Part shown: positions 1 to 64,000 of the stretch, in pieces
Position numbering within the stretch: the stretch's first letter is position 1
How the letters are laid out: the number at the start of each line of letters is the position of its first letter
NCBI GenBank assembly: GCA_020697375.1
Contig: JAJFBJ010000001.1
Coordinates: 1 to 64,000 of the forward strand
DNA: 64,000 nt
Source: Nitrospira sp.
Lineage (GTDB): Bacteria > Nitrospirota > Nitrospiria > Nitrospirales > Nitrospiraceae
Reading direction: 5' to 3'
The notes under the pieces: model-generated
What the model was told of the DNA's origin: nothing
What the model saw: the letters and a program-made list of their open reading frames with translations, nothing else
Databases searched by the model: none
Translations under genes and position numbers: made by a program

Positions 1-93
1 ATTCAGCAACTCGAGGAGTGGATGGCGGAGGCCATGCCTATTTATCAGGCGAAACAACCGGCGCCGAATGGTGATTTGCCTCAATTGCGATGA
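1..93 (+). CDS. C-terminal end of a truncated gene, function unknown
   Basis: An open frame enters at base 1 and stops with TGA at 91-93, giving 30 residues rich in Glu, Gln, Ala and Pro that end in DLPQLR. The tail is too short and too low in sequence information to assign a family. It is followed by the rnpB promoter at 157, so it is probably the last gene of an upstream unit. The frame is open to the window edge; that it is coding is inference. Confidence 0.45.
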   Translation: MQQLEEWMAEAMPIYQAKQPAPNGDLPQLR

Positions 94-156
94 ACCTTCG
101 GAACGTATTGGTAGATCCTTGGACCCACTGAACCCCTCGTCGGTCCTCATGAGTGC

Positions 157-185
157 TTGAAACGCGGGATTCCAAATCTTATACT
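157..185 (+). promoter_or_regulatory. Sigma-70-type promoter of rnpB
   Basis: TTGAAA at 157-162 and TATACT at 180-185 are separated by exactly 17 bases, very close to the housekeeping consensus. A start about 7 bases downstream falls at 190-192, the first base of the P1 helix of the RNase P RNA, so the promoter and RNA boundary support each other. Confidence 0.8.
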
Positions 186-189
186 CGAG

Positions 190-575
190 AGGCGCGCTGG
201 GGGAGCACGGGTGCTCGCCCGTCGAGTCTATCGACGGGAGGAAAGTCCGGACTCCAAGGGCAAGGACGCTGGATAACGTCCAGGCGGAGTGATCCGACAC
301 CTGCACAACAGAGAGCAGACCGCCGATGGCCGGTGCGTTGGAACTTGTTCCATCGCGCCGGATCAGGCAAGGGTGAAACGGTGGGGTAAGAGCCCACCGC
401 GGTGATGGCGACATCAACGGCACGGTAAGCGTCGTCCGGAGCAAGACCAAATAGGGGGATGCCTGCGTCGTTCGCAAGAACCTCGCGGGAAGGCCGGCCC
501 GGCCAAGGTCCTCGGGTAGGTTGCTTGAGGCTCGAGGTAACTCGAGTCCCAGAGAAATGATCACCCCCGCGCGAA
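190..575 (+). ncRNA. rnpB: RNase P RNA, bacterial type A
   Basis: This is the catalytic RNA of ribonuclease P, which trims the 5' leaders of pre-tRNAs. The hallmark GAGGAAAGTCCGGACTCC lies at about 238-255, followed by the ACAGAGAGCAGACCGCC-like core near 307-323, GGGTGAAACGGTGGGGTAAG near 370-389 and the conserved 3' AGAAATGATCACCC near 551-566. The ends are set by the P1 helix: GCGCG and GGGGG at 192-203, with one unpaired T, pair with CCCCC and GCGCG at 564-573. The size of about 385 nt is normal. Its 3' strand of P1 overlaps the last codons of the convergent gene on the minus strand. Confidence 0.95.
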
Positions 576-866
576 GGTATCTTTCACGCGGGACAGAATC
601 CGGCTTATAGGGCTCCTCCAACGCGCTTTTTTTATTGCCTCACGCAGTTCTCCTTCGGTCATCCTTCCAGAAAATTTTTCCCTGCCATCGAAAAGGACGA
701 CCGGTACTCGGTCATTATATTGCGCGAGAAGCCTCTGGTCACTGTCAACATCCACGGTGATGAGATCGAACGAAAGATCCTGCTGCACTTGCATAGCCAC
801 ACGGTAGATCACCCGACACAGGTGGCAGTCGCCGCGGGAGACGATGGTGACGCGAAGCGGTTCCAT
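561..866 (-). CDS. Glutaredoxin-like (DUF836-type) thioredoxin-fold protein
   Basis: A 101-residue single-domain protein with a redox-type CxxC motif, Cys14-His-Leu-Cys17, directly after the first beta strand (LRVTIVS), and the cis-proline signature VPVV near residue 55. This arrangement fits small glutaredoxin-like disulfide reductases of the DUF836 type; the redox partner cannot be told from sequence. The last 35 residues are basic, including ARWRSPISRILSRVK. It stands alone and convergent to rnpB, its stop codon lying inside the P1 helix of that RNA. There is no signal peptide, so it is probably cytosolic. Confidence 0.75.
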   Translation of the reverse strand: MEPLRVTIVSRGDCHLCRVIYRVAMQVQQDLSFDLITVDVDSDQRLLAQYNDRVPVVLFDGREKFSGRMTEGELREAIKKARWRSPISRILSRVKDTFARG

Positions 867-960
867 GGTTCAGTTCATACCGGGAATGAGCCGTCGTGAT
901 CCGTATACCATAAGCCATGCGTGAGTAACATCTTCGCATAAGAAATGCGACCTCACTCTC

Positions 961-990
961 TTGACCTCGCTCAAGATCGGGTGATACCAT
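961..990 (+). promoter_or_regulatory. Candidate promoter for the ilvB operon
   Basis: TTGACC at 961-966 and TACCAT at 985-990 are 18 bases apart, in the otherwise empty 247-base leader between the glutaredoxin-like gene and ilvB. The leader of more than 100 bases that would follow shows no recognised riboswitch or T-box. The call rests on two hexamers only. Confidence 0.35.
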
Positions 991-1113
991 CCGCCATCTT
1001 TCCCTTTGATTTTGCAGTAAGATTGTATCAATCTGTGGCGCACATTTGGCACAGGACCGTGGAGTATTCTGGATGAGGCTGAACATCCTTCGCCATGCGG
1101 AGGGGAGGTAGAT

Positions 1114-2892
1114 ATGAAGATCACAGGGTCGGAAATCATGATCGAATGCCTGAAGCGCGAAGGCGTGAAAACCATTTTTGCGCTGCCGGGCGGCGTCGTA
1201 CTGAAGATTTTCGACATGCTTCATCAGCAAAAAGATATTGAGGTCATTCTGACCAGACACGAGCAGGGTGCCGGCCACATGGCGGAAGGATATGCCAAGG
1301 CCACCGGTAAGGCAGGTGTATGCCTGGTTACGTCCGGGCCCGGCATGACCAATGTCATTACTGCGCTGGCCGATGCCTACATGGATTCGGTTCCGCTAGT
1401 CTGTTTCAGCGGCCAGGTGTCGACGAACTTGATCGGTAACGATGCATTTCAGGAAGCAGACAACATCGGGCTGAGCCGGCCTTGCACGAAGTATAACTTT
1501 CTCGTGAAGGACGTAAACGACCTGGCGACGACCATTAAGGAAGCCTTCTATATCGCCACAACCGGACGTCCCGGACCGGTCCTGGTGGATATTCCCAAGG
1601 ATGTGTCCATGGCCAAGGCGGAATTCACCTATCCCAACTCGGTGGCCATCCGCGGGTACAATCCGACCTATGAAGGCAACAAGTGGCAGATTAAGCAGGC
1701 CGCCGAAGCTATCATGAAGGCGAAGAAGCCGATTCTCTACGTCGGCGGAGGCGTCGTCTTTTCCGGTGCTTCCAAAGAATTGCTCGAATTGGCGGAGATG
1801 ACTCAGATTCCGGTGGATATGACCTTGATGGGCCTTGGCGCGTTCCCGGGCGAGCATCCGCAATCCATGGGCATGATGGGCATGCATGGCACCTACTGCG
1901 CCAATATGGCGGTGCATTATTCCGATCTGGTGATTGCGGTGGGGGCGCGGTTCGATGACCGTGTGACTGGAAAAGTCGCTGAATTTTGCCCACACGCCAA
2001 AGTCATCCATATCGATATCGATCCTACGTCGATCCGAAAAAATATCCACGTGGATATTCCGATCGTGGGCGATTGCAAGGCGGTCTTGCGGGAGTTGAAT
2101 CAAATTCTCAAAGCCACCGTGAACGGGAATCAAAAGGAACTTCGCAAGCCCTGGTGGGATCAAATCCGTGAATGGCAGCAAGCGCATCCGTTGGCCTATC
2201 AACAGGAGGCTGAGGGAGCGATCAAACCCCAACATGTCATCAAGCGCCTGTACGAATTGACGAAGGATCGGGACCCAATCGTGTCGACGGACGTCGGTCA
2301 GCATCAGATGTGGACGGCTCAGTACTTCAAGCTGGCTAAACCGAACCGTTGGTTGACATCTGGTGGCTTGGGTACGATGGGGTTCGGGTTTCCGGCTGCC
2401 ATGGGTGCGCAGGCTGCGTTCAGAAATCGGTTGGTACTCTGTGTCGCCGGCGACGGCAGCGTGCAGATGAATATGCAGGAGATGGCCACCGCGGTCGTGT
2501 CGAAATTACCGGTGAAGGTGATCATTCTGAATAATCGTTTTCACGGCATGGTCCGTCAGTGGCAAGACTTGTTCTATGAAGGGCGCTATGCCTCCAGCTA
2601 TCTCGACACGACCCCAGATTTCGTGAAGTTGGCCGAAGCCTATGGGGCGGTCGGGTTGCGGGCGAACAGCGTCGGCGATCTGGACGCGGTGCTGAAAGTG
2701 GCGATTGAGACGGATAAGCCGGTCGTCGTCGATGTGCCGACATACCCCTATGAGAATTGTTACCCCATGATTCCGGCGGGCGGCTGCAACCATGAAATGA
2801 TCCTGGAAGATCCGCCCGAGTTGAAGAAGAAGCAAGCCGGTCTTCCAAGTGCCGGATCCAACGAAGACAAAGACACGATTTTGACAGCTTAG
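1114..2892 (+). CDS. ilvB: Acetolactate synthase, large (catalytic) subunit
   Basis: This ThDP enzyme makes acetolactate or acetohydroxybutyrate, the first common step of valine, leucine and isoleucine synthesis. It has 592 residues, the normal length. The N-terminal ThDP-binding domain carries the catalytic glutamate in LTRHEQGAGHMAEGYAKA (Glu50). A central FAD-type domain follows, then the C-terminal ThDP/Mg motif starting GDGSVQMNMQE near residue 446 and continuing to NNRFHGMVRQWQ. The start is the ATG after a clear GGAGGGGAGG ribosome site at about 1098-1107. It heads the branched-chain operon; ilvN follows after about 100 bases. Feedback control is expected to come from IlvN. Confidence 0.97.
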   Translation: MKITGSEIMIECLKREGVKTIFALPGGVVLKIFDMLHQQKDIEVILTRHEQGAGHMAEGYAKATGKAGVCLVTSGPGMTNVITALADAYMDSVPLVCFSGQVSTNLIGNDAFQEADNIGLSRPCTKYNFLVKDVNDLATTIKEAFYIATTGRPGPVLVDIPKDVSMAKAEFTYPNSVAIRGYNPTYEGNKWQIKQAAEAIMKAKKPILYVGGGVVFSGASKELLELAEMTQIPVDMTLMGLGAFPGEHPQSMGMMGMHGTYCANMAVHYSDLVIAVGARFDDRVTGKVAEFCPHAKVIHIDIDPTSIRKNIHVDIPIVGDCKAVLRELNQILKATVNGNQKELRKPWWDQIREWQQAHPLAYQQEAEGAIKPQHVIKRLYELTKDRDPIVSTDVGQHQMWTAQYFKLAKPNRWLTSGGLGTMGFGFPAAMGAQAAFRNRLVLCVAGDGSVQMNMQEMATAVVSKLPVKVIILNNRFHGMVRQWQDLFYEGRYASSYLDTTPDFVKLAEAYGAVGLRANSVGDLDAVLKVAIETDKPVVVDVPTYPYENCYPMIPAGGCNHEMILEDPPELKKKQAGLPSAGSNEDKDTILTA

Positions 2893-2995
2893 GGAGAAGG
2901 GTTGATGGCAGGTAGGTATAGCAGGATGTAAGATTGGAGAATCGGCTCTTCTCGACTGCCTGTGCTGCTTTCGGCTATACGCTCTTCATAACTCA

Positions 2996-3514
2996 ATGGA
3001 ACATATTATTTCGGTCACCGTAGAAAACAAATTCGGCGTGTTATCCCGCGTGGCAGGTTTATTCAGCGGTCGCGGATTCAATATCGAAAGTCTCTCTGTT
3101 GCGCCGACGCTCGATCCATCCATGTCCCAAATGACCATTGTGACGTCAGGGGACGACCGGATCGTGGAGCAAATCGTCAAGCAATTGAATAAACTGATCG
3201 ATGTGATCAAGGTCGTGGACCTCAACGAGAGCGAATTTGTTTCCCGGGAGACTGCGTTGATCAAGGTCCATACAAAGTCCGAAGACCGGGCGGAAGCGCT
3301 ACGGATAGCGGACATCTTTCGGGCCAACGTCATCGATTCGACGCCTTCGACTTACACCATCGAGGTGACAGGAGATCCGAAGAAAATCGAGGCCATCATC
3401 AATTTGCTGCAGCCACTGGGCATCAAAGAACTGATTCGAACGGGGCGGGTGGCGATTGCACGTGAAGCGATCAGGACGGCCGTTAGCCAACCAAAGAAAA
3501 TCGCTCGAGAATAG
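2996..3514 (+). CDS. ilvN: Acetolactate synthase, small regulatory subunit
   Basis: A 172-residue regulatory partner of IlvB that carries the valine feedback site. The N-terminal ACT domain (residues about 1-75) begins EHIISVTVENKFGVLSRVAGLFSGRG, and the second half is the ACT-like C-terminal domain common to small AHAS subunits, starting near ETALIKVHTKSEDR. The length is typical. No strong Shine-Dalgarno precedes the ATG; this start is preferred because it begins directly at the ACT strand. It lies between ilvB and ilvC and is presumably co-transcribed with them. Confidence 0.95.
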   Translation: MEHIISVTVENKFGVLSRVAGLFSGRGFNIESLSVAPTLDPSMSQMTIVTSGDDRIVEQIVKQLNKLIDVIKVVDLNESEFVSRETALIKVHTKSEDRAEALRIADIFRANVIDSTPSTYTIEVTGDPKKIEAIINLLQPLGIKELIRTGRVAIAREAIRTAVSQPKKIARE

Positions 3515-3579
3515 TTCACTTGTCTTGTGTGCGATCGCGGTCTTAATCCATCTACGTGCCCATGAACCTTCAGGAGTAA

Positions 3580-4596
<1,017 letters not shown>

Positions 4597-4645
4597 CATT
4601 CAGCCCGGCTCTTCATGGTACGATTTAAAAAGACCTTGGAGGTTT

Positions 4646-5296
4646 ATGGCTGATCGAGCGGTTGGGATACCGATCGTAAAAGAAGGTTTGCCGTTTGTCG
4701 GCGTTCTGGGGTGCGCCACATTGCTTCTCGGTCTGGCAGGCTGGATCGTTCCGGCTGGGATATTGGGAGGTTTCACGCTCTTTACGGCTTGGTTTTTCCG
4801 GAATCCATCCCGAACCGTTCCCCAGGAGCTCAATATGGTTGTGGCATCCGGGGACGGCAAAGTGATCGCGATCGAAGAAGAGTTCGAACCACGCTATTTG
4901 AAGGAAAAAAGTATTCGGGTGACTGTGTTTCTCAACGTGTTCGACGTGCATGTGAATCGAATGCCCTGTGCCGGGACGGTCGAGGGCGTGAGTTATCAGC
5001 CCGGACAGTTTCTCGTGGCCAGTAAGCCGGAGGCGACCCTCCGCAACGAGCAAAATGCCGTGATGCTGAAGACGGCCTCGGGGGCGAAGGTCCTCTGTGT
5101 GCAAGTAGCCGGATTGATTGCCCGCCGCATCGTATGTTGGGTGGGGCAGGGAGACAATGTGCTACGCGGAGAACGGTTTGGACTCATACGGTTTGGGTCG
5201 CGCATGGACACGTTTCTTCCGCTCGGTTCCGCCATCCGTGTTGCGGTGGGTGACCGTGTCAAAGGAGGGGAAACCATCGTGGGGGAACTGCGATGA
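4646..5296 (+). CDS. psd: Phosphatidylserine decarboxylase proenzyme, short type
   Basis: It decarboxylates phosphatidylserine to phosphatidylethanolamine. The 216-residue chain is the short Bacillus/archaeal form. Two hydrophobic stretches near residues 12-50 suggest membrane association. The self-cleavage site that creates the pyruvoyl group is the Gly-Ser in RFGSRMD near residue 185, and the catalytic histidine lies in FDVHVNRMPCAG near residues 100-111. ATG is preceded by CTTGGAGG. Its last four bases overlap the start of pssA, showing coupled expression of consecutive steps of phospholipid synthesis. Confidence 0.95.
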   Translation: MADRAVGIPIVKEGLPFVGVLGCATLLLGLAGWIVPAGILGGFTLFTAWFFRNPSRTVPQELNMVVASGDGKVIAIEEEFEPRYLKEKSIRVTVFLNVFDVHVNRMPCAGTVEGVSYQPGQFLVASKPEATLRNEQNAVMLKTASGAKVLCVQVAGLIARRIVCWVGQGDNVLRGERFGLIRFGSRMDTFLPLGSAIRVAVGDRVKGGETIVGELR

Positions 5297-6099
5297 AATC
5301 ACCGGCCATGCGACAGTCATTCGCCAAGGGCAATCGTAAGCGACAGGCGATGTACCTGATTCCCAATTTATGTACGACGGGGAATTTGTTTTGCGGAGTC
5401 TTTGCAATTTTGTCGGTGTTCAATGGTCAACACTTGGCCGCAGCCATTGCGATCCTGGTTGGAATGATTTTCGACATGTTGGACGGCAAGTTGGCGCGGT
5501 TGACCAATAGTACCGGTCAATTCGGCATCGAGTACGATTCTCTGTCGGATGTCGTCTCATTCGGCGTAGCGCCTGGCGTGCTCATCTATTCTTATGCGTT
5601 GAGCGGACAAGGAATGTTCGGGGTGGCGGTCATGTTCGCCTATGTCGCCATGGGGGCTGTGCGGCTGGCTCGGTTCAACGCCACGGTCAGCACGTCCGAC
5701 AGCAAGTACTTCACAGGGTTGGCCATCCCGGCGGCCGCCGGCGTCATCGCCTCGTTGGTGATCTTCGATCTCCACATTACCCAGATGGGGTCAGAAGTGA
5801 AACCATTGCTAATTTTGGTGATTACGTTCGCCCTGGCGTTTCTCATGGTGAGTACGATCAAGTACCGTAGCTTTAAGGATATGAAATTCAGACGAGGCGA
5901 CCACTTTACCTATCTAGTGTGGGGCATTCTCGCTCTGATGCTGATAGTAGCCTGGCCACAGGCCATGGTATTCGTGACCTTCGCCGGGTACGCTCTTTCC
6001 GGTCCGGTTGCGCGCCTCTGGACCATGATAGCGAAGGGCGCGGGTAAGCAGACCGTGAAGACCGATGCATCGGTTATGGATTCGAGAGAGTCGCAATAG
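5293..6099 (+). CDS. pssA: CDP-diacylglycerol--serine O-phosphatidyltransferase
   Basis: It makes phosphatidylserine from CDP-diacylglycerol and serine, feeding Psd. The 268-residue membrane protein carries the full CDP-alcohol phosphotransferase signature D-x2-DG-x2-AR-x8-G-x3-D-x3-D, from DMLDGKLAR to GIEYDSLSD at about residues 59-84. Several further hydrophobic helices follow. The start overlaps psd by ATGA. The stop codon at 6097-6099 touches the first pairing bases of the leucine T-box leader, so no intergenic promoter space separates pssA from that leader. Confidence 0.95.
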   Translation: MKSPAMRQSFAKGNRKRQAMYLIPNLCTTGNLFCGVFAILSVFNGQHLAAAIAILVGMIFDMLDGKLARLTNSTGQFGIEYDSLSDVVSFGVAPGVLIYSYALSGQGMFGVAVMFAYVAMGAVRLARFNATVSTSDSKYFTGLAIPAAAGVIASLVIFDLHITQMGSEVKPLLILVITFALAFLMVSTIKYRSFKDMKFRRGDHFTYLVWGILALMLIVAWPQAMVFVTFAGYALSGPVARLWTMIAKGAGKQTVKTDASVMDSRESQ

Positions 6100-6356
6100 C
6101 TGTGATGAGGAGTAGTAGGAAGAGCTGACCGAATTGAGAGAGCTGGTGGATGGTGCAAACCAGCCGGTTATCTACCGAACTCGCCTCGGAGCTGGATTTG
6201 TGAAGCCGCTATGGTGGTAATGAATCCCGGGTTGTCCTCGTGATGGACTGAATCGAGGGCGGTTGGATGGAGATAGCTTTTCATCCGCTGCTGAATCAGG
6301 GTGGTACCACGAAGCTCGCAAGGCCTTCGTCCCTGTCCAAGGGCGGAGGCTTTTTT
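6098..6356 (+). promoter_or_regulatory. Leucine-specific T-box riboswitch in front of leuA
   Basis: The leader has the T-box layout. The base of stem I pairs AGCT and GAGG (6098-6101, 6107-6110) with CCTC and AGCT (6184-6187, 6190-6193). The distal AG-bulge region reads GAGAGAGCTGGTGG with GGTGCAAACCAGC (about 6136-6164). The specifier loop reads GAA-CTC-G, giving the leucine codon CTC at 6180-6182, decoded by tRNA-Leu(GAG). The T-box itself is AGGGTGGTACCACG at 6298-6311, followed by a terminator. Uncharged tRNA-Leu should favour the antiterminator and allow leuA expression. The family and specifier logic are known; the folding here was done by eye. Confidence 0.92.
6323..6356 (+). terminator. 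Intrinsic terminator of the leuA T-box
   Basis: GCCTTCGTCCC (6323-6333) pairs with GGGCGGAGGC (6341-6350), including two G-U pairs, and is followed by six T at 6351-6356. It is the terminator alternative of the T-box switch. Confidence 0.88.
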
Positions 6357-6367
6357 ATTGGTAGGAT

Positions 6368-6476
6368 GCTCAAACAGGCTTCCAACTTTGTTCTCGGCTC
6401 GAAAACATTCTCGACGTACCCCTGAGGGTACGCCTCCGGTGTTTTCTCCGCCTGCGGCCGCGTTGGAAGCCTGAGC
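6368..6476 (+). repeat. Intergenic hairpin repeat, copy A
   Basis: A roughly 109-base inverted-repeat element sits between the T-box terminator and leuA. The outer stem pairs GCTCA (6368-6372) with TGAGC (6472-6476) and AGGCTTCCAAC (6376-6386) with GTTGGAAGCCT (6462-6472, sharing one base with the first arm). The inner hairpin is CGTACCC-CTGA-GGGTACG (6415-6432), followed by CCTCCGG and CCTGCGGCCG. Inner parts recur at about 43185-43285 and 49299-49423. If transcribed, the element would place a large hairpin just upstream of the leuA ribosome site. Confidence 0.8.
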
Positions 6477-6502
6477 AACCCGTGCGACAGAGGAGGTAAG
6501 CC

Positions 6503-8050
6503 ATGGCCAGGATGATCAGAATCTTCGACACGACGTTGCGGGACGGTGAGCAATCGCCGGGGGCGAGCATGAATGTCGAAGAAAAACTCATGATCGCTAA
6601 GCAACTGGCGCGCCTCGGCGTAGATATCATTGAAGCGGGATTCGCCTACAGTTCGCCGGGAGATTTCGAAGCGGTGCGCCGAATCGCGCAAGAAGTCGAA
6701 GGGCCGGTGGTCTGCAGTCTCGCGAGGGCCCGGCCTGAGGATATTAGGCGGGCCTTCGAAGCATTGAAAGGCGCGCCAAGGGTCCGCATCCATACCTTTC
6801 TCTCCACGTCGGACATCCATCTCAAGCATCAGTTCCGTATGACGCGGGAGGAAGCGAAGCGGCGTGCCGTAGAGATGGTGCAGTTGGCTCGCACCTATGT
6901 CGACGATGTCGAGTTTTCTCCCATGGATGCCAGCCGGTCAGATCCGGCTTACCTCTGCGAAGTCATTGAAGCGGTCATCTCGGCAGGAGCCGGGACCGTC
7001 AATATTCCCGACACCGTAGGCTATGCCATTCCCCAGGAGTTCGGCGGTCTGATCAAAAGAATCAAAGACAATGTGCCGAATAGCGGGCAAGCGGTCATTT
7101 CCGTCCATTGCCACAACGATTTGGGTTTGGCTGTCGCCAACAGCCTCGCTGCGGTGATGGCCGGGGCTGGTCAGGTGGAATGTACCATCAACGGTATCGG
7201 TGAACGGGCCGGCAATACGTCGCTGGAGGAAATCGTCATGGGCCTGCGGACACGCAAGGATTTGTACGCGGCCGATACGAAAGTCGTCACCGAGGAGATT
7301 TTAAAGACCAGCCGCCTCGTCAGCAAAATCACCGGTATGGTCATCCAGCCGAACAAGGCGATCGTCGGCGCCAATGCGTTCGCCCACACGTCGGGCATTC
7401 ACCAGGATGGCTTGCTCAAGGATAAGACGACCTATGAGATCATGCGGCCGGAATCCGTCGGCCTCGAACAGAACAAACTGGTGATGGGCAAGTTGTCCGG
7501 ACGACATGCATTTCGTCAACGGCTTGAGGACCTGGGCTACAGGTTGACGGAAGAAGAGGTCAATCACGCGTTCGAACGTTTCAAACGACTGGCAGACCAG
7601 AAGAAAGAAATTTACGAGGAAGACCTCGAAGTAATCGTGTCTGAAGAAGTTGCCAAGATATCGGAGCGAGTCCTGTTGAAGTCGTTCCAAGTGGAAAGTG
7701 GAACGAATAAAATACCTAACGCTACAGTTGAGTTGGAAATCGATGGAACATCTGTGACGCATAGCGGAACGGGCGATGGACCGGTGGACGCGGTGTACCG
7801 GACGATTGCCGCCATGACCCATACAAAGAGCAAATTGCTGATGTTTGGAGTGAAGGCCATCACCGGCGGTACGGATGCGCAGGGTGAAGTGTCCGTGCGG
7901 TTGGAGGAGGACGGTCGAACGGTGTCCGGGCATGGAGCCGATACGGATATTATCACCGCCGCGGCACGGGCCTATCTGAACGCCCTCAATAAATTGGCCT
8001 ATTTCGCCGCTAAACAGGCGGAAGGAGTTCAGAGGATCAGCTTGATTTAG
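6503..8050 (+). CDS. leuA: 2-isopropylmalate synthase
   Basis: It condenses 2-ketoisovalerate with acetyl-CoA, the committed leucine step. It has 515 residues, full length. The N-terminal TIM barrel opens with [18 protein letters not shown] (residues 6-23) and has the metal-binding [13 protein letters not shown] near residue 203 and [16 protein letters not shown] near residues 233-248. The C-terminal half ends in the LeuA allosteric dimerisation domain, beginning near [18 protein letters not shown], that senses leucine. ATG follows AGAGGAGG. It is controlled upstream by a leucine T-box and probably also by product feedback. Confidence 0.97.
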
Positions 8051-8159
8051 CCGGCAGGTGCACGATAGATTCCTCAGTCCAAACTCTATGCATTGGTGCT
8101 GGCGGGATTCAGGGACAACTATCGGTGGTCCCTATTGCCAATGTGCGAAGGCTTGTTCG

Positions 8160-8522
8160 ATGCTAAGTACCCATCTGCAACGATGCCCCGAATTTGTAGC
8201 GGGCGACCACACAAGGCTGCGGGAACTGCTTCATCCAGGAAAGACAGCTCTTCAGTTAGGCTATAGCCTGGCTCACGGGATATTGGACCCGGGCAAACAG
8301 TCCCTCTGGCATCGCTTGAAATCATCAGAGGTTTACTATTTCATCGCCGGACACGGAGTGATGCAGGTAGAGGAAGAATCCATGAAGGTGGAGGCCGGCT
8401 CGGTAATTTATGTTCCGCCGGGAGCCAAGCAATCATTATGGAATAACGGAACGGACCCGGTCGAATTTCTTTGCCTGGTGGATCCGGCCTGGACAGCCGA
8501 AGATGAAGCAGTCGTTGAGTAG
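8160..8522 (+). CDS. Small cupin-domain protein in the leucine operon
   Basis: A 120-residue protein with one cupin beta barrel. Motif 1 is seen as G...SLWHRLKSSEVYYFIAGHGVM and motif 2 as GSVIYVPPGAKQSLWNNG. One metal-ligand histidine is recognisable (SLWHRL); the second His of motif 1 is replaced in the EVYYF stretch and motif 2 has Gln where His is common, so metal binding is doubtful. An upstream in-frame ATG at 8058 exists, but ATG 8160 is preferred: it follows GAAGG, and the extra residues are not cupin-like. The gene lies between leuA and leuB, and its role there is unknown. Confidence 0.75.
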   Translation: MLSTHLQRCPEFVAGDHTRLRELLHPGKTALQLGYSLAHGILDPGKQSLWHRLKSSEVYYFIAGHGVMQVEEESMKVEAGSVIYVPPGAKQSLWNNGTDPVEFLCLVDPAWTAEDEAVVE

Positions 8523-8540
8523 CCGAGAGGAGATGGGCAC

Positions 8541-9617
8541 GTGAAGGCGAGAATCGCAGTCCTGGCTGGAGATGGAGTAGGTCGCGAGATTGTTCCGGAA
8601 GCCGTCAAGGTCTTGAAGGCGGTGGCTGAACGATACGGGCATACGTTCGAGTGTATCGCCGGCGATGTCGGCGGCCATGCCCTCGATAAAGTCGGTGTCC
8701 CGTTGCCGCAGGAGACGCTGTCGATTACGAAACAAAGCGACGCAGTATTGCTTGGGGCGGTCGGAGGTCCGAAATGGGAAGGGTTGGAGTACAGTTTACG
8801 TCCCGAGCGAGCCCTGCTCGGCTTGCGAGAACAGCTCGGGCTCTATGCCAACCTGCGCCCCGCCAGGCTCTATCCGGTTCTCGCCGACGCCTCCACGTTG
8901 CGACGGGATGTCATTGAGGGTATCGACATGCTCGTTATCCGCGAACTCACCGGAGGCATTTATTTCGGCAAACCCAAGGGGATCGAAAAATTGCCCAACG
9001 GCGGAGAACGCGGATTCAATACGGAAGTCTACACGACCGATGAAATCCGTCGCATCGCCGTCGTAGCGTTCGAGGCGGCCCGCAGGCGGCGCAAGAAGGT
9101 CACGTCGGTGGATAAAGCGAACGTGCTGGAATCGTCGGAGCTATGGCGGAGGGTGGTGACGGAGGTGCAGAAAGACTATGCCGATGTGGCCTTGAGCCAT
9201 ATCTATGTCGACAACTGTGCCATGCAGCTGGTGCGCAATCCGCGGCAATTCGACGTCTTGCTCTGCAACAACATGTTCGGCGACATCCTCAGCGACGAGG
9301 CGGCGATGCTCACTGGGTCGATCGGCATGCTGCCCTCTGCGAGCATCGGGGCCAAGGTGGGCCTGTTCGAGCCGATTCACGGAAGCGCGCCGGACATTGC
9401 AGGAAAAAATATCGCCAATCCGATCGCGACTATTGCTTCCGTTGCGATGATGTTGTCATACGCTTTCCGCCTGGAGAACGAAGCCCAGGCGGTTGAGCGA
9501 GCTATTGTCAAGACCCTTGATCTTGGACTCCGCACCAAGGACATACATGCCGAAGGCACGCAACTGGTCGGTACCACCGACATGGGCGATGCCATTGTGC
9601 GCAACCTTGCCTCGTGA
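8541..9617 (+). CDS. leuB: 3-isopropylmalate dehydrogenase
   Basis: It oxidises and decarboxylates 3-isopropylmalate in leucine synthesis with NAD. The 358 residues are full length. [19 protein letters not shown] marks the N-terminus. The substrate region has the [22 protein letters not shown] segment with its arginines near residues 86-107. The metal site aspartates are in VDNCAMQLV and [13 protein letters not shown], and the NAD motif [14 protein letters not shown] lies near residues 281-294. The start is GTG 8541 after GAGAGGAGAT. It follows the cupin gene by 18 bases. leuCD are not in this window. Confidence 0.97.
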
Positions 9618-9623
9618 CCCCAT

Positions 9624-10835
9624 ATGACTTTCGCTGTACAAGCCAGAATAATTAAGACGGTGGCCGGGAACGGCGAACCTGGCTACTGCGGCGACGGCGG
9701 CCCTGCTCTGGCAGCTTCGTTGAATGAGCCGAAGGGGCTTTGCCTAGATCGGACGGGGAATCTCTACATTGCAGACTCGGAAAATCACGTCGTGCGTCGC
9801 GTCGACCGAGAGACGGGCGTGATCACGACTGTCGCCGGGATTTGCTCCTGGGGCACAACCGGATCGCTTCCATCGCAACAGGCAGCGGACGTGCCGGTAG
9901 AAGAGGAAGAAGATCCCTTTGCCGATGTGTCAGCGGATAAAACCAAGGCCTATACCCAAGTCACGGACCTCAGCGGAACGGTGCGTTACGTGACCGGTGG
10001 GCGGCTTTCTATAGAGCGTGATTCTGGAGATGGCGGCCCAGCTGATCAAGCGAGACTGAATTTTCCCAGTGCCGTGGCGGTCGATCGATTCGGAAACCTG
10101 TACATTGCCGATACGATGAATCATCGGATCAGAAAAGTGGATGCGGCCACCGGTGTGATTACAACCGTCGCAGGGACGGGACAGGCGCGTTATTCCGGCG
10201 ATGGCGGCCCGGCGACTCTTGCCTCCCTCAACGAGCCGACCGGTTTGGCCGTCAACGACGAGGCGCTCTATATTGCCGACCAGAGCAACAATCGTGTGCG
10301 AAAAATAGAGCTCGCCACAGGACTGATCATCACATTCGCGGGAGATGGAACGGCTACGTACGGCGGAGATGAGATTCCCGCGACCCAGGCAAGTCTGGCG
10401 GGACCACATGGCGTCGCCCTAGGAACAGACGGCCAATTGTATGTGGCTGATACCTTCAACAGCCGTATACGATCCATCGATATGGTGACGGGACAGATTA
10501 CCACGGTGGCCGGAGACGGCGGAACGTATCGCTACCAGGGGCCGGATGAGCCTTCCTCGCAAAGCCTCTCCCGACCTGCCGGAGTCGCGGTTGGTTCCCA
10601 CGGGACACTCTACATGACCGATTCCGATAGTCACTTGATTCGAATGTGGGATGGGAGGACCAGGACTGTTACGCGCTTGTCCGGGACCGGTGTCGCACAG
10701 TTTGGCGGGGACGGCGACAATGCGTTGGTGGGAAGCCTCAGCTATCCATTCGGAGTGGCAGCGGATGCCGCCGGAACCATTTATGTCGCAGACACGTTCA
10801 ATCACAGGATCAGGATCTTGGCAGCCACTGCGTGA
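9624..10835 (+). CDS. NHL-repeat beta-propeller protein
   Basis: A 403-residue protein made of about six NHL-type repeats of the form GDGGPA..ASLN.P.G...D..GNLYIADS.NH.VR..D..TG.ITTVAG. These form a beta propeller that usually serves as a binding platform. The first and second repeats are separated by an acidic insert (VEEEEDPFADVSADKTKAY, residues about 93-111). There is no signal peptide or membrane segment, which is unusual for this repeat type and suggests a cytosolic location. It starts 6 bases after leuB and ends 10 bases before asd, so it is embedded in the amino-acid operon. The ligand is unknown. Confidence 0.85.
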   Translation: MTFAVQARIIKTVAGNGEPGYCGDGGPALAASLNEPKGLCLDRTGNLYIADSENHVVRRVDRETGVITTVAGICSWGTTGSLPSQQAADVPVEEEEDPFADVSADKTKAYTQVTDLSGTVRYVTGGRLSIERDSGDGGPADQARLNFPSAVAVDRFGNLYIADTMNHRIRKVDAATGVITTVAGTGQARYSGDGGPATLASLNEPTGLAVNDEALYIADQSNNRVRKIELATGLIITFAGDGTATYGGDEIPATQASLAGPHGVALGTDGQLYVADTFNSRIRSIDMVTGQITTVAGDGGTYRYQGPDEPSSQSLSRPAGVAVGSHGTLYMTDSDSHLIRMWDGRTRTVTRLSGTGVAQFGGDGDNALVGSLSYPFGVAADAAGTIYVADTFNHRIRILAATA

Positions 10836-10845
10836 GGGTAGCATC

Positions 10846-11865
10846 ATGTTTAGGAAGAAAAAGGCCTACACGGTTGCGGTGCTCGGAGCGACCGGAGCTG
10901 TGGGGAAGGAAAGTCTCGAAATATTGGAAGAACGCAAGTTTCCAATTGAGACGCTGCGTTTATTCTCATCGAAGCGGTCGGCGGGAGAAGTGCTGTCCTG
11001 CCAGGGTAAAGAGTACAAGGTAGAAGAACTCACAGAGGCTTCTTCCTTCGCCGGTGTGGACATTGCTTTCGTCTCCGCGACGGATGCCATAAGCCGGGAT
11101 TATGGAGCGCGATTGGGTGCGGCCGGCATCGTCGTCATCGACGACAGCGCGGTCTTTCGAATGGACCTCGATGTGCCGCTTGTGGTGCCCGAGGTCAATG
11201 CACCTGCCTTGCGAAGCCTGCCGCGAGGCATCGTGGCAATCCCCAACTGTACGACAACTCCATTGGTCATGGCGCTCAAGCCGCTTCGCGATGCTGCCGG
11301 TATCAAACGGGTGGTGGTAACGACCTTTCAGTCTGTGTCCGGTACCGGTGCTGCAGCCATGGATGAGTTGGTCGACCAGACAAAGGCGTTGATCTCCTTT
11401 CAAGACGTGAAGGTGGAGGTCTATCCCCATCAGATAGCCTTCAATCTTCTGCCGCAGGTCGGATCCTTCGGCGAAGGTGGCGATTGTTCAGAAGAGATCA
11501 AAATCGTTCGGGAGACCAGGAAAATTCTCGAGATGCCTTCACTCCGGCTCACGGCGACCACGGTGCGGGTACCGGTGTTGCGATGCCATTCCGAGGCGAT
11601 CAATGTTGAACTCGAACGGCCACTGAAGGCGAATGATGCCCGAGCTGCCCTCGCGGAAATGCCGGGAGTGATCGTCTACGACGACCCCTTGAAAAAACTG
11701 TACCCGATGCCGTTCGACGTGTCCGGCAAAGATGAGGTCTATGTCGGACGGGTCCGCGAAGATGAATCGCTCACCAATGGATTGAACCTATGGGTGGTGA
11801 GCGACAATCTGCGGAAGGGCGCCGCCCTCAATGCAGTCCAAATTGCTGAATGTCTGATACAATGA
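10846..11865 (+). CDS. asd: Aspartate-semialdehyde dehydrogenase
   Basis: It reduces aspartyl phosphate to aspartate semialdehyde, the branch point to lysine/diaminopimelate, threonine and methionine. It has 339 residues. The NADP-binding motif is VLGATGAVGKESLEIL near residues 10-25, and the catalytic cysteine is in AIPNCTTTPLVMALKPL near residue 132. The C-terminal domain has VPVLRCHSEAINVE with the substrate-binding histidine. The start is ATG 10846 after GAGGGTAGC; the same frame extends upstream to 10651, but that part only overlaps the NHL gene and does not resemble Asd. The stop is directly followed by the DUF2905 start. Confidence 0.96.
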   Translation: MFRKKKAYTVAVLGATGAVGKESLEILEERKFPIETLRLFSSKRSAGEVLSCQGKEYKVEELTEASSFAGVDIAFVSATDAISRDYGARLGAAGIVVIDDSAVFRMDLDVPLVVPEVNAPALRSLPRGIVAIPNCTTTPLVMALKPLRDAAGIKRVVVTTFQSVSGTGAAAMDELVDQTKALISFQDVKVEVYPHQIAFNLLPQVGSFGEGGDCSEEIKIVRETRKILEMPSLRLTATTVRVPVLRCHSEAINVELERPLKANDARAALAEMPGVIVYDDPLKKLYPMPFDVSGKDEVYVGRVREDESLTNGLNLWVVSDNLRKGAALNAVQIAECLIQ

Positions 11866-12123
11866 ATGATGGCCGCGTGGACTGGTGCAGGGCGATTGTT
11901 GATTATCGTGGGTCTGGTCCTCACCGCCGCGGGAGTCCTTCTGACAGTGGCGGAAAAATGGCCTGCGTTCGGTTCCGCGTTCGGTTGGATCGGTAAGTTG
12001 CCGGGCGATTTCTCGATCAAACGGGAGCAGTTCAGTCTCTATATCCCCGTCGCGACCAGTCTCGTCCTCAGCATCCTGCTGAGCCTGGTTTTCTACTTCC
12101 TCTCATGGATCTTTCGCCGCTGA
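11866..12123 (+). CDS. DUF2905 small membrane protein
   Basis: An 85-residue protein with two predicted transmembrane helices (about residues 9-27 and 58-82) separated by the conserved segment WIGKLPGDFSIKREQFSLYIP, which identifies the DUF2905 family. The function is unknown. It starts at the base after the asd stop and overlaps the next gene by 19 bases, so it is translationally coupled to both. Confidence 0.85.
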   Translation: MMAAWTGAGRLLIIVGLVLTAAGVLLTVAEKWPAFGSAFGWIGKLPGDFSIKREQFSLYIPVATSLVLSILLSLVFYFLSWIFRR

Positions 12124-13364
12124 CTCGACACATTTTATGCAGCCTGGCCGCTATAGGCGGTACGCTGCTGTTCTCCCTTGCCTCCGCCTCTATCGCCTCC
12201 GCCGAATTCATTCGCGTATTGTTGGCCCAAGAGGCCGTGTTTATCGAGGTGCGCTCTGAGGGAAATATAGCCCTACTGATCGAGGGAGGCCAAACGAAGA
12301 TCCTCCACCCTCCGGTCTCTCTCACATCGCGAGCAGACGGGTTGCTGGTCAATGGGCGGCGCATGAAAGGCGAACAGGTGGTCATTGAACCGTTTCATGC
12401 GAATCTCTCGCTGGTGATTGGTAACCGTGGCGAGAGCGTTGCCGGTAGCCGGCCTGGATTGGCCGGACGGGGCGGCGTTGGAACTATCAATGGGACGGCG
12501 TTGCCTGTCAGCGGAATTCTGCGCGTATCGCGCAAAGGCAGTGCACTCTCCGTCGTGAATCAGGTAGATTTGGAGGAGTACGTGAAGGGCGTAGTGCCAT
12601 CAGAGGTGAGTTCTGCCTGGCATCCTGAAATGTTGAAGGTACAGGCAGTGGCGGCCCGGACATACGCGCTGTATAACAAAATGCTGAGCGCAGCGCGCGA
12701 ATATGATGTACTGGCCACCATTCATGACCAAGTCTATCGCGGCCGTTCAGGCGTCGATCAACGGGTTGAAGAAGCCGTGGAATCGACCAGAGGCATCGTC
12801 GTCACGCATCAACTGGCACCCATCTATGCGGCCTTTTCGTCCACCGCCGCCGGCCCGACTGAAGATGCCGTCAATGTCTGGGCAAATAAAGACTTGCCCT
12901 ATCTTAAGGGCGTCGAATGTCCGTTCGATCTCGATTCACCCTACTATCAATGGAAAGTCAGAGTGAGGATCGTCCAGCTGGAAGAGAACTTGAGGAGTCA
13001 TGGAGTTCCCGTCGGAACGATTGCCACCATTACCCCGATTGCGTATAGCCGTGCCGGACGGGTCGCGCGCCTGCGGATTTTGCATTCGGGCGGCGAGACG
13101 GTGCTCCGCGGTGAAGACCTACGGAAGGCGGTCGGTTATACAGTCATCCCGAGTACGCAGTTCGAAGTCGAATCGATCGGAGCGGAGGTGATATTTACCG
13201 GCTACGGGGCGGGGCATGCCGTAGGGCTCTGCCAATGGGGGGCAAAAGAGCTGGCCGAGCTCGGGTATTCATACAACAGTATTCTGGCCTACTACTACCC
13301 TGGGACAGAGTTACACAATACAGCCTTGTCGCAATTGACCGCGCCTATCCCTCCAATTCCTTAA
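12105..13364 (+). CDS. SpoIID/LytB-domain protein, likely peptidoglycan lytic enzyme
   Basis: A 419-residue secreted protein related to the SpoIID lytic transglycosylase family. Residues about 7-31 form a signal peptide ending in ASIASA. The SpoIID domain covers about residues 150-405 and contains the family blocks VVNQVDLEEYVKGVVPSEV, WHPEMLKVQAVAARTYAL and GYGAGHAVGLCQWGAKELAE. In a non-sporulating background such proteins usually act in cell-wall remodelling, so the sporulation role is not implied. It overlaps DUF2905 upstream by 19 bases and its TAA stop shares one base with the queA start. Confidence 0.88.
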   Translation: MDLSPLTRHILCSLAAIGGTLLFSLASASIASAEFIRVLLAQEAVFIEVRSEGNIALLIEGGQTKILHPPVSLTSRADGLLVNGRRMKGEQVVIEPFHANLSLVIGNRGESVAGSRPGLAGRGGVGTINGTALPVSGILRVSRKGSALSVVNQVDLEEYVKGVVPSEVSSAWHPEMLKVQAVAARTYALYNKMLSAAREYDVLATIHDQVYRGRSGVDQRVEEAVESTRGIVVTHQLAPIYAAFSSTAAGPTEDAVNVWANKDLPYLKGVECPFDLDSPYYQWKVRVRIVQLEENLRSHGVPVGTIATITPIAYSRAGRVARLRILHSGGETVLRGEDLRKAVGYTVIPSTQFEVESIGAEVIFTGYGAGHAVGLCQWGAKELAELGYSYNSILAYYYPGTELHNTALSQLTAPIPPIP

Positions 13365-14404
13365 TGCTGCTCACTGAGTTCGATTTTCCTTTTGATCCAG
13401 GGCTTGTGGCCAACCACCCGGTGGCCCCTCGTGACCGTGCACGGCTGCTTGTGATGGACCGTGCGAGCGGGGTGCGCGTACATAAGCGAGTCTCCGATCT
13501 TTCGCGGTTTTTGGAACGGGGCGATCTCCTGGTGGTCAACGATACGAAAGTCATGCCCGCACGCGTTCCCGCGCACATTCCTTCGACGGGAAAAACGACC
13601 GATCTGCTGTTTGTGCAGGATCTAGGAGATGGTGTGTGGGAGGTACTCGTCAAGGGCCGGTTCCGGCCCGGTGCAAGATTCGCGTTTCCGGCCGGCGGGG
13701 ATGGGGAGATATTGGAACGCAGCCAGACACGAACCACGTTGAAGATCACGGGCGTCGCAAGCGTTCATGATCTCATGCAGGCATCCGGAACGATGCCGCT
13801 TCCTCCCTACATCAAACGTGTGCCGACGCAGGACGATAGACAATGGTACCAGACGATATTCGCGCAGAATGAAGGCGCCATCGCCGCTCCCACCGCCGGA
13901 CTGCATTTTACCGGCGAGTTGATACGGACCCTGGCTCAGAATGGAGTGGAGTTGGCGCACGTGACCCTGCATGTCGGCCCGGGTACATTTCGGAGCGTGA
14001 AGAGCGAACGTATCGAAGATCATCGCATGCTGACCGAACGAGTCGAAGTTTCGGCTCACACGGCAGAGCAGATTCGCAGGACACAAGGGCGGGGGAATCG
14101 TGTGGTAGCGGTTGGAACCACCGTGGTGCGCGCGCTTGAGACCGCCGCGCAAGGCAGGGATGGTATCGGACCGTTTCAGGGATCCGCCGAATTATTCATC
14201 ACACCCGGATTCGAATTTCGCGTCATCAATGCGCTTTTGACGAATTTCCATCTGCCGCGAACGACATTGCTCATGCTGGTCTCAGCCTTTGTGGGGGTGG
14301 CGCCGCTCCGTGCCGCCTATGCAGAGGCGGTGGCTCAACGGTACCGGTTCTATAGCTATGGCGACGCGATGCTGATCGGAACGAGGTGGGTCGAGACTAC
14401 ATGA
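13364..14404 (+). CDS. queA: S-adenosylmethionine:tRNA ribosyltransferase-isomerase
   Basis: It transfers and rearranges the ribosyl part of SAM onto preQ1-modified tRNA, making epoxyqueuosine. The 346 residues match the family. Recognisable blocks are DRARLLVMDR near residue 22, LLVVNDTKVMPAR near residues 54-66, EGAIAAPTAGLHFT near residues 169-182, and FHLPRTTLLMLVSAF near residues 295-309. ATG 13364 overlaps the preceding stop by one base; the frame is open back to 13235 but that part is only the overlap with the spoIID-like gene. Its 3' end overlaps the convergent SurA-N gene by 8 bases. Confidence 0.96.
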   Translation: MLLTEFDFPFDPGLVANHPVAPRDRARLLVMDRASGVRVHKRVSDLSRFLERGDLLVVNDTKVMPARVPAHIPSTGKTTDLLFVQDLGDGVWEVLVKGRFRPGARFAFPAGGDGEILERSQTRTTLKITGVASVHDLMQASGTMPLPPYIKRVPTQDDRQWYQTIFAQNEGAIAAPTAGLHFTGELIRTLAQNGVELAHVTLHVGPGTFRSVKSERIEDHRMLTERVEVSAHTAEQIRRTQGRGNRVVAVGTTVVRALETAAQGRDGIGPFQGSAELFITPGFEFRVINALLTNFHLPRTTLLMLVSAFVGVAPLRAAYAEAVAQRYRFYSYGDAMLIGTRWVETT

Positions 14405-15095
14405 GTTCTTTGTGAATCGTAAGGGGGATCTTAGTCTTCATCGATTCCGTATAGGCCATCAACGCTCGTTGTTGCTTTTGAAAGAGGAAACTCTGGAAGA
14501 TTCGTTCCTTCGCAGCATCTACCTTGGCAGGATCTGACTCGCCCTCTCGGGTCACGAGGGCCTGTGCCTCTGAAAGTTCAGACGGCGTGAGGGCGACGGC
14601 GTCCATAACCACCAATCGCGCTTTGTTGGTAAGAATGTCCTTGGCTTCCATGGCCTCGAACGAAGAGGGCGTCAAACGATTCGCAGCCAATAACCTTCGG
14701 TAAGCGTCGGGATCGAAACTGCCGTTGCGTTGGAATTCGGTTCGCTGGGTAATCGCTTTCCGCAAATCTTCATCGGAGACTGTCAGGCCCATTTCCTTCG
14801 CCACGTGCAACCACATCCGGTTGTCGATGAGTTGTTCCAACACAAATTGCTTGAGGAACTCATCTTTGATATCCGTCTGCCCCTTATCTTTGTAAAAGCG
14901 GTACGTATTCTCATAGGCTCGGCGGAATTCATCCAACGGGACGGCCTGATCGCCGACGTTGGCAACCACATTGCCCCTCTGCTCACCGAATCCCCACCAC
15001 CCCATCGTGATAATGAAGGCCAGAGCAAGGATCACCATAATGGATTTGATGAACCAAGGATAGTCGCGCGCGGATTCGCGTAATAGCTTGATCAT
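14397..15095 (-). CDS. Membrane-anchored SurA/PpiD N-terminal-type chaperone without PPIase domain
   Basis: A 232-residue protein with one N-terminal transmembrane anchor (residues about 15-35, WFIKSIMVILALAFIITMGWWG) and a periplasmic SurA_N-like region: NVGDQAVPLDEFRRAYENTYR, then LEQLIDNRMWLHVAKEMGLTVSDEDLRKAI and FDPDAYRRLLAANRLTPSSFE. These blocks match PpiD/SurA N-terminal domains. The parvulin PPIase domain that normally follows is absent and the protein ends after a helical tail, so it is a short, probably non-isomerase periplasmic chaperone. It is transcribed divergently from the RDD-mre operon and convergent with queA. Confidence 0.8.
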   Translation of the reverse strand: MIKLLRESARDYPWFIKSIMVILALAFIITMGWWGFGEQRGNVVANVGDQAVPLDEFRRAYENTYRFYKDKGQTDIKDEFLKQFVLEQLIDNRMWLHVAKEMGLTVSDEDLRKAITQRTEFQRNGSFDPDAYRRLLAANRLTPSSFEAMEAKDILTNKARLVVMDAVALTPSELSEAQALVTREGESDPAKVDAAKERIFQSFLFQKQQRALMAYTESMKTKIPLTIHKELM

Positions 15096-15201
15096 TGAAG
15101 TGGCCTCTTGACGGCAGGGTTTCGTGGATTCTACTCAGACAGCGATGCCAAAGGCAAGGGAGCCAAAATAGCCCGGCGCATGGGGAAGATTGTGACTTTG
15201 T

Positions 15202-15230
15202 TTGTGCAGGCCGGGGAGATTTGCTATAGT
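15202..15230 (+). promoter_or_regulatory. Promoter of the RDD-mreBCD-mrdA-rodA operon
   Basis: TTGTGC (15202-15207) and TATAGT (15225-15230) are separated by 17 bases. The predicted start near 15237 lies just before the AGGGGAGAT ribosome site and TTG start of the RDD gene. Confidence 0.65.
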
Positions 15231-15255
15231 GTCGCTGGATTAGGGGAGATCTTCA

Positions 15256-15714
15256 TTGACGGAGGAGGGAGCCGGGCAAAGCCCGTTGGGACTGGGCGTA
15301 TATCCGAAAGCCCCGGTGCTGAACCGATTCGTCGCCAAAGTCATTGACCTCCTGATCGTTGCCGCGGCGAGCAGATTAGTCCCGCCGATCGGTGTCCTTG
15401 CCGGACTTGCTTACATATTGTTGGCCGATGGGTTTGGGGGAGGCCGAAGTGTCGGGAAGCGGCTGGTCGGCCTCCAGACGATTGTGCCTCGCACACGAGA
15501 ACCCGGCGGATTTCGAGAGTCGATCATCCGTAATTTGCCTTGTGGTCTTGCCCAACTGATGTTCGAAGTACCCTATGTAGGATGGGTCGGGTGGGGTGCG
15601 GTTCTTTCGCTTGAGGCGCTATTGGTGATCGGCAATGAACGGGGGCGGCGCTTGGGCGACGAGATCGCTAAGACTCAGGTTCTTGAGAGTGGACAGCTGG
15701 ATGTGTCGGATTGA
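15256..15714 (+). CDS. RDD-family membrane protein
   Basis: A 152-residue protein with about three hydrophobic helices. The RDD signature is split as NRFVAKVIDLLIVAAASRLV (Arg-Asp) near residues 24-43 and GRSVGKRLVGLQTIV. RDD proteins are poorly characterised membrane proteins, some implicated in ion transport. The TTG start is chosen because it follows GGGGAGAT and no ATG exists before the domain. It leads the mre operon, ending about 50 bases before mreB. Confidence 0.78.
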   Translation: MTEEGAGQSPLGLGVYPKAPVLNRFVAKVIDLLIVAAASRLVPPIGVLAGLAYILLADGFGGGRSVGKRLVGLQTIVPRTREPGGFRESIIRNLPCGLAQLMFEVPYVGWVGWGAVLSLEALLVIGNERGRRLGDEIAKTQVLESGQLDVSD

Positions 15715-16815
<1,101 letters not shown>

Positions 16816-16827
16816 GCTCCATCCTAA

Positions 16828-17715
16828 GTGTGGATGGCTATATCGCGCTCAACATACGGTACCAGGCGCCTTGCCGCAGTGCTGTTCGCCTTGTTGCTTG
16901 CAACACTCTTTCTTCTTCCTAGCCAAAGCCAGGGGTTGTTGCAGTACATCGGTGGGCCGCTCGGACAGATCCTCAGTCTTCCGCTCGCCGCGTTCTCCTC
17001 TCTCGATCACGGCATTTCCGAAACCTGGGATGGTTATCTGGCCCTCCAGGGAGTCCGTGAAGAAAACCGTCAGCTCCGTCGCGATATCGATTTGCTCAAA
17101 GGGCAAAATAATCAGCTTCGGGAATCCGTTGCAGCGACGCAGCGGTATGAGACCTTATTGAACTTCAAACACCAATCGTCTTCCCGCACCATGGCGGCTC
17201 AAGTGATCGGGCGGGACGCCACCAATTGGTATCGAGGGGTCATTCTCAATAAGGGTGAGGGCGATGGTGTTCGTCCGGAGATGGGCGTCGTGACACCTGC
17301 CGGTGTGGTTGGGCGTATCGTAAAATCCAACTCCACTTCATCGGTGGTATTACTGGTGACTGATCCGAACAATGCGATCGCGGGCTTGGTTCAGCGTACC
17401 CGCGACGAAGGGATCGTCGAAGGGACCAGCCATGGCCGTGCACGGCTTAAATACATTCCCTTGCTGTCTCGGGTCCAGGCCGGAGATCGAGTGGTCACGT
17501 CGGGCCTGACGGGTGATTTCCCACGCGGCCTGGCGATCGGAAGACTGACGCAAGTTGAAAAGTCAGAGGGGGATCTGTTTCAGTCCGCTGAAATCGAGCC
17601 GGACGTGGATTTGTCAAAGCTGGATGAAGTCCTAGTCATCACGGCACCCTATGACGACTTCGATGCAGCGCAACAACTCCTGCAGGAGACACACGGAGAT
17701 CGGAAGAAACCATGA
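16828..17715 (+). CDS. mreC: Rod shape-determining protein MreC
   Basis: A 295-residue bitopic protein that links MreB to periplasmic wall synthases. There is one N-terminal membrane helix (residues about 14-34), then a coiled coil rich in Glu, Arg and Gln (about 66-105) and two beta-barrel subdomains containing VIGRDATNWYRGVILNKG and GVVGRIVKSNS. The GTG start at 16828 is near ATG 16834; either is possible. It overlaps mreD by four bases. Confidence 0.93.
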   Translation: MWMAISRSTYGTRRLAAVLFALLLATLFLLPSQSQGLLQYIGGPLGQILSLPLAAFSSLDHGISETWDGYLALQGVREENRQLRRDIDLLKGQNNQLRESVAATQRYETLLNFKHQSSSRTMAAQVIGRDATNWYRGVILNKGEGDGVRPEMGVVTPAGVVGRIVKSNSTSSVVLLVTDPNNAIAGLVQRTRDEGIVEGTSHGRARLKYIPLLSRVQAGDRVVTSGLTGDFPRGLAIGRLTQVEKSEGDLFQSAEIEPDVDLSKLDEVLVITAPYDDFDAAQQLLQETHGDRKKP

Positions 17716-18212
17716 AGGTTCTGTTATACGCCCTGCTGGCGCTCATGGTGGTGCCGCTTCAAACGACCTTGCTGCACTATGTCAGCATTTTCGGCGTCCG
17801 TCCCGATATCGGACTGGTAGCGGCCTGCCTCGTTGGGTTTTTCGGTGGGGAACTCGATGGCCTGATCCTTGGGCTCATCCTCGGGTACTCTCAAGATATG
17901 TTGTCCGCCGGGGACTTTTGGGTCAATGTGGTTACGAAAGGGGGGGCCGGGTTTCTCGCCGGTCTGGCCGGGCGGCATATGGCCCACATTACTCCGGCCG
18001 TATTGACGGCTTCTCTGGCAATCATTTCTTTCCTTTCAAGCGCAGTATTTCTGTATTCCATGAATCCGGCAAGTATGGAGGATATCTGGATAGGAGTGCG
18101 CTCAACGATTTTGATACAAGCCATTTTCGACGCGGCCCTCGGCGCGGGACTGTACATGTTGTTTCGTCGGCGATGGTCGGGCGATCGAATGGTGACCGAG
18201 GGGGCACTGTAG
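17712..18212 (+). CDS. mreD: Rod shape-determining protein MreD
   Basis: A 166-residue polytopic membrane protein with about five hydrophobic helices, in the position and length expected of MreD. The family pattern is visible as PLQTTLLHYVSIFGVRPDIGLV near the N-terminus followed by GFFGGELDGLILGLILGYSQD, where family members have a conserved G.G...D region. Its start overlaps mreC by ATGA, and mrdA follows after 45 bases. Confidence 0.9.
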   Translation: MKVLLYALLALMVVPLQTTLLHYVSIFGVRPDIGLVAACLVGFFGGELDGLILGLILGYSQDMLSAGDFWVNVVTKGGAGFLAGLAGRHMAHITPAVLTASLAIISFLSSAVFLYSMNPASMEDIWIGVRSTILIQAIFDAALGAGLYMLFRRRWSGDRMVTEGAL

Positions 18213-18257
18213 GCGCATGTCGGGTCAAGAGCAAAGATTGACGGGGGTCTGACCGAT

Positions 18258-20138
18258 ATGGCGTCTGTACGATTCAACGATTCCGACCTCCTCGACCTCC
18301 AGAGAAGACTGGTCATTCTCCGTGTTGGCTTATTGCTGGTGGTTGGGCTGCTCGCCATCCGGCTGTGGCATTTGCAAATTCGCGAAGGACCTTACTATCG
18401 GGATCTGTCAGAAAACAACCGCACTCGATCGGTGGTGCTTGAACCGGCCCGCGGCCTCATTTTTGACCGCAATGGCGTCCTGCTGGCGAATAATGTGCCA
18501 AGTTTTACGTTGTATGTGACGCTCGAGGACGTCAAGGATCGTCAGAGGCTCGTCTCGCAATTGGCATCCCTGCTTAATCTGGATCCGGAAGTGATTCAGA
18601 AAAAAATGTCCATCGGGAAACTCAGTAAACTACAGCCGCGCAAGATCAAGGATCGGTTAACCCTGCGCGAGGCGACGCTGGTCGAGTCTCACCGGTTGGA
18701 TTTACCCGGTGTGATGATTCAGGTTGAGTCGCAACGGAATTACCCGGGTGGAGTTGTGGCGGCGCATTTGTTGGGCTACGTCGGAGAGGTGTCGGCAGAT
18801 CAACTCGAGAAGGCCGATTTTGCTGACCTCCATCAAGGCAGTATCATAGGCCAGTACGGGGTGGAAAAGACGTTCGACCGTCGGGTACGGGGACGCGCCG
18901 GACAGAAAAGCGTCGAGGTCGATGCGCTCGGTCATGAAAAACGTGCCGTCATGGCGGAGAAGCCGGTGGCCGGCGACGACCTCTATCTCACGATCGATGT
19001 TCGCCTGCAAAAGATCGCCGAGGATTTATTAGGAGAGGAATCGGGGGCTATTGTAGCGTTAGACCCGTCTACCGGTGATATCCTGGCGATGGCGAGTCGC
19101 CCTGGCTTCGATCCCAACATGTTGTCGAAAGAATTGACTAATAAGCAATGGGTCGAGATCGTTCAGAATGAGAGGCGTCCTTTGAACAATCGGGCGACAC
19201 AAGGCCAGTATCCTCCGGGATCGACCTTCAAGGTCGTCATGGCAGCAGCCGCACTTGAATCAAACACGGTCACGCCTTCGTCGATGGTCAGGTGCAATGG
19301 CGGTTACCAGTTTGGCAATCGCTTGTTCCGTGATTGGAAGGCGGGCGGGCATGGATCCGTTGATATCAATGAGGCGTTGATCCACTCCTGCGACGTGTAC
19401 TTTTATACCGTCGGTCAACGGATGGGAATCGATACCATCGCGGAGTATGCGAAGCAGTTCGGTCTCGGGCAAGAGACGGGCATCGAATTGCTGTCAGAAC
19501 GTGTGGGCATTGTTCCCTCGACGGCATGGAAGCAGAAAGCGAGAAATCAGCCATGGTATCCCGGTGAAACCATTTCAGCTGCAATCGGTCAAGGCTATGT
19601 CACGGTGACGCCGTTGCAGATGGCGAGTGTGATTGGGACGGTGGCGAATGACGGCGTGTCGGTGAGACCGCGCCTTGTCCAGGCCGTGATGAGCCGAGCA
19701 ACCGGAGAACGTGCAGAATTCCCATCCACCATTCGAGGCCAATTGGCTGTCAAGCCGGCGACGATCGCCTTGATCAAAGAGGCGTTGGCGAACGTGGTTA
19801 CGAAAGGAACCGCGGCCCGCGCCAAGTCCTCCTTGGTTACGATCGCGGGGAAAACCGGTACCGCCCAGACCGCGGCTCTACGTACCGGTCCGGAAAAGGA
19901 CATTCCCAAAAAATTACGGGACCATGCTTGGTTCATTGCCTTTGCCCCCGTTGAAGCACCCCGCATCGCGGTAGCCGTCCTAGCTGAACACATGGGCCAC
20001 GGCGGGTCCGCGGCGGCGCCGCTGGCGAAGGAAGTCATTGAGGCCTACGTGAAGGCCTATCCTCAGGTTGGCGGCGGAGCGTCTGCAGGCAGGCCGAAGC
20101 CGCCAGCCGTGGCAGTAGGAACACGGCCGAAAACGTGA
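18258..20138 (+). CDS. mrdA: Penicillin-binding protein 2, elongasome transpeptidase
   Basis: It cross-links lateral-wall peptidoglycan as the class B PBP partner of RodA. 626 residues: one membrane helix at about 20-38, a pedestal/dimerisation domain with the GLIFDRNGVLLANN motif near residues 70-83, and a transpeptidase domain. The catalytic SxxK is in PPGSTFKVV (Ser322, Lys325), the SxN-equivalent is SCD in HSCDVYFY, and KTG is in AGKTGTAQT (Lys532). The length is normal. Its 3' end overlaps rodA by four bases. Confidence 0.96.
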   Translation: MASVRFNDSDLLDLQRRLVILRVGLLLVVGLLAIRLWHLQIREGPYYRDLSENNRTRSVVLEPARGLIFDRNGVLLANNVPSFTLYVTLEDVKDRQRLVSQLASLLNLDPEVIQKKMSIGKLSKLQPRKIKDRLTLREATLVESHRLDLPGVMIQVESQRNYPGGVVAAHLLGYVGEVSADQLEKADFADLHQGSIIGQYGVEKTFDRRVRGRAGQKSVEVDALGHEKRAVMAEKPVAGDDLYLTIDVRLQKIAEDLLGEESGAIVALDPSTGDILAMASRPGFDPNMLSKELTNKQWVEIVQNERRPLNNRATQGQYPPGSTFKVVMAAAALESNTVTPSSMVRCNGGYQFGNRLFRDWKAGGHGSVDINEALIHSCDVYFYTVGQRMGIDTIAEYAKQFGLGQETGIELLSERVGIVPSTAWKQKARNQPWYPGETISAAIGQGYVTVTPLQMASVIGTVANDGVSVRPRLVQAVMSRATGERAEFPSTIRGQLAVKPATIALIKEALANVVTKGTAARAKSSLVTIAGKTGTAQTAALRTGPEKDIPKKLRDHAWFIAFAPVEAPRIAVAVLAEHMGHGGSAAAPLAKEVIEAYVKAYPQVGGGASAGRPKPPAVAVGTRPKT

Positions 20139-21256
20139 TGATTGATCGTGTGCTCGACAGCCGAGGGCTTGATAGTTTCGATCTCCGCTTCATCGGCCTG
20201 ATCGCCGTCATCCTGTCGGTCGGGGTGCTGTCGATTTACAGTGTGACACATACGCAGGACACCGCATTCCCCTTCTATCTCAAACAACTCGTCTGGATCC
20301 TCTTGGGAACCGTGGCATTCTTGGTAATGTATTTATCGGACTATCATAAAATCGCGCGCCTGGCCTACCCGACATACGTAGTTATACTTGTGTTATTGGC
20401 GGTCGTGCTGATCATGGGAAAGTCAAGTCGGGGGGCGCAGCGATGGATTCCCATCGGGCCCTTCGCGTTTCAGCCTTCCGAATTTGCAAAATTGGTATTG
20501 GTTTTGGTTCTGGCGAATTATTACTCCCGGGTGCCGCGCGTGGGGTGGTTGCAACGTGTGGTCGTGCCGGGATTGATCGTCTTGCCGGGACTGTTATTGA
20601 TTCTAAAGCAACCGGATCTGGGCAGCGGGCTAAGTTTTCTGGCAGTCTACGCGGCCATGCTCCTAATGGTAGGTGTGCGGTCGAAAGCGCTCGGCATCAT
20701 ACTTCTGCTCTCTGTCATGCTCTTTCCCTTCGTGTGGGAGATGGTTTGGGCTTCGCTGCACGATTATCAACGTCAGCGTGTCATGGCGTTCGTGGATCCG
20801 GACTATGATCCGGGAGGAAAAGGCTATCACGCGCTGCAATCAAAGATTGCTATCGGTTCAGGAGAATTGTCTGGAAAGGGTCTCTATGGCGGCACGCAAA
20901 GCCAGCTGAAATTTCTCCCAGAAGGACACACCGACTTTGTGTTTGCCGTGTATGCCGAAGAATGGGGCTTTCTCGGGGTGCTGGCATTATTGGCTCTTTT
21001 TATCGCGCTGATATGGGTGTCACTGGAGATTGCCGCTCGCGCCAAGGATACGCTGGGTGCGTTGCTTGCGGCGGGCATCATCGCGATGTTGTGCTTTTGC
21101 GTGGTGGTCAATATCGGGATGACTGCCGGGATGTTTCCCATCGTCGGAATTCCGCTGCCGTTGGTCAGTTATGGAGGCAGCGCGACCATCATGACGATGG
21201 CCTCGTTGGGATTATTGTTGAACGTAAAGCGACGACGGTTGACCCTGTTCTATTAG
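20135..21256 (+). CDS. rodA: Peptidoglycan glycosyltransferase RodA
   Basis: This SEDS-family polymerase extends glycan strands from lipid II with PBP2. 373 residues with about ten transmembrane segments. Family blocks are GAQRWIPIGPFAFQPSEFAKL near residues 98-118, KQPDLGSGL near 158, and PEGHTDFVFAVYAEEWGFLG with the catalytic aspartate near residue 262, then GIPLPLVSYGGSATI near the end. The start overlaps mrdA by ATGA, so it is the last gene of the shape operon. Confidence 0.96.
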   Translation: MMIDRVLDSRGLDSFDLRFIGLIAVILSVGVLSIYSVTHTQDTAFPFYLKQLVWILLGTVAFLVMYLSDYHKIARLAYPTYVVILVLLAVVLIMGKSSRGAQRWIPIGPFAFQPSEFAKLVLVLVLANYYSRVPRVGWLQRVVVPGLIVLPGLLLILKQPDLGSGLSFLAVYAAMLLMVGVRSKALGIILLLSVMLFPFVWEMVWASLHDYQRQRVMAFVDPDYDPGGKGYHALQSKIAIGSGELSGKGLYGGTQSQLKFLPEGHTDFVFAVYAEEWGFLGVLALLALFIALIWVSLEIAARAKDTLGALLAAGIIAMLCFCVVVNIGMTAGMFPIVGIPLPLVSYGGSATIMTMASLGLLLNVKRRRLTLFY

Positions 21257-21400
21257 ACGACGCCTGGACAGGGATCGACTTGATATGAAATAACCATGTG
21301 AATCAGATTCGCGTCGGACTACCGGTAAGACGAGAAAGAACCCGGGCCATGCGCCCGCGTTCGTCTGCCTTCCGCCCGATCTGAGTATAAAGGAGTCTGT

Positions 21401-22912
21401 ATGGGTGTCGAGATAGCGATCAGTTTAGCGCGGGAAGAAACCCGCGTCGCGGTGCTTGATAACGGGGTCGTCACGGATCTCTATGGCGATCGTGCCAAGG
21501 ATCAGGATTTCGTCGGAAATATATACAAGGGGCGCGTGGCGAAGGTATTGCCGGGCATGCAGGCCGCGTTCATCGATATCGGGCTGGAAAAAGCCGCTTT
21601 TATGCACGTATCCGACCTTTCCACGGATTCAGAGACCGGTGATACGTTGGTGGAAGGAGACGACGACGACAGCAAGGATTCAGATGTCCCCAAGCCCAAA
21701 CGCCAGAACTCAAAGCCTATCGAAGAGTTACTGTCTGAGGGACAGGAAGTCATGGTACAAATCTCCAAGGGCCCGATCGGCACCAAAGGATCACGGGTCA
21801 CGACCTACGTATCGTTGCCTGGACGGTACTTGGTATTCATGCCGACTGTGGAGCACATCGGTGTGTCCCGTCGCATTCCGCGAGACGAGGAGCGGGCCCG
21901 GTTGAAGGAGATCATGAAACGGGCGCGTCGACCGGGGTTCGGCTACATCGTCCGAACAGTCAGCGAGGGAGTGAAGGAGGAGGAGCTGCGGTCTGATGTG
22001 GAATTTCTCCATGTCTTGTGGCAGGACGTCTTGACCAGGCGCGATCAGTTGCCGGCCCCCAGTCTGTTGCACAGCGATCTGAGTCTGAGTTTCCGTGTGG
22101 TGCGGGATCTGTTCGGCCGGCGGGTCGATCGGCTTTTGATCGATAACCGCGAGGAGTACAGCGCGATCAAAAATTTCGTCCAACGATTTTCTCCCGAACA
22201 AACCTCTCGCATTCATTTTTACGATAAGGAAGAAAGCCTATTCGACTATCTGGGTGTCGAGCAGGAAATTGCCCGCGCTATGAGCCGGAAAGTCTGGCTC
22301 AAGTCGGGCGGATATCTGGTGATCGACCATACTGAGGCCATGACGGTGATCGATGTCAACACCGGCCGCTTCGTGGGCAAACGCGACCAGGAAGAAACGA
22401 TACTTCGGAACAATTTGGAAGCGGCGCGGGAAATCGCTTATCAGGTGAAGCTCCGCGGCATCGGCGGCATCATCATCGTGGATTTCATCGACATGGAGAG
22501 GGAAAAGAATCGCGATAAGGTCTATCATGCATTGGTTGACGCCATGTCCTCTGACAAGGCGCGCACCAGGATTTCCAGAGTATCGGATCTCGGCCTGATC
22601 GAAATTTCCAGGGAACGGGTTCGAGAAGATCTCCTTCGGTCACTCTCAGAACCTTGTCATTATTGTGACGGGCGCGGATATACCAAGTCTCCAATGACAG
22701 TGGCCTATGAAATTTTCCGAGAAGTGCGGCGACTCGGCCATGAAATCGAGCAGCAGCGTGTGGTGGTGGGGGCTCATCCGACTGTAGCCCATCTTCTGCA
22801 TGAGCAGGAGCAACCAGGAGTGGCAGAACTCGAGCGGCGGTATGGCGCAAAGATCCTGATCACGCCCGATGAACGCTTGCATTTAGAACAGTTCGATTTG
22901 GTGGTCATGTAG
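21401..22912 (+). CDS. rng: Ribonuclease G/E family endoribonuclease
   Basis: It cleaves single-stranded AU-rich RNA in rRNA maturation and mRNA decay. The 503-residue length matches RNase G rather than RNase E, since there is no long C-terminal scaffold. An S1 domain (residues about 35-130) begins GNIYKGRVAKVLPGMQAAFIDIG and carries an acidic insert around EGDDDDSKDSD. Catalytic aspartates are in TVIDVNTGRF and IIIVDFIDME, and the Zn-link is seen in PCHYCDGRGY. The start follows AAAGGAG. It stands after rodA with its own leader of about 140 bases. Confidence 0.95.
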   Translation: MGVEIAISLAREETRVAVLDNGVVTDLYGDRAKDQDFVGNIYKGRVAKVLPGMQAAFIDIGLEKAAFMHVSDLSTDSETGDTLVEGDDDDSKDSDVPKPKRQNSKPIEELLSEGQEVMVQISKGPIGTKGSRVTTYVSLPGRYLVFMPTVEHIGVSRRIPRDEERARLKEIMKRARRPGFGYIVRTVSEGVKEEELRSDVEFLHVLWQDVLTRRDQLPAPSLLHSDLSLSFRVVRDLFGRRVDRLLIDNREEYSAIKNFVQRFSPEQTSRIHFYDKEESLFDYLGVEQEIARAMSRKVWLKSGGYLVIDHTEAMTVIDVNTGRFVGKRDQEETILRNNLEAAREIAYQVKLRGIGGIIIVDFIDMEREKNRDKVYHALVDAMSSDKARTRISRVSDLGLIEISRERVREDLLRSLSEPCHYCDGRGYTKSPMTVAYEIFREVRRLGHEIEQQRVVVGAHPTVAHLLHEQEQPGVAELERRYGAKILITPDERLHLEQFDLVVM

Positions 22913-23078
22913 GTCGGTTGTTCGCTGCTTGGTGGTGGCGCGACTGCTCGCGGCGGAGATGAATGTGGGTTTCTAGTCGTGATGGTTCAGTCCCGCGCGG
23001 GTATTTGCCGCAAAGATCGATCCTTCCGCCAGCATAACGTTGATATCCTCGCACGATGGCTGTGGATGAGCTGAAGCG

Positions 23079-24218
23079 ATGGTGAGCAAGCGTTCGCTCC
23101 GCCCCTGGTTTATGCTCCGCGCCGTTTCCGGCATAGGGGACGCCATTCTGCTCAAACTTGTGCAGTCTTTCGGTTCGCCCGAATCCGTACTGGCCGCAAG
23201 TCCAACCGAACTGGAAGAAGCTGGATGCCGACCGCTATTAATCGAGGCCATCCGGAAGGGTCCCAATTCGATTGCCATACGGCATCTCGATGAGGAAGTG
23301 ACGCAATTGGAATGTCAGCGCGTCACGGTGCTGACTTATCATGACGAGCAGTATCCCACTCTGCTCCGAATGATTCCGGATCCTCCGCCCCTATTGTATG
23401 TCAGGGGCACGTTATTGGAGACTGATCGTCACGCTGTGGCTGTGGTTGGGACAAGGAAGGTCAGCGCAGCCGGGCGGATTTTGGCTGAGGAACTGGCCCG
23501 TGAATTGGCGCGGATGGGATTCACAATTGTCAGCGGCTTGGCTCGCGGGGTCGATGCCGCAGCGCATCGTGGTGCCCTTGCTGGACAAGGGCGGACGCTC
23601 GCGGTAATGGGATGCGGACTGGATCGCACCTATCCGGCGGACCATCGGCAGCTTCGAGAGGCTATTGAGCGGCAGGGAGCGGTGTTGTCCGAACTCTCGC
23701 TGGGCTCTGCGCCACACAGTCATCATTTTCCTCGGCGTAACCGGATCATCAGTGGCCTGGCGTTGGGAGTCGTTGTGACCGAAGCGACCATGGAGAGCGG
23801 CTCTCTGATTACTGCGCGACTGGCGGCTGAACAGGGTCGAGAGGTGTTTGCGGTACCAGGATTTGTGAATGCCGAGAATAGTCGGGGGCCGAACAGTTTG
23901 ATCAAGGATGGTGCCAGATTGGTGGAATCTGCACAGGATGTGCTTGATGAATTATTGCCCCAGCTCGATGCGGCGTTCAACCGGCGCCTGGATGCAAAGT
24001 CTGTATCAGATCGACAAGCGAGCGTTCATTTGGGAAACGAAGAGGTGCTGGTGTATGATGCCCTTACTGCGGTGCCCCAGCCGGTGGATGACATCATTCG
24101 ACGTAGCGGCCTAGCCGCATCTCAGGTGGCGGCTATTTTACTCGCTTTGGAATTGAAGAATTGTGTACGTCAGATGCCGGGGAATGAGTATGTGCGCCTG
24201 ACGCGAGGGGCGTATTGA
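23079..24218 (+). CDS. dprA: DNA-processing protein DprA
   Basis: It loads RecA on incoming single-stranded DNA during transformation and is widespread also in non-competent bacteria. 379 residues: an N-terminal helix-hairpin-helix/SAM-like part (about 1-75), a Rossmann-like DNA-binding core with VAVVGTRKVSAAGRILAEEL and VSGLARGVDAAAHRGAL, the FPRRNRIISGLALGVVVTEA block, and a C-terminal winged-helix DprA_WH domain after residue about 310. Together with comF in this window it hints at retained competence-type functions, which is inference. Confidence 0.94.
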   Translation: MVSKRSLRPWFMLRAVSGIGDAILLKLVQSFGSPESVLAASPTELEEAGCRPLLIEAIRKGPNSIAIRHLDEEVTQLECQRVTVLTYHDEQYPTLLRMIPDPPPLLYVRGTLLETDRHAVAVVGTRKVSAAGRILAEELARELARMGFTIVSGLARGVDAAAHRGALAGQGRTLAVMGCGLDRTYPADHRQLREAIERQGAVLSELSLGSAPHSHHFPRRNRIISGLALGVVVTEATMESGSLITARLAAEQGREVFAVPGFVNAENSRGPNSLIKDGARLVESAQDVLDELLPQLDAAFNRRLDAKSVSDRQASVHLGNEEVLVYDALTAVPQPVDDIIRRSGLAASQVAAILLALELKNCVRQMPGNEYVRLTRGAY

Positions 24219-24300
24219 GATGTCGGGCCAGACCGAATTTCAATATTTGTTATAGTGAGTATGGTAGTCTTGTGGCAGACAATCATAGGTATGAAATCGC

Positions 24301-26637
24301 ATGGCTAAATCTTTGATTATTGTCGAGTCACCGACTAAGGCGCGAACGATCACCAAGTATCTGGGCCGCGGCTATTCCGTCGTCGCATCGGTCGGTCATG
24401 TCAAAGACCTGCCTACCAGCAAGTTGGGCGTCGATCTTGACCACGACTTCGAACCACATTACGTCACGATCAAAGGGAAATCCAAAGTCCTTGCGGACAT
24501 CAAAAAAAGAGCTCAGGAAGTCGATAAAATATTCTTAGCGCCGGACCCTGACCGCGAAGGCGAGGCGATCGCCTGGCATATCGCACAGGAACTGAACGGC
24601 AAGGGGAAAAAGAAAGACAGCAGGATCTTTCGCGTTCTCTTTAACGAAATCACAGAATCGGCAATCAAGCGCGCGCTACAGTCGCCGGGCGAAATCGATA
24701 TGAAGCTCGTGCAAGCTCAGCAGGCTAGACGAATCCTCGATCGTATCGTGGGCTACCAGGGGAGCCAACTGTTGTGGAAAAAGGTACGGCGCGGTCTCAG
24801 CATGGGCCGCGTCCAATCCGTCGCCGTGCGGTTGATTTGCGATCGGGAAAAAGAACGGGACGTATTCCGTACGGAAGAATACTGGTCTATCGAGGCGCTA
24901 CTGGCAGGAGACAACCCGCCGGCTTTTGAATCCCGATTGCATTCCATCAATGGACAGGATGCCGAGATTGGAACCGGCGAACAGGCACAGCATATTCTCA
25001 GCGCAGTTCAAGGCAAGCCTTTCATGGTTCAATCGATCGAGCGTAAGGAGAAGAAGCGGAATCCTGTCGCGCCGTTCATCACCAGCCGGCTTCAACAGGA
25101 AGCCGCCCGGAAACTGCATTTTACACCGAAGAAGACCATGACTCTCGCCCAGCAGCTATATGAAGGGATCGAAATAGGCGCGGAAGGTGCAACCGGCCTT
25201 ATTACATACATGAGGACTGACTCTCCTCGCATTTCACAGGAGGCGATGGAGGAAGCCAGGAGTCTGATTCGAGAGCGGTTTGGGGATGAGTATCTGCCCT
25301 TTACGCCTAACGTGTACAAGACGCAAAAGGCCGCACAAGAAGCGCATGAAGCCATTCGTCCGACATCAGCGCGGCGGGATCCCGAATCCGTTCGGCAATA
25401 TCTCGAACCGGATCAGTATCAATTGTATAAGCTGATCTGGAATCGATTCATCGCCTCGCAAATGGTACCGGCGATTCTGGATGTGACACGCGTGGATTCG
25501 ACCGCAGTGGGAACGAACGATCGCTTTGTGTTTCGTGCGACCGGAACGGTGGTTAAGTTCGCTGGTCATACGGCTGTATACCTAGAAGGAACCGACAAAG
25601 AAATCGGTGCGCAGAAGTCGAGGAGTGACCAGGAGTCTGATGATGCATCGGACCGCCATCTTCCCGCGCTCAATGAAGGAGAACCCCTGCGTCTCATGCC
25701 TCAGGACGGTCAGACGATTCCGGGTTTCACATCAAAACAACATTTCACCCAGCCGCCTCCACGGTATAATGAAGCATTATTAATTCGAGAGTTGGAAGAA
25801 AAAGGCATTGGTCGTCCTTCCACTTACGCGTCGATTATTTCTACCATTCAAGACCGTAAGTACGTTGAGAAGATCGAAGGGCGATTTCTTCCGACCGAGA
25901 CAGGGCGGACGGTCAATGATTTCCTGCTGAAGGGATTTCCGGATCTTCTCGATACAGAATTTACTTCCCATATGGAAGAGCAGTTGGATGAGGTGGAAGA
26001 AGGGACCAAACCCTGGGTGGCGGCGGTCCGGGAATTCTATGCGCCGTTTACGAAGGAAATGGAATTGGCTCAAAGTATTCCCGGTCCGAAGGACGTCGTC
26101 GAGCCACCCACGAACCTTCCCTGTGAAAAATGTGGTCGCATGCTGGAGATTAAATGGGGTCGCAATGGAAAGTTCCTGGCCTGTCCTGGGTATAAGGACG
26201 TTCCTCCTTGCAAGAATACGCAAAACTTCGAAAAACTGCCGGATGGAACGTTTAAGATTGTTCCGAAATTGGAAGAGACGACAGACGAAAAGTGTGAGAA
26301 ATGCTCAAGCCCGATGGTGGTAAAGACCGGACGGTTCGGAAAGTTTTTGGCTTGTTCCGCTTACCCGGAGTGCAAGACCACCAAGGCAATCGCGTTGGGG
26401 GTCAAGTGTCCGCAGCCTGAGTGCGGTGGTGATCTGGTCCAGAAGCGCACTAAAAAGGGGCGCAACTTTTACTCCTGCAGTCGTTATCCTCAATGTGAAT
26501 ATGCTCTATGGGACCGACCGATCGACAAACCCTGCCCTACATGTCAGGCGCCTTTTTTGATTGAGAAAATCAGCAAGCAGACTGGGCGCACGGTGCAATG
26601 TCGAAACGATGAATGCGGCTATCGAGAAGCCGGCTGA
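24301..26637 (+). CDS. topA: DNA topoisomerase I
   Basis: This type IA enzyme relaxes negative supercoils. 778 residues. The Toprim domain begins LIIVESPTKARTITKYLG with acidic residues in DPDREGEA near 81-88. The active-site tyrosine is in GLITYMRTDSPRIS near residue 304. At the C-terminus there are four cysteine-rich zinc ribbons: CEKCGRM...C...C, CEKCSSP...C...C, CPQPECGG...C...C and CPTCQAP...C..C. ATG 24301 follows a weak leader. Its start lies 80 bases after dprA, in the common dprA-topA order. Confidence 0.97.
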   Translation: MAKSLIIVESPTKARTITKYLGRGYSVVASVGHVKDLPTSKLGVDLDHDFEPHYVTIKGKSKVLADIKKRAQEVDKIFLAPDPDREGEAIAWHIAQELNGKGKKKDSRIFRVLFNEITESAIKRALQSPGEIDMKLVQAQQARRILDRIVGYQGSQLLWKKVRRGLSMGRVQSVAVRLICDREKERDVFRTEEYWSIEALLAGDNPPAFESRLHSINGQDAEIGTGEQAQHILSAVQGKPFMVQSIERKEKKRNPVAPFITSRLQQEAARKLHFTPKKTMTLAQQLYEGIEIGAEGATGLITYMRTDSPRISQEAMEEARSLIRERFGDEYLPFTPNVYKTQKAAQEAHEAIRPTSARRDPESVRQYLEPDQYQLYKLIWNRFIASQMVPAILDVTRVDSTAVGTNDRFVFRATGTVVKFAGHTAVYLEGTDKEIGAQKSRSDQESDDASDRHLPALNEGEPLRLMPQDGQTIPGFTSKQHFTQPPPRYNEALLIRELEEKGIGRPSTYASIISTIQDRKYVEKIEGRFLPTETGRTVNDFLLKGFPDLLDTEFTSHMEEQLDEVEEGTKPWVAAVREFYAPFTKEMELAQSIPGPKDVVEPPTNLPCEKCGRMLEIKWGRNGKFLACPGYKDVPPCKNTQNFEKLPDGTFKIVPKLEETTDEKCEKCSSPMVVKTGRFGKFLACSAYPECKTTKAIALGVKCPQPECGGDLVQKRTKKGRNFYSCSRYPQCEYALWDRPIDKPCPTCQAPFLIEKISKQTGRTVQCRNDECGYREAG

Positions 26638-26762
26638 CACCATCCTCGCAATCGCAGATTCTTCCTCGTCGTTATACGTTCTGTCAACCATACTTCATCG
26701 CCTTCTGTCGGCCCGAGACAACGATCAGCTTCGATGTGCGCTTTCATCAGGGCGGAATTACG

Positions 26763-26778
26763 TTGTCATAAATGACAA
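26763..26778. promoter_or_regulatory. Perfect inverted repeat upstream of the bacterioferritin genes, possible operator
   Basis: TTGTCAT (26763-26769) and ATGACAA (26772-26778) form a perfect 7-2-7 palindrome about 58 bases upstream of the bfr -35 box. Its AT-rich 7-mer half-sites are of the size used by Fur/PerR-type repressors, but the sequence is not a consensus Fur box. A regulatory role is inference. Confidence 0.4.
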
Positions 26779-26835
26779 TGAGATCCGTTTTCAGCGAAGT
26801 TGAGAATAGTAGTCAAAAGTACGTAAAATTTTGCC

Positions 26836-26864
26836 TTGACAATAACCGGATATCTTCGTACACA
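26836..26864 (+). promoter_or_regulatory. Candidate promoter of the bacterioferritin pair
   Basis: TTGACA (26836-26841) and TACACA (26859-26864) are 17 bases apart. The same -35, spacing and -10 occur upstream of the lipoprotein gene at 54083-54111. The ribosome site AAGGAGG of the first gene is about 85 bases further down. Confidence 0.6.
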
Positions 26865-26964
26865 TAGATCATGCAGTGAATCGGCGTGCGTGGACCGATT
26901 AGGCCGGCAAAGCTATAGAAAAAGATGCAGAACGGGATAACTGTCCGGGCGGAAGGAGGATGCG

Positions 26965-27441
26965 ATGAAGGCCAAGCAGGGTGTGATTGAGATTCTCAAT
27001 AAGATTCTCACGGCGGATTTGACCGCCATCAATCAATATTTCGTGCATGCAAAAATGTGCTCGAATTGGGGATATGATCGATTGCATCATCATATCAGGC
27101 AACGTTCATTCGACGAGATGAAGGATGCCGAGGAATTAATCGAACATATTCTGTATTTGGAAGGCGTGCCTAATCTGCAGCGTATGAACACAGTGCATGT
27201 GGGTGAAACGGTCCCCGAACAATTGAAAGCGGACCTGAAAGCCGAGCAGGAAATGCTGAACCTGCTCAGTGAGGGCGTCGTGCACTGTACAAAAGTCGGT
27301 GACTTCACGACGCGCCATATGTTTGAAGATATGGTCAAAGACGTGGATCAACACATCGATTGGATTGAAACTCAGACAGAGACTATTAAACAAGTTGGAT
27401 TGGAGAACTATTTGGCTGAGCAAATCAAAAAAGACAGTTAG
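26965..27441 (+). CDS. bfr: Bacterioferritin subunit with altered ferroxidase centre (heme-binding type)
   Basis: A 158-residue four-helix ferritin-like subunit, colinear with E. coli Bfr (158 residues) without gaps by eye. The heme-ligand Met52 is kept (DEMKDAE), as are Glu51, Glu94 and His130 (HIDW). Three ferroxidase ligands differ: Glu18 is Asp, His54 is Asp and Glu127 is Val. It therefore looks like a heme-carrying, poorly oxidising subunit that would co-assemble with the second Bfr encoded 45 bases downstream, as in two-gene bacterioferritins. ATG follows GGAAGGAGGATGCG. Iron-responsive control is likely given the nearby palindrome and fur, but is not shown. Confidence 0.9.
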
Positions 27442-27486
27442 TCCGATTCTGTTCCATTTCAGGGAACGATTGACCACGGAGATGCG

Positions 27487-27957
27487 ATGAAAGCCAAAGA
27501 AGGGGTACTCGACTACCTTGAGAAAGTCCTCACCGCTGAATTGACGGCGGTTCACCAGTATTTGTTGCATGCGGCGATGTGTAAGAGCTGGGGATATCAG
27601 CGTCTGCACGAACATTTCCGCCATTTGGCTGACGAAGAGGTGCGACATTCCTCCGACTTGATCGATCATGTACTCTATTTAGATGGCGCGCCTCATGTTG
27701 AGCGCGTGGACACGATTGCCGGAGGCCAGTCGGTAGCGGAGTTATTGGAGGCGGATCTTCGTTTTGAACTGGAGGATGCGGAGTTGTTGCGCGAAGCAAT
27801 AGCCCATTGTTCAAAGGCGAGTGATTTTACCACACGGCATCTGCTGGAACACATGATCATTGATACCGAGGAACATATCGACTGGTTCGAGACGCAGTTA
27901 CGTGTCATCAAGCAAGTCGGTTTGGCACTGTACCTGGCGGAACACATTCAAAATTGA
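27487..27957 (+). CDS. bfr: Bacterioferritin subunit, ferroxidase type lacking the heme methionine
   Basis: A 156-residue paralogue of the preceding subunit. Aligned to E. coli Bfr by eye it keeps Glu18, Glu51, His54, Glu94 and His130, but Met52 is Val, so it should not bind heme. The position of Glu127 is Thr (IDTEEHIDW), with Glu at 128 and 129. It is thus the likely iron-oxidising half of a hetero-oligomer. The ribosome site is weak (ACGGAGATGCG). The two genes appear co-transcribed, and the complementary ligand losses argue for one mixed 24-mer. Confidence 0.9.
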   Translation: MKAKEGVLDYLEKVLTAELTAVHQYLLHAAMCKSWGYQRLHEHFRHLADEEVRHSSDLIDHVLYLDGAPHVERVDTIAGGQSVAELLEADLRFELEDAELLREAIAHCSKASDFTTRHLLEHMIIDTEEHIDWFETQLRVIKQVGLALYLAEHIQN

Positions 27958-28520
27958 AAAAGTGTAACCGGCTCTCCACCAGCAGTAACGCGCGCTTGAT
28001 GCCAGCGCTCATTGAGCGCAACGACATGGTGCCGTCGCTGATATTGATAATGTCCTTGTTGATCCGAATAGGATTGGAAACGGTCTTGCCGCCGTATTGA
28101 AAGTTGAATCGATTTTCCCCCTGCCTCGCTCCCCCTTGGCGTCACGGAAGGCCAGCAACTCGGCATCAGCGCAGAACGCCGATCATATATAGGTCATAGG
28201 CTTATATCTTCCGATCGTGTGGTGCAGCATGGCATAGACGTTCACTTTATCGCCTGTTTGCCGATATACAGTTCAAACGTCTCTTTGGGGAATTTCCAGC
28301 CGATGCGTTGTTTCGACGAGGCTTTCGTGTCCTGCGTCAAACTGGATCATCTCTTTTGCGAATCTTGGGATTTCGGGAGGGCATCTTGATGGCCTCGTCT
28401 TCCGCCATGAATTCCTCATACTTGAAGTCGTGAAAGCGAGATCGGCGAGGCCTGCCGAAGCGTTTTCAGGGCCTGACCGAGGTCGTGTGGCCGGGACGGT
28501 TTGCGATAACGACTGACGAC
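27958..28520 (-). pseudogene. Remnants of an unidentified minus-strand gene
   Basis: No intact gene is present, but the minus strand holds several protein-like pieces in different frames with stops between them. Read from right to left these include FKYEEFMAEDEAIKMPSR, SSKQRIGWKFPKETFELYIG, VNVYAMLHHTIGRYKPMTY and YGGKTVSNPIRINKDIINIS. The order and spacing suggest a single frameshifted coding sequence. I do not recognise the family. The region borders further decayed iron-uptake genes. Confidence 0.4.
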
Positions 28521-29013
28521 ATCTGACCGCCTTCCTCGATTACAATCGTACTACCACTCTTCCCTCCACATGGTTCAACCGTGCCACTTGGGACAGGAAT
28601 CAGAGCAATCTTTTCAAGAGCCTCCTGGGCTCCTGCCTGTGGGTCGCAGAAGGTGGTTCAACAGGACGATGGCAGGTCGTTACCATTGTCGGAGCCGATA
28701 CTGAAGCGATCTGAGGTGCCGCGAGGGATTGCGCATGGACTGTTGCCCTCAAGGGAGTGCTGTGGCTCAACAGATCGTGAGACCTTCGGTGAAGCGAGCG
28801 GCGTATTGGAAAGCCCTGACGGCGCCGGTACAGGATCGTGAGAGGCATGACTGTCACATCCCAATGAAATAAATCTGACGGGGACGCCATTCCGATGTTG
28901 GTGATGAATAATTCCGCGGCGCATAGAGCGCTTCCGTGCAGGCGTTAACGAAGATGATCATGCGCTCGAATGCTGGCGGACAGATTCACCGTGCATGCCG
29001 GTATGAGTGACCG
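28521..29013. other. Region without a supportable gene, downstream of exbD
   Basis: Several short open frames exist on both strands, but none has a ribosome site, domain pattern or clear start. It is where a tonB gene would be expected after exbB-exbD; a Pro/Ser-rich minus-strand stretch near 28610-28700 could be a remnant, but this is not demonstrable. Confidence 0.4.
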
Positions 29014-29388
29014 TCACAGTCGTACGACCTCCAAACTGACAGATTCGAATCCCAATCCTCGTATCTCATCGACGACCGAAACGAAGCGCTCCAATAGAGT
29101 AACTTTATCGGCACGGACGACCACCAGCGATTCGCGCGGATGCGCCGCAAGCACGTTTGTAAGCCCGTCGGCTGGAACGGGTCGGTCGTTCAAAAAGAGG
29201 TCACCATTCGCCGTCAGCGTGACCACTATCGGCACGTCTTTGTGATCCCCGGCTTCCTTGGCTTTTGCCAGATTTACAGGAATTTGACCGGTACTAATGA
29301 AGGTCGCGGTGGTCAGGACGATGACGAGCAACACCAACATCACATCCACCAGAGGAATGACATTGATCTGATTGACTTCACGTTCCAT
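29014..29388 (-). CDS. exbD: ExbD/TolR-family biopolymer transport protein
   Basis: A 124-residue protein with a short cytosolic N-terminus, one transmembrane helix (residues about 11-31, VIPLVDVMLVLLVIVLTTATF) carrying the conserved proton-path aspartate Asp15, and a periplasmic domain ending in GFESVSLEVVRL. It forms with ExbB the proton-driven motor that energises TonB-dependent outer-membrane import. Its start overlaps exbB by 11 bases. No intact tonB follows. Confidence 0.9.
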   Translation of the reverse strand: MEREVNQINVIPLVDVMLVLLVIVLTTATFISTGQIPVNLAKAKEAGDHKDVPIVVTLTANGDLFLNDRPVPADGLTNVLAAHPRESLVVVRADKVTLLERFVSVVDEIRGLGFESVSLEVVRL

Positions 29389-29803
29389 GTTGGGTCCTGT
29401 ACGTGGTCAGGAGTTCCACGACGCGACGGCGTAAGATATTGTTCATGACGACACAAGGAATGGCGACAAGCAGACCCACGGCGGTCGCCTTCAGCGCCAG
29501 ACTCAGGCCGATCATAATGGTATTGACGGCCATCGTGCCGGACGTTCCCATTGTGTGAAAGGTCATCATGATCCCGAGGACGGTGCCCAGCAATCCGATA
29601 TAGGGCGCATTGGCTGCGACCGTACCAATGATGACCAGTCGTTTAGTCAATGCTATTTCAAATGCTTGAATGTTGGTAAATTGGGACAGGTCTACGCGCC
29701 GGTAGTACAGCCACCGCTCGACTGCGACCGCCACCGACCAAATACTCAAGGCAATCAATAGGCCGATGATTCCATATTCAACCGCATTTTTCAGCACGTC
29801 CAT
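29378..29803 (-). CDS. exbB: ExbB/TolQ/MotA-family proton channel protein, short form
   Basis: About 141 residues, shorter than classical ExbB (around 240) but similar to compact ExbB forms. Three hydrophobic segments are seen: GIIGLLIALSIWSVAVAVE, APYIGLLGTVLGIMMTFHTM, and IMIGLSLALKATAVGLLVAI, the last two holding the typical GLLGTV and LKATAVGL motifs. ATG 29803 is chosen because GGAGG lies 7 bases upstream; a frame extension to 29824 is unlikely. It partners exbD. It sits 23 bases after the end of a broken Fe(III) ABC ATPase. Confidence 0.88.
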   Translation of the reverse strand: MDVLKNAVEYGIIGLLIALSIWSVAVAVERWLYYRRVDLSQFTNIQAFEIALTKRLVIIGTVAANAPYIGLLGTVLGIMMTFHTMGTSGTMAVNTIMIGLSLALKATAVGLLVAIPCVVMNNILRRRVVELLTTYRTQHGT

Positions 29804-29826
29804 CGTCGATCCTCCACCTCTCAATG

Positions 29827-30713
29827 TTAATGTGTGTCAGGGGGCATGGAAAATCTCCGGTCTGCCCTCTCTTCGGCGAGCGTTACGGATTGTCGAGGGA
29901 ACAAGACCGCATGCGTCGCCACGGCATGCAAGGCGATAGCTGTTCCGACATGATAAATGCTTGAGGACGGTTCGCTGCTGTGCAGGATTTGTCCTGATGG
30001 GAGTTGAATGGTATGGACATTTTCCGTCTCCTTGAATGCCTTCTCAGAATCCGGGCATTCGCTCCCTTGGCGGAAATGATACCAATGACGTCCGGGCGAA
30101 TCATCACCACCACCATGGTGCCCGCGGGAAAATCCTGAATATTGGGAAAGTCGCTGATTTCAGTGGTGACCAGGACGCGGGCGAGGACCACGCGTTGCTG
30201 TTGGCCGCCGGATAGCTCATGGGAATAACGCTGTTCGAGGCCAAGTAGTTCGATGAGCGTTAGGAGGTCATCGATTACGGCTTGCTGCTGGGCACGTGAC
30301 AGATGATTGATGCCGAAGGCGATATTGTCATTCACACGCAAATGCGGAAGCAAGGCGTACTCTTGAAAGACCATGCCGATGTAGCGTTGTTCCGGGGAAA
30401 CCATGCTGCCCTTCGAAGAAACGAGTTGACCCGAGATCACAATGCTACCGGCTATCACACGTTCGAAACCGGCGGTGGCGCGAAGGATGGTCGTCTTGCC
30501 GCATCCGGATGGTCCCAGCAGGCAGAGGAGTTCTCCCTCTTGTGCAGAAAATGTAAGATGTTCAATGGCTGGCCTGTTGGACTCGTAGACGCAGGAGGCT
30601 GAATGCAGCGCCAGTACAGGAGGCAGCACGGCCAAGGCGCTTGCGCCATCGCGGGCTGCGGATGGAACCGGGTCTACTCGCCCGTTATCTTGCGGTTCGT
30701 TCGTGACATTCAT
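29827..30713 (-). pseudogene. Broken FbpC-type iron(III) ABC transporter ATPase
   Basis: The open part (to 29883) has Walker A GPSGCGKTT, Q-loop FQEYALLPHLRVNDN and signature [13 protein letters not shown], typical of Fe(III)/putrescine-type importers. Directly after the signature the text jumps to EISDFPNIQDFPAGTMVVVMIRPDVIG, which belongs to the C-terminal TOBE-like domain. Walker B, D-loop and H-loop are thus missing through an in-frame internal deletion. A second lesion near 30040 shifts the frame, and the matching tail (ENVHTIQLPSGQILHSSE onward) continues in another frame to TAA at 29827. The gene cannot make a working ATPase. Confidence 0.85.
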
Positions 30714-31130
30714 CAGATAGTCTCTTGATGACGTCCACTCCAATCCTTGGACACGAGCAGCATCAAAGCCGGCAGGCTCAGTAGAACGATCAGTAAGGCG
30801 GATGGTGCTGCGAGTTGGTAATATTCCTCGCCGGCTTCGAGCCAGACCCAAATCGCCAGTGTATCAAATCCGATAGGCCGCAATAACAGGGTGGTGGGAA
30901 GTTCTTTCATCGGCTGCAGAAATACCAGGGCCCAAATCCGACATGACATACAGAATCACGAGAGCCACACCTGCGGCTATTGCGGGGCGAATGAACGGCA
31001 GAATCACTCGACGGAGAGTGACCCAGGGGAGGCGCCGCCCTACGCGCCACTTCTTCTAAAGGAAACATTGAGATTCAGGAGCGCGCCTCGAGTCAGCAAA
31101 TAGACAAAGGGAAAGGTCCTGTCTCCACAG
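30713..31130 (-). pseudogene. Broken FbpB-type iron(III) ABC permease remnant
   Basis: Only the C-terminal part of a binding-protein-dependent permease remains, in at least three frames. Pieces read from the right are VYLLTRGALLNLNVSFR, EEVARRAAPPLGHSP, RRVILPFIRPAIAAGVALV (the EAA-type coupling region), and LQPMKELPTTLLLRPIGFDT followed by the last membrane helix. The final piece still abuts the ATPase start as in an intact operon. Frameshifts near 30940 and 31030 and the absence of the N-terminal half and of a binding-protein gene mark it as decayed. Confidence 0.85.
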
Positions 31131-31204
31131 CTCGGAGCAGCCAAGGCGCCCTGTCTTAAATTGATAACCTGTATCAACAGAGTACCGGAGCCAAAAGCGG
31201 TCCG

Positions 31205-31633
31205 TCAATGGCGGCAACGAGAGCAGAGCCCGTACAGTTCAAGCCGGTGGGTTTGGATCACGAAGCCATTTTTAGTCGCTACCTCTTCCTGCAACCGTTC
31301 GATCTCGCAATTCTCGAATTCCACAATGGTGCCGCACCCGGTGCAGATCAGGTGGTCGTGGTGGCCTTTGTGAGAAATGTTGTCGTACTGCGTCTGCGAG
31401 CCGAAATGCCTTGCCTGGGCGATACCGGCTTCGCAGAATAGGTTCAATGTGCGGTAAATCGTGGCCAAACCAAGATGCGGATCCTTCTTGGCAAGTTGAT
31501 GATACATGGCCTCAGCCGTGATGTGTTCCTGTCGGAGAAAGGCTGTCAGGATCAGCTCCCGTTGACGGGTCAGCTTGAGCTGATGCGTCGCCAGGTGCTG
31601 GCGAAGTACTTCCATTTCCTTGATGCCTTTATT
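31205..31633 (-). CDS. fur: Ferric uptake regulator family protein
   Basis: A 142-residue metal-dependent repressor. The N-terminal winged helix includes LTRQRELILTAFLRQEHITAEAM and the recognition helix LGLATIYRTLNLF near residues 53-65. The C-terminal metal/dimer domain has HKGHHDHLICTGCGTIVEF, and the structural zinc pair is completed by CSRCRH at the end. Met at 31633 is preferred by family length; 31666 and 31612 are in-frame alternatives, and no start has a strong ribosome site. Position beside bacterioferritin, ExbBD and a broken iron importer supports an iron rather than zinc or peroxide role, but Fur, Zur and PerR cannot be separated with certainty. Confidence 0.9.
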   Translation of the reverse strand, partial: NKGIKEMEVLRQHLATHQLKLTRQRELILTAFLRQEHITAEAMYHQLAKKDPHLGLATIYRTLNLFCEAGIAQARHFGSQTQYDNISHKGHHDHLICTGCGTIVEFENCEIERLQEEVATKNGFVIQTHRLELYGLCSRCRH

Positions 31634-31725
31634 CATGGCGCATGGATCGGTTTGAAAGAGGCTCATTAAAGACGAAAGTGCCTCAATGGGTCAAGAGGGT
31701 GTGCAGAGTGACGGACGGTCGTCGA

Positions 31726-31754
31726 TTGACGAATAGAACGGCGCTGTCTATATT
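31726..31754 (+). promoter_or_regulatory. Promoter of the Panacea-like gene
   Basis: TTGACG (31726-31731) and TATATT (31749-31754) have 17-base spacing. The predicted transcription start near 31761 lies inside a longer open frame that begins at 31642, which shows that translation must begin downstream, at 31783 or 31792. Confidence 0.7.
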
Positions 31755-31782
31755 CCTATCGGATTGCAGCCTATACAAGGAG

Positions 31783-32355
31783 ATGGAGGACGTGCGGAAG
31801 CCTCAAGAAATGACGGTTGATCGTGCCTTGCTGCTCTATGTGCTGGCACTCGCCGAGCCATATGGACTGTTGAGCGATGTCAAGCTTCAACAGCTGTGCT
31901 TTTTGTGCGAGCTTCAGATGTTCGGGAAGGGCCTCAAGGGGTTTCACTTCGAATTTTTTCGCTTTGCCTATGGAGCCTTCAGCAAAGACCTCGACAATGA
32001 TTTGACCTCCCTTCGGCGGAAGGACCGGATTGAGAATTTTAGTCTTTCCGATCAGGCGCGGGACGATGTCGTTCCTCTGTTGATGAAAGGAATAGAAGGG
32101 AACGACACCAATGAGAAGGTGCGGGATATCATGCAGGCGGTCATTGCCGCGTACGGCCCTCAGGACGTGACAGCTATCACGCATTCCGTCGAATCGGTCG
32201 AACTTAGCACACCGCAACAGCCGGAATTCAAAATTCCGATCCGTGACATCGTGTTTCATACGACGCTATTAGTTCCGGCCAGGATTGAAGTCACGGATGA
32301 ATTTACCTTGCCGGCCAGCCAGTCAGGCAAGTTGAATATTGCCATGGGATATTAA
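31783..32355 (+). CDS. Panacea (DUF4065/SocA)-like protein
   Basis: A 190-residue soluble protein. Residues about 12-90 resemble the Panacea antitoxin domain: LLLYVLALAEPYGLLSDVKL, QLCFLCELQMFGKGLKGFHF and FFRFAYGAFSKDLDNDLTSL correspond to the family pattern of a helix that finds a partner, then a F.....GP/AFS region. The C-terminal part (GPQDVTAITHSVESVEL onward) is not recognised. ATG 31783 follows AAGGAG directly and GTG 31792 has better spacing to it; either may be used. The neighbour fur is divergent and no toxin-like gene is adjacent, so a toxin-antitoxin role is unproven. Confidence 0.65.
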   Translation: MEDVRKPQEMTVDRALLLYVLALAEPYGLLSDVKLQQLCFLCELQMFGKGLKGFHFEFFRFAYGAFSKDLDNDLTSLRRKDRIENFSLSDQARDDVVPLLMKGIEGNDTNEKVRDIMQAVIAAYGPQDVTAITHSVESVELSTPQQPEFKIPIRDIVFHTTLLVPARIEVTDEFTLPASQSGKLNIAMGY

Positions 32356-32390
32356 TTGGAAGGGGCTGTCGCCGGATCCGCCGCCGGAAT

Positions 32391-32666
32391 CTATCGCAGT
32401 TCAAGAAATCCTTCCAGTAAGGCGCTTCGAAGAAGTTGCGCCACATTCGTCACGCCGAACTTTCGCATGATCATGGCCCGGTGCGCTTCGACTGTGCGGA
32501 CACTGATCGTCAATTCGTCGGCAATGTCCTGATTTTGGGCACCCATCCATACGCGATTGAGAACCATTTGCTCCCGCTTGGTCAATTCGACCGGCCGCTC
32601 ATTGTGCGAAAGGGCGGATCTCTGCACCTTGTGCACGTGTTTAGTGGAACGGTAGGATTTCGGCAT
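32391..32666 (-). CDS. Stand-alone LuxR/NarL-type helix-turn-helix regulator (paralogue 1)
   Basis: A 91-residue protein made of a basic N-terminal tail and one GerE-type HTH: LTKREQMVLNRVWMGAQNQD, IADELTISVRTVEAHRAMIM and VAQLLRSALLEGFLELR. No receiver or sensor domain precedes it. It is closely similar to the protein at 38146-38466 across the whole HTH (shared VW.G, T.EAHRA, AQLL..AL.EG.L), so the two are paralogues. The target is unknown; it probably acts as a dimer on DNA. Confidence 0.85.
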   Translation of the reverse strand: MPKSYRSTKHVHKVQRSALSHNERPVELTKREQMVLNRVWMGAQNQDIADELTISVRTVEAHRAMIMRKFGVTNVAQLLRSALLEGFLELR

Positions 32667-32861
32667 GTGTTTGGAATCCGGGAGCTAACGAACCGAGGCT
32701 TGCTGAACCTTCGGACGCGAGCCATGTTATCAAACAGTGCAATCTTCTCGTATCAGATGAAGGCTCGTTCTTGTGTAAGGTCTTCACTTACAGTGTTCTA
32801 CCCGGGGGAATGTGGCCTATTCCGGTGGAGAGGAAGGCATGCTTTCCTCTCACGGCCCGGA

Positions 32862-33488
32862 TTAGTCCGTGAGCCGGGCATCGATGGCATGGCGGATGAG
32901 ATCGGCTGTCGTGCGCAACCGCAACTTGTCGAGAAGGCGGCTGCGATAGGTACTGACGGTTTTAGCGCTGAGACCCAGTCGATCCGCGATATCTACCAGG
33001 GTATGGCCGGCGGCGATCAGACGAATGATCTGTAATTCGCGGTCCGAAAGCATGCCGGGGGAATTCACACCTGGTTTGGCGAGTTCTTGCGCAAGTTGTT
33101 CGCCGAGCGCCAAGCTGACGAATGTGCCGCCGGACAACACCTTCTCCACGGCGGTAGTCAGCTCCTCCGGAGCACTCGCTTTAGCGACGTAGCCCGCTGC
33201 TCCCGCTTTGATCGCTCGTGTGGCATATTGCGTTTCAGGATAAAAGCTCAATACAAGAACCGGAAGCTTCGGGCGAATGACTTTCAACTCTTTGAGGACA
33301 TCAAGTCCGTGCCGGTCGGGAAGGTTCAGGTCGAGAATCACCAGATCCCAGTGCCTGGTATGGAGGGCCTGATGGAGACCGGCGGCCGAGCCGGCTTCCC
33401 CGAACAGCGGAGCTGGAAGGCCTTCAGCCAACACTTGGCGGAGTCCGCGGCGGACAATCGCATGGTCGTCGACGATGAGGATGTTCAT
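32862..33488 (-). CDS. NarL/FixJ-family response regulator
   Basis: A 208-residue two-domain regulator. The receiver opens MNILIVDDHAIVRRGLRQVL with the acidic pair Asp7/Asp8 and has the phospho-acceptor in DLVILDLNLPDRHG near residue 55. The switch lysine is in VAKASAPEEL near residue 106. The C-terminal LuxR HTH has LSDRELQIIRLIAAGHTLVD and LGLSAKTVSTYRSRLLDKL. ATG 33488 is chosen because the domain begins there. It overlaps the stop of a tiny upstream gene by ATGA. No histidine kinase is adjacent. Confidence 0.92.
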   Translation of the reverse strand: MNILIVDDHAIVRRGLRQVLAEGLPAPLFGEAGSAAGLHQALHTRHWDLVILDLNLPDRHGLDVLKELKVIRPKLPVLVLSFYPETQYATRAIKAGAAGYVAKASAPEELTTAVEKVLSGGTFVSLALGEQLAQELAKPGVNSPGMLSDRELQIIRLIAAGHTLVDIADRLGLSAKTVSTYRSRLLDKLRLRTTADLIRHAIDARLTD

Positions 33489-33655
33489 GCCCGCACCTTT
33501 GCTTCGGGGACAGCGGGCATTGTCTGTGAAATGGTCTTGACAGCGGTCGCCGCGCCTATGCATCCGGTCAGGAGCGTAAATAGTCCTTTCAATAGTGTCA
33601 CCTGGAGTTCAATTCTAGAACCGATTCTGTGGCGCATTTCGTACGCGATGTTCAT
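33485..33655 (-). CDS. Possible tiny membrane protein coupled to the response regulator
   Basis: A 56-residue frame beginning MNIAYEMRHRIGSRIELQVT and holding one hydrophobic segment (LLKGLFTLLTGCIGAATAV, about residues 22-40). Its stop overlaps the response-regulator start as ATGA, which is typical of translational coupling and is the main support. No clear ribosome site precedes the ATG at 33655, and the frame extends to 33736. No family is recognised. Confidence 0.4.
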   Translation of the reverse strand: MNIAYEMRHRIGSRIELQVTLLKGLFTLLTGCIGAATAVKTISQTMPAVPEAKVRA

Positions 33656-33674
33656 GGCCGTTGGGAGCGAGAGG

Positions 33675-34061
33675 CTATGCAGGTTTCGGGAGAACGAACG
33701 CCGCCTGAATGACCTGTAAGAAAGAGCCGGTTTCAAACGGCTCGATCAGACAATGCTCAATCTGAAGCTCGTGCACGACGCGTTGGAATTTATTCCCTTC
33801 CAGAGGTGGATTGTGGAGCGCGACGGTAACGATGAGGCGAACAGCGGGAAAGGCCTGCCTGAGCTCCAACAGACCTTCCGGTCCTTGATCGTCGTCAGCC
33901 GCCAAACGTGCAATAACCAGATCGATCGGGAATGAAGGGGATTGATCGAGGGCTGCTCTTCGGTCGGCACTGTGCCGGATCACGTGTTCCATGCCAGGCA
34001 GGGCAAGCTTGATGAGCCGCTTCAGGTTCTGGTCGGCATTGATGACGAGTATGTTCGCCAT
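33675..34061 (-). CDS. Degenerate receiver-domain protein
   Basis: A 128-residue single domain with the receiver fold pattern: MANILVINADQNLKRLIKLAL, then PIDLVIARLAADDDQGPEGLLELRQ, RLIVTVA and a final helix. The acidic pair of strand 1 is reduced to Asn/Ala-Asp (INAD), and the phospho-acceptor position after DLVI is Ala/Arg rather than Asp. It is therefore unlikely to accept phosphate and may act as a protein-binding module. It lies just upstream of the NarL-type regulator on the same strand and may be in its operon. Confidence 0.7.
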   Translation of the reverse strand: MANILVINADQNLKRLIKLALPGMEHVIRHSADRRAALDQSPSFPIDLVIARLAADDDQGPEGLLELRQAFPAVRLIVTVALHNPPLEGNKFQRVVHELQIEHCLIEPFETGSFLQVIQAAFVLPKPA

Positions 34062-34418
34062 GATCCTCGGAATCGCGGCCTCAGTCCATCATCAGGAAAA
34101 CATGCGTGCTATCGACGTGATCCGATAGAGTCCTGTCGGATACGGTTGCCGATCTTCTGTTAATCACACCATTCGGTTGCGGCTCGATCGGTTGATGGTG
34201 ATTGGTCGGCTGGTGTTGAACGCGACCGGGTGAGACCTTCAGACAACCTTCGTGCCTTATAACAGATGTGTCGATGAGGTAAGTAGAGCTGATCAGCTCT
34301 AGTGAAGCCAGGTCGTTTTCCTAGAGATGACAGGAGGGAACCAGGCAGTGGCGCTGTGCGCCGCATGACAACCGCACGGACTGTTCGCAGGGTTTATGAG
34401 AGAGAGGAGCCAGACTTG
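34062..34418. other. Intergenic region without a supportable gene
   Basis: The 357 bases between the degenerate receiver gene and the carboxypeptidase gene contain only short frames without ribosome sites. They presumably hold the promoter of the receiver gene on the minus strand, but I could not pick one out. Confidence 0.5.
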
Positions 34419-35951
34419 TCAGAGCCGGTATAGCTCTACATATTTTTGTTCAAGATAGCGAAGAAATGGTTCGGGAGTGACTCCAGTGCCGGTTACCCGC
34501 CTGGCCAGGTGGTCGGGAGTAAACATGCGCCCCCACCGATGGATTTTCTGTTCGAGCCATCGCCGAAGCGGCAGCAATTGGCCGGCCGCCATGTCGTCAT
34601 CCAATTGCGGCAGTTCCCGTTTCGCCTGCTCGAAGAATTGCACGGAGTACAGATTGCCCAAGGTATAGGTTGGAAAATATCCGAAGGCCCCCATCGACCA
34701 ATGCACGTCTTGGAGGACGCCCTCGGCATCGCGCTTCGGCGCAATACCCAGGTAGGCCTGCATCTTCTCATTCCATAAGCCGGGCAGATCGTCCGGCTTC
34801 GCCCGCCCCTCCACCAGAGCCTGTTCGATTTCGACGCGCAGCATGATGTGGAGATTGTAAGTCAATTCATCTGCTTCGACCCGGATCAGAGACGGCGTGG
34901 CCTTGTTGACGGCGGCGTAGAACTGTTCAAGGGATACGAGGCCCAATTGGTCTGGGAACGTGTGCTGCAACATTGGATAAAAACAACGCCAGAATGCCCG
35001 AGACCGGCCCACGCAGTTTTCCCATAGCCGGGACTGGCTCTCATGAAAGCCCAGCGACAGAGACTCGCCGAGGGGTGAACCGTAATAACGAGGGTCCAGC
35101 CCCTGATCGTAGAGACCATGTCCCCCTTCATGAATGCAACTGAAGAGACAGGAGGGCAGATCCTTCTCGAAGACCCTGGTCGTTACCCGGACATCGGAAG
35201 GGTGAAATGATGTCGTAAACGGATGGGCCGAAAGGTCGAGTCGGCCGCGCTCGAAATCGTAGCCCATGGCCGTGAGAACGAGTCTTCCGAACTCGAGCTG
35301 CCTGTTGTGGTCGAAGCTCTGATGGAGGCAACTGTCATCGATGGTTACCGTACTGCCCTGGACTCGTTCCAACAGCGGGATGAGACGGGCCCGTATCCGA
35401 GCGAACAACGGGGTGAGTTCCGCAACAGTGGCCCCCGGCTCGTAGGTATCCAACAGCGCGTCGTAGGGTGAATCCCGAAACCCTAAATATTGCGCTTCCT
35501 CACGTTTGAGGCCGAGCACTGTCTTAAGTGAAGGCAGAAATCGGACGAAGCGGTTATCCTCCCGTGCCATGACCCAAGCCTGTTGGGCGAGCGAGCATTC
35601 GCGGCTGAGACGAATGACGAATTCCGATGGAAGTTTCTTGGCGCGGCTGAAGTCCCGCCAAACTTCCCTCAAAAGTGCCCGAGACGGTTCATCCCAACAG
35701 TCACCGGAGGTCTCGGCGGCCTGTCCGGTGGAAGGATCAATCCAGCCGGCGAGCAGGGTTTCCACCTCAACGGATACGAGTCTCTCATGTGCAATGCCTT
35801 CCAGGGTGGCGATTTGTTCGGCTCGGGCCGCGCCTCCACCGGCGGGCATGTAGGTTTCTTGATCCCAGGACAGTACCGATGCGGCGCTGTGGACGCGCTG
35901 GATCTCCAGCAGCCTTGTAGTCAGCGGTTCCAACGTGGCCAATGTCTTCAC
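34419..35951 (-). CDS. M32-family metallocarboxypeptidase (Taq type)
   Basis: A 510-residue zinc exopeptidase that removes C-terminal residues from peptides. The zinc motif HExxH is HEGGH in CLFSCIHEGGHGLYDQG near residue 266, and the family-specific HESQSRLWENCVGRS with the third ligand region follows near residues 297-311. The all-helical architecture and length match carboxypeptidase Taq. There is no signal peptide, so it is cytosolic. The start is GTG at 35951 after GGAGAAGGAGC. It is divergent from the O-methyltransferase. Confidence 0.93.
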   Translation of the reverse strand: MKTLATLEPLTTRLLEIQRVHSAASVLSWDQETYMPAGGGAARAEQIATLEGIAHERLVSVEVETLLAGWIDPSTGQAAETSGDCWDEPSRALLREVWRDFSRAKKLPSEFVIRLSRECSLAQQAWVMAREDNRFVRFLPSLKTVLGLKREEAQYLGFRDSPYDALLDTYEPGATVAELTPLFARIRARLIPLLERVQGSTVTIDDSCLHQSFDHNRQLEFGRLVLTAMGYDFERGRLDLSAHPFTTSFHPSDVRVTTRVFEKDLPSCLFSCIHEGGHGLYDQGLDPRYYGSPLGESLSLGFHESQSRLWENCVGRSRAFWRCFYPMLQHTFPDQLGLVSLEQFYAAVNKATPSLIRVEADELTYNLHIMLRVEIEQALVEGRAKPDDLPGLWNEKMQAYLGIAPKRDAEGVLQDVHWSMGAFGYFPTYTLGNLYSVQFFEQAKRELPQLDDDMAAGQLLPLRRWLEQKIHRWGRMFTPDHLARRVTGTGVTPEPFLRYLEQKYVELYRL

Positions 35952-36035
35952 GTTCGCGCTCCTTCTCCGAGTAAGTCCGTGTTATGATCCGCGGCCAATG
36001 GGATTGTCGCATATCGCTTGCAGGGAGTGAAACCG

Positions 36036-36698
36036 ATGGCCGACCTGGTCTTGCCGAAAATCGACGCCTACGCCGCCGCCCATTCTTTGCCGGAATCCCG
36101 GGTTCGCCGCGCATTGCGCGAGGAAACGGAACGCACGATGGAATATGCCCGCATGCTCGTCGGTCCGCTCGAGGGAGCCTTCTTGCACATGATGACTCGT
36201 GTGGTCCAAGCCGAGCGAGTATTGGAAGTCGGCATGTTCACGGGATACAGCGCGCTTTGTTTTGCCGAGGCGCTGCCCGTGCAGGGGCGCGTGGTCACCT
36301 GCGAAGTGGATGAAGCATCTGCCGCCCTTGCCCGGCGGTTCTTTGCTCAATCGTCGCATGGTTCCAAAATTGAGGTTCGTATGGGCCCCGCCTTGGAGAC
36401 GATGGCCCGGTTGGCAGGGCCGTTCGATCTGATTTTTATCGACGCAGACAAACAAAACTATGTCAATTATTACCGTCGGGCGATGGAGCTGGTTTCTCCT
36501 CGTGGAGTCATCCTCATCGACAATGTCTTGTGGAACGGAGAGGTGCTGATCGACCCCGCGCCGGATGAACGAACCGCGGTGATACAGGAACTGAATCGAA
36601 TGGTCTCGTCCGACCCTCGCGTGACGGCGGTGCTGGCGACGATTCGAGACGGCCTTTGGGTGATCACGCCCATGTCGTTGTCGCAGGGGACGGCGTGA
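36036..36698 (+). CDS. Class I SAM-dependent O-methyltransferase (CCoAOMT-like)
   Basis: A 220-residue enzyme of the caffeoyl-CoA/catechol O-methyltransferase family. The SAM motif I is VLEVGMFTGYSALCFAEAL, then VVTCEVDEASAALARRFF, and the metal-binding DLIFIDADKQNYVNYYRRAM with VILIDNVLWNGEV completes the catalytic site. The start is ATG 36036 after AGGGAGTG; the frame extends to a TTG at 36018 that lies before this site. The substrate is unknown. The EamA exporter gene follows after about 50 bases on the same strand. Confidence 0.9.
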   Translation: MADLVLPKIDAYAAAHSLPESRVRRALREETERTMEYARMLVGPLEGAFLHMMTRVVQAERVLEVGMFTGYSALCFAEALPVQGRVVTCEVDEASAALARRFFAQSSHGSKIEVRMGPALETMARLAGPFDLIFIDADKQNYVNYYRRAMELVSPRGVILIDNVLWNGEVLIDPAPDERTAVIQELNRMVSSDPRVTAVLATIRDGLWVITPMSLSQGTA

Positions 36699-36747
36699 AC
36701 GATCTGCCGACAGAACCATCCTACGTCTCAATCGAGGCCGCTCGCGA

Positions 36748-37659
36748 ATGAAAAAGCCGACGACGTTCGCTGCCTATGCCGCTTTGACTACCTCGGCGCT
36801 GGTATGGGGCGGCTCCATTGTCGGGCAGAAACTGGCGTTGGGAACGTTTTCGGCTGTTGAAACCTCCGTTCTGCGCGCGGTCGGCGCACTGGCGATTTTG
36901 TTACCTCTCTGGTGGTGGACCGAAGGCGGCCGCACGGCCCTGACGTCGCGCGACCTCAAGCTCCTGTCGTTTTTGGGTCTTGGCGTGCTGGGAAACCATC
37001 TACTGACCCTGTTCGGACTTCGCTACATCGGCGCGTCGACCGCCGGAGTGATCATCGGCGCCGGTCCGGCTATTACGGCATTGCTCTCTTCTCTGCTCGT
37101 GCGCGACATTCCTTTTAAGGCGGTGGCCGCCGGCTGCGCGGTGTCCTTTGCGGGAGTGGTGCTTGTCTCCGGTGTGGGGGGGCAGGTTGTCGGTGGGTCC
37201 AACCCATGGTTTGGGGGCCTGCTCGTTCTGTTGGGGCTGGTGAGTTGGGCGCTATATTCAATCGGTGGCCGGGAAGTCATGAAGCGGCTTTCTCCGCTGA
37301 CCGTCAATTGGACGACGTTGCTGGTTTCTCTGCTATTGCAAATCCCGCTGCTCTGGACCGACGAAAAATTCCTGGTCACCGGGGCCGGTGCAGTGCCGAT
37401 CTCGGGATGGCTGGCGTTGCTATATCTCATTGTGTTCGCCACGGCGCTGGGGCAGCAGGCGTGGTTGTTTGGTGTAAAAGGAGTCGGTCCGGCCCGAGCC
37501 GGTATTTTCATCAATCTTATTCCGGTATCGGCACTACTGCTGTCCGCTGTGGTATTGGGTGAGACGATCGGTGCGCGGGAAGTGGCGGGGATTTTTCTGA
37601 TCCTTACCGGTGTCTGGCTGGTCGGATGGCAATCGGCGCGCTTCAGGCAGGTCGTCTAG
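36748..37659 (+). CDS. EamA-family (DMT) transporter
   Basis: A 303-residue membrane protein with ten predicted helices formed by two EamA repeats. The first repeat has ALVWGGSIVGQKLALG and GASTAGVIIGAGPAITALLS, the second GLVSWALYSIGGREVMKRLS and GPARAGIFINLIPVSALLLS. Such proteins usually export metabolites or amino acids; the substrate cannot be told. It follows the O-methyltransferase and may be co-transcribed with it. Confidence 0.88.
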   Translation: MKKPTTFAAYAALTTSALVWGGSIVGQKLALGTFSAVETSVLRAVGALAILLPLWWWTEGGRTALTSRDLKLLSFLGLGVLGNHLLTLFGLRYIGASTAGVIIGAGPAITALLSSLLVRDIPFKAVAAGCAVSFAGVVLVSGVGGQVVGGSNPWFGGLLVLLGLVSWALYSIGGREVMKRLSPLTVNWTTLLVSLLLQIPLLWTDEKFLVTGAGAVPISGWLALLYLIVFATALGQQAWLFGVKGVGPARAGIFINLIPVSALLLSAVVLGETIGAREVAGIFLILTGVWLVGWQSARFRQVV

Positions 37660-37991
37660 TAGAGCTGTCGCTCAACGCTTTTGGCACCACCATAACAGCC
37701 TGTGACAGACTGAGACTCGAAACGGCGAGAGCGTGAGGCTTTGCCTCGTTGGTCTTGTGTCCTCTCATCAATTCATCAAAGGGCGAAGTGAAGAGAATCG
37801 GTTGCTGTCTCATGGCAGGCAGATCGTCATTCAATTGGGGACTGTATAGGCATTGCGTTTTGACCGCGGCGAGGTACAGGGCGACATACTGGGCACAACA
37901 GTCATTGCCATTATTTTGACGCTTGCTTGCAAATGTCTAAGGCTATATCGCGCAAGTTCCCTATTTTCCAAGAAGCGTGGCGTCGCGACTG
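37660..37991. other. Intergenic region without a supportable gene
   Basis: Between the EamA gene and the HTH paralogue there is no frame with a ribosome site or domain pattern. A small hairpin-forming stretch near 37700-37760 (CTCGAAACGGCGAG and neighbours) may act in termination after the EamA gene. The remaining bases look unstructured. Confidence 0.45.
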
Positions 37992-38006
37992 TGGCACGAT
38001 ACTTGA
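37992..38006 (+). promoter_or_regulatory. Candidate sigma-54 promoter
   Basis: TGGCACGATACTTGA matches the -24/-12 consensus TGGCACGNNNNTTGC at all but the last position. It lies about 140 bases upstream of the HTH-only regulator at 38146. No enhancer-binding protein gene is in the window. Confidence 0.4.
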
Positions 38007-38145
38007 TGTCATGCATTCTATGAAGAAACTGCCTCTGTTTTAATATGTCGATTTTGACGGGCATCGAGGGATAGAGATAGGGTGCTGGTATTGAGTGAAC
38101 ATTGAACAGCAAATGTGCATGACCACGAATCAAGGGGAGATAATC

Positions 38146-38466
38146 ATGTGGAATCAGAATCAGGACCTACTCCAAGTCGATCGTGAAACCAGTTTGCAGC
38201 GACTCGCTTCGGGAAGCGGGCAGATGTCCACGGTCACGAATATGCCCAAACGTCGCCCCGAGGATTTGACTAGGCGCGAGCAGGAGATCTTGCAATTGGT
38301 GTGGGCAGGCCTCACGAATCGCACGATCGCGGAGCGGCTGCAGATCAGCATTAAGACGGCTGAGGCGCACCGTGCCAACATGATGAAAAAACTTCGTGTC
38401 TCCAACATTGCACAACTGTTGAAGACGGCTCTGGAAGAGGGACTCCTCGTTTCTCATGCGGGTTGA
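38146..38466 (+). CDS. Stand-alone LuxR/NarL-type helix-turn-helix regulator (paralogue 2)
   Basis: A 106-residue DNA-binding protein with a short polar N-terminus and one GerE-type HTH: LTRREQEILQLVWAGLTNRT, IAERLQISIKTAEAHRANMM and IAQLLKTALEEGLL. ATG 38146 follows AAGGGGAGA; the frame extends to GTG 38095 without a ribosome site. It is a paralogue of the gene at 32391-32666 and, like it, has no receiver domain. A sigma-54-like site lies upstream. Confidence 0.87.
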   Translation: MWNQNQDLLQVDRETSLQRLASGSGQMSTVTNMPKRRPEDLTRREQEILQLVWAGLTNRTIAERLQISIKTAEAHRANMMKKLRVSNIAQLLKTALEEGLLVSHAG

Positions 38467-38561
38467 TGGATGAGTGCCGCATCGCAGCGTAGAAGCGTAA
38501 ATGAGGCTCGCGCCGGCAAGGGTATTTGCAGTAAGATGCCGCACCGACGCAGGAACGAGCC

Positions 38562-38954
38562 ATGGTCGAACAACGCATCGAAGAAATTACGCGCGCCAAT
38601 CTTGCCTTCTATGCCGCCTTCGAAAGTCTGGACATGCTCCGGATGGACAAGGTATGGGCTCACCTCGAGTACGTGACCTGCATCCACCCCGGCTGGACCC
38701 TCCGGAGCGACTGGCCGGCGGTTCGCGATTCCTGGGTCTTGATCTTCAACAACACCTTCTCCATGAAATTTGAACTGACGGATGTTCAGATTCAGGTCGC
38801 GGGCGATCTGGGGTGGGTCATTTGCACCGAAAATCTGACCAGCCGGCAGGACGACCAACCGGTTGAAACCCGTGTCCTTGCAACCAATCTCTTTGAGCGC
38901 ATCGGCGACGAATGGTTGATGATCCATCACCATGGAAGCCCGGTGATGGGATAG
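38562..38954 (+). CDS. SnoaL/NTF2-like fold protein
   Basis: A 130-residue protein with the cone-shaped NTF2-like pattern: an N-terminal helix EQRIEEITRANLAFYAAFES, HPGW in the loop after the second helix, WPAVRDSWVLIFNNT, then a curved sheet GDLGWVICTENLTS and RVLATNLFERIGDEWLMIHHHGS. This matches the SnoaL_3/DUF4440 group, whose members are often of unknown function. No catalytic assignment is possible. The ribosome site is a modest AGGAACG. Confidence 0.8.
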   Translation: MVEQRIEEITRANLAFYAAFESLDMLRMDKVWAHLEYVTCIHPGWTLRSDWPAVRDSWVLIFNNTFSMKFELTDVQIQVAGDLGWVICTENLTSRQDDQPVETRVLATNLFERIGDEWLMIHHHGSPVMG

Positions 38955-39146
38955 GGGAGATTCACGTCCCTTGCCTCGCCGCGCATACGAATCGCTCATA
39001 GAATTGAGCATGACGATTCTGTCGTGAGCAGCGTGAAAGGGCTGCATCCAACGGGAGGGCGACTATGAATCGCCTGGTAGATGACGGTATGGTTTGCGGG
39101 AAATAATTCTCGCCTTTTAAGCGAGGAGTGTGAGGTGAAGAAGGTT

Positions 39147-39383
39147 TTATAGACCTGGAATCGGGTGTGATAGATCCTTGGTGCCCAGAGTCTGTCGCCA
39201 CTCCGCCGTGATCTGATCCCGTTCTTCCATGGTCATGCCCGCGTACTTGCGGAACATCTGCGGTCCTCTCCGCCGTCGCCAGGTGAGGAAGTTGAGGAAG
39301 TGATCTTTGCAGATAGAATGAGTTCCCGCCGGCGCATACACACTCGCCTGACATCCATCGATTAAACAGGTCTGTCCGCTCAT
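39147..39383 (-). CDS. Small Cys/His-containing protein of unknown function
   Basis: A 78-residue basic protein with Cys6, Cys11, Cys25 and nearby histidines (CLIDGCQ...HSICKDHF), an arrangement that could bind one metal ion. The second half is helical (MTMEERDQITAEWRQTLG). The ATG at 39383 is preceded by GGGAGG at 7-base spacing, which is the best evidence that it is translated. The family is not recognised. Confidence 0.7.
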   Translation of the reverse strand: MSGQTCLIDGCQASVYAPAGTHSICKDHFLNFLTWRRRRGPQMFRKYAGMTMEERDQITAEWRQTLGTKDLSHPIPGL

Positions 39384-39806
39384 CAGTGCCTCCCGTTTGC
39401 TTGTATGAAGTATGCCGGAGATAGCCGAGCAAATGCAATGTGGCGCTTCGGTGAAACCTCGACGACGGATGGCGAGAGCGCAGGCGTTGGATAGCCCATC
39501 GTCACGATCCCATTACCTGTCTCGCCGCTCATTGGGCCAGAGATACGAGGGAAATTCCGCTTGCAATCGCGAGGAAGGCCCAGTTACGGTACGCTTCTTT
39601 GGATAAGTGCGGGAGCGAACCACAAGGCCCTGCCCATGCAGATCGGTCGGCGGTCGAAACCTCTGCCTTGCTCATGACCTAAAGAATCATTCAAGCCGAT
39701 GCCAGGCGCGAATGAGAGGGGCTGCGGGTGAGCCACCGACCGTTTCCCCGGATCACCATAGACATAAGAGAAACCTTGGATAGTCTTGTAACGAAGGAGA
39801 AGAACC
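39384..39806. other. Intergenic region without a supportable gene
   Basis: A little over 400 bases between two divergent genes. The short frames here lack ribosome sites and any domain pattern. Both flanking genes presumably have their promoters in it. Confidence 0.45.
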
Positions 39807-40289
39807 ATGGCAGGTTTGTTATCAGCCGATGACATATTCGAACAAGTGAAGGATGCGGCGGCTGCGGCCACCAATCCGGATGAGAAAGCGCTCCAGATCG
39901 ACTACAGCGCATTACAGCTCAAGATTCAGGCTGCTCTCGGCGATCGCAAGGTTGCGCGCTGCCATATCAACAAGTTTCTGCCTGAAGGATATGAAGATCA
40001 GGGGAGGTTCAATCTGGTTCTCCTGACGCCCGGCAATGTAATCTTCGACATGGTCATCGGAGATTCCTATTTTCGGTACGACGTGTTGTCCGTGGGGCAG
40101 TTGGACAAGGTGCAAATCATCGATGCGATGTGGGACAACCGTGAAAAGCGCCGTGAAGAGCCGTTCTTGAGCCTCAGGCTCATGCACGCGGAAGAAACGC
40201 ATCTCTTGCTGGCGTTGGAGGATGAAGAGCGGACAAGCCTGCTGGGATTCGCGGCAGCCGTGACGGCCGTGCGGAATCCCGAGCGGTAA
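39807..40289 (+). CDS. Conserved-looking protein of unknown function
   Basis: A 160-residue acidic soluble protein without signal peptide or membrane helix. It starts with a helix (ADDIFEQVKDAAAAATN) and continues with alternating strands (GRFNLVLLTPGNVIFDMVIG, YFRYDVLSVGQLDKVQII) that look like a small alpha/beta or PH-like barrel. The ATG follows GAAGGAGAAG with good spacing, and codon use resembles neighbouring genes, so it is real. I do not recognise the family. Confidence 0.75.
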   Translation: MAGLLSADDIFEQVKDAAAAATNPDEKALQIDYSALQLKIQAALGDRKVARCHINKFLPEGYEDQGRFNLVLLTPGNVIFDMVIGDSYFRYDVLSVGQLDKVQIIDAMWDNREKRREEPFLSLRLMHAEETHLLLALEDEERTSLLGFAAAVTAVRNPER

Positions 40290-40295
40290 TCCGGT

Positions 40296-41387
40296 TTAAG
40301 GGCGCACGTAGAACGGGAGGGCATGGACCGTGGCCGCATGGCGTGTCCCTGCCACTTCCACGGCCAAAGCCGTGTCGGGGGTTGAAAAATCCCGTAGCGG
40401 AAAGCCGAACGCAAGGACGGCGTTCCGTTGTGGCGAAAAGGCGGCGCTGCTGATCCATCCCACCTCACGATCCCCGCTGAACAGCTTCGACCCGTGAGGT
40501 GGAATCGCCTGGTCCTGGATGATCAACCCGACCAGGTGACGGCGGACGTTGCCATACGTATCCATCCTTGCCACCACTTCCTGTCCAGGGTAACAGCCCT
40601 TTGAGAGGCTGAAGGCCTTCCCTTCCAAATTGGCTTCCGGCGGAACGATATCTTCATTGAGGTCTGGACCTGCTTTGGGTAGACCTGCCTCGATCCGCAA
40701 GAGGTCTCGCGCCTGTGCACCGACCGGCTTAATGCCGAATGGCGCGCCGGCGGTCATCAGCCGGCTCCATGCGGCAGCCACGCCCTCGGCAGGCAGCAAA
40801 ACTTCCATATCCTGTTCGCCGGTTTCTTCCGTGCGCATGATGAGAGCCGGATGCCCGTCGATCGTGGTGGTGTCGGTATGCAAAAGGTCAAGGCTACGAA
40901 CATCGATGCCGAAGGCCCCGGAAACCACCTCTGCCGATTTAGGCCCGCTCACCAACAACAGTCCCCAGCTCTCCGCGCCATTTTCCATTTTGGCCTTGGT
41001 GCCGTAGAGCAGAAATTTTCTCAACGCTTGAAATGTGGTTTCGCCCACCTCGCCGACATCTTCGATCCATACGGCATCGGGCTGAACATACAGCCGGAAA
41101 TAGCCCAGCATTTTCCCCTTGTGGGTGAGGAAGCTCGAATAGCAGCCCTGTCCTGACCGAAGCGCAAGAATGTCGTTGCTGATGAGGCTTTGAAGCCACT
41201 TGATGCGATCGTCGCCGCTTACCCGGATCTTCCCGCGCTGTGAAAGGTCCGAAAGCCCGACAGCCCCACGGACGGCGGCATGTTCCGCCGGAACGTCACC
41301 ATAGTGAGCCGGGATCGACCATCCCGAAACCTCTTCGAACGTCGCGCCGAGCTGCTGGTGTTGGCTGTAAAGTGGAGATTGTTTCAT
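40296..41387 (-). CDS. ygfZ: YgfZ/GcvT-like folate-binding protein for Fe-S cluster maintenance
   Basis: A 363-residue GcvT-fold protein. The YgfZ signature K-G-C-Y-x-G-Q-E is seen as LSKGCYPGQEVVARMDTYG near residue 249, which separates it from the glycine cleavage T-protein. The N-terminus (GWSIPAHYGDVPAEHAAVRG, SLISNDILALRSGQGCYSSF) is a typical folate-binding fold. Known members assist Fe-S proteins such as MiaB. It is the last gene of a minus-strand series that begins with the Fe-S enzyme ThiC, 31 bases after the pseudo-receiver gene. Confidence 0.92.
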   Translation of the reverse strand: MKQSPLYSQHQQLGATFEEVSGWSIPAHYGDVPAEHAAVRGAVGLSDLSQRGKIRVSGDDRIKWLQSLISNDILALRSGQGCYSSFLTHKGKMLGYFRLYVQPDAVWIEDVGEVGETTFQALRKFLLYGTKAKMENGAESWGLLLVSGPKSAEVVSGAFGIDVRSLDLLHTDTTTIDGHPALIMRTEETGEQDMEVLLPAEGVAAAWSRLMTAGAPFGIKPVGAQARDLLRIEAGLPKAGPDLNEDIVPPEANLEGKAFSLSKGCYPGQEVVARMDTYGNVRRHLVGLIIQDQAIPPHGSKLFSGDREVGWISSAAFSPQRNAVLAFGFPLRDFSTPDTALAVEVAGTRHAATVHALPFYVRP

Positions 41388-41418
41388 GTTGTGATCGTGC
41401 CTTGTGTGCTGCTGGGTC

Positions 41419-41808
41419 TTACGGTTGCGCCGAGGGCTGAGGATGAATGAGTTCCTCGACGAGGTCCCTGGTGCGGGATGAAAACTCGTTCCTGGAGACT
41501 ACCTTGGAGACGCCGAGTTCCTTCGCGCGTTTCCATGTCGTCACTTCTTCGTGGTTGGCAAAGGCCAGGATGGGAATGCTGCGCAAAGCTGGATTAGCCC
41601 GGATGGCCTCCAATGCTTCGAAGGCATCGATGCCCAGGTCATTCATATTGATGATCATGGCGGCCGGAGTGAGCGATAGGGCCTTCTCCGGTAACTCGTC
41701 CTGGCTGCGTATCCGTTCCAGGGTATACCCCTGTGGGCGTAGCGCGTCGCGAACCTTGGTATAAAAGAAAATGTCGGTCACGGCCACTAGGATGGTACTG
41801 TTCATCAT
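41419..41808 (-). CDS. Single-domain pseudo-receiver protein
   Basis: A 129-residue CheY-like domain: TILVAVTDIFFYTKVRDAL, AAMIINMNDLGIDAFEALEAIR, IPILAFANHEEVTTWKRAKE and VSKVVSRNEFSSRTRDLVEE. The phospho-acceptor position (IIN) carries Asn instead of Asp, and only one acidic residue remains in the first strand, so phosphorylation is unlikely. The switch residue region VSR replaces the usual Lys. ATG 41808 or the adjacent ATG 41805 is the start; the frame extends to 41904 inside the TPR gene. It follows the TPR gene by 11 bases. Confidence 0.8.
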   Translation of the reverse strand: MMNSTILVAVTDIFFYTKVRDALRPQGYTLERIRSQDELPEKALSLTPAAMIINMNDLGIDAFEALEAIRANPALRSIPILAFANHEEVTTWKRAKELGVSKVVSRNEFSSRTRDLVEELIHPQPSAQP

Positions 41809-41819
41809 GGTCGGTCGAT

Positions 41820-42335
41820 CTAATTCAGCGAGCTGATGAGACGGCTCAAGGCCTTCTTCGCCAGGCTGTAATCGGGGTTGAGCACAAGGGCTTGCTTGTA
41901 ACATTCAATGGCATCGGTCCACTTGCCCTGACGCTCATAGACCCTGCCCAGATTCAAGTGCGGAAAGGCGGGACTCTCATACCGCCTGGCTTGCATGGCC
42001 CGTTGAAACCAGGGAATCGCCTCATCCAAATCGCCTTTCTCGATCAGGTACGCGCCGATATCGTTATAGGGGTTCCCGAAGTCAGGATCGCAGGCGATGG
42101 CTTTGTGGCATTCGTCGATCGCCTCATCCAGTTTTCCCATGAAGCTGTAGGTCCAGCCGAGAAATGTAAAGGCTTCGGCGGTCTGGTGGGTCGCCAGGGA
42201 TTGCTTATACAGGCTGACGGCTTCTTCCAGCTGCCCCTTCATTTGCTGTTCATAGGCTTGCTGAAACAGTTGCCAGGCTTCGCGCTTGTCTTCTTCGCTG
42301 CCTTCGCCTTGTATGAAGAAATCCTGTACGTCCAT
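41820..42335 (-). CDS. Tetratricopeptide-repeat protein
   Basis: A 171-residue soluble protein with about four TPR units: EAWQLFQQAYEQQMKGQLEEAVSLYKQS, TAEAFTFLGWTYSFMGKLDEAIDECHKA, GNPYNDIGAYLIEKGDLDEAIPWFQ, and FPHLNLGRVYERQGKWTDAIECYKQA. TPRs are protein-interaction scaffolds, so it may link products of this operon. The start is ATG 42335, 14 bases after the thi4 stop; longer versions of the frame overlap thi4 and are not TPR-like. Confidence 0.88.
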   Translation of the reverse strand: MDVQDFFIQGEGSEEDKREAWQLFQQAYEQQMKGQLEEAVSLYKQSLATHQTAEAFTFLGWTYSFMGKLDEAIDECHKAIACDPDFGNPYNDIGAYLIEKGDLDEAIPWFQRAMQARRYESPAFPHLNLGRVYERQGKWTDAIECYKQALVLNPDYSLAKKALSRLISSLN

Positions 42336-42349
42336 GATCGGTCTCTTTT

Positions 42350-43150
42350 CTACTCCTGCTTCAATTTCTTCCGAATCAATTCCGCGCCGTAGCGACCCGA
42401 GAGGAGCATCGAGCCGAAGGCCGGCCCCATCCGCGGCGTGCCGAACACCGACGCGACGGCAAGGCCGATCACGAAGCAATTCGCGTAGACTTCCCCGGTC
42501 CGGTCCATGACTTCCTCTTCCGATCTTGCCACCCACATGGCGCCGTTCCCTGGGACCCGCTCATAGAGACCGCGCTTGTTTAGAAGATTGACGACGACGG
42601 CGTCATGTCCGGTCGCATCGACCACGATTGTACTCTCCAGGGCGATGGGATCCACGTGAATGATATCGTGGCCGGCCATTTCAGCGGTCGTACTGTTCAC
42701 GACCACCCCCTCCAGCGCGCCGTCCCGGCGCAAAATCAGATCGACCACACGCGTCAGGTTCATGATCTTCGCGCCCGCCCGGTAGGCGGCGGCAATCAGC
42801 GCGCCGGTGGCATGCGGAGGATCGACCATATACATTCCATCGCATTCTTTGATCTGCTTGCAAGGGACACCCACTTCTTCGAGAATGTCCTGCGCCGGCG
42901 CGCAGATGGTGGCCTTGTTCATCAGATAGCCGCCGGACCAAAAGCCTCCGCCCAGCGCGAGACTCTGCTCCACGATGAGCGTCTTGATCCCCATCCTCGC
43001 CAGGTCGTGGGCGCAGATCAAGCCGGAGGGACCGGCGCCGACGATAATGACGTCGCTCTCGATGAGTTGATCGAACTCTTTATAATATTCCCGCGCGATG
43101 TGGCGAGTAATGTCGCGCTCACGTAACGGCGCGGGTTGTGGCTTAGACAT
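42350..43150 (-). CDS. thi4: Thi4-type thiazole synthase, His (sulfide-dependent) form
   Basis: It makes the thiazole moiety of thiamin from NAD and glycine. 266 residues. The FAD/NAD-type motif VIIVGAGPSGLICAHDLARMGIK lies near residues 34-56, then LALGGGFWSGG, and the C-terminal PRMGPAFGSMLLSGRYGAELI. At the position of the sacrificial cysteine of yeast Thi4 the sequence reads HVDP, so His replaces Cys as in archaeal and anaerobe enzymes, which use free sulfide and iron and turn over repeatedly. It follows thiC on the same strand after the repeat element. Confidence 0.9.
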   Translation of the reverse strand: MSKPQPAPLRERDITRHIAREYYKEFDQLIESDVIIVGAGPSGLICAHDLARMGIKTLIVEQSLALGGGFWSGGYLMNKATICAPAQDILEEVGVPCKQIKECDGMYMVDPPHATGALIAAAYRAGAKIMNLTRVVDLILRRDGALEGVVVNSTTAEMAGHDIIHVDPIALESTIVVDATGHDAVVVNLLNKRGLYERVPGNGAMWVARSEEEVMDRTGEVYANCFVIGLAVASVFGTPRMGPAFGSMLLSGRYGAELIRKKLKQE

Positions 43151-43184
43151 GCTCTATTCCCTCTCGTCCCTCTCGACGGCAGCT

Positions 43185-43285
43185 GAAAATGGCTTCCTGC
43201 CTCGTTCTCGACTCCACCAAATCCTCACCGTACCCCTGAGGGTACGCCTCCGGTTTGGGATGGCCTGCGGCCTTTCCGGACAGCC
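43185..43285 (-). repeat. Intergenic hairpin repeat, copy B
   Basis: It lies in the 147-base gap between thiC and thi4. The inner hairpin CGTACCC-CTGA-GGGTACG (43229-43246) is identical to copy A, and it is preceded by CGTTCTCGACTCC and followed by CCTCCGG and GGCCTGCGGCC as in copy A. The outer stem is short, pairing ATGGCT near 43189-43194 with AGCCAT near 43282-43287. It may act as a processing or partial termination site between thiC and thi4, which is inference. Confidence 0.75.
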
Positions 43286-43297
43286 ATGTTGATCGCC

Positions 43298-45232
<1,935 letters not shown>

Positions 45233-45263
45233 TCATCGAACGTGAGCGCCTGACGGCCAAATA

Positions 45264-45294
45264 AAAAAAGCCGCATCCAGCTCGGGTGCGGCTT
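45264..45294 (-). terminator. Intrinsic terminator of the thiC leader
   Basis: On the minus strand AAGCCGCACCCGAG and the matching GGATGCGGCTT form a stem with a short loop, followed by a run of seven T and then ATT. It stands between the TPP aptamer and the thiC ribosome site, as expected for transcriptional control. Confidence 0.88.
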
Positions 45295-45317
45295 GAAGCG
45301 ATCACGAAGCCAGTAGA

Positions 45318-45410
45318 TCGGTCGCTTCCCTACGCTGGTATTACCCAGGTCAGGTTGTGAGGGTCGCCCGATCGCTCGGACTCTCAGCCGTATGGCACCC
45401 CTAGCTGTCG
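45318..45410 (-). promoter_or_regulatory. TPP riboswitch (THI element) of thiC
   Basis: On the minus strand the aptamer shows the conserved blocks in order: GGGGTGCC (45394-45401), GGCTGAGAG, then ACCCTCA, AACCTGA, CTGGGTAATACCAGCG and TAGGGAAG (to about 45325). These are the defining parts of the thiamin-pyrophosphate aptamer. Ligand binding should favour the terminator just downstream. The family is well established; the exact helices were not folded here. Confidence 0.95.
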
Positions 45411-45416
45411 CAGGTG

Positions 45417-45445
45417 ATCGTACTCACCTGTCGATGCGATGTCAA
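45417..45445 (-). promoter_or_regulatory. Promoter of the thiC operon
   Basis: On the minus strand TTGACA (45445-45440) and TACGAT (45422-45417) are 17 bases apart. The predicted start near 45410 lies at the 5' edge of the TPP aptamer. Confidence 0.7.
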
Positions 45446-46508
45446 TCTGTTAGAAGGCCCAGAGTGGCTGAGGGCCTTCAGGGTAAGCGTTGGATCGAAC
45501 GGCGGTTGGTGTGCCTTCTGTTCCTTCCCGAGTGGGCTCGGACGTCAGCAGCAGGAGGGCTTACGCTCGCAGAAATGGCGCCACATCGCTCATCGGTAAC
45601 AATGTTCGATGGTCCATCGACGGAGTCGGCTCTGCTGATGCCTGATTTCGATTGGCTGCGGATCGGACCGGCGGGAGGCAGAACTCGCGCTTGAAAGCGT
45701 CCCCTGCGTTGAGGAGTAGCGACCTCGTCGCCCTCGACATGGGGATAGCCGCGGCCCCACGGTCAGCAGGTGATAGATGATCACGTGTTTGGATGCCGCG
45801 GAAAGATACGAAGCCGTGGTTTGCGAGGCAGGCCAGGGAACGCACACAAGGCCCTGAAAATTCGGCGTCATGAAGTCGCTAATGTTTTTCAGTCTGCGTA
45901 AGGAGGCGTATCTATCACTGCGGAGGCGATGAGGGAGTGGAGGAATGTCACTGCTAACCGATCAATGTTGAATGGTTCTGATAAGCGGTCGAAGGGGCGT
46001 CGTCACTAATGACGAAAGGGCCGGTCAGCCACGCGCCGTGGAATGGTCTCTGACATCTTTCTCTGTGGGTGTTTGCGCCAGCTGTGGACATGCCGTCAAA
46101 ACTTGATGAATTGTTCTGGCGAGTTATCAGATTCGATACACCTCCTGAATCACATCCGATACATATGTGAGTAATCAGAGCGGAGTGTCTTGCGCGGGTA
46201 ATGATCGTACACAAGGCCTATGCTGCTGAAAGTAAAGCGATACAACGATCTCACCACGGCGGCACTGCTTCTTGTTTCCTCTGGCATCTGGCTTGCTGTT
46301 AACCAATGTACCCCCACACAGAATCGAGCGGCTTGGAACTATCGTCGGACTCGTGTGCGGTCCATGCTTTATGAGTGAATCGGGGAACAAGAAAAGGAGG
46401 TGGTGGTTGGTCTCGTGTCTTGTTAAGCGGTTCACTATTCCGGTTGTGCGGCAAGATGTCTATCGGTTCTTACAACGGCGGTTCACTAAAGGAAAAGGAG
46501 GTCTTACG
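45446..46508. other. Intergenic region of about 1.06 kb without a supportable gene
   Basis: Many short frames on both strands lack ribosome sites or domain patterns. A perfect small hairpin GAAGGCCC...GGGCCTTC lies near 45452-45478 and may end transcription coming from either side. The rest contains no recognised RNA or repeat. The leader of the following gene must lie at its right end. Confidence 0.45.
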
Positions 46509-47573
46509 ATGGGAGATTTGGTGAAAGATTTTAAGACGATGAAAACGGAACCGGCAAAGCTCGAGAATAAAAAGCGAAGGCTTGAAGAACCTCAGACGAA
46601 TGACCAGGAGCTTGGACCGTTGAAGCTTCTTCCTGGAAAGTGGAGGAACGAGCCGAATCTACCACGCCGTGGATGGAATATGATCGCACTGCCGTTTGTG
46701 GATCCGAGTAAGGCTGAGGATAGGTTTCAATTCAATTATCGGTTACTGCTCCACCAATACAATGAAGAGCTTGATTTTATCCTCGTCGACAAGGCCGTAC
46801 CGAATCGTGGCGTCCGTCTCGGCTTGGGGCCTGATGCCAATACGGATCAGTTTCTCGTGGCATTAGACTATCAACAGAGAATAAAGCAAACCGCAGGCGA
46901 TGACTTCCCGAAGAGCGGCCTGGCGGGTTCGCCTCAGGATGTCATTCATCACGAACCGGGTTTGTGGCTGCATATGACGAATGGAATCACTGAGGGCCTC
47001 AATATTGGGCGACTCGCGACCATTCCCCATGGCGACTCGGTGTTGGCCTTAGGCCGAAGCAGTGAACACTCAGGGGTACAGAGCATACCTGATATCAGCG
47101 GTTTGCCGATCGGGGTCGATCAAGATCTCGGGAAGCCTAAAGACGAGAAAGATCGCGGGAATCCCTATCTGGCGCCATACAGGCACTTCCGCGACAATCC
47201 TTTTCTGGGGCTGTTCAATCCGGTCAGCCCGAACGATCTACTAGAAAGAGCGAATCTAGAATTAGAGGAGCAGGGGGTTAAAGTTGTGAAGACGACGGTC
47301 CTCGATGTTGATTCGACGCGTCCGACGGGTGGAGTAGTTAATATTCCCTTCGTCGTGAGGCAGGCCAATGCCACGGTTGTGAAGTCTACCTTCTGGATTC
47401 AGGAATTGGACCAGAAGGACAAGTACGGGAAGCCAAAGCTACGGCTGCAATATTCGCAGTTGGTCATGTTGGACTTCTTCCCGCGAGTTGATAATCTCCC
47501 TCCCGGCTGTTGCCCCGGTCTCATCCAGTGGCCGCATGTGAGCATCAATACGATGGAGAAGGTCGTCGAATAG
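46509..47573 (+). CDS. Protein of unknown function, possible lipocalin/heme-binding-like N-terminus
   Basis: A 354-residue soluble protein. ATG 46509 is firmly supported by AAAGGAGG at 7-base spacing; the frame extends back to 46272, but that part is basic and unlike the rest. After a charged start comes LGPLKLLPGKWRNEPNLPRR and GWNMIALPFVDPSKAED, a pattern like the first strand of lipocalin or nitrobindin-type barrels, then many strand-like segments and SFWIQELDQKDKYGKPKLRLQ near the end. No signal peptide. The barrel idea is inference, and I do not know the family. Confidence 0.7.
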   Translation: MGDLVKDFKTMKTEPAKLENKKRRLEEPQTNDQELGPLKLLPGKWRNEPNLPRRGWNMIALPFVDPSKAEDRFQFNYRLLLHQYNEELDFILVDKAVPNRGVRLGLGPDANTDQFLVALDYQQRIKQTAGDDFPKSGLAGSPQDVIHHEPGLWLHMTNGITEGLNIGRLATIPHGDSVLALGRSSEHSGVQSIPDISGLPIGVDQDLGKPKDEKDRGNPYLAPYRHFRDNPFLGLFNPVSPNDLLERANLELEEQGVKVVKTTVLDVDSTRPTGGVVNIPFVVRQANATVVKSTFWIQELDQKDKYGKPKLRLQYSQLVMLDFFPRVDNLPPGCCPGLIQWPHVSINTMEKVVE

Positions 47574-48195
47574 AAGTATCGAACCAGCGCATCGAGCCGG
47601 CGGCGGACGCTTGGTTCGTCGCCACCTCATGCGCGGGGAGTGCGTTGCCCTCATTCTCTGCGATTTCCTCGATGGAAGCGGACAATTGAGTTCATTGTGA
47701 AGGGAAGATCTCCCTATCCATTTTCACGGCACAGTGAGATCAATGAACATCTGGCGAAACGCATCTCGAAATGCTGGATAATTCCTAGCTCCCCGCCAGG
47801 AATTTTCCTCCACGTGAGGAACTTTCCACTGGTCCTCCTTCTTCATCGGAAGGTGGCCTGCTTTATCTCCCACTGTGCGGGTCCAACTGAGGAACTCCTG
47901 TTGCTCCCTCTCTTTAGGGGAGCGGCCAAGGCTGCCCTCGACTGCACGCATCGGACGAGCACCGTCTCATCCTGCGCGTTCTGCGAGGTGCGCAATGCGA
48001 GCAATAACGAGCGTTACGTTTCGTGTCTACGGAGGGCACCTTGTGCCGCTCCCTCGCGGCCCCTTCGGCCCATATCTCAGCATTCTCTAGGCCCTCTTCT
48101 CCTAGCTGGTTTCATTGATTGTGCAAGAAAGGATGTCGTAAAATTCTCCAGTAGATACGACTTTTGGCACAGGTGTCTCAACCGAAAGGCTGCAG
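47574..48195. other. Intergenic region of about 0.6 kb without a supportable gene
   Basis: A plus-strand frame runs through most of it into nadA but is rich in Cys, Arg and Ser and has no ribosome site, so I treat it as non-coding. A stretch near 47896-47921 (CTCCCTCTCTTTAGGGGAGCGG) forms a modest hairpin. A small minus-strand frame near 47724-47951 is also unsupported. Confidence 0.45.
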
Positions 48196-49299
48196 GTGAA
48201 AACAGTCGCCACGCTTCCCCGGCCCATTGCTGACTATCAATCGCTGTCTGCCGAGGAACTCTTCGATCGAACTCGTGCGGCCAAACGCACACTCGGCGAT
48301 CGTGTGATGATCCTGGGTCACAACTATCAGCGGGACGAAGTCATCCAGCATGCCGATTTCCGTGGCGATTCCCTGATCTTGTCACAGGTGGCTGAACAAC
48401 GGTCCGATCGGCCCTATGTCGTGTTTTGCGGCGTCCACTTCATGGCGGAAACCGCCGACGTGTTGAGCCGTTCCAATCAAACGGTCATTCTCCCCGATAT
48501 GGCGGCCGGCTGTTCCATGGCTGACATGGCCGCAATCGAACAGGTTGAACAGTGTTGGGATGCGCTCGGGCGGGTTGTGCCGGTCGAAGAGACGGTGATG
48601 CCGGCGGTCTATGTGAATTCAGCCGCGGTCTTGAAGGCCTTTTGCGGGGAACATGGCGGGCTCACCTGCACCTCGTCCAACGCGCGGAAGGTCATCGAAT
48701 GGAGTTGGGCGCGCCGCGAAAAGATCCTGTTTTTCCCGGACGAACATCTGGGCCGCAATACGGCCAACAAGATGGGAATCCCGCGCGACCAGATGATCCT
48801 GTGGGATCCCTACATGCCGCGCGGGGGCAATTCCGTCGAAGCGATCCAGCGGGCGAAGCTGATTCTGTGGAAGGGCCATTGCAGCGTTCACCAAATGTTC
48901 CAACCTTCCCATGTCGACTATTTCCGGAAGCAGTATCCCGAGGGCAACGTCATTGTCCATCCCGAATGCCATGAGGATGTGGTCAACAAGGCCGACCTGG
49001 TTGGTTCGACGGAATTCATCATTCGCACCATCACGGCCGCGCCTGCCGGCACCACTTGGGCGGTCGGGACGGAGCTCAATCTGGTCAATCGCCTGAAGCA
49101 GGAACAGATCGACAAGAAGGTGTTTTTTCTCTCCTCGACCGTCTGCCAATGCGCCACGATGTACCGCATCGACGCTCCGCATCTCTGCTGGGCGCTGGAG
49201 AACCTCGTCGAGGGTCATGTCGTGAATCACATCGTGGTCCCGGAAGACGAGAAGCAGTGGGCCAAGGTGGCGTTGGACCGGATGATGGCTCTCAGCTAG
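48196..49299 (+). CDS. nadA: Quinolinate synthase A
   Basis: It condenses iminoaspartate with dihydroxyacetone phosphate to quinolinate for NAD. 367 residues. The Fe-S enzyme has its three conserved cysteine regions in AAGCSMADMA near residue 104, GGLTCTSSNARK near 157-168 and the last in STVCQCATMYRID near 315. Other family blocks are MILGHNYQRDEVIQ and VHPECHEDVV. The start is GTG 48196 after AAAGG. A hairpin repeat begins at its stop codon. NAD supply may also serve Thi4, which consumes NAD. Confidence 0.96.
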   Translation: MKTVATLPRPIADYQSLSAEELFDRTRAAKRTLGDRVMILGHNYQRDEVIQHADFRGDSLILSQVAEQRSDRPYVVFCGVHFMAETADVLSRSNQTVILPDMAAGCSMADMAAIEQVEQCWDALGRVVPVEETVMPAVYVNSAAVLKAFCGEHGGLTCTSSNARKVIEWSWARREKILFFPDEHLGRNTANKMGIPRDQMILWDPYMPRGGNSVEAIQRAKLILWKGHCSVHQMFQPSHVDYFRKQYPEGNVIVHPECHEDVVNKADLVGSTEFIIRTITAAPAGTTWAVGTELNLVNRLKQEQIDKKVFFLSSTVCQCATMYRIDAPHLCWALENLVEGHVVNHIVVPEDEKQWAKVALDRMMALS

Positions 49300-49423
49300 C
49301 AGGATCGTGAAAAGCCTCTGCAGCTGCGTTCTCGCATCACTCCAATGTTCGACGTACCGCAACCGTACGCCTCACATTTTCGTTCGCTGCGGCCTTGCTG
49401 GAAGACGCTTTCGACGATCCTGC
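49299..49423 (+). repeat. Intergenic hairpin repeat, copy C
   Basis: It begins at the last base of the nadA stop. The outer stem pairs GCAGGATCGT (49299-49308) with ACGATCCTGC (49414-49423), perfect over ten bases. The inner hairpin pairs CGTAC (49353-49357) with GTACG (49365-49369) and is preceded by GCGTTCTCGCATCACTCC and followed by CGCCTCAC and CTGCGGCC, shared with copies A and B. Such placement suits a terminator or mRNA 3'-end protector for nadA. Confidence 0.8.
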
Positions 49424-49576
49424 AAGAATGGCTGTGTAAGAGCATCGGTATCAGAAATAACCTCGGATAACCTGCTCAGGTCTTAACAAACCACTGGTTC
49501 CTCTCGCCTTGTTTCGGATATAGTCCTCTCTTTACGCGTACTTCATCAGCATTTCGTTCATCACGTAGATCTGTAT

Positions 49577-52396
49577 ATGGACTATAAAGCGACGCTGAAT
49601 CTGCCCAAGACCGATTTCCCGATGAAGGCGAATTTGCCGCAGCGGGAGCCGGAGATGCTCGCCCGGTGGGCGCAGGAGCGGCTGTACGAACGGATCCAAG
49701 AGTCTCGGCAGGGATTTCCGCGCTATGTTCTGCACGACGGGCCGCCCTACGCGAACGGACGCATTCACATCGGCCATGCGCTGAACAAAATTTTGAAGGA
49801 CATCATCATCAAATCGAAGACGATGTCCGGCTATCAGGTGCCCTACGTTCCGGGCTGGGATTGTCATGGCCTGCCGATCGAGCATCAGGTGTTGAAGGAA
49901 CTCGGCGACAAGAAACGTAATCTGGATGCCCTCGCGATTCGCAAGCTCTGTAAAGAGTATGCGGAGAAATATGTCGCGATCCAGCGAGAGGAGTTTCAGC
50001 GCCTGGGCGTCTTGGGTGACTGGCAGCAGCCCTATCTGACGCTGCATCCTTCCTATGAGGCGACCATTCTTCGCGAGTTCGGCCGGTTCGTGGAACGCGG
50101 CGGAGTTTACAAAGGCCTGAAACCTGTATTGTGGTGCACACAGGATCAGACGGCGCTGGCAGAGGCCGAGGTCGAATACGAGAACCATACCTCGCCTTCA
50201 ATCTATGTGAAGTTTCCGCTGGCCAGTCCTCCCTCGGTATTGAGCAAGAGATTTGGCCCGCTTTCGTTTCCTGTCGACGTGAAACGCGCCTCAGTCCTGA
50301 TCTGGACGACCACGCCCTGGACCTTGCCGGCCAACCAAGCCGTCTGTCTGCATGGCGATATCGACTATGCCTTCGTACAGGTCGGTGATGAGATCCTGGT
50401 GATCGCCGAAAAGTTGGTCGAGATGGTGGCCAAAGCTTGTGGCTTGCCGGCCTATCAGGTGATCGCCGTTAAAAAAGGTGGTGAGGGATTTGAAGGACTC
50501 GAGACGCAACGTCCCTTGACCACCGGCCTCTCCCCGGTCCTCTTGGGAGATTTCGTGACGTTGGAGCAGGGGACTGGCTGCGTGCACATCGCGCCGGGCC
50601 ACGGTATGGAGGACTACCTGCTGGTGTTGGACCATAACGCCAAGGCCAGCGTCGGGGAGCGACTCGAAATTCTGGCGCCGCTCGACAACGGCGGGATATT
50701 CACAGCGGCCGTCCCGGAATTTGCCGGGCAGCATGTCTTCAAGGCCAATCCCAAAATCGTGGAACGGCTCAAGGCGAACGGCCGGTTGCTCGGCCACGGC
50801 TCCCTGAATCACTCCTATCCCCATTGCTGGCGATGTAAACAACCGGTCATCTTTCGCGCCACCGAACAATGGTTCGTCTCGATGGAGACTAACGGGTTAC
50901 GAACAGAGGCGCTGGCTGAAATCGGTCGCGTGCAGTGGGTGCCGCCTTGGGGGCAGGACCGGATTCAAGGGATGATTGCGAATAGACCCGATTGGTGTCT
51001 CTCTCGTCAACGGGTCTGGGGAGCGCCGATCCCAGCGTTTACCTGTGCGAAGTGCGGCAAGGTTATGGCCAGTCCCAGGGTGATCGACCATGTCGCGGAC
51101 CTGATCGAACGACACGGCACGGACTATTGGTTTGCCAGCGAAGCCCGCGCAGTACTTCCTGCCGACACGCAATGTGAAGCTTGCGGCGGAATGGAATTCG
51201 AGAAGGAGCGAGACATTCTCGACGTGTGGTTTGAGTCCGGCGTCAGTTATGCCACGGTCCTCAAGCCTCGGGGCTGGTGGCCTGCCGATTTGTACCTCGA
51301 GGGGTCCGATCAGCATCGTGGCTGGTTCCACAGCGCATTGCTGGCCGGTGTGATTACCGACCGGCAAGCGCCCTATAAGGCGGTGCTGACGCATGGATTC
51401 GTCCTGGACGGCGCGGGCCGGAAGATGTCGAAATCGGCGGGGAATGTGGTGGCGCCGCAGGATGTGATCAAACAATCCGGCGCGGAGATTCTTCGGCTAT
51501 GGGTATCGGCGCAGGATTACCGTGAAGACCTGCGGATTTCTCCGGAGATCCTGACTCACCTCATCGAGGCCTATCGGAAGATCCGCAACACCTGCCGGTT
51601 TCTCTTGAGCAATCTGCACGATTTCGATCCCGCGCAGCATCGCGTGCCGTTCGAACAGTTGCCTGAGTTGGACCGCTGGGCACTCATGCGGCTGGGCGAT
51701 CTGATTCCGCGGGTGCGAAAAGGCTATGACGAGTTCGAATTCCATACGATTTTTCACGCGCTGAACAACTTCTGTTCCGTCGATTTGAGCGCCGTCTATC
51801 TCGATATCCTGAAAGATCGGCTCTACACGTTCCGCAAGGATTCGCCATTGCGGCGTGGTTCGCAGACCGTATTATTCGACATAGTGGTGGCCCTCACGAA
51901 ACTAATGGCGCCTGTGCTGAGTTTCACCGCCGAGGAGATTTGGCGGATGCTGCCCGCAGCGGTTCGAACCGATTCAGAGGCCGACAGCGTTCACTTGGCG
52001 ATGTTTCCAGAAGTCGATCCTCGTTGGGCTGATCCGAAGCTCGCTGAGCGGTGGGATCAGCTCCTTGAGGTCAGAACGGCGGCCCAGGCGGCGCTCGAAG
52101 TGAAACGTCGAGACAAGGTGATCGGTGCGCCGCTTGAGGCGAGGGTGGTGATTGAGGCCCAGCCCGCGTCGTATGAATTGCTGAAGGCGTACGGAAGCGA
52201 CCTTCCCGCGTTCTTCATTGTGTCGGACGTGTTGCTACACGAGTTGCCGGATGTGCCCGACAGCCCTGCCTTCATCATCACCGTGGAGAAGGCCACGGGC
52301 GCCAAGTGCGAGCGCTGCTGGAATTATCGTCCCTCCGTAGGAACCTCCACCGACCATCCGACCCTCTGTGACCGCTGCATCGAGGCCGTTCGGTGA
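49577..52396 (+). CDS. ileS: Isoleucyl-tRNA synthetase
   Basis: It charges tRNA-Ile. 939 residues, full length bacterial form. The class I HIGH motif is in GRIHIGHALNK near residues 59-69, KMSKS is in GRKMSKSAGN near residue 617, and the editing domain lies between them with TTTPWTLPANQAVC. The C-terminal zinc finger is CERCWNY...CDRC at residues about 912-935. ATG 49577 has no strong ribosome site. It overlaps the lspA start by four bases, an order common in bacteria. Confidence 0.97.
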   Translation: MDYKATLNLPKTDFPMKANLPQREPEMLARWAQERLYERIQESRQGFPRYVLHDGPPYANGRIHIGHALNKILKDIIIKSKTMSGYQVPYVPGWDCHGLPIEHQVLKELGDKKRNLDALAIRKLCKEYAEKYVAIQREEFQRLGVLGDWQQPYLTLHPSYEATILREFGRFVERGGVYKGLKPVLWCTQDQTALAEAEVEYENHTSPSIYVKFPLASPPSVLSKRFGPLSFPVDVKRASVLIWTTTPWTLPANQAVCLHGDIDYAFVQVGDEILVIAEKLVEMVAKACGLPAYQVIAVKKGGEGFEGLETQRPLTTGLSPVLLGDFVTLEQGTGCVHIAPGHGMEDYLLVLDHNAKASVGERLEILAPLDNGGIFTAAVPEFAGQHVFKANPKIVERLKANGRLLGHGSLNHSYPHCWRCKQPVIFRATEQWFVSMETNGLRTEALAEIGRVQWVPPWGQDRIQGMIANRPDWCLSRQRVWGAPIPAFTCAKCGKVMASPRVIDHVADLIERHGTDYWFASEARAVLPADTQCEACGGMEFEKERDILDVWFESGVSYATVLKPRGWWPADLYLEGSDQHRGWFHSALLAGVITDRQAPYKAVLTHGFVLDGAGRKMSKSAGNVVAPQDVIKQSGAEILRLWVSAQDYREDLRISPEILTHLIEAYRKIRNTCRFLLSNLHDFDPAQHRVPFEQLPELDRWALMRLGDLIPRVRKGYDEFEFHTIFHALNNFCSVDLSAVYLDILKDRLYTFRKDSPLRRGSQTVLFDIVVALTKLMAPVLSFTAEEIWRMLPAAVRTDSEADSVHLAMFPEVDPRWADPKLAERWDQLLEVRTAAQAALEVKRRDKVIGAPLEARVVIEAQPASYELLKAYGSDLPAFFIVSDVLLHELPDVPDSPAFIITVEKATGAKCERCWNYRPSVGTSTDHPTLCDRCIEAVR

Positions 52397-52914
52397 GCAC
52401 ATCCGTTCGCTATCTTCTCCTGGGGCTCCTCAGCGTAGCGATCATCGTGGTGGACCAGTTCACCAAAGTCTATGTCATGCAGGCCATGCGTCTGCATGAG
52501 TCCATTCCGGTCATCCCCAATTTCTTCAGCATTACCTACATTCGCAACCCTGGCGCGGCATTCGGATTTTTGTCATCCAGCAGCGGGTCTTTCCGTTTCG
52601 TGTTTTTCGGATTGACCTCGATTTTTGCCATGGGCTTGCTGGGGACTATTCTTGTGCGCATGCCGAAACATGACTGGTTGGGACAACTCAGCGTGGCGGC
52701 GATTCTCGGTGGGGCGATCGGGAATTTATTGGACCGCTTGCGCTACGGAGAAGTGATCGATTTTCTCGACTTCTATGTAAGCGGATACCATTGGCCGGCT
52801 TTCAATGTGGCAGACTCAGCAATTACCGTCGGGGTGGTGTTTCTGATTCTTCACTTTGCCTTCGACAAGCATCCAGATGACACCCCGGTTCTCGAAAAGA
52901 ACCGACCTTCCTGA
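52393..52914 (+). CDS. lspA: Lipoprotein signal peptidase II
   Basis: It removes the signal peptide of prolipoproteins at the inner membrane. 173 residues with four transmembrane helices. The catalytic aspartates are in GNLLDRLRYGEVIDFLDFY and FNVADSAITVG (residues about 111 and 140). NPGAAFGFLSS is the conserved substrate-site motif. The start is GTG overlapping the ileS stop as GTGA. It is needed for the lipoprotein encoded at 54162. Confidence 0.95.
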   Translation: MSTSVRYLLLGLLSVAIIVVDQFTKVYVMQAMRLHESIPVIPNFFSITYIRNPGAAFGFLSSSSGSFRFVFFGLTSIFAMGLLGTILVRMPKHDWLGQLSVAAILGGAIGNLLDRLRYGEVIDFLDFYVSGYHWPAFNVADSAITVGVVFLILHFAFDKHPDDTPVLEKNRPS

Positions 52915-53024
52915 CGTCGCTCCCGATCCGTCGATCCGCCAAAGAGGATGATGAAACGGCCTTCTGACGGACGGCAGTGGTTCATGCGAACCTCCACTCA
53001 TCGGGGCCTCTATTTCTCATTTGA

Positions 53025-53900
53025 TTAACGGACGACCAACAGGACGACGACGCCCAGCACCATGCGATAGTAGGCGAACACGCGCAAGCTGTGGCGTTGA
53101 ACGAATGTAAGGAAAGCGGCGATGACCGCCCAGGCGACGACGAACGACACAGCCAGGCCGATTGCGAGAGCCACGTAGTCCTGGTGGGTGAAGACGGCTT
53201 GCGATTTCAGCATCTGGTAGATCGTGGCGATGATCATGGTCGGGAGCGCCAGAAAGAAGGAGTATTCGGTGGCGACGCGACGGTCGAGGCCGGCGAGGAG
53301 ACCCCCGACGATCGTTGAGCCGGAGCGGGACATGCCCGGAATCAACGCCGCGCATTGCGCGAGACCGATCCAGAGGGCAGACCGAGGAGTGACCTGAAGC
53401 AGTTCGGTGATGCGCGCGCGGTCCCGCATCCGCTCGACCGCCAAAATGATGAAGCCTCCGACGATCAGTGAAATCGCGACTGTGGCCGGCGCGAAGAGAT
53501 AGGCCTTGATCGATTTGTGAGCGAGGAAGCCCACGAGCGCAGCGGGTAAAAAGGCCAACATTAATCCGACGATGAACCACAGATTAGGGTGGGCAAGGAT
53601 GGACTCTCGCAGAAGCGCGCCCCAGGGCCGATGATGCTGTGCCGGCAGCCATGATCGAATATCTTGCTGCTCGCGAAACGCATGCGAAGCCAGCGCCGCA
53701 AGTTTGCCGCGTTCGTAAGCGATGATGGCGAGAATCGATCCCAGTTGAATTGAAATTTCCACATTCGAGGCGATGTCCCCCGTAAACCCGAGGGCATGCC
53801 CGGCCAGAATCAGGTGGCCTGTCGAGGAAACGGGAAGAAATTCCGTCAATCCTTCGATGATGCCGAGAATGACGGCGAGCTCCGGGCCCCAGTTCATCAT
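53025..53900 (-). CDS. uppP: Undecaprenyl-diphosphatase
   Basis: It regenerates the lipid carrier of cell-wall synthesis from undecaprenyl pyrophosphate. 291 residues, polytopic. The family motifs are EGLTEFLPVSSTGHLILAGH near residues 15-34 and PGMSRSGSTIVGGLLAGLDR near 185-204, including the catalytic Glu, Ser and Arg positions. The length is slightly above the usual 265-275 owing to the loop FREQQDIRSWLPAQHHR. It is transcribed divergently from the lipoprotein gene. Confidence 0.95.
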   Translation of the reverse strand: MMNWGPELAVILGIIEGLTEFLPVSSTGHLILAGHALGFTGDIASNVEISIQLGSILAIIAYERGKLAALASHAFREQQDIRSWLPAQHHRPWGALLRESILAHPNLWFIVGLMLAFLPAALVGFLAHKSIKAYLFAPATVAISLIVGGFIILAVERMRDRARITELLQVTPRSALWIGLAQCAALIPGMSRSGSTIVGGLLAGLDRRVATEYSFFLALPTMIIATIYQMLKSQAVFTHQDYVALAIGLAVSFVVAWAVIAAFLTFVQRHSLRVFAYYRMVLGVVVLLVVR

Positions 53901-54082
53901 AATTCAATGAGATGGTAGTTGGAGGTACAGGTGGTTTGGCGCGTGGTTCGCTGAACAGTCGTTGCATATTCCCAAACTGAACCCCGACAGTCAAGTCTCC
54001 TCTGCTTATTCCCCAATGCGATGGCGGCTGACGCCATGGGCTGTCGCCCCTGGGCGAGAGGCCTTAGGCAATCGCAAACATA

Positions 54083-54111
54083 TTGACAAAGTACGGGTGT
54101 TGGCATACACA
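54083..54111 (+). promoter_or_regulatory. Promoter of the coiled-coil lipoprotein gene
   Basis: TTGACA (54083-54088) and TACACA (54106-54111) are separated by 17 bases, the same combination as at the bacterioferritin genes. The gene begins about 50 bases downstream after AGGGGAGGG. Confidence 0.65.
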
Positions 54112-54161
54112 CAACAAGAAGCAGTGGACCGATCGGTCCTGGTCGAACAGGGGAGGGTCGC

Positions 54162-54884
54162 ATGAGGCATGTGTGGATTGGCGGGCTCGCGCTCATCGGC
54201 GTGATGGCCGTCAGCGGGTGCGTGAGCGAAAAAAAGTATCATGAAGTGCTTGCCGATGCCGAAGCCGCCAGGAGCGATCTGGAACGTGCGCGTGCGCAAA
54301 AGAATGCCTTGGAGCAACAGGTCAAGACGCTGAAGGACCTCAACACTAAATTCGGCAGTGAAAGCCAAATTGCCCGGGATGAACTCCAGCGTATTCAGCA
54401 TGGGCGCGATAAAGAACGCGATACCATCGATGTGCGCACGAAGGAGCTGGAAGACAAGGTAAAGCAGCTGTCGGCCCAGAATCGAAACATCAAGCAAGAG
54501 TATGAAGAGGCCCGCCGGCACAATGAGCAGCTGAAGTCCTTGGTGGCGCGTTATCAAAAAGAAATGAAAGAACGCACGAGGTCGCTGTCGTCCAATTTGC
54601 CGCCGTCGGCTGGCGCCGCGCCTTCACCGGGAGCCGGTTCGGCGTCGAATAAATCGAAGGCGCCGTCAGGCATGCCCGCCGAAGCCTCTCCGGCTGTATC
54701 GCTGCTCAATATCAATAAAGTGTCCTCGACTGACTTGGTGCTCTCTTTGGGCATCACGCAAGATGTGGCCGACCGGATCGTGAGTAACCGCCCCTATAAA
54801 GTGAAGGGCGAATTGGTGGCCAAAAATGTGGTGCCGAAAGCTGTGTTCGACGACATCAAGGACCGCATCTCCGTAAGTCCCTAA
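54162..54884 (+). CDS. Coiled-coil lipoprotein with ComEA-like helix-hairpin-helix tail
   Basis: A 240-residue lipoprotein. The signal peptide (about residues 1-20) ends in the lipobox VSGC with Cys21. Residues about 24-145 form a long heptad-type coiled coil (LADAEAARSDLERARAQKN onward). A flexible Ala/Pro/Ser/Gly linker covers about 146-180. The last 60 residues read LLNINKVSSTDLVLSLGITQ then DVADRIVSNRPYKVKGELV and ending DDIKDRISV, the order of a ComEA-type HhH domain, with the usual GIG replaced by GIT. Its ligand could be DNA or another protein. Location is probably the outer or inner membrane periplasmic face. Confidence 0.82.
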   Translation: MRHVWIGGLALIGVMAVSGCVSEKKYHEVLADAEAARSDLERARAQKNALEQQVKTLKDLNTKFGSESQIARDELQRIQHGRDKERDTIDVRTKELEDKVKQLSAQNRNIKQEYEEARRHNEQLKSLVARYQKEMKERTRSLSSNLPPSAGAAPSPGAGSASNKSKAPSGMPAEASPAVSLLNINKVSSTDLVLSLGITQDVADRIVSNRPYKVKGELVAKNVVPKAVFDDIKDRISVSP

Positions 54885-55153
54885 GGTGTAGATGTTATTT
54901 GAAAAGTCAGCGGCTCCATCCGTCCCGGGCCGTACCTGCTAACGAGGCCAGACGGTAACCAACTGCCCGCTGCCAACCTTGGGATATGCCACCGTGCGTT
55001 CGGACACAAGACGTTGAGGCTTCCCTTGTCCCGCCCATACCGATTTCTCCGACAGGACCATAAAACCGGAAGCGAGCTTCGCTGGCTACGTCAGATCTCA
55101 TACCGTCTCGTGTTTCCACATCTCCATCTGTCGTTCATTGGGAGCTAGTTTCC
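54885..55153. other. Intergenic region without a supportable gene
   Basis: No frame in these 269 bases has a ribosome site or family pattern; together with the pseudogene that follows, it makes a gene-poor stretch of about 0.8 kb before the MacA-type gene. Confidence 0.4.
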
Positions 55154-55438
55154 ATGCACGACTCCTTCTTGCGGGCCGAAGTATGAGAGTTTCTGCTCGG
55201 TTCTAAAGTGTTGCTCTCGCCGGCACTCTGTCCGGCAGATCTCGCGTAGGAAGAGCATAGCCTTATTGCCGAGTTCATCGTGAAGTTATCCAATCCAGAC
55301 CATGCATGGAGGAAGTCACCACCGATTCGACATCCCTACGCCAAAGTGGAATTCGATCCTGCGCCGAGACTATGTGACAGGCTGCGCCGTCTCATAATCG
55401 AAGATCCTGCCTCCTCAGCTCGCTTGAAATCTGGATGA
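55154..55438 (+). pseudogene. Small gene of unknown family interrupted by two in-frame stops
   Basis: From ATG 55154 to TGA 55436 one frame stays free of shifts for 94 codons apart from TGA at 55184-55186 and TAG at 55247-55249. The translated pieces (MHDSFLRAEV, EFLLGSKVLLSPALCPADLA, EEHSLIAEFIVKLSNPDHAW onward to DPASSARLKSG) look protein-like and join sensibly across both stops. This suggests recent inactivation by point mutation. The family is not recognised. There is no clear ribosome site. Confidence 0.5.
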
Positions 55439-55540
55439 CTCAATCGGAATGATCAGATTCGGTGATATCCAGGACCCGACTACTGTTCGGCCCCTAGTAA
55501 GTGTCTGTGGCGATCATCCACGCAGATGGACGCTGCTATC

Positions 55541-55574
55541 GAAAGCCCGTTTGCCGCCAGGCAATCGGGCTTTC
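55541..55574. terminator. Strong perfect hairpin, likely bidirectional terminator
   Basis: GAAAGCCCG (55541-55549) pairs with CGGGCTTTC (55566-55574), extended inwards after one T-T mismatch by TTGCC and GGCAA around the tetraloop GCCA. On both strands the closing A/T-rich base of the stem would serve in place of a long U-run. It lies about 95 bases before the MacA-type gene. Confidence 0.65.
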
Positions 55575-55669
55575 TCTTCCGGACAAAACGGCGAGGGCGC
55601 GTACTTGCTGAATCGTAAAATTGTTTCCTGCTAAGATACGCAATCGTTCACAGGAAGGATTGCGTCCCC

Positions 55670-56944
55670 ATGCGCCGTATCGCGTTGGTTGCCGGAATGC
55701 TGGCCATTGCCTTCACCATCGCCGGATATGTCTTTTTCAACGGCGAGCGGAAGCCTCCGATACGATATCGCACGGCGCCTGTCGAACGGGGGACGATCCT
55801 GTCGCTGGTGACGGCTACGGGTACGATCAACCCCATTACCACGATCCAGGTCGGCAGCCAGGTGTCCGGCATGATCGAAAGCCTCCATGCGGATTTTAAT
55901 TCCAATGTGAAGGCAAACCAGGTGGTGGCGCGCATCGATCCCTTTCCCTATCGGGCTAGGAGGGATCAGGCGGTCGCAAGCTTGGCCAATGCAAAAGCGG
56001 CATTCGAAAAGGCACGGATCGACCTGGCGCAGCGACGGCGGGAACTAGATCGGGCCAAGTCGCTGATAGGCCAGCAATTCATCTCACAAAATGAAGTCGA
56101 TGTCGCTCTGACGGCATCCGAAGGCGCCGCCGCACAATTGAAAGTTACGGAAGCGGCCGTGAAACAGGCGGAAGCGATGGTCGCGTCCGCTCAGTTGGAC
56201 CTCAAATATACCGTGATCCGTTCGCCGGTCGACGGGGTGGTGCTTTCCAGGCAGGTGGAAGTCGGCCAACGCATCTCAGCGAATTTCTCTATTCCCACTC
56301 TGTTCGCGATCGCCGAAGATGTCACGAAGATGCAGGTCGATACCAACGTCAGCGAGGCTGACATCGGAGGCGTGGTCGAAGGAAAAGAGGTCTCGTTCAC
56401 GGTGGATGCCTATCCAGGAGAGCTCTTTCAGGGGAAGGTCCGCCAGGTCAGAAATGCGCCGATCAACATACAAAACGTGGTGATCTACGATGTCGTAGTC
56501 GAATTCGAAAATCCGAATTTTCGCTTGAAGCCCGGCATGACGGCGAACGTGTCCATTGTCGTGGCCAGGAAGGACCATATTCTCAAGGTACCGAACGCGG
56601 CGTTGCGATTCACTCCGCCGAAGGAAGTGCGAGAAGCGGGAGCGGCGGCCCGACTGGCAAAGAATGAGGGCGGCGGAGGTCACTCGGAAGGCGGAGTGCC
56701 TGACTCGGCGAGCCGCCGGCGTCCTCTCTGGAAGGAGACAGTCAACGATAAGCCGGAGCCAATCCTAGTGGACATGGGAATTTCAGACGGGTCCTACACT
56801 GAGATCGGCTCCACGGAAATCCATGAGGGTGATGAGGTCATCACCGGGATTGAGTCTCTGCGCGGAGATCGGAGGAACGGCGATCTTCCTCCCGGCTTTG
56901 GATCCAGTCAGCAACGTAGCCAGCGGCGTGATCGCGGGATGTAG
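55670..56944 (+). CDS. MacA/HlyD-type periplasmic adaptor protein
   Basis: The membrane-fusion component of a tripartite efflux pump. 424 residues: N-terminal membrane anchor (about 5-23), a barrel-sandwich hybrid lipoyl half GSQVSGMIESLHADFNSNVK, a helical hairpin (about 110-180) including KSLIGQQFISQNEVDVALTA, the second lipoyl half YTVIRSPVDGVVLSRQVEVG, then beta-barrel and membrane-proximal parts with LKPGMTANVSIVV. A Gly/Ser-rich insert (GGGGHSEGGVPDS) near residue 340 makes it longer than typical MacA. An outer-membrane TolC-type gene is not in the window. Confidence 0.92.
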   Translation: MRRIALVAGMLAIAFTIAGYVFFNGERKPPIRYRTAPVERGTILSLVTATGTINPITTIQVGSQVSGMIESLHADFNSNVKANQVVARIDPFPYRARRDQAVASLANAKAAFEKARIDLAQRRRELDRAKSLIGQQFISQNEVDVALTASEGAAAQLKVTEAAVKQAEAMVASAQLDLKYTVIRSPVDGVVLSRQVEVGQRISANFSIPTLFAIAEDVTKMQVDTNVSEADIGGVVEGKEVSFTVDAYPGELFQGKVRQVRNAPINIQNVVIYDVVVEFENPNFRLKPGMTANVSIVVARKDHILKVPNAALRFTPPKEVREAGAAARLAKNEGGGGHSEGGVPDSASRRRPLWKETVNDKPEPILVDMGISDGSYTEIGSTEIHEGDEVITGIESLRGDRRNGDLPPGFGSSQQRSQRRDRGM

Positions 56945-57115
56945 CCGGGTGCCGAACACATGCGCCGCCGCGGTTTCGATCCTCGTGACGGCGAAATTTC
57001 TGGAATCTGACGATCTGATCATCTACTGAGTGTCCGACAACCGACAGATCAACAGATTCTTGACGTGCATACTACGGCAACCGACGCTTCGTGAGTGACG
57101 GACCAGGAGGACGGT

Positions 57116-57826
57116 ATGGGCTCCTTCATTCAATGCGAAAACATCTGGAAAATCTATCGCGTCGGCGATGTCGAGGTTCAGGCCTTGCGAGACATCGATC
57201 TTACCGTTGATCGTGGGGAATTCGTGGCGGTCATGGGCGCGTCAGGATCCGGGAAGTCGACCCTGATGAACATCCTCGGCTGTCTTGACAGACCCACGCG
57301 CGGCCGATACCAACTGGAGGGATTGGATGTAGGGGCGGCGAGTCTTGATTCCCTGGCGGATGTGCGCAATCGGCAAATCGGCTTTGTTTTCCAGAGCTTC
57401 AATCTCATTCCGAGAACCAGCGCGTTGGAAAATGTTCAGTTGCCGCTCTTCTATCGCGGGGTCTCGATCAAACAGCAGCGACAGCAGGCCGCAGCCGCCT
57501 TGCATCGTGTCGGACTCGCCGGCCGGGAGCACCACTTTCCAGCGCAGCTTTCCGGGGGGCAGCAGCAGCGTGTCGCCGTCGCCAGGGCATTGGTGGGGAC
57601 ACCCACGATTCTCTTCGCGGACGAACCCACGGGTAATCTCGATACTCCGTCGAGCCGTGAAATCATGGACCTGCTCGATCACCTCAACCGTGAGGATGGA
57701 ATGACCATCATCCTGGTGACGCACGAATCCGATATTGCCGCCTACGCCTCCCGTGAAATCCTTATGAAGGACGGACAAGTCGTGCAAGATGTCCGGCGAG
57801 TTGCGCGCCTGTCTGCCGTTCGATGA
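57116..57826 (+). CDS. MacB/LolD-type ABC transporter ATPase
   Basis: A 236-residue ATPase with Walker [10 protein letters not shown] near residues 42-50, signature [15 protein letters not shown], Walker [14 protein letters not shown], and H-loop VTHESD. The MacB-like phrase ADEPTGNLD identifies the subfamily. ATG 57116 is chosen because AGGAGG lies 5 bases upstream; the frame extends to GTG 57095. It is 6 bases before the permease gene, so ATPase and permease are separate here, unlike fused E. coli MacB. Confidence 0.95.
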
Positions 57827-57832
57827 TCACCC

Positions 57833-59068
57833 ATGCCAGCTTTTCTGCTGTTGACCATCATGACCGCTTTGCGGATCCTCAGCCGGAACCGTCTTCGCGC
57901 CGGGATGACCATGCTCGGTATCGTGATCGGCGTGGGCGCCGTCATTGCCATGGTGAGCATTGGTCAGGGAGCCCGCGCTGCGGTCCAGGCACAAATTGCC
58001 AGCATGGGGACCAACGTGATCATCATCATGCCGGGGTCCACGACGGCGAGCGGTGTGCGAGGAGGACAGGGCGGAGCGGTGACATTGACCGTGGCGGATG
58101 CTGTTGAACTTAAAAAAAGAAGCCCCTTACTCTTGGACACCGGGTGGGCCAGGCGGGAAGTGATGCAACTCGTCAACGGGAATCTCAACTGGAACGGCCC
58201 CGTCAATGGCGTCTCGCCCGGCTATTTCACTATTCGTGATTGGTCGTTTATGAGCGGCGGGCCGTTTACGCAGGCCGATATGGACGGTGCGGCCCGTGTA
58301 GCGTTGATCGGGCAGACGATGTTGGAGAACCTCTTCAATCCTGGCGAGGAGGCGATCGGCGCGACGATTCGCATCAAGAACGTGCCGTTCCAAATCATCG
58401 GCGTGTTGGCGCCCAAGGGACAATCGGCTCAAGGGTCCGATCAGGATGACGCCACCTTCATTCCGTTCACGACTGCCGAGCGGAAGGTATTCGGCACCCA
58501 ATTTCTTGGATCGGTCGGAGCCCTGTTCGCGTCAACAGAGCAGAGCGCGGATTTGCCTGAAGCGGTCGAGCACATTCGAGAGGTCTTGAGGTCTCGTCAC
58601 CGGCTCCAAGCCGAGCAGGCGGATGATTTCACCATCCGTACACAGGTAGATATCGGCCAAGTGCAGGAAAGCACGAGTGCCACATTGACGTTCATGCTGT
58701 TGGCCACCGCCTCGGTATCACTGCTGGTCGGGGGCATCGGCATCATGAATATTCTTCTGGTATCGGTGACGGAGCGGACGAGAGAAATCGGGGTGCGGAT
58801 GGCAGTCGGTGCAAAGCGACTGCATATTCTTATGCAATTTCTTATCGAAGCCATGACCTTGAGCCTGCTGGGGGGCGTCATCGGGGTGGCCGTGGGCATT
58901 GTGGGCGCCAAGCTCACGACCGCGATCGCGGGATGGCCGACGATCATTTCGCTCGATACCATTGCCATGGCCTGTCTCTTCTCGCTGGCCGTAGGCCTCT
59001 TCTTTGGGCTCTATCCCGCCAACAAGGCCGCCCGGCTCAATCCCATCGAAGCGTTGCGCTATGAATAA
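57833..59068 (+). CDS. MacB-type ABC transporter permease (FtsX-like)
   Basis: A 411-residue permease with one N-terminal membrane helix (about 26-46, GMTMLGIVIGVGAVIAMVSIG), a large periplasmic MacB_PCD domain, and three C-terminal helices of the FtsX domain including LLVGGIGIMNILLVSVTERT with REIGVRMAVGAK, and the final YPANKAARLNPIEALRYE. This is the classical mechanotransmission architecture. It probably exports peptides, macrolides or lipoprotein-related substrates together with the adaptor and ATPase upstream. Confidence 0.95.
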   Translation: MPAFLLLTIMTALRILSRNRLRAGMTMLGIVIGVGAVIAMVSIGQGARAAVQAQIASMGTNVIIIMPGSTTASGVRGGQGGAVTLTVADAVELKKRSPLLLDTGWARREVMQLVNGNLNWNGPVNGVSPGYFTIRDWSFMSGGPFTQADMDGAARVALIGQTMLENLFNPGEEAIGATIRIKNVPFQIIGVLAPKGQSAQGSDQDDATFIPFTTAERKVFGTQFLGSVGALFASTEQSADLPEAVEHIREVLRSRHRLQAEQADDFTIRTQVDIGQVQESTSATLTFMLLATASVSLLVGGIGIMNILLVSVTERTREIGVRMAVGAKRLHILMQFLIEAMTLSLLGGVIGVAVGIVGAKLTTAIAGWPTIISLDTIAMACLFSLAVGLFFGLYPANKAARLNPIEALRYE

Positions 59069-59141
59069 CGCGGACTGAATCGCTGTCCGTCGGTTCGATG
59101 TGACGTTGGTGCTGGGCAGGATCGACAGGAAGAGGCTGGCA

Positions 59142-60380
59142 TCAACGAACGGTTCGTTCGAACTCAGCGGGCATCGTACCCAAGACCGAGCGAATCCCGC
59201 GAGCCGGCGCCTGTTTGTCCTGATTTGCGAGGTCGATCACGAGCGGGACGATATAGGGATTGCCGGTCGGATCATGAGTGATCGTGATGACCGGCTGATG
59301 CAATTTTTCTGAATTGATGACGGTCACAATGGCCCGCTCTTCCGTGGTGAGCAGGACGTAGCTATAGACGGGATACATGCCCATCACTTTCACGAAAAGT
59401 GAAACCAGCCGGTTCTCGTACCTTCCGTCCTGTGCTTCCTGATAGAGCCGCTGCAGCGACTGGTGCGGCGTCAGCGGAGACGCGCCGCCGAATCCAGTCA
59501 GCAGTTCATCATAGCGATCCGTCACCATCACGATGCGCGCCATGTCCGAGGTGAACGCGCCTCTGCTTTCAACGGGGAATCCGCTTCCATTCAAGTAGGC
59601 ATGGTGCTCCGCCACAATCTGTTCCACGACCGGTGGAAACCCTCCTTGTCGTTCGAGCAAAATGGCGCCCGCGCGCGCATGGGATTCATAGGCCATACGG
59701 TCCTGTCCCGAAAGGACGGCAGAAGTATCATGGATGCGATGGAGGAGAGCGGGTGAAACCTGCAACAGTCCGATGTCGTGCAGAAGCGCACCGGTGGCCA
59801 GTTCCTGGATGGCAAGCAAATCGTACGCGGTGGCATGGGCGAGGATCATCGCAAAGCTACAGGTGGCGAGCGCATGCTGGCTAAGGGACGTGGTCCCGCC
59901 GCGGTCCTGGCTAAAGGCGATGAACAACGCGTGAGTCGCAAGGGCTTGAGCGACCGCACTGATTTCATGAACCGTGTGTCCGGCCTCTTCCGGATCGACG
60001 AGGCCCATTTCAGCGATGCGCGAAAAGGTTGAATGTACCGATCGTTCGAGTTGCTGGCGAGCGGCTCGGGCGGCCTGGAGCTCCTGAAACATCACAGCCA
60101 GGGAGCGCACGGGTGGTGCGGCCGCCGGTGGTGTGGACCCGGGTTGGGGGATCACCTTCGGACTGGTCGGAGGAGGCGTGGAGGTTTCCGGCACGTCGAT
60201 GCCGCGGGCGGGATCGATCTTGAGGTGCTTCACCCCGGCACGCCGCAACCTTTCAATCTGCTCGTCCGTGCGGATCAGAAACGAATGGCGGAGGAACGGC
60301 GAACGAAACCAGGCGATGTCGATCTTTGAGACATGCATGCCGACCCGAAGCGCATCTATGGTGATTGGTCGGTGTGCCAT
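59142..60380 (-). CDS. HD-GYP-type phosphodiesterase domain protein with altered GYP motif
   Basis: 412 residues. The N-terminal DUF3391-like part (residues about 1-65) starts ITIDALRVGMHVSKIDIAWFRSPF. The HD-GYP domain covers about 130-345 and keeps the HD pair in GALLHDIGLLQVSPALLH and the later DRYDEL, but HHExxxGxGYP is HHAYLNGSGFP, so the Glu ligand is Ala and Tyr is Phe. It may hydrolyse cyclic di-GMP weakly or be a sensor. It follows the rusA-like gene by 37 bases in the same operon. Confidence 0.9.
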   Translation of the reverse strand: MAHRPITIDALRVGMHVSKIDIAWFRSPFLRHSFLIRTDEQIERLRRAGVKHLKIDPARGIDVPETSTPPPTSPKVIPQPGSTPPAAAPPVRSLAVMFQELQAARAARQQLERSVHSTFSRIAEMGLVDPEEAGHTVHEISAVAQALATHALFIAFSQDRGGTTSLSQHALATCSFAMILAHATAYDLLAIQELATGALLHDIGLLQVSPALLHRIHDTSAVLSGQDRMAYESHARAGAILLERQGGFPPVVEQIVAEHHAYLNGSGFPVESRGAFTSDMARIVMVTDRYDELLTGFGGASPLTPHQSLQRLYQEAQDGRYENRLVSLFVKVMGMYPVYSYVLLTTEERAIVTVINSEKLHQPVITITHDPTGNPYIVPLVIDLANQDKQAPARGIRSVLGTMPAEFERTVR

Positions 60381-60417
60381 TGAAAGTGAGAGCCGCAGAC
60401 GTGCCGCCGGTTCTGCG

Positions 60418-61077
60418 TTACCTTATCCCATCCTGTCGATCCCGGGGGCGCGATATGAACATTTCCGAGGACGTAGGATCCGTTATTGCCGCGGTAACGG
60501 GATGAGAGCGCTCAGGAGAGGGGAGCAGCGCGACTGCCAAGCGTATTTCCATGCGCGGATTGACCCGGTCCTGGTACTTGTAGAGGTGTGTTTCCACCAC
60601 CCGGTTATCGTTCAGTCCCAAACTCTCGCATAAGGCATCCTGCGCGATCTTGAGTCCTCCATCTGTATCCCGGCGAAGCGAAGATGAGAAGAAAAACAAG
60701 ATCGATAACGAAAGGCTTGCCTGCATGAATGTTTGCCTTAGCGTGTCGCGATGGGGCGATCGGGCAAGCGCGACGAGAATGGACTGACCGACGAGCGCCT
60801 TATAGGCCCGGCCCTTGGCCGAGAGCAGCCGTCGTCCATTGACTGTGGCATATTGATGATTGACACTGGGTGGAACGGGCAGCGTCAGCCCGATCGACTG
60901 TTCCGCTACTATGGCAATGAGTCCAGATGAAGGCTGTCGAAGCGGCTCTCGGCCCTTGAGGGAGGCGCGAGTCAGCTCGAGGTTTCCTGCGGATCTTGGC
61001 GCCTCGTCGGATGGTGGCCGAAAGGATGTGGACCTGAGTGGGATGGGAGTATGTCGAGAGCGGGACAAGCGGCGCAA
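60418..61077 (-). CDS. RusA-like Holliday-junction/crossover nuclease family protein
   Basis: RusA-family proteins resolve four-way DNA junctions. The core residues about 90-190 match RusA: IGLTLPVPPSVNHQYATVNG with the N-terminal strand, KGRAYKALVGQSI, LRRDTDGGLKIAQDAL with Asp-x-Asp and Lys, and LGLNDNRVVETHLYK with the third Asp. The N-terminal 85 residues are unusual and basic. No ATG precedes the domain near mraZ; TTG 61077 after GGCAGG is my choice, 16 bases after the mraZ stop. The start remains uncertain, and a shorter product from a non-ATG start is possible. Confidence 0.72.
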   Translation of the reverse strand: MRRLSRSRHTPIPLRSTSFRPPSDEAPRSAGNLELTRASLKGREPLRQPSSGLIAIVAEQSIGLTLPVPPSVNHQYATVNGRRLLSAKGRAYKALVGQSILVALARSPHRDTLRQTFMQASLSLSILFFFSSSLRRDTDGGLKIAQDALCESLGLNDNRVVETHLYKYQDRVNPRMEIRLAVALLPSPERSHPVTAAITDPTSSEMFISRPRDRQDGIR

Positions 61078-61093
61078 GTGCCTGCCTATTGCA

Positions 61094-61534
61094 CTAGAGG
61101 AGATTGAGAATCTTGGCCATATTTTGTTCGTACCGGTCTTCGGTCTTGGAGATGTACCGTCGCCATTCCGCAGGATTCCAGATTTCCAAACGGTGATACA
61201 AACCCACCAGGATAATTTCCTGGTCTTCATCCATTGGAACGAGCTTGCGAAGGCGGCCGGGAATCAGAACGCGGCCCGCTTTGTCGATGTCCGAGGTGCC
61301 GGCTTCCGACACCACGAAATGCATGAACAGGCGGCTCTGGTCTTCATCCAATGTAGTTTTGGTCCGCTCCAACACCTTTTCCCATTCCCTGGCGGAATAG
61401 ACCCAGAGCGACTGTTCGGCGTTTTTAAGGAACATCACCTGGTTGCCTTCCGCTTCGAGATGTTCGCGAAGCGGAGAAGGGATCAGGAAGCGTCCCTTTT
61501 CATCGACCTTGCAGAGGTATTCCCCGGCAAACAT
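61094..61534 (-). CDS. mraZ: MraZ transcription factor
   Basis: 146 residues with two SpoVT-AbrB-like halves: MFAGEYLCKVDEKGRFLIPSPLREHL and VSEAGTSDIDKAGRVLIPGRLRKLV, each with the DxKGR/DxAGR core of MraZ. MraZ normally begins the dcw division cluster and represses its own operon. Here no mraW (rsmH) or ftsL follows; instead an HTH gene precedes it and a rusA-like gene follows. The start ATG at 61534 is inside a good frame and the length is typical. Confidence 0.93.
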   Translation of the reverse strand: MFAGEYLCKVDEKGRFLIPSPLREHLEAEGNQVMFLKNAEQSLWVYSAREWEKVLERTKTTLDEDQSRLFMHFVVSEAGTSDIDKAGRVLIPGRLRKLVPMDEDQEIILVGLYHRLEIWNPAEWRRYISKTEDRYEQNMAKILNLL

Positions 61535-61550
61535 TATCGGCGTTCTCCGA

Positions 61551-61748
61551 TCAGGATGCTGATGTTGCGCCGGACTGTTCCTGGATCCACTGCTCGATAT
61601 CCGTGCGTGCGAAACGCCAGGCCTTGCCCAGTTTGAATCCCGGCAAGTGACGAGCCTGGATGTGGCGATAGAGCGTGCGAGGGCTGATTTTGAGGTAGCG
61701 GCAGACCTCGGAGACCGTCAGCAGCTCGTTCTTGAGGTCGGTCGCCAT
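61551..61748 (-). CDS. Small excisionase/MerR-type helix-turn-helix protein
   Basis: A 65-residue DNA-binding protein with the HTH_17 pattern: ELLTVSEVCRYLKISPRTLY, RHIQARHLPGFKLGKAWRF and RTDIEQWIQEQ. Such proteins bind DNA as small regulators or excisionases. It is the first gene of the HTH-mraZ-rusA-HD-GYP unit, 16 bases before mraZ, which makes a role in regulating that unit likely rather than in phage excision; no integrase is nearby. Confidence 0.88.
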   Translation of the reverse strand: MATDLKNELLTVSEVCRYLKISPRTLYRHIQARHLPGFKLGKAWRFARTDIEQWIQEQSGATSAS

Positions 61749-61810
61749 AAAGATCCGATTGAGACGTACGTAGGAACATAGGAGCCAGCCACGTAATCAT
61801 GTATGGGCTG

Positions 61811-61839
61811 ATGGTAGGAGACAAGGTCAAGCCTGTCAA
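61811..61839 (-). promoter_or_regulatory. Promoter of the HTH-mraZ-rusA operon
   Basis: On the minus strand TTGACA (61839-61834) and TACCAT (61816-61811) are 17 bases apart in the 114-base gap between fmdB and the HTH gene. The expected start near 61804 is about 55 bases before the HTH start codon. Confidence 0.7.
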
Positions 61840-61862
61840 GTGATTATTCATGACAATGAGTG

Positions 61863-62207
61863 TCAGTCGAAGTCGGAAGAGTCCATTCCATGCGATGCCG
61901 CTTCTCCTGACTCCATTGCCGCTTCGACATCTTCTCCCACGTCTTCTCCCATTTCCTGCCCCATTTTTTTCATGAACCGGGCCATGCTCTGGGGATCGTT
62001 TTCATCGAACCCGCCAAGATGGCTTGGATCGGAGAGGGCTTCAAGCCGCGCTTCTTCCGATTTTGGAGCGGCAAACCTCGACATGAGCCGTTCCATGTCG
62101 AGACTTTGGCAGTGGCTGCAGGTCTGTTGCGGGAGTGTATTGACGCTCAGGACTAACCGACTGGTCCGCTTGTTACATTGCCGGCAGCGATATTCATAGA
62201 TGGGCAT
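61863..62207 (-). CDS. FmdB-family zinc-ribbon protein
   Basis: 114 residues. The FmdB-type start MPIYEYRCRQCNKRTSRLV has the first CxxC, and QTCSHCQS has the second, forming a rubredoxin-like zinc ribbon. The rest is acidic and Met/Asp-rich, including HLGGFDENDPQSMARFMKKM. Family members are small putative regulatory proteins of unknown function. Its start is 2 bases after the comF stop, so it is translated from the comF message. Confidence 0.88.
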   Translation of the reverse strand: MPIYEYRCRQCNKRTSRLVLSVNTLPQQTCSHCQSLDMERLMSRFAAPKSEEARLEALSDPSHLGGFDENDPQSMARFMKKMGQEMGEDVGEDVEAAMESGEAASHGMDSSDFD

Positions 62208-62209
62208 GG

Positions 62210-63004
62210 TTACACTCTCAGTTCTGATCGTCGAAAGGCAGGCTGTGGCAGCGACACGTCCGTAACCATGCCGGCCTCAAGCGAACGGGCGAGCGCGAGC
62301 ACTTGGACGTCTTGCGCGCCGGACTCGCGCAAGATTCTCGCACATTCATTCACGGTCGCGCCGGTGGTGAACACATCGTCGATAAGTAGAATGCTTTTGC
62401 CCTTAATCTCCGCAGGGCTGCGGAGGGCGAAAGCCTTGCGAAGATTGTGAAGCCGAGCCGAGCGCGGAAGCGTGGTTTGCGGATCGGTATCGAGGAGGCG
62501 GATTAAGTTCCGAAAGGATACCGGCCGGCACAAGACGGCGCCGACGCGATCGGCGAGGAGCAAAGACTGATTGAACTCCCTCCTGCGCAGGCGATTGGGG
62601 TGAAGAGGGACGGGCATGAGCAGGTCTGCATCCAGGTGCGCGGGAAGAGCGCGGGAGAGCAACAGACCGAGCGGGTTTGCCAACGACACTTTCCCTCGAT
62701 ATTTGAACAATGCTATGGCGTCTTGAAGCGGAGGAGAGTAGGCATATGCAGCCCAGACCTGTGTATAGTGCGGCTTACGGGTCCGGCAGTCATGACATTC
62801 GTGAGTCGGACTAAAGACCGTGGAGAAAGATGATGCGAAGGGATGATGGCATCGTGAACAAGACGGCCCTTGAAGCGGTCGAATCATTGCCCAGCATTGG
62901 CGGCAAAAAAATGGAGTGGGATCGTCCGTGAGAGGTTGCCCGCAAACGGTGCAATCTGAGGGAAGCAACAGCCGCGAGACCTGTCGAAGAATGCCGGATA
63001 TCAC
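62210..63004 (-). CDS. comF: ComF-family phosphoribosyltransferase-like protein
   Basis: About 264 residues. An N-terminal zinc ribbon is formed by CTVCGQ..FCRQC and SCSRCHH..HECHDC. A PRTase-type domain follows with PVPLHPNRLRRREFNQSLLL and the phosphoribosyl motif ILLIDDVFTTGATVNECARIL. ComF proteins take part in DNA uptake in competent bacteria and are widespread with unclear roles otherwise. GTG 63004 is preferred, as AAAAGG lies about 10 bases upstream; the frame is open to 63193 but that part is unlike ComF. Confidence 0.9.
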   Translation of the reverse strand: MISGILRQVSRLLLPSDCTVCGQPLTDDPTPFFCRQCWAMIRPLQGPSCSRCHHPFASSFSTVFSPTHECHDCRTRKPHYTQVWAAYAYSPPLQDAIALFKYRGKVSLANPLGLLLSRALPAHLDADLLMPVPLHPNRLRRREFNQSLLLADRVGAVLCRPVSFRNLIRLLDTDPQTTLPRSARLHNLRKAFALRSPAEIKGKSILLIDDVFTTGATVNECARILRESGAQDVQVLALARSLEAGMVTDVSLPQPAFRRSELRV

Positions 63005-63217
63005 TGGGGCAGACCTTTTCGCGCACCTGCGGTGAAAGTCGCGTCTTCTTGTCTCGGCTTTGTACGAAAAACCCGGCAGCCTGTCAAGGTTGTAGGGGGT
63101 AAACCGGGTATGGTATAGGACCATTCCGCCTGCATGGGAGGATGCCACGAGGCTTCGACCGAACCGACAACCGCCTGCCGAGGTGTTCTTCATACTTCAC
63201 AGCCAGCTGTTCCCATC

Positions 63218-63925
63218 ATGATGCAAAACCTTGCCCAAACCTTGGTGACGGTGCGGAACCTTTCGAAAGAGTATCACCGGGGACCCACGTCGCTGTATGC
63301 GTTGCAGGAGGTGACTCTCGACGTGAAACCGGGAGATTTCTGCGCCCTGGTGGGACCGAGCGGATGTGGGAAGAGCACGCTTCTCAATCTGATCGGCGGA
63401 TTGGATCAGCCAACTTCCGGCACCATCATGATTGAAAATCAGCCCATGACCCATGCAAGCGCCATGGAGTGGACTCGCCTCCGGCGCGAGGTGATCGGGA
63501 TCGTCTTTCAGGCCTTTCATCTCATTCCCGGTCTGACGGTGACAGAGAATGTAGCCTTGCCGCTCTTACTCAAAGGTGAGCAGGGAAATGTGGTGGCGGA
63601 ACGGGTCGATGAGGTATTGCGGTCCGTAGGCATGGATACTCGCCGTTCGCATCGACCGGGAGAGCTGTCCGGCGGAGAACAACAGCGTGTCGCCATTGCC
63701 CGCGCCATCGCGCATGATCCCAAGCTTATCTTGGCCGATGAACCGACGGGAAATCTCGATTCCAAACAGGGCGCCGATATCATCAAACTATTCCGCGCGC
63801 TCCCGCAACGCTTCGGTCATTCGATCATGCTGGTCACGCATAGCGAATCTGCAGCAAGAGCCGCCGACTATGTCTGGCATATGGAGGATGGCCGTCTCGT
63901 GGATTGCACAAGGCCGGGAGCCTAG
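63218..63925 (+). CDS. Lone LolD/MacB-type ABC ATPase
   Basis: A 235-residue ATPase with Walker [10 protein letters not shown] near residue 46, signature [16 protein letters not shown], Walker [17 protein letters not shown] and H-loop VTHSES. Subfamily features ([10 protein letters not shown]) point to LolD, MacB or FtsE-like exporters. No permease gene is adjacent in the window; the next gene begins a different pathway. ATG 63218 (or 63221) is chosen because the domain starts there; the frame extends to 63134. The partner is unknown. Confidence 0.92.
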
Positions 63926-63939
63926 GAGAAAGGATCAGC

Positions 63940-64000
63940 ATGGATCTCAGCGTTTCCATTGCGGGGGTGAAGTTTCCAACTTGTTTCATGAATGCGTCCG
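63940..64000 (+). CDS. Start of a dihydroorotate dehydrogenase-like gene, truncated by the window
   Basis: The first 20 residues MDLSVSIAGVKFPTCFMNAS match the N-terminus of class 1 dihydroorotate dehydrogenases, which have a short strand then NPF-x-NASG. ATG follows AGGAGAAAGG with good spacing and lies 14 bases after the ABC ATPase stop. The catalytic parts are outside the window, so the call rests on the N-terminal pattern alone; a dihydropyrimidine dehydrogenase relative is also possible. Confidence 0.65.
   Translation, partial: MDLSVSIAGVKFPTCFMNAS

Follow-up and report, generated by a model that had tools for sequence, protein, structure and literature searches.

Within the window, the whole 64-kb stretch of DNA that was analysed, a series of branched-chain and phospholipid genes on the plus strand is followed by a T-box leader and by genes for the leucine branch. 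The series comprises ilvB (acetolactate synthase large subunit, 1114-2892; TIGR00118), ilvN (acetolactate synthase small subunit, 2996-3514; TIGR00119), ilvC (ketol-acid reductoisomerase, 3583-4596; TIGR00465) and psd (phosphatidylserine decarboxylase, 4646-5296; NF003678), which overlaps the start of pssA (CDP-diacylglycerol-serine O-phosphatidyltransferase, 5293-6099; TIGR00473). Behind the leader lie leuA (2-isopropylmalate synthase, 6503-8050; TIGR00973), the putatively controlled gene, with a Shine-Dalgarno-like GAGGAGG read in the sequence at 6490-6496, a gene for a small cupin-domain protein (8058-8522; PF07883) and leuB (3-isopropylmalate dehydrogenase, 8541-9617; TIGR00169). All of these genes, also on the plus strand, scored over the cut-offs of their models, and NCBIfam additionally named asd among the window genes. 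The Nitrospira-like origin that had been proposed for this DNA was borne out.

Upstream of ilvB, a sigma70-type promoter-like site (TTGACC-18-TACCAT, 961-990, plus strand) is the likely start of a long message. The ilvB leader behind it (991-1113) has no Rfam match at cut-off, and a stretch like TCTTTCCCCTTGATTTTTCAG directly after the -10 element is similar in most of the 13 loci compared. RNase P RNA (199-623), preceded by a promoter-like site at 157-185, is encoded upstream of the operon.

The T-box leader and its conservation

A cmscan search of the whole window with Rfam models found one T-box, at 6093-6337 on the plus strand (RF00230; 103.8 bits against a cut-off of 93, E 8e-22), aligned over the full length of the model (1-219 of 219). 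Hits to RybB, BcKCsr2 and SNORD49 were under cut-off and are regarded as chance. The model alignment and its pair list place Stem I at 6099-6192 and the specifier loop at 6111-6117 opposite 6177-6183, where GAA-CTC-G presents the leucine codon CTC at 6180-6182. Stem II follows at 6195-6226, Stem III, which is also a local hairpin, at 6258-6289, and the T-box sequence AGGGTGGTACCACG at 6298-6311. The pssA stop codon TAG (6097-6099) ends 7 nt inside the model match and its last base takes part in the first pair of Stem I (G6099-C6192), which is followed by C6100-G6191.

The antiterminator (6298-6334) holds the T-box sequence, in which TGGT at 6302-6305 is where the ACCA end of the tRNA is expected to pair. 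The 3' strand of the antiterminator, running to 6334, doubles as the 5' strand of a predicted intrinsic terminator (6320-6356; hairpin 6320-6353 with the U-run T6351-6356), and the two share positions 6326-6334. The terminator hairpin has 13 pairs, the most among the 15 terminator-like sites in 1-8200, where shuffled sequences give 6.5 sites. When folded separately, the terminator reaches -21.3 kcal/mol and the antiterminator -9.7 kcal/mol, and therefore termination would be the default. Free folding of the entire leader was dropped as proof of a T-box, since its z-score was -1.9 (9 of 200 shuffles folded equally well) and the minimum-energy fold departs from the model.

With a full Stem I, a mutually exclusive antiterminator and intrinsic terminator, and a U-run, the leader has the features of class I, and we regard it as a confirmed, canonical, transcriptional T-box of the leucine type. 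The original prediction of a leucine T-box with a CTC specifier in Stem I, a readable T-box sequence and terminator, and a first pairing base that overlaps the pssA stop, leaving no intergenic promoter space, holds in all of these points.

Selection as RNA is visible in an alignment of 33 Nitrospira-type leaders, hand-picked for diversity out of 112, in which 38 named pairs were followed. Standard pairs occupy 93.9% of the cells, against 87.8% after shuffling and 32-44% when the partners are slid, and 94 cells are changed on both sides, against 34.8 (shuffled) and 12-28 (slid). Such two-sided changes occur in 18 of the 38 pairs. Both the Stem I and the Stem II helices covary; Stem II is paired in 98.7% of cells with six of its seven pairs changed on both sides, and Stem III lies outside the count. 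Two model helices are paired in just 71-78% of cells, helix 7 (IIA/B) in 71%. The terminator helix is conserved and covaries weakly (one pair, 5 cells against 1.7 shuffled). The specifier and the T-box sequence are among the invariant or nearly invariant columns, and the G/T core of the T-box is invariant in the 33 rows.

The specifier could be anchored automatically in 118 leaders, of which 115 have CTC and three have CTG (L108, L113, L177); the other 13 of 131 leaders each have a CTC listed near the expected position. The tRNA gene search gave no match in the 64-kb window, and statements on tRNA and on copy numbers rest on the genomes of relatives. The nearest of these (G001), whose LeuA is 94% identical to that of the window, has tRNA-Leu genes with the anticodons TAA, TAG, CAA, GAG and CAG. 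Its tRNA-Leu(GAG) is read as ending in A-CCA, which suits the UGGU of the T-box. CTG instead of CTC implies another leucine tRNA, and among the matches listed tRNA-Leu(CAG) was seen in one of the three CTG genomes (G377).

Promoter sites before the T-box

Among the 112 Nitrospira-type leaders, window included, 111 are preceded by pssA and 109 are followed by leuA. In 108 the leader has both neighbours, so that the same leader was indeed found before leuA in related genomes; at the remaining four loci (L111, L208, L209, L210) a contig end truncates the locus. In 54 of 111 loci the stop codon of pssA falls within the stretch matched by the model, and in 14 more it ends at most 20 nt before that stretch. 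A tight junction is therefore common while the exact overlap is not conserved, and the 7 nt of the window are the largest overlap among the 111. A pssA frame that seemed to run 100-160 nt into the leader in at least six relatives was rejected, as translation shows ordinary stops at the leader start. At one locus (L157), T-box and leuA are ~1.2 kb apart, which sets it off from the rest of the Nitrospira-type loci in which leuA was located.

For promoters, the 100 nt directly upstream of the leader were searched and the best pair of TTGACA- and TATAAT-like hexamers was rated, using a score of our own with a threshold of 10, which sees the sigma70 consensus and would miss other sigma factors and sites of poor consensus. 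Applied to the window alone the scan has no power, because it gives 5 sites in 1-8200 against a shuffle expectation of 5.1; none of those listed lies between psd and leuA. The promoter argument is therefore carried by the comparison across loci. A site scoring at least 10 precedes two of the 111 Nitrospira-type leaders (L104 and L154), which equals the shuffle rate of 1.8%. It precedes 11 of the 16 leaders from deeper Nitrospirota and both leaders from Geobacteraceae, for which shuffling gives 11.7%, and in eight of these 11 deeper loci and in both Geobacteraceae it starts 38-44 nt before the T-box match. Between the T-box leader and leuA no site of this score was found in 108 loci.

Two controls were detected by the same score. 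Firstly, the RNase P RNA gene has a site in 26 of 30 Nitrospira-type genomes, against none of the 30 for the T-box in the same genomes. Secondly, a site lies 148-201 nt upstream of ilvB in all 13 loci compared (12 chosen named loci and the window), and it is the only one scoring at least 10 from ilvB to leuA that all 13 have in common. Since the Nitrospira-type leaders have no consensus promoter while the controls are detected, it seems most likely that the T-box lost its promoter in the Nitrospira stem and would be fed by read-through from the ilvB promoter, although the absence of a sigma70 consensus is not the absence of a promoter.

The same T-box could instead be transcribed mainly from a non-consensus promoter lying towards the 3' end of pssA or at its start. 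The first location is possible, as in four deeper loci (L097, L101, L138, L152) a TTGACA-17-TAAGAT falls within the final ~45 nt of pssA. Sites at the second turn up in the control windows that fall near the pssA start, which speak against read-through: at 800-900 nt upstream, 11 of 110 Nitrospira-type loci score at least 10, ten of them by a TTGCCA-17-AARAAT at the pssA start in one clade and L102 by another site, and at 900-1000 nt upstream 7 of 14 deeper loci do so. Nevertheless, we consider such a promoter unlikely as the main source of the message, as 109 of the 111 Nitrospira-type leaders, the window included, are at shuffle level under a score that detects the RNase P and ilvB promoters. 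The switch had originally been proposed to act either inside a long message or from a promoter in pssA; the comparison favours read-through in Nitrospira and leaves the pssA promoter to the four deeper relatives.

Distribution, repeats and Stem I variants

In a sample of 395 genomes drawn evenly from the phylum, a T-box match was found in at least 125, with at least 58 above cut-off and 67 of the 125 below it; stricter filters were used and five candidates were scored per genome, so these counts are lower bounds. One match each was found in 124 of the 125 genomes, and G333 has two pieces at contig ends. The genomes behind 29 of the 80 named leuA loci contain a T-box in 14 of 29 cases, one each, of which 12 are of the Nitrospira type and two are Geobacteraceae. 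A tree was built for LeuA, not for the RNA, by a quick method with SH-aLRT as its sole support. Its 64 rows cover ~40 of the 131 leaders and 21 named loci, after removal of L069, which comes from the genome of L082, and of rows whose leuA was not usable. The sampled promoterless Nitrospira-type leaders form one clade in it (27 rows, SH-aLRT 95), inside which L011 and L034 are without a T-box motif.

Between the terminator and leuA the window carries a 123-nt copy of a dispersed palindromic repeat (6360-6482, plus strand), and the region 6360-6490 folds at -53.1 kcal/mol. In eight relatives, 24, 28, 5, 6, 41, 10, 0 and 2 copies per genome were found among the matches listed. For the 109 leaders with a located leuA, the spacer up to leuA is short in 21 and long in 87, and 58 of the 87 long spacers fit a crude pattern for both repeat arms. 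Related loci carry different repeat subfamilies at the same spacer position, with members of the family noted among the L083-L210 spacers. A second copy in the window (43172-43295, matched part 43182-43254) lies between thiC and a Thi4-family gene on the minus strand and sits downstream of a TPP riboswitch.

Repeats of this kind also occur within the aptamer. Nine loci (L181, L182, L191, L195, L196, L197, L198, L201, L203) have a hairpin of 128-131 nt inside the 5' side of Stem I and keep the lower Stem I, the specifier and the T-box sequence. All nine inserts have opposite-strand matches among the spacer repeats, with a best E of ~1e-9 to 1e-20 at each locus, and the five genomes searched contain 24-40 relatives of the insert. 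Inserts of 63-70 nt are present in L199, L202 and L209, and only that of L199 matches the repeat (E 1.5e-4). At the same place in Stem I, a further 21 loci are longer by ~18 nt: of the 131 loci, 107 were measured, of which 86 have 17-24 nt and 21 have 39-43 nt. The copies inside Stem I would allow asking how much insertion an aptamer tolerates.

Such large inserts in some of the kin, together with the 67 of 125 phylum matches under the Rfam cut-off, could suggest that the T-box is a decayed, non-functional remnant whose regulation was lost. We consider this very improbable, as the specifier, the T-box sequence and both competing helices are retained, with covariation across the group, and each of the 118 anchored leaders has a leucine codon.

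The opposite variant, an ultrashort Stem I, was found in L174, L185, L194 and L200, where 37-42 nt (usually at least 82) lie between leader start and specifier and a hairpin of 4-7 bp takes the place of the upper Stem I. These leaders retain the CTC specifier, the T-box sequence and a hairpin with T-run that resembles a terminator; each stands behind a consensus promoter, and in the LeuA tree they form one deep Nitrospirota clade. An ultrashort Stem I is a mark of the translational ileS T-boxes of actinobacteria. For the window leader, a class II T-box that acts at the level of translation, on the ribosome-binding site of leuA, can practically be dismissed: nothing was found in its favour, the class II features (ultrashort Stem I, sequestered ribosome-binding site, no terminator) were not found in this leader, which combines a full Stem I with a terminator and its U-run, and leuA starts 147 nt past that U-run, behind a separate hairpin.

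Proposed mechanism and known T-boxes

We propose that the window encodes a canonical class I T-box with specificity for tRNA-Leu(GAG) that lies within one long operon and has no promoter of its own, a reading to which we assign a probability of roughly 0.78. RNA polymerase would start before ilvB, transcribe ilvBNC-psd-pssA and meet the T-box ~5.4 kb later. With charged leucine tRNA, the terminator at 6320-6356 would form and transcription would stop before leuA. Uncharged tRNA would pair through its anticodon with the CTC specifier (6180-6182) and through its ACCA end with the UGGU of the T-box (6302-6305); the antiterminator (6298-6334) would then form and transcription continue into leuA, the cupin gene and leuB. 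Because the T-box comes after ilvBNC-psd-pssA, the upstream branched-chain and phospholipid genes would escape the switch and only the leucine branch would be gated.

For the lineage as a whole, we lean towards a history in which a promoter-led leucine T-box lost its promoter in Nitrospira and became an internal valve of an ilvBNC-psd-pssA-[T-box]-leuA operon, where tRNA charging would set the ratio of the leucine branch to the shared genes, and in which one subclade took up a mobile palindromic repeat in Stem I as an extra arm with the conserved parts of the switch intact. Through its deeper relatives, this would be a concrete case of a riboswitch passing from a leader with its own promoter to a mid-operon valve. 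It would also give nitrite-oxidising Nitrospira a tRNA sensor of the Gram-positive type with a central role in amino-acid control.

The original prediction called a T-box in such a genome notable. This has to be qualified, since leuA T-boxes were already published in 2008-2009 for Geobacter sulfurreducens, G. metallireducens and Pelobacter, according to the accessible parts of these papers (Wels 2008, PMC2494555; PMC2700814). For the phylum and for Nitrospira, no T-box report was found in the open-access literature; the accessible part of the TBDB paper does not mention Nitrospira. The Geobacter and Pelobacter cases likewise have a T-box before leuA, and the tRNA predicted for G. metallireducens, as given in the accessible text, is also tRNA-Leu(GAG) (PMC2700814). 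The Geobacteraceae leaders that were fetched carry CTC, and a Geobacter relative (L082) has the same psd-pssA-T-box-leuA order. In contrast to the window, which has neither feature, both fetched leaders follow a consensus promoter at a distance of 40-44 nt, and in L082 pssA and the leader are 146 nt apart.

In Bacillus subtilis, one leucine T-box regulates the whole ilvBNC-leuABCD operon, as described in the accessible text of PMC12452182. The window likewise has a T-box for leucine tRNA on an ilv-leu operon but differs in that the T-box follows ilvBNC-psd-pssA, so that the leu part alone would be gated. In the literature searched, the leucine T-box is thus new for this lineage, while the mid-operon architecture has a known precedent. 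The gltX-(T-box)-cysE operon has a counterpart in B. subtilis. In Bacillus methanolicus it is listed as one operon with the T-box between the genes (PMC4342826, Table 5), and as far as that table goes it resembles the window in a mid-operon T-box gating distal genes only, and differs in being cysteine-specific and in having an aminoacyl-tRNA synthetase as its upstream gene. The probable loss of the promoter and the repeat copies within Stem I lift the present case above a routine leucine T-box.
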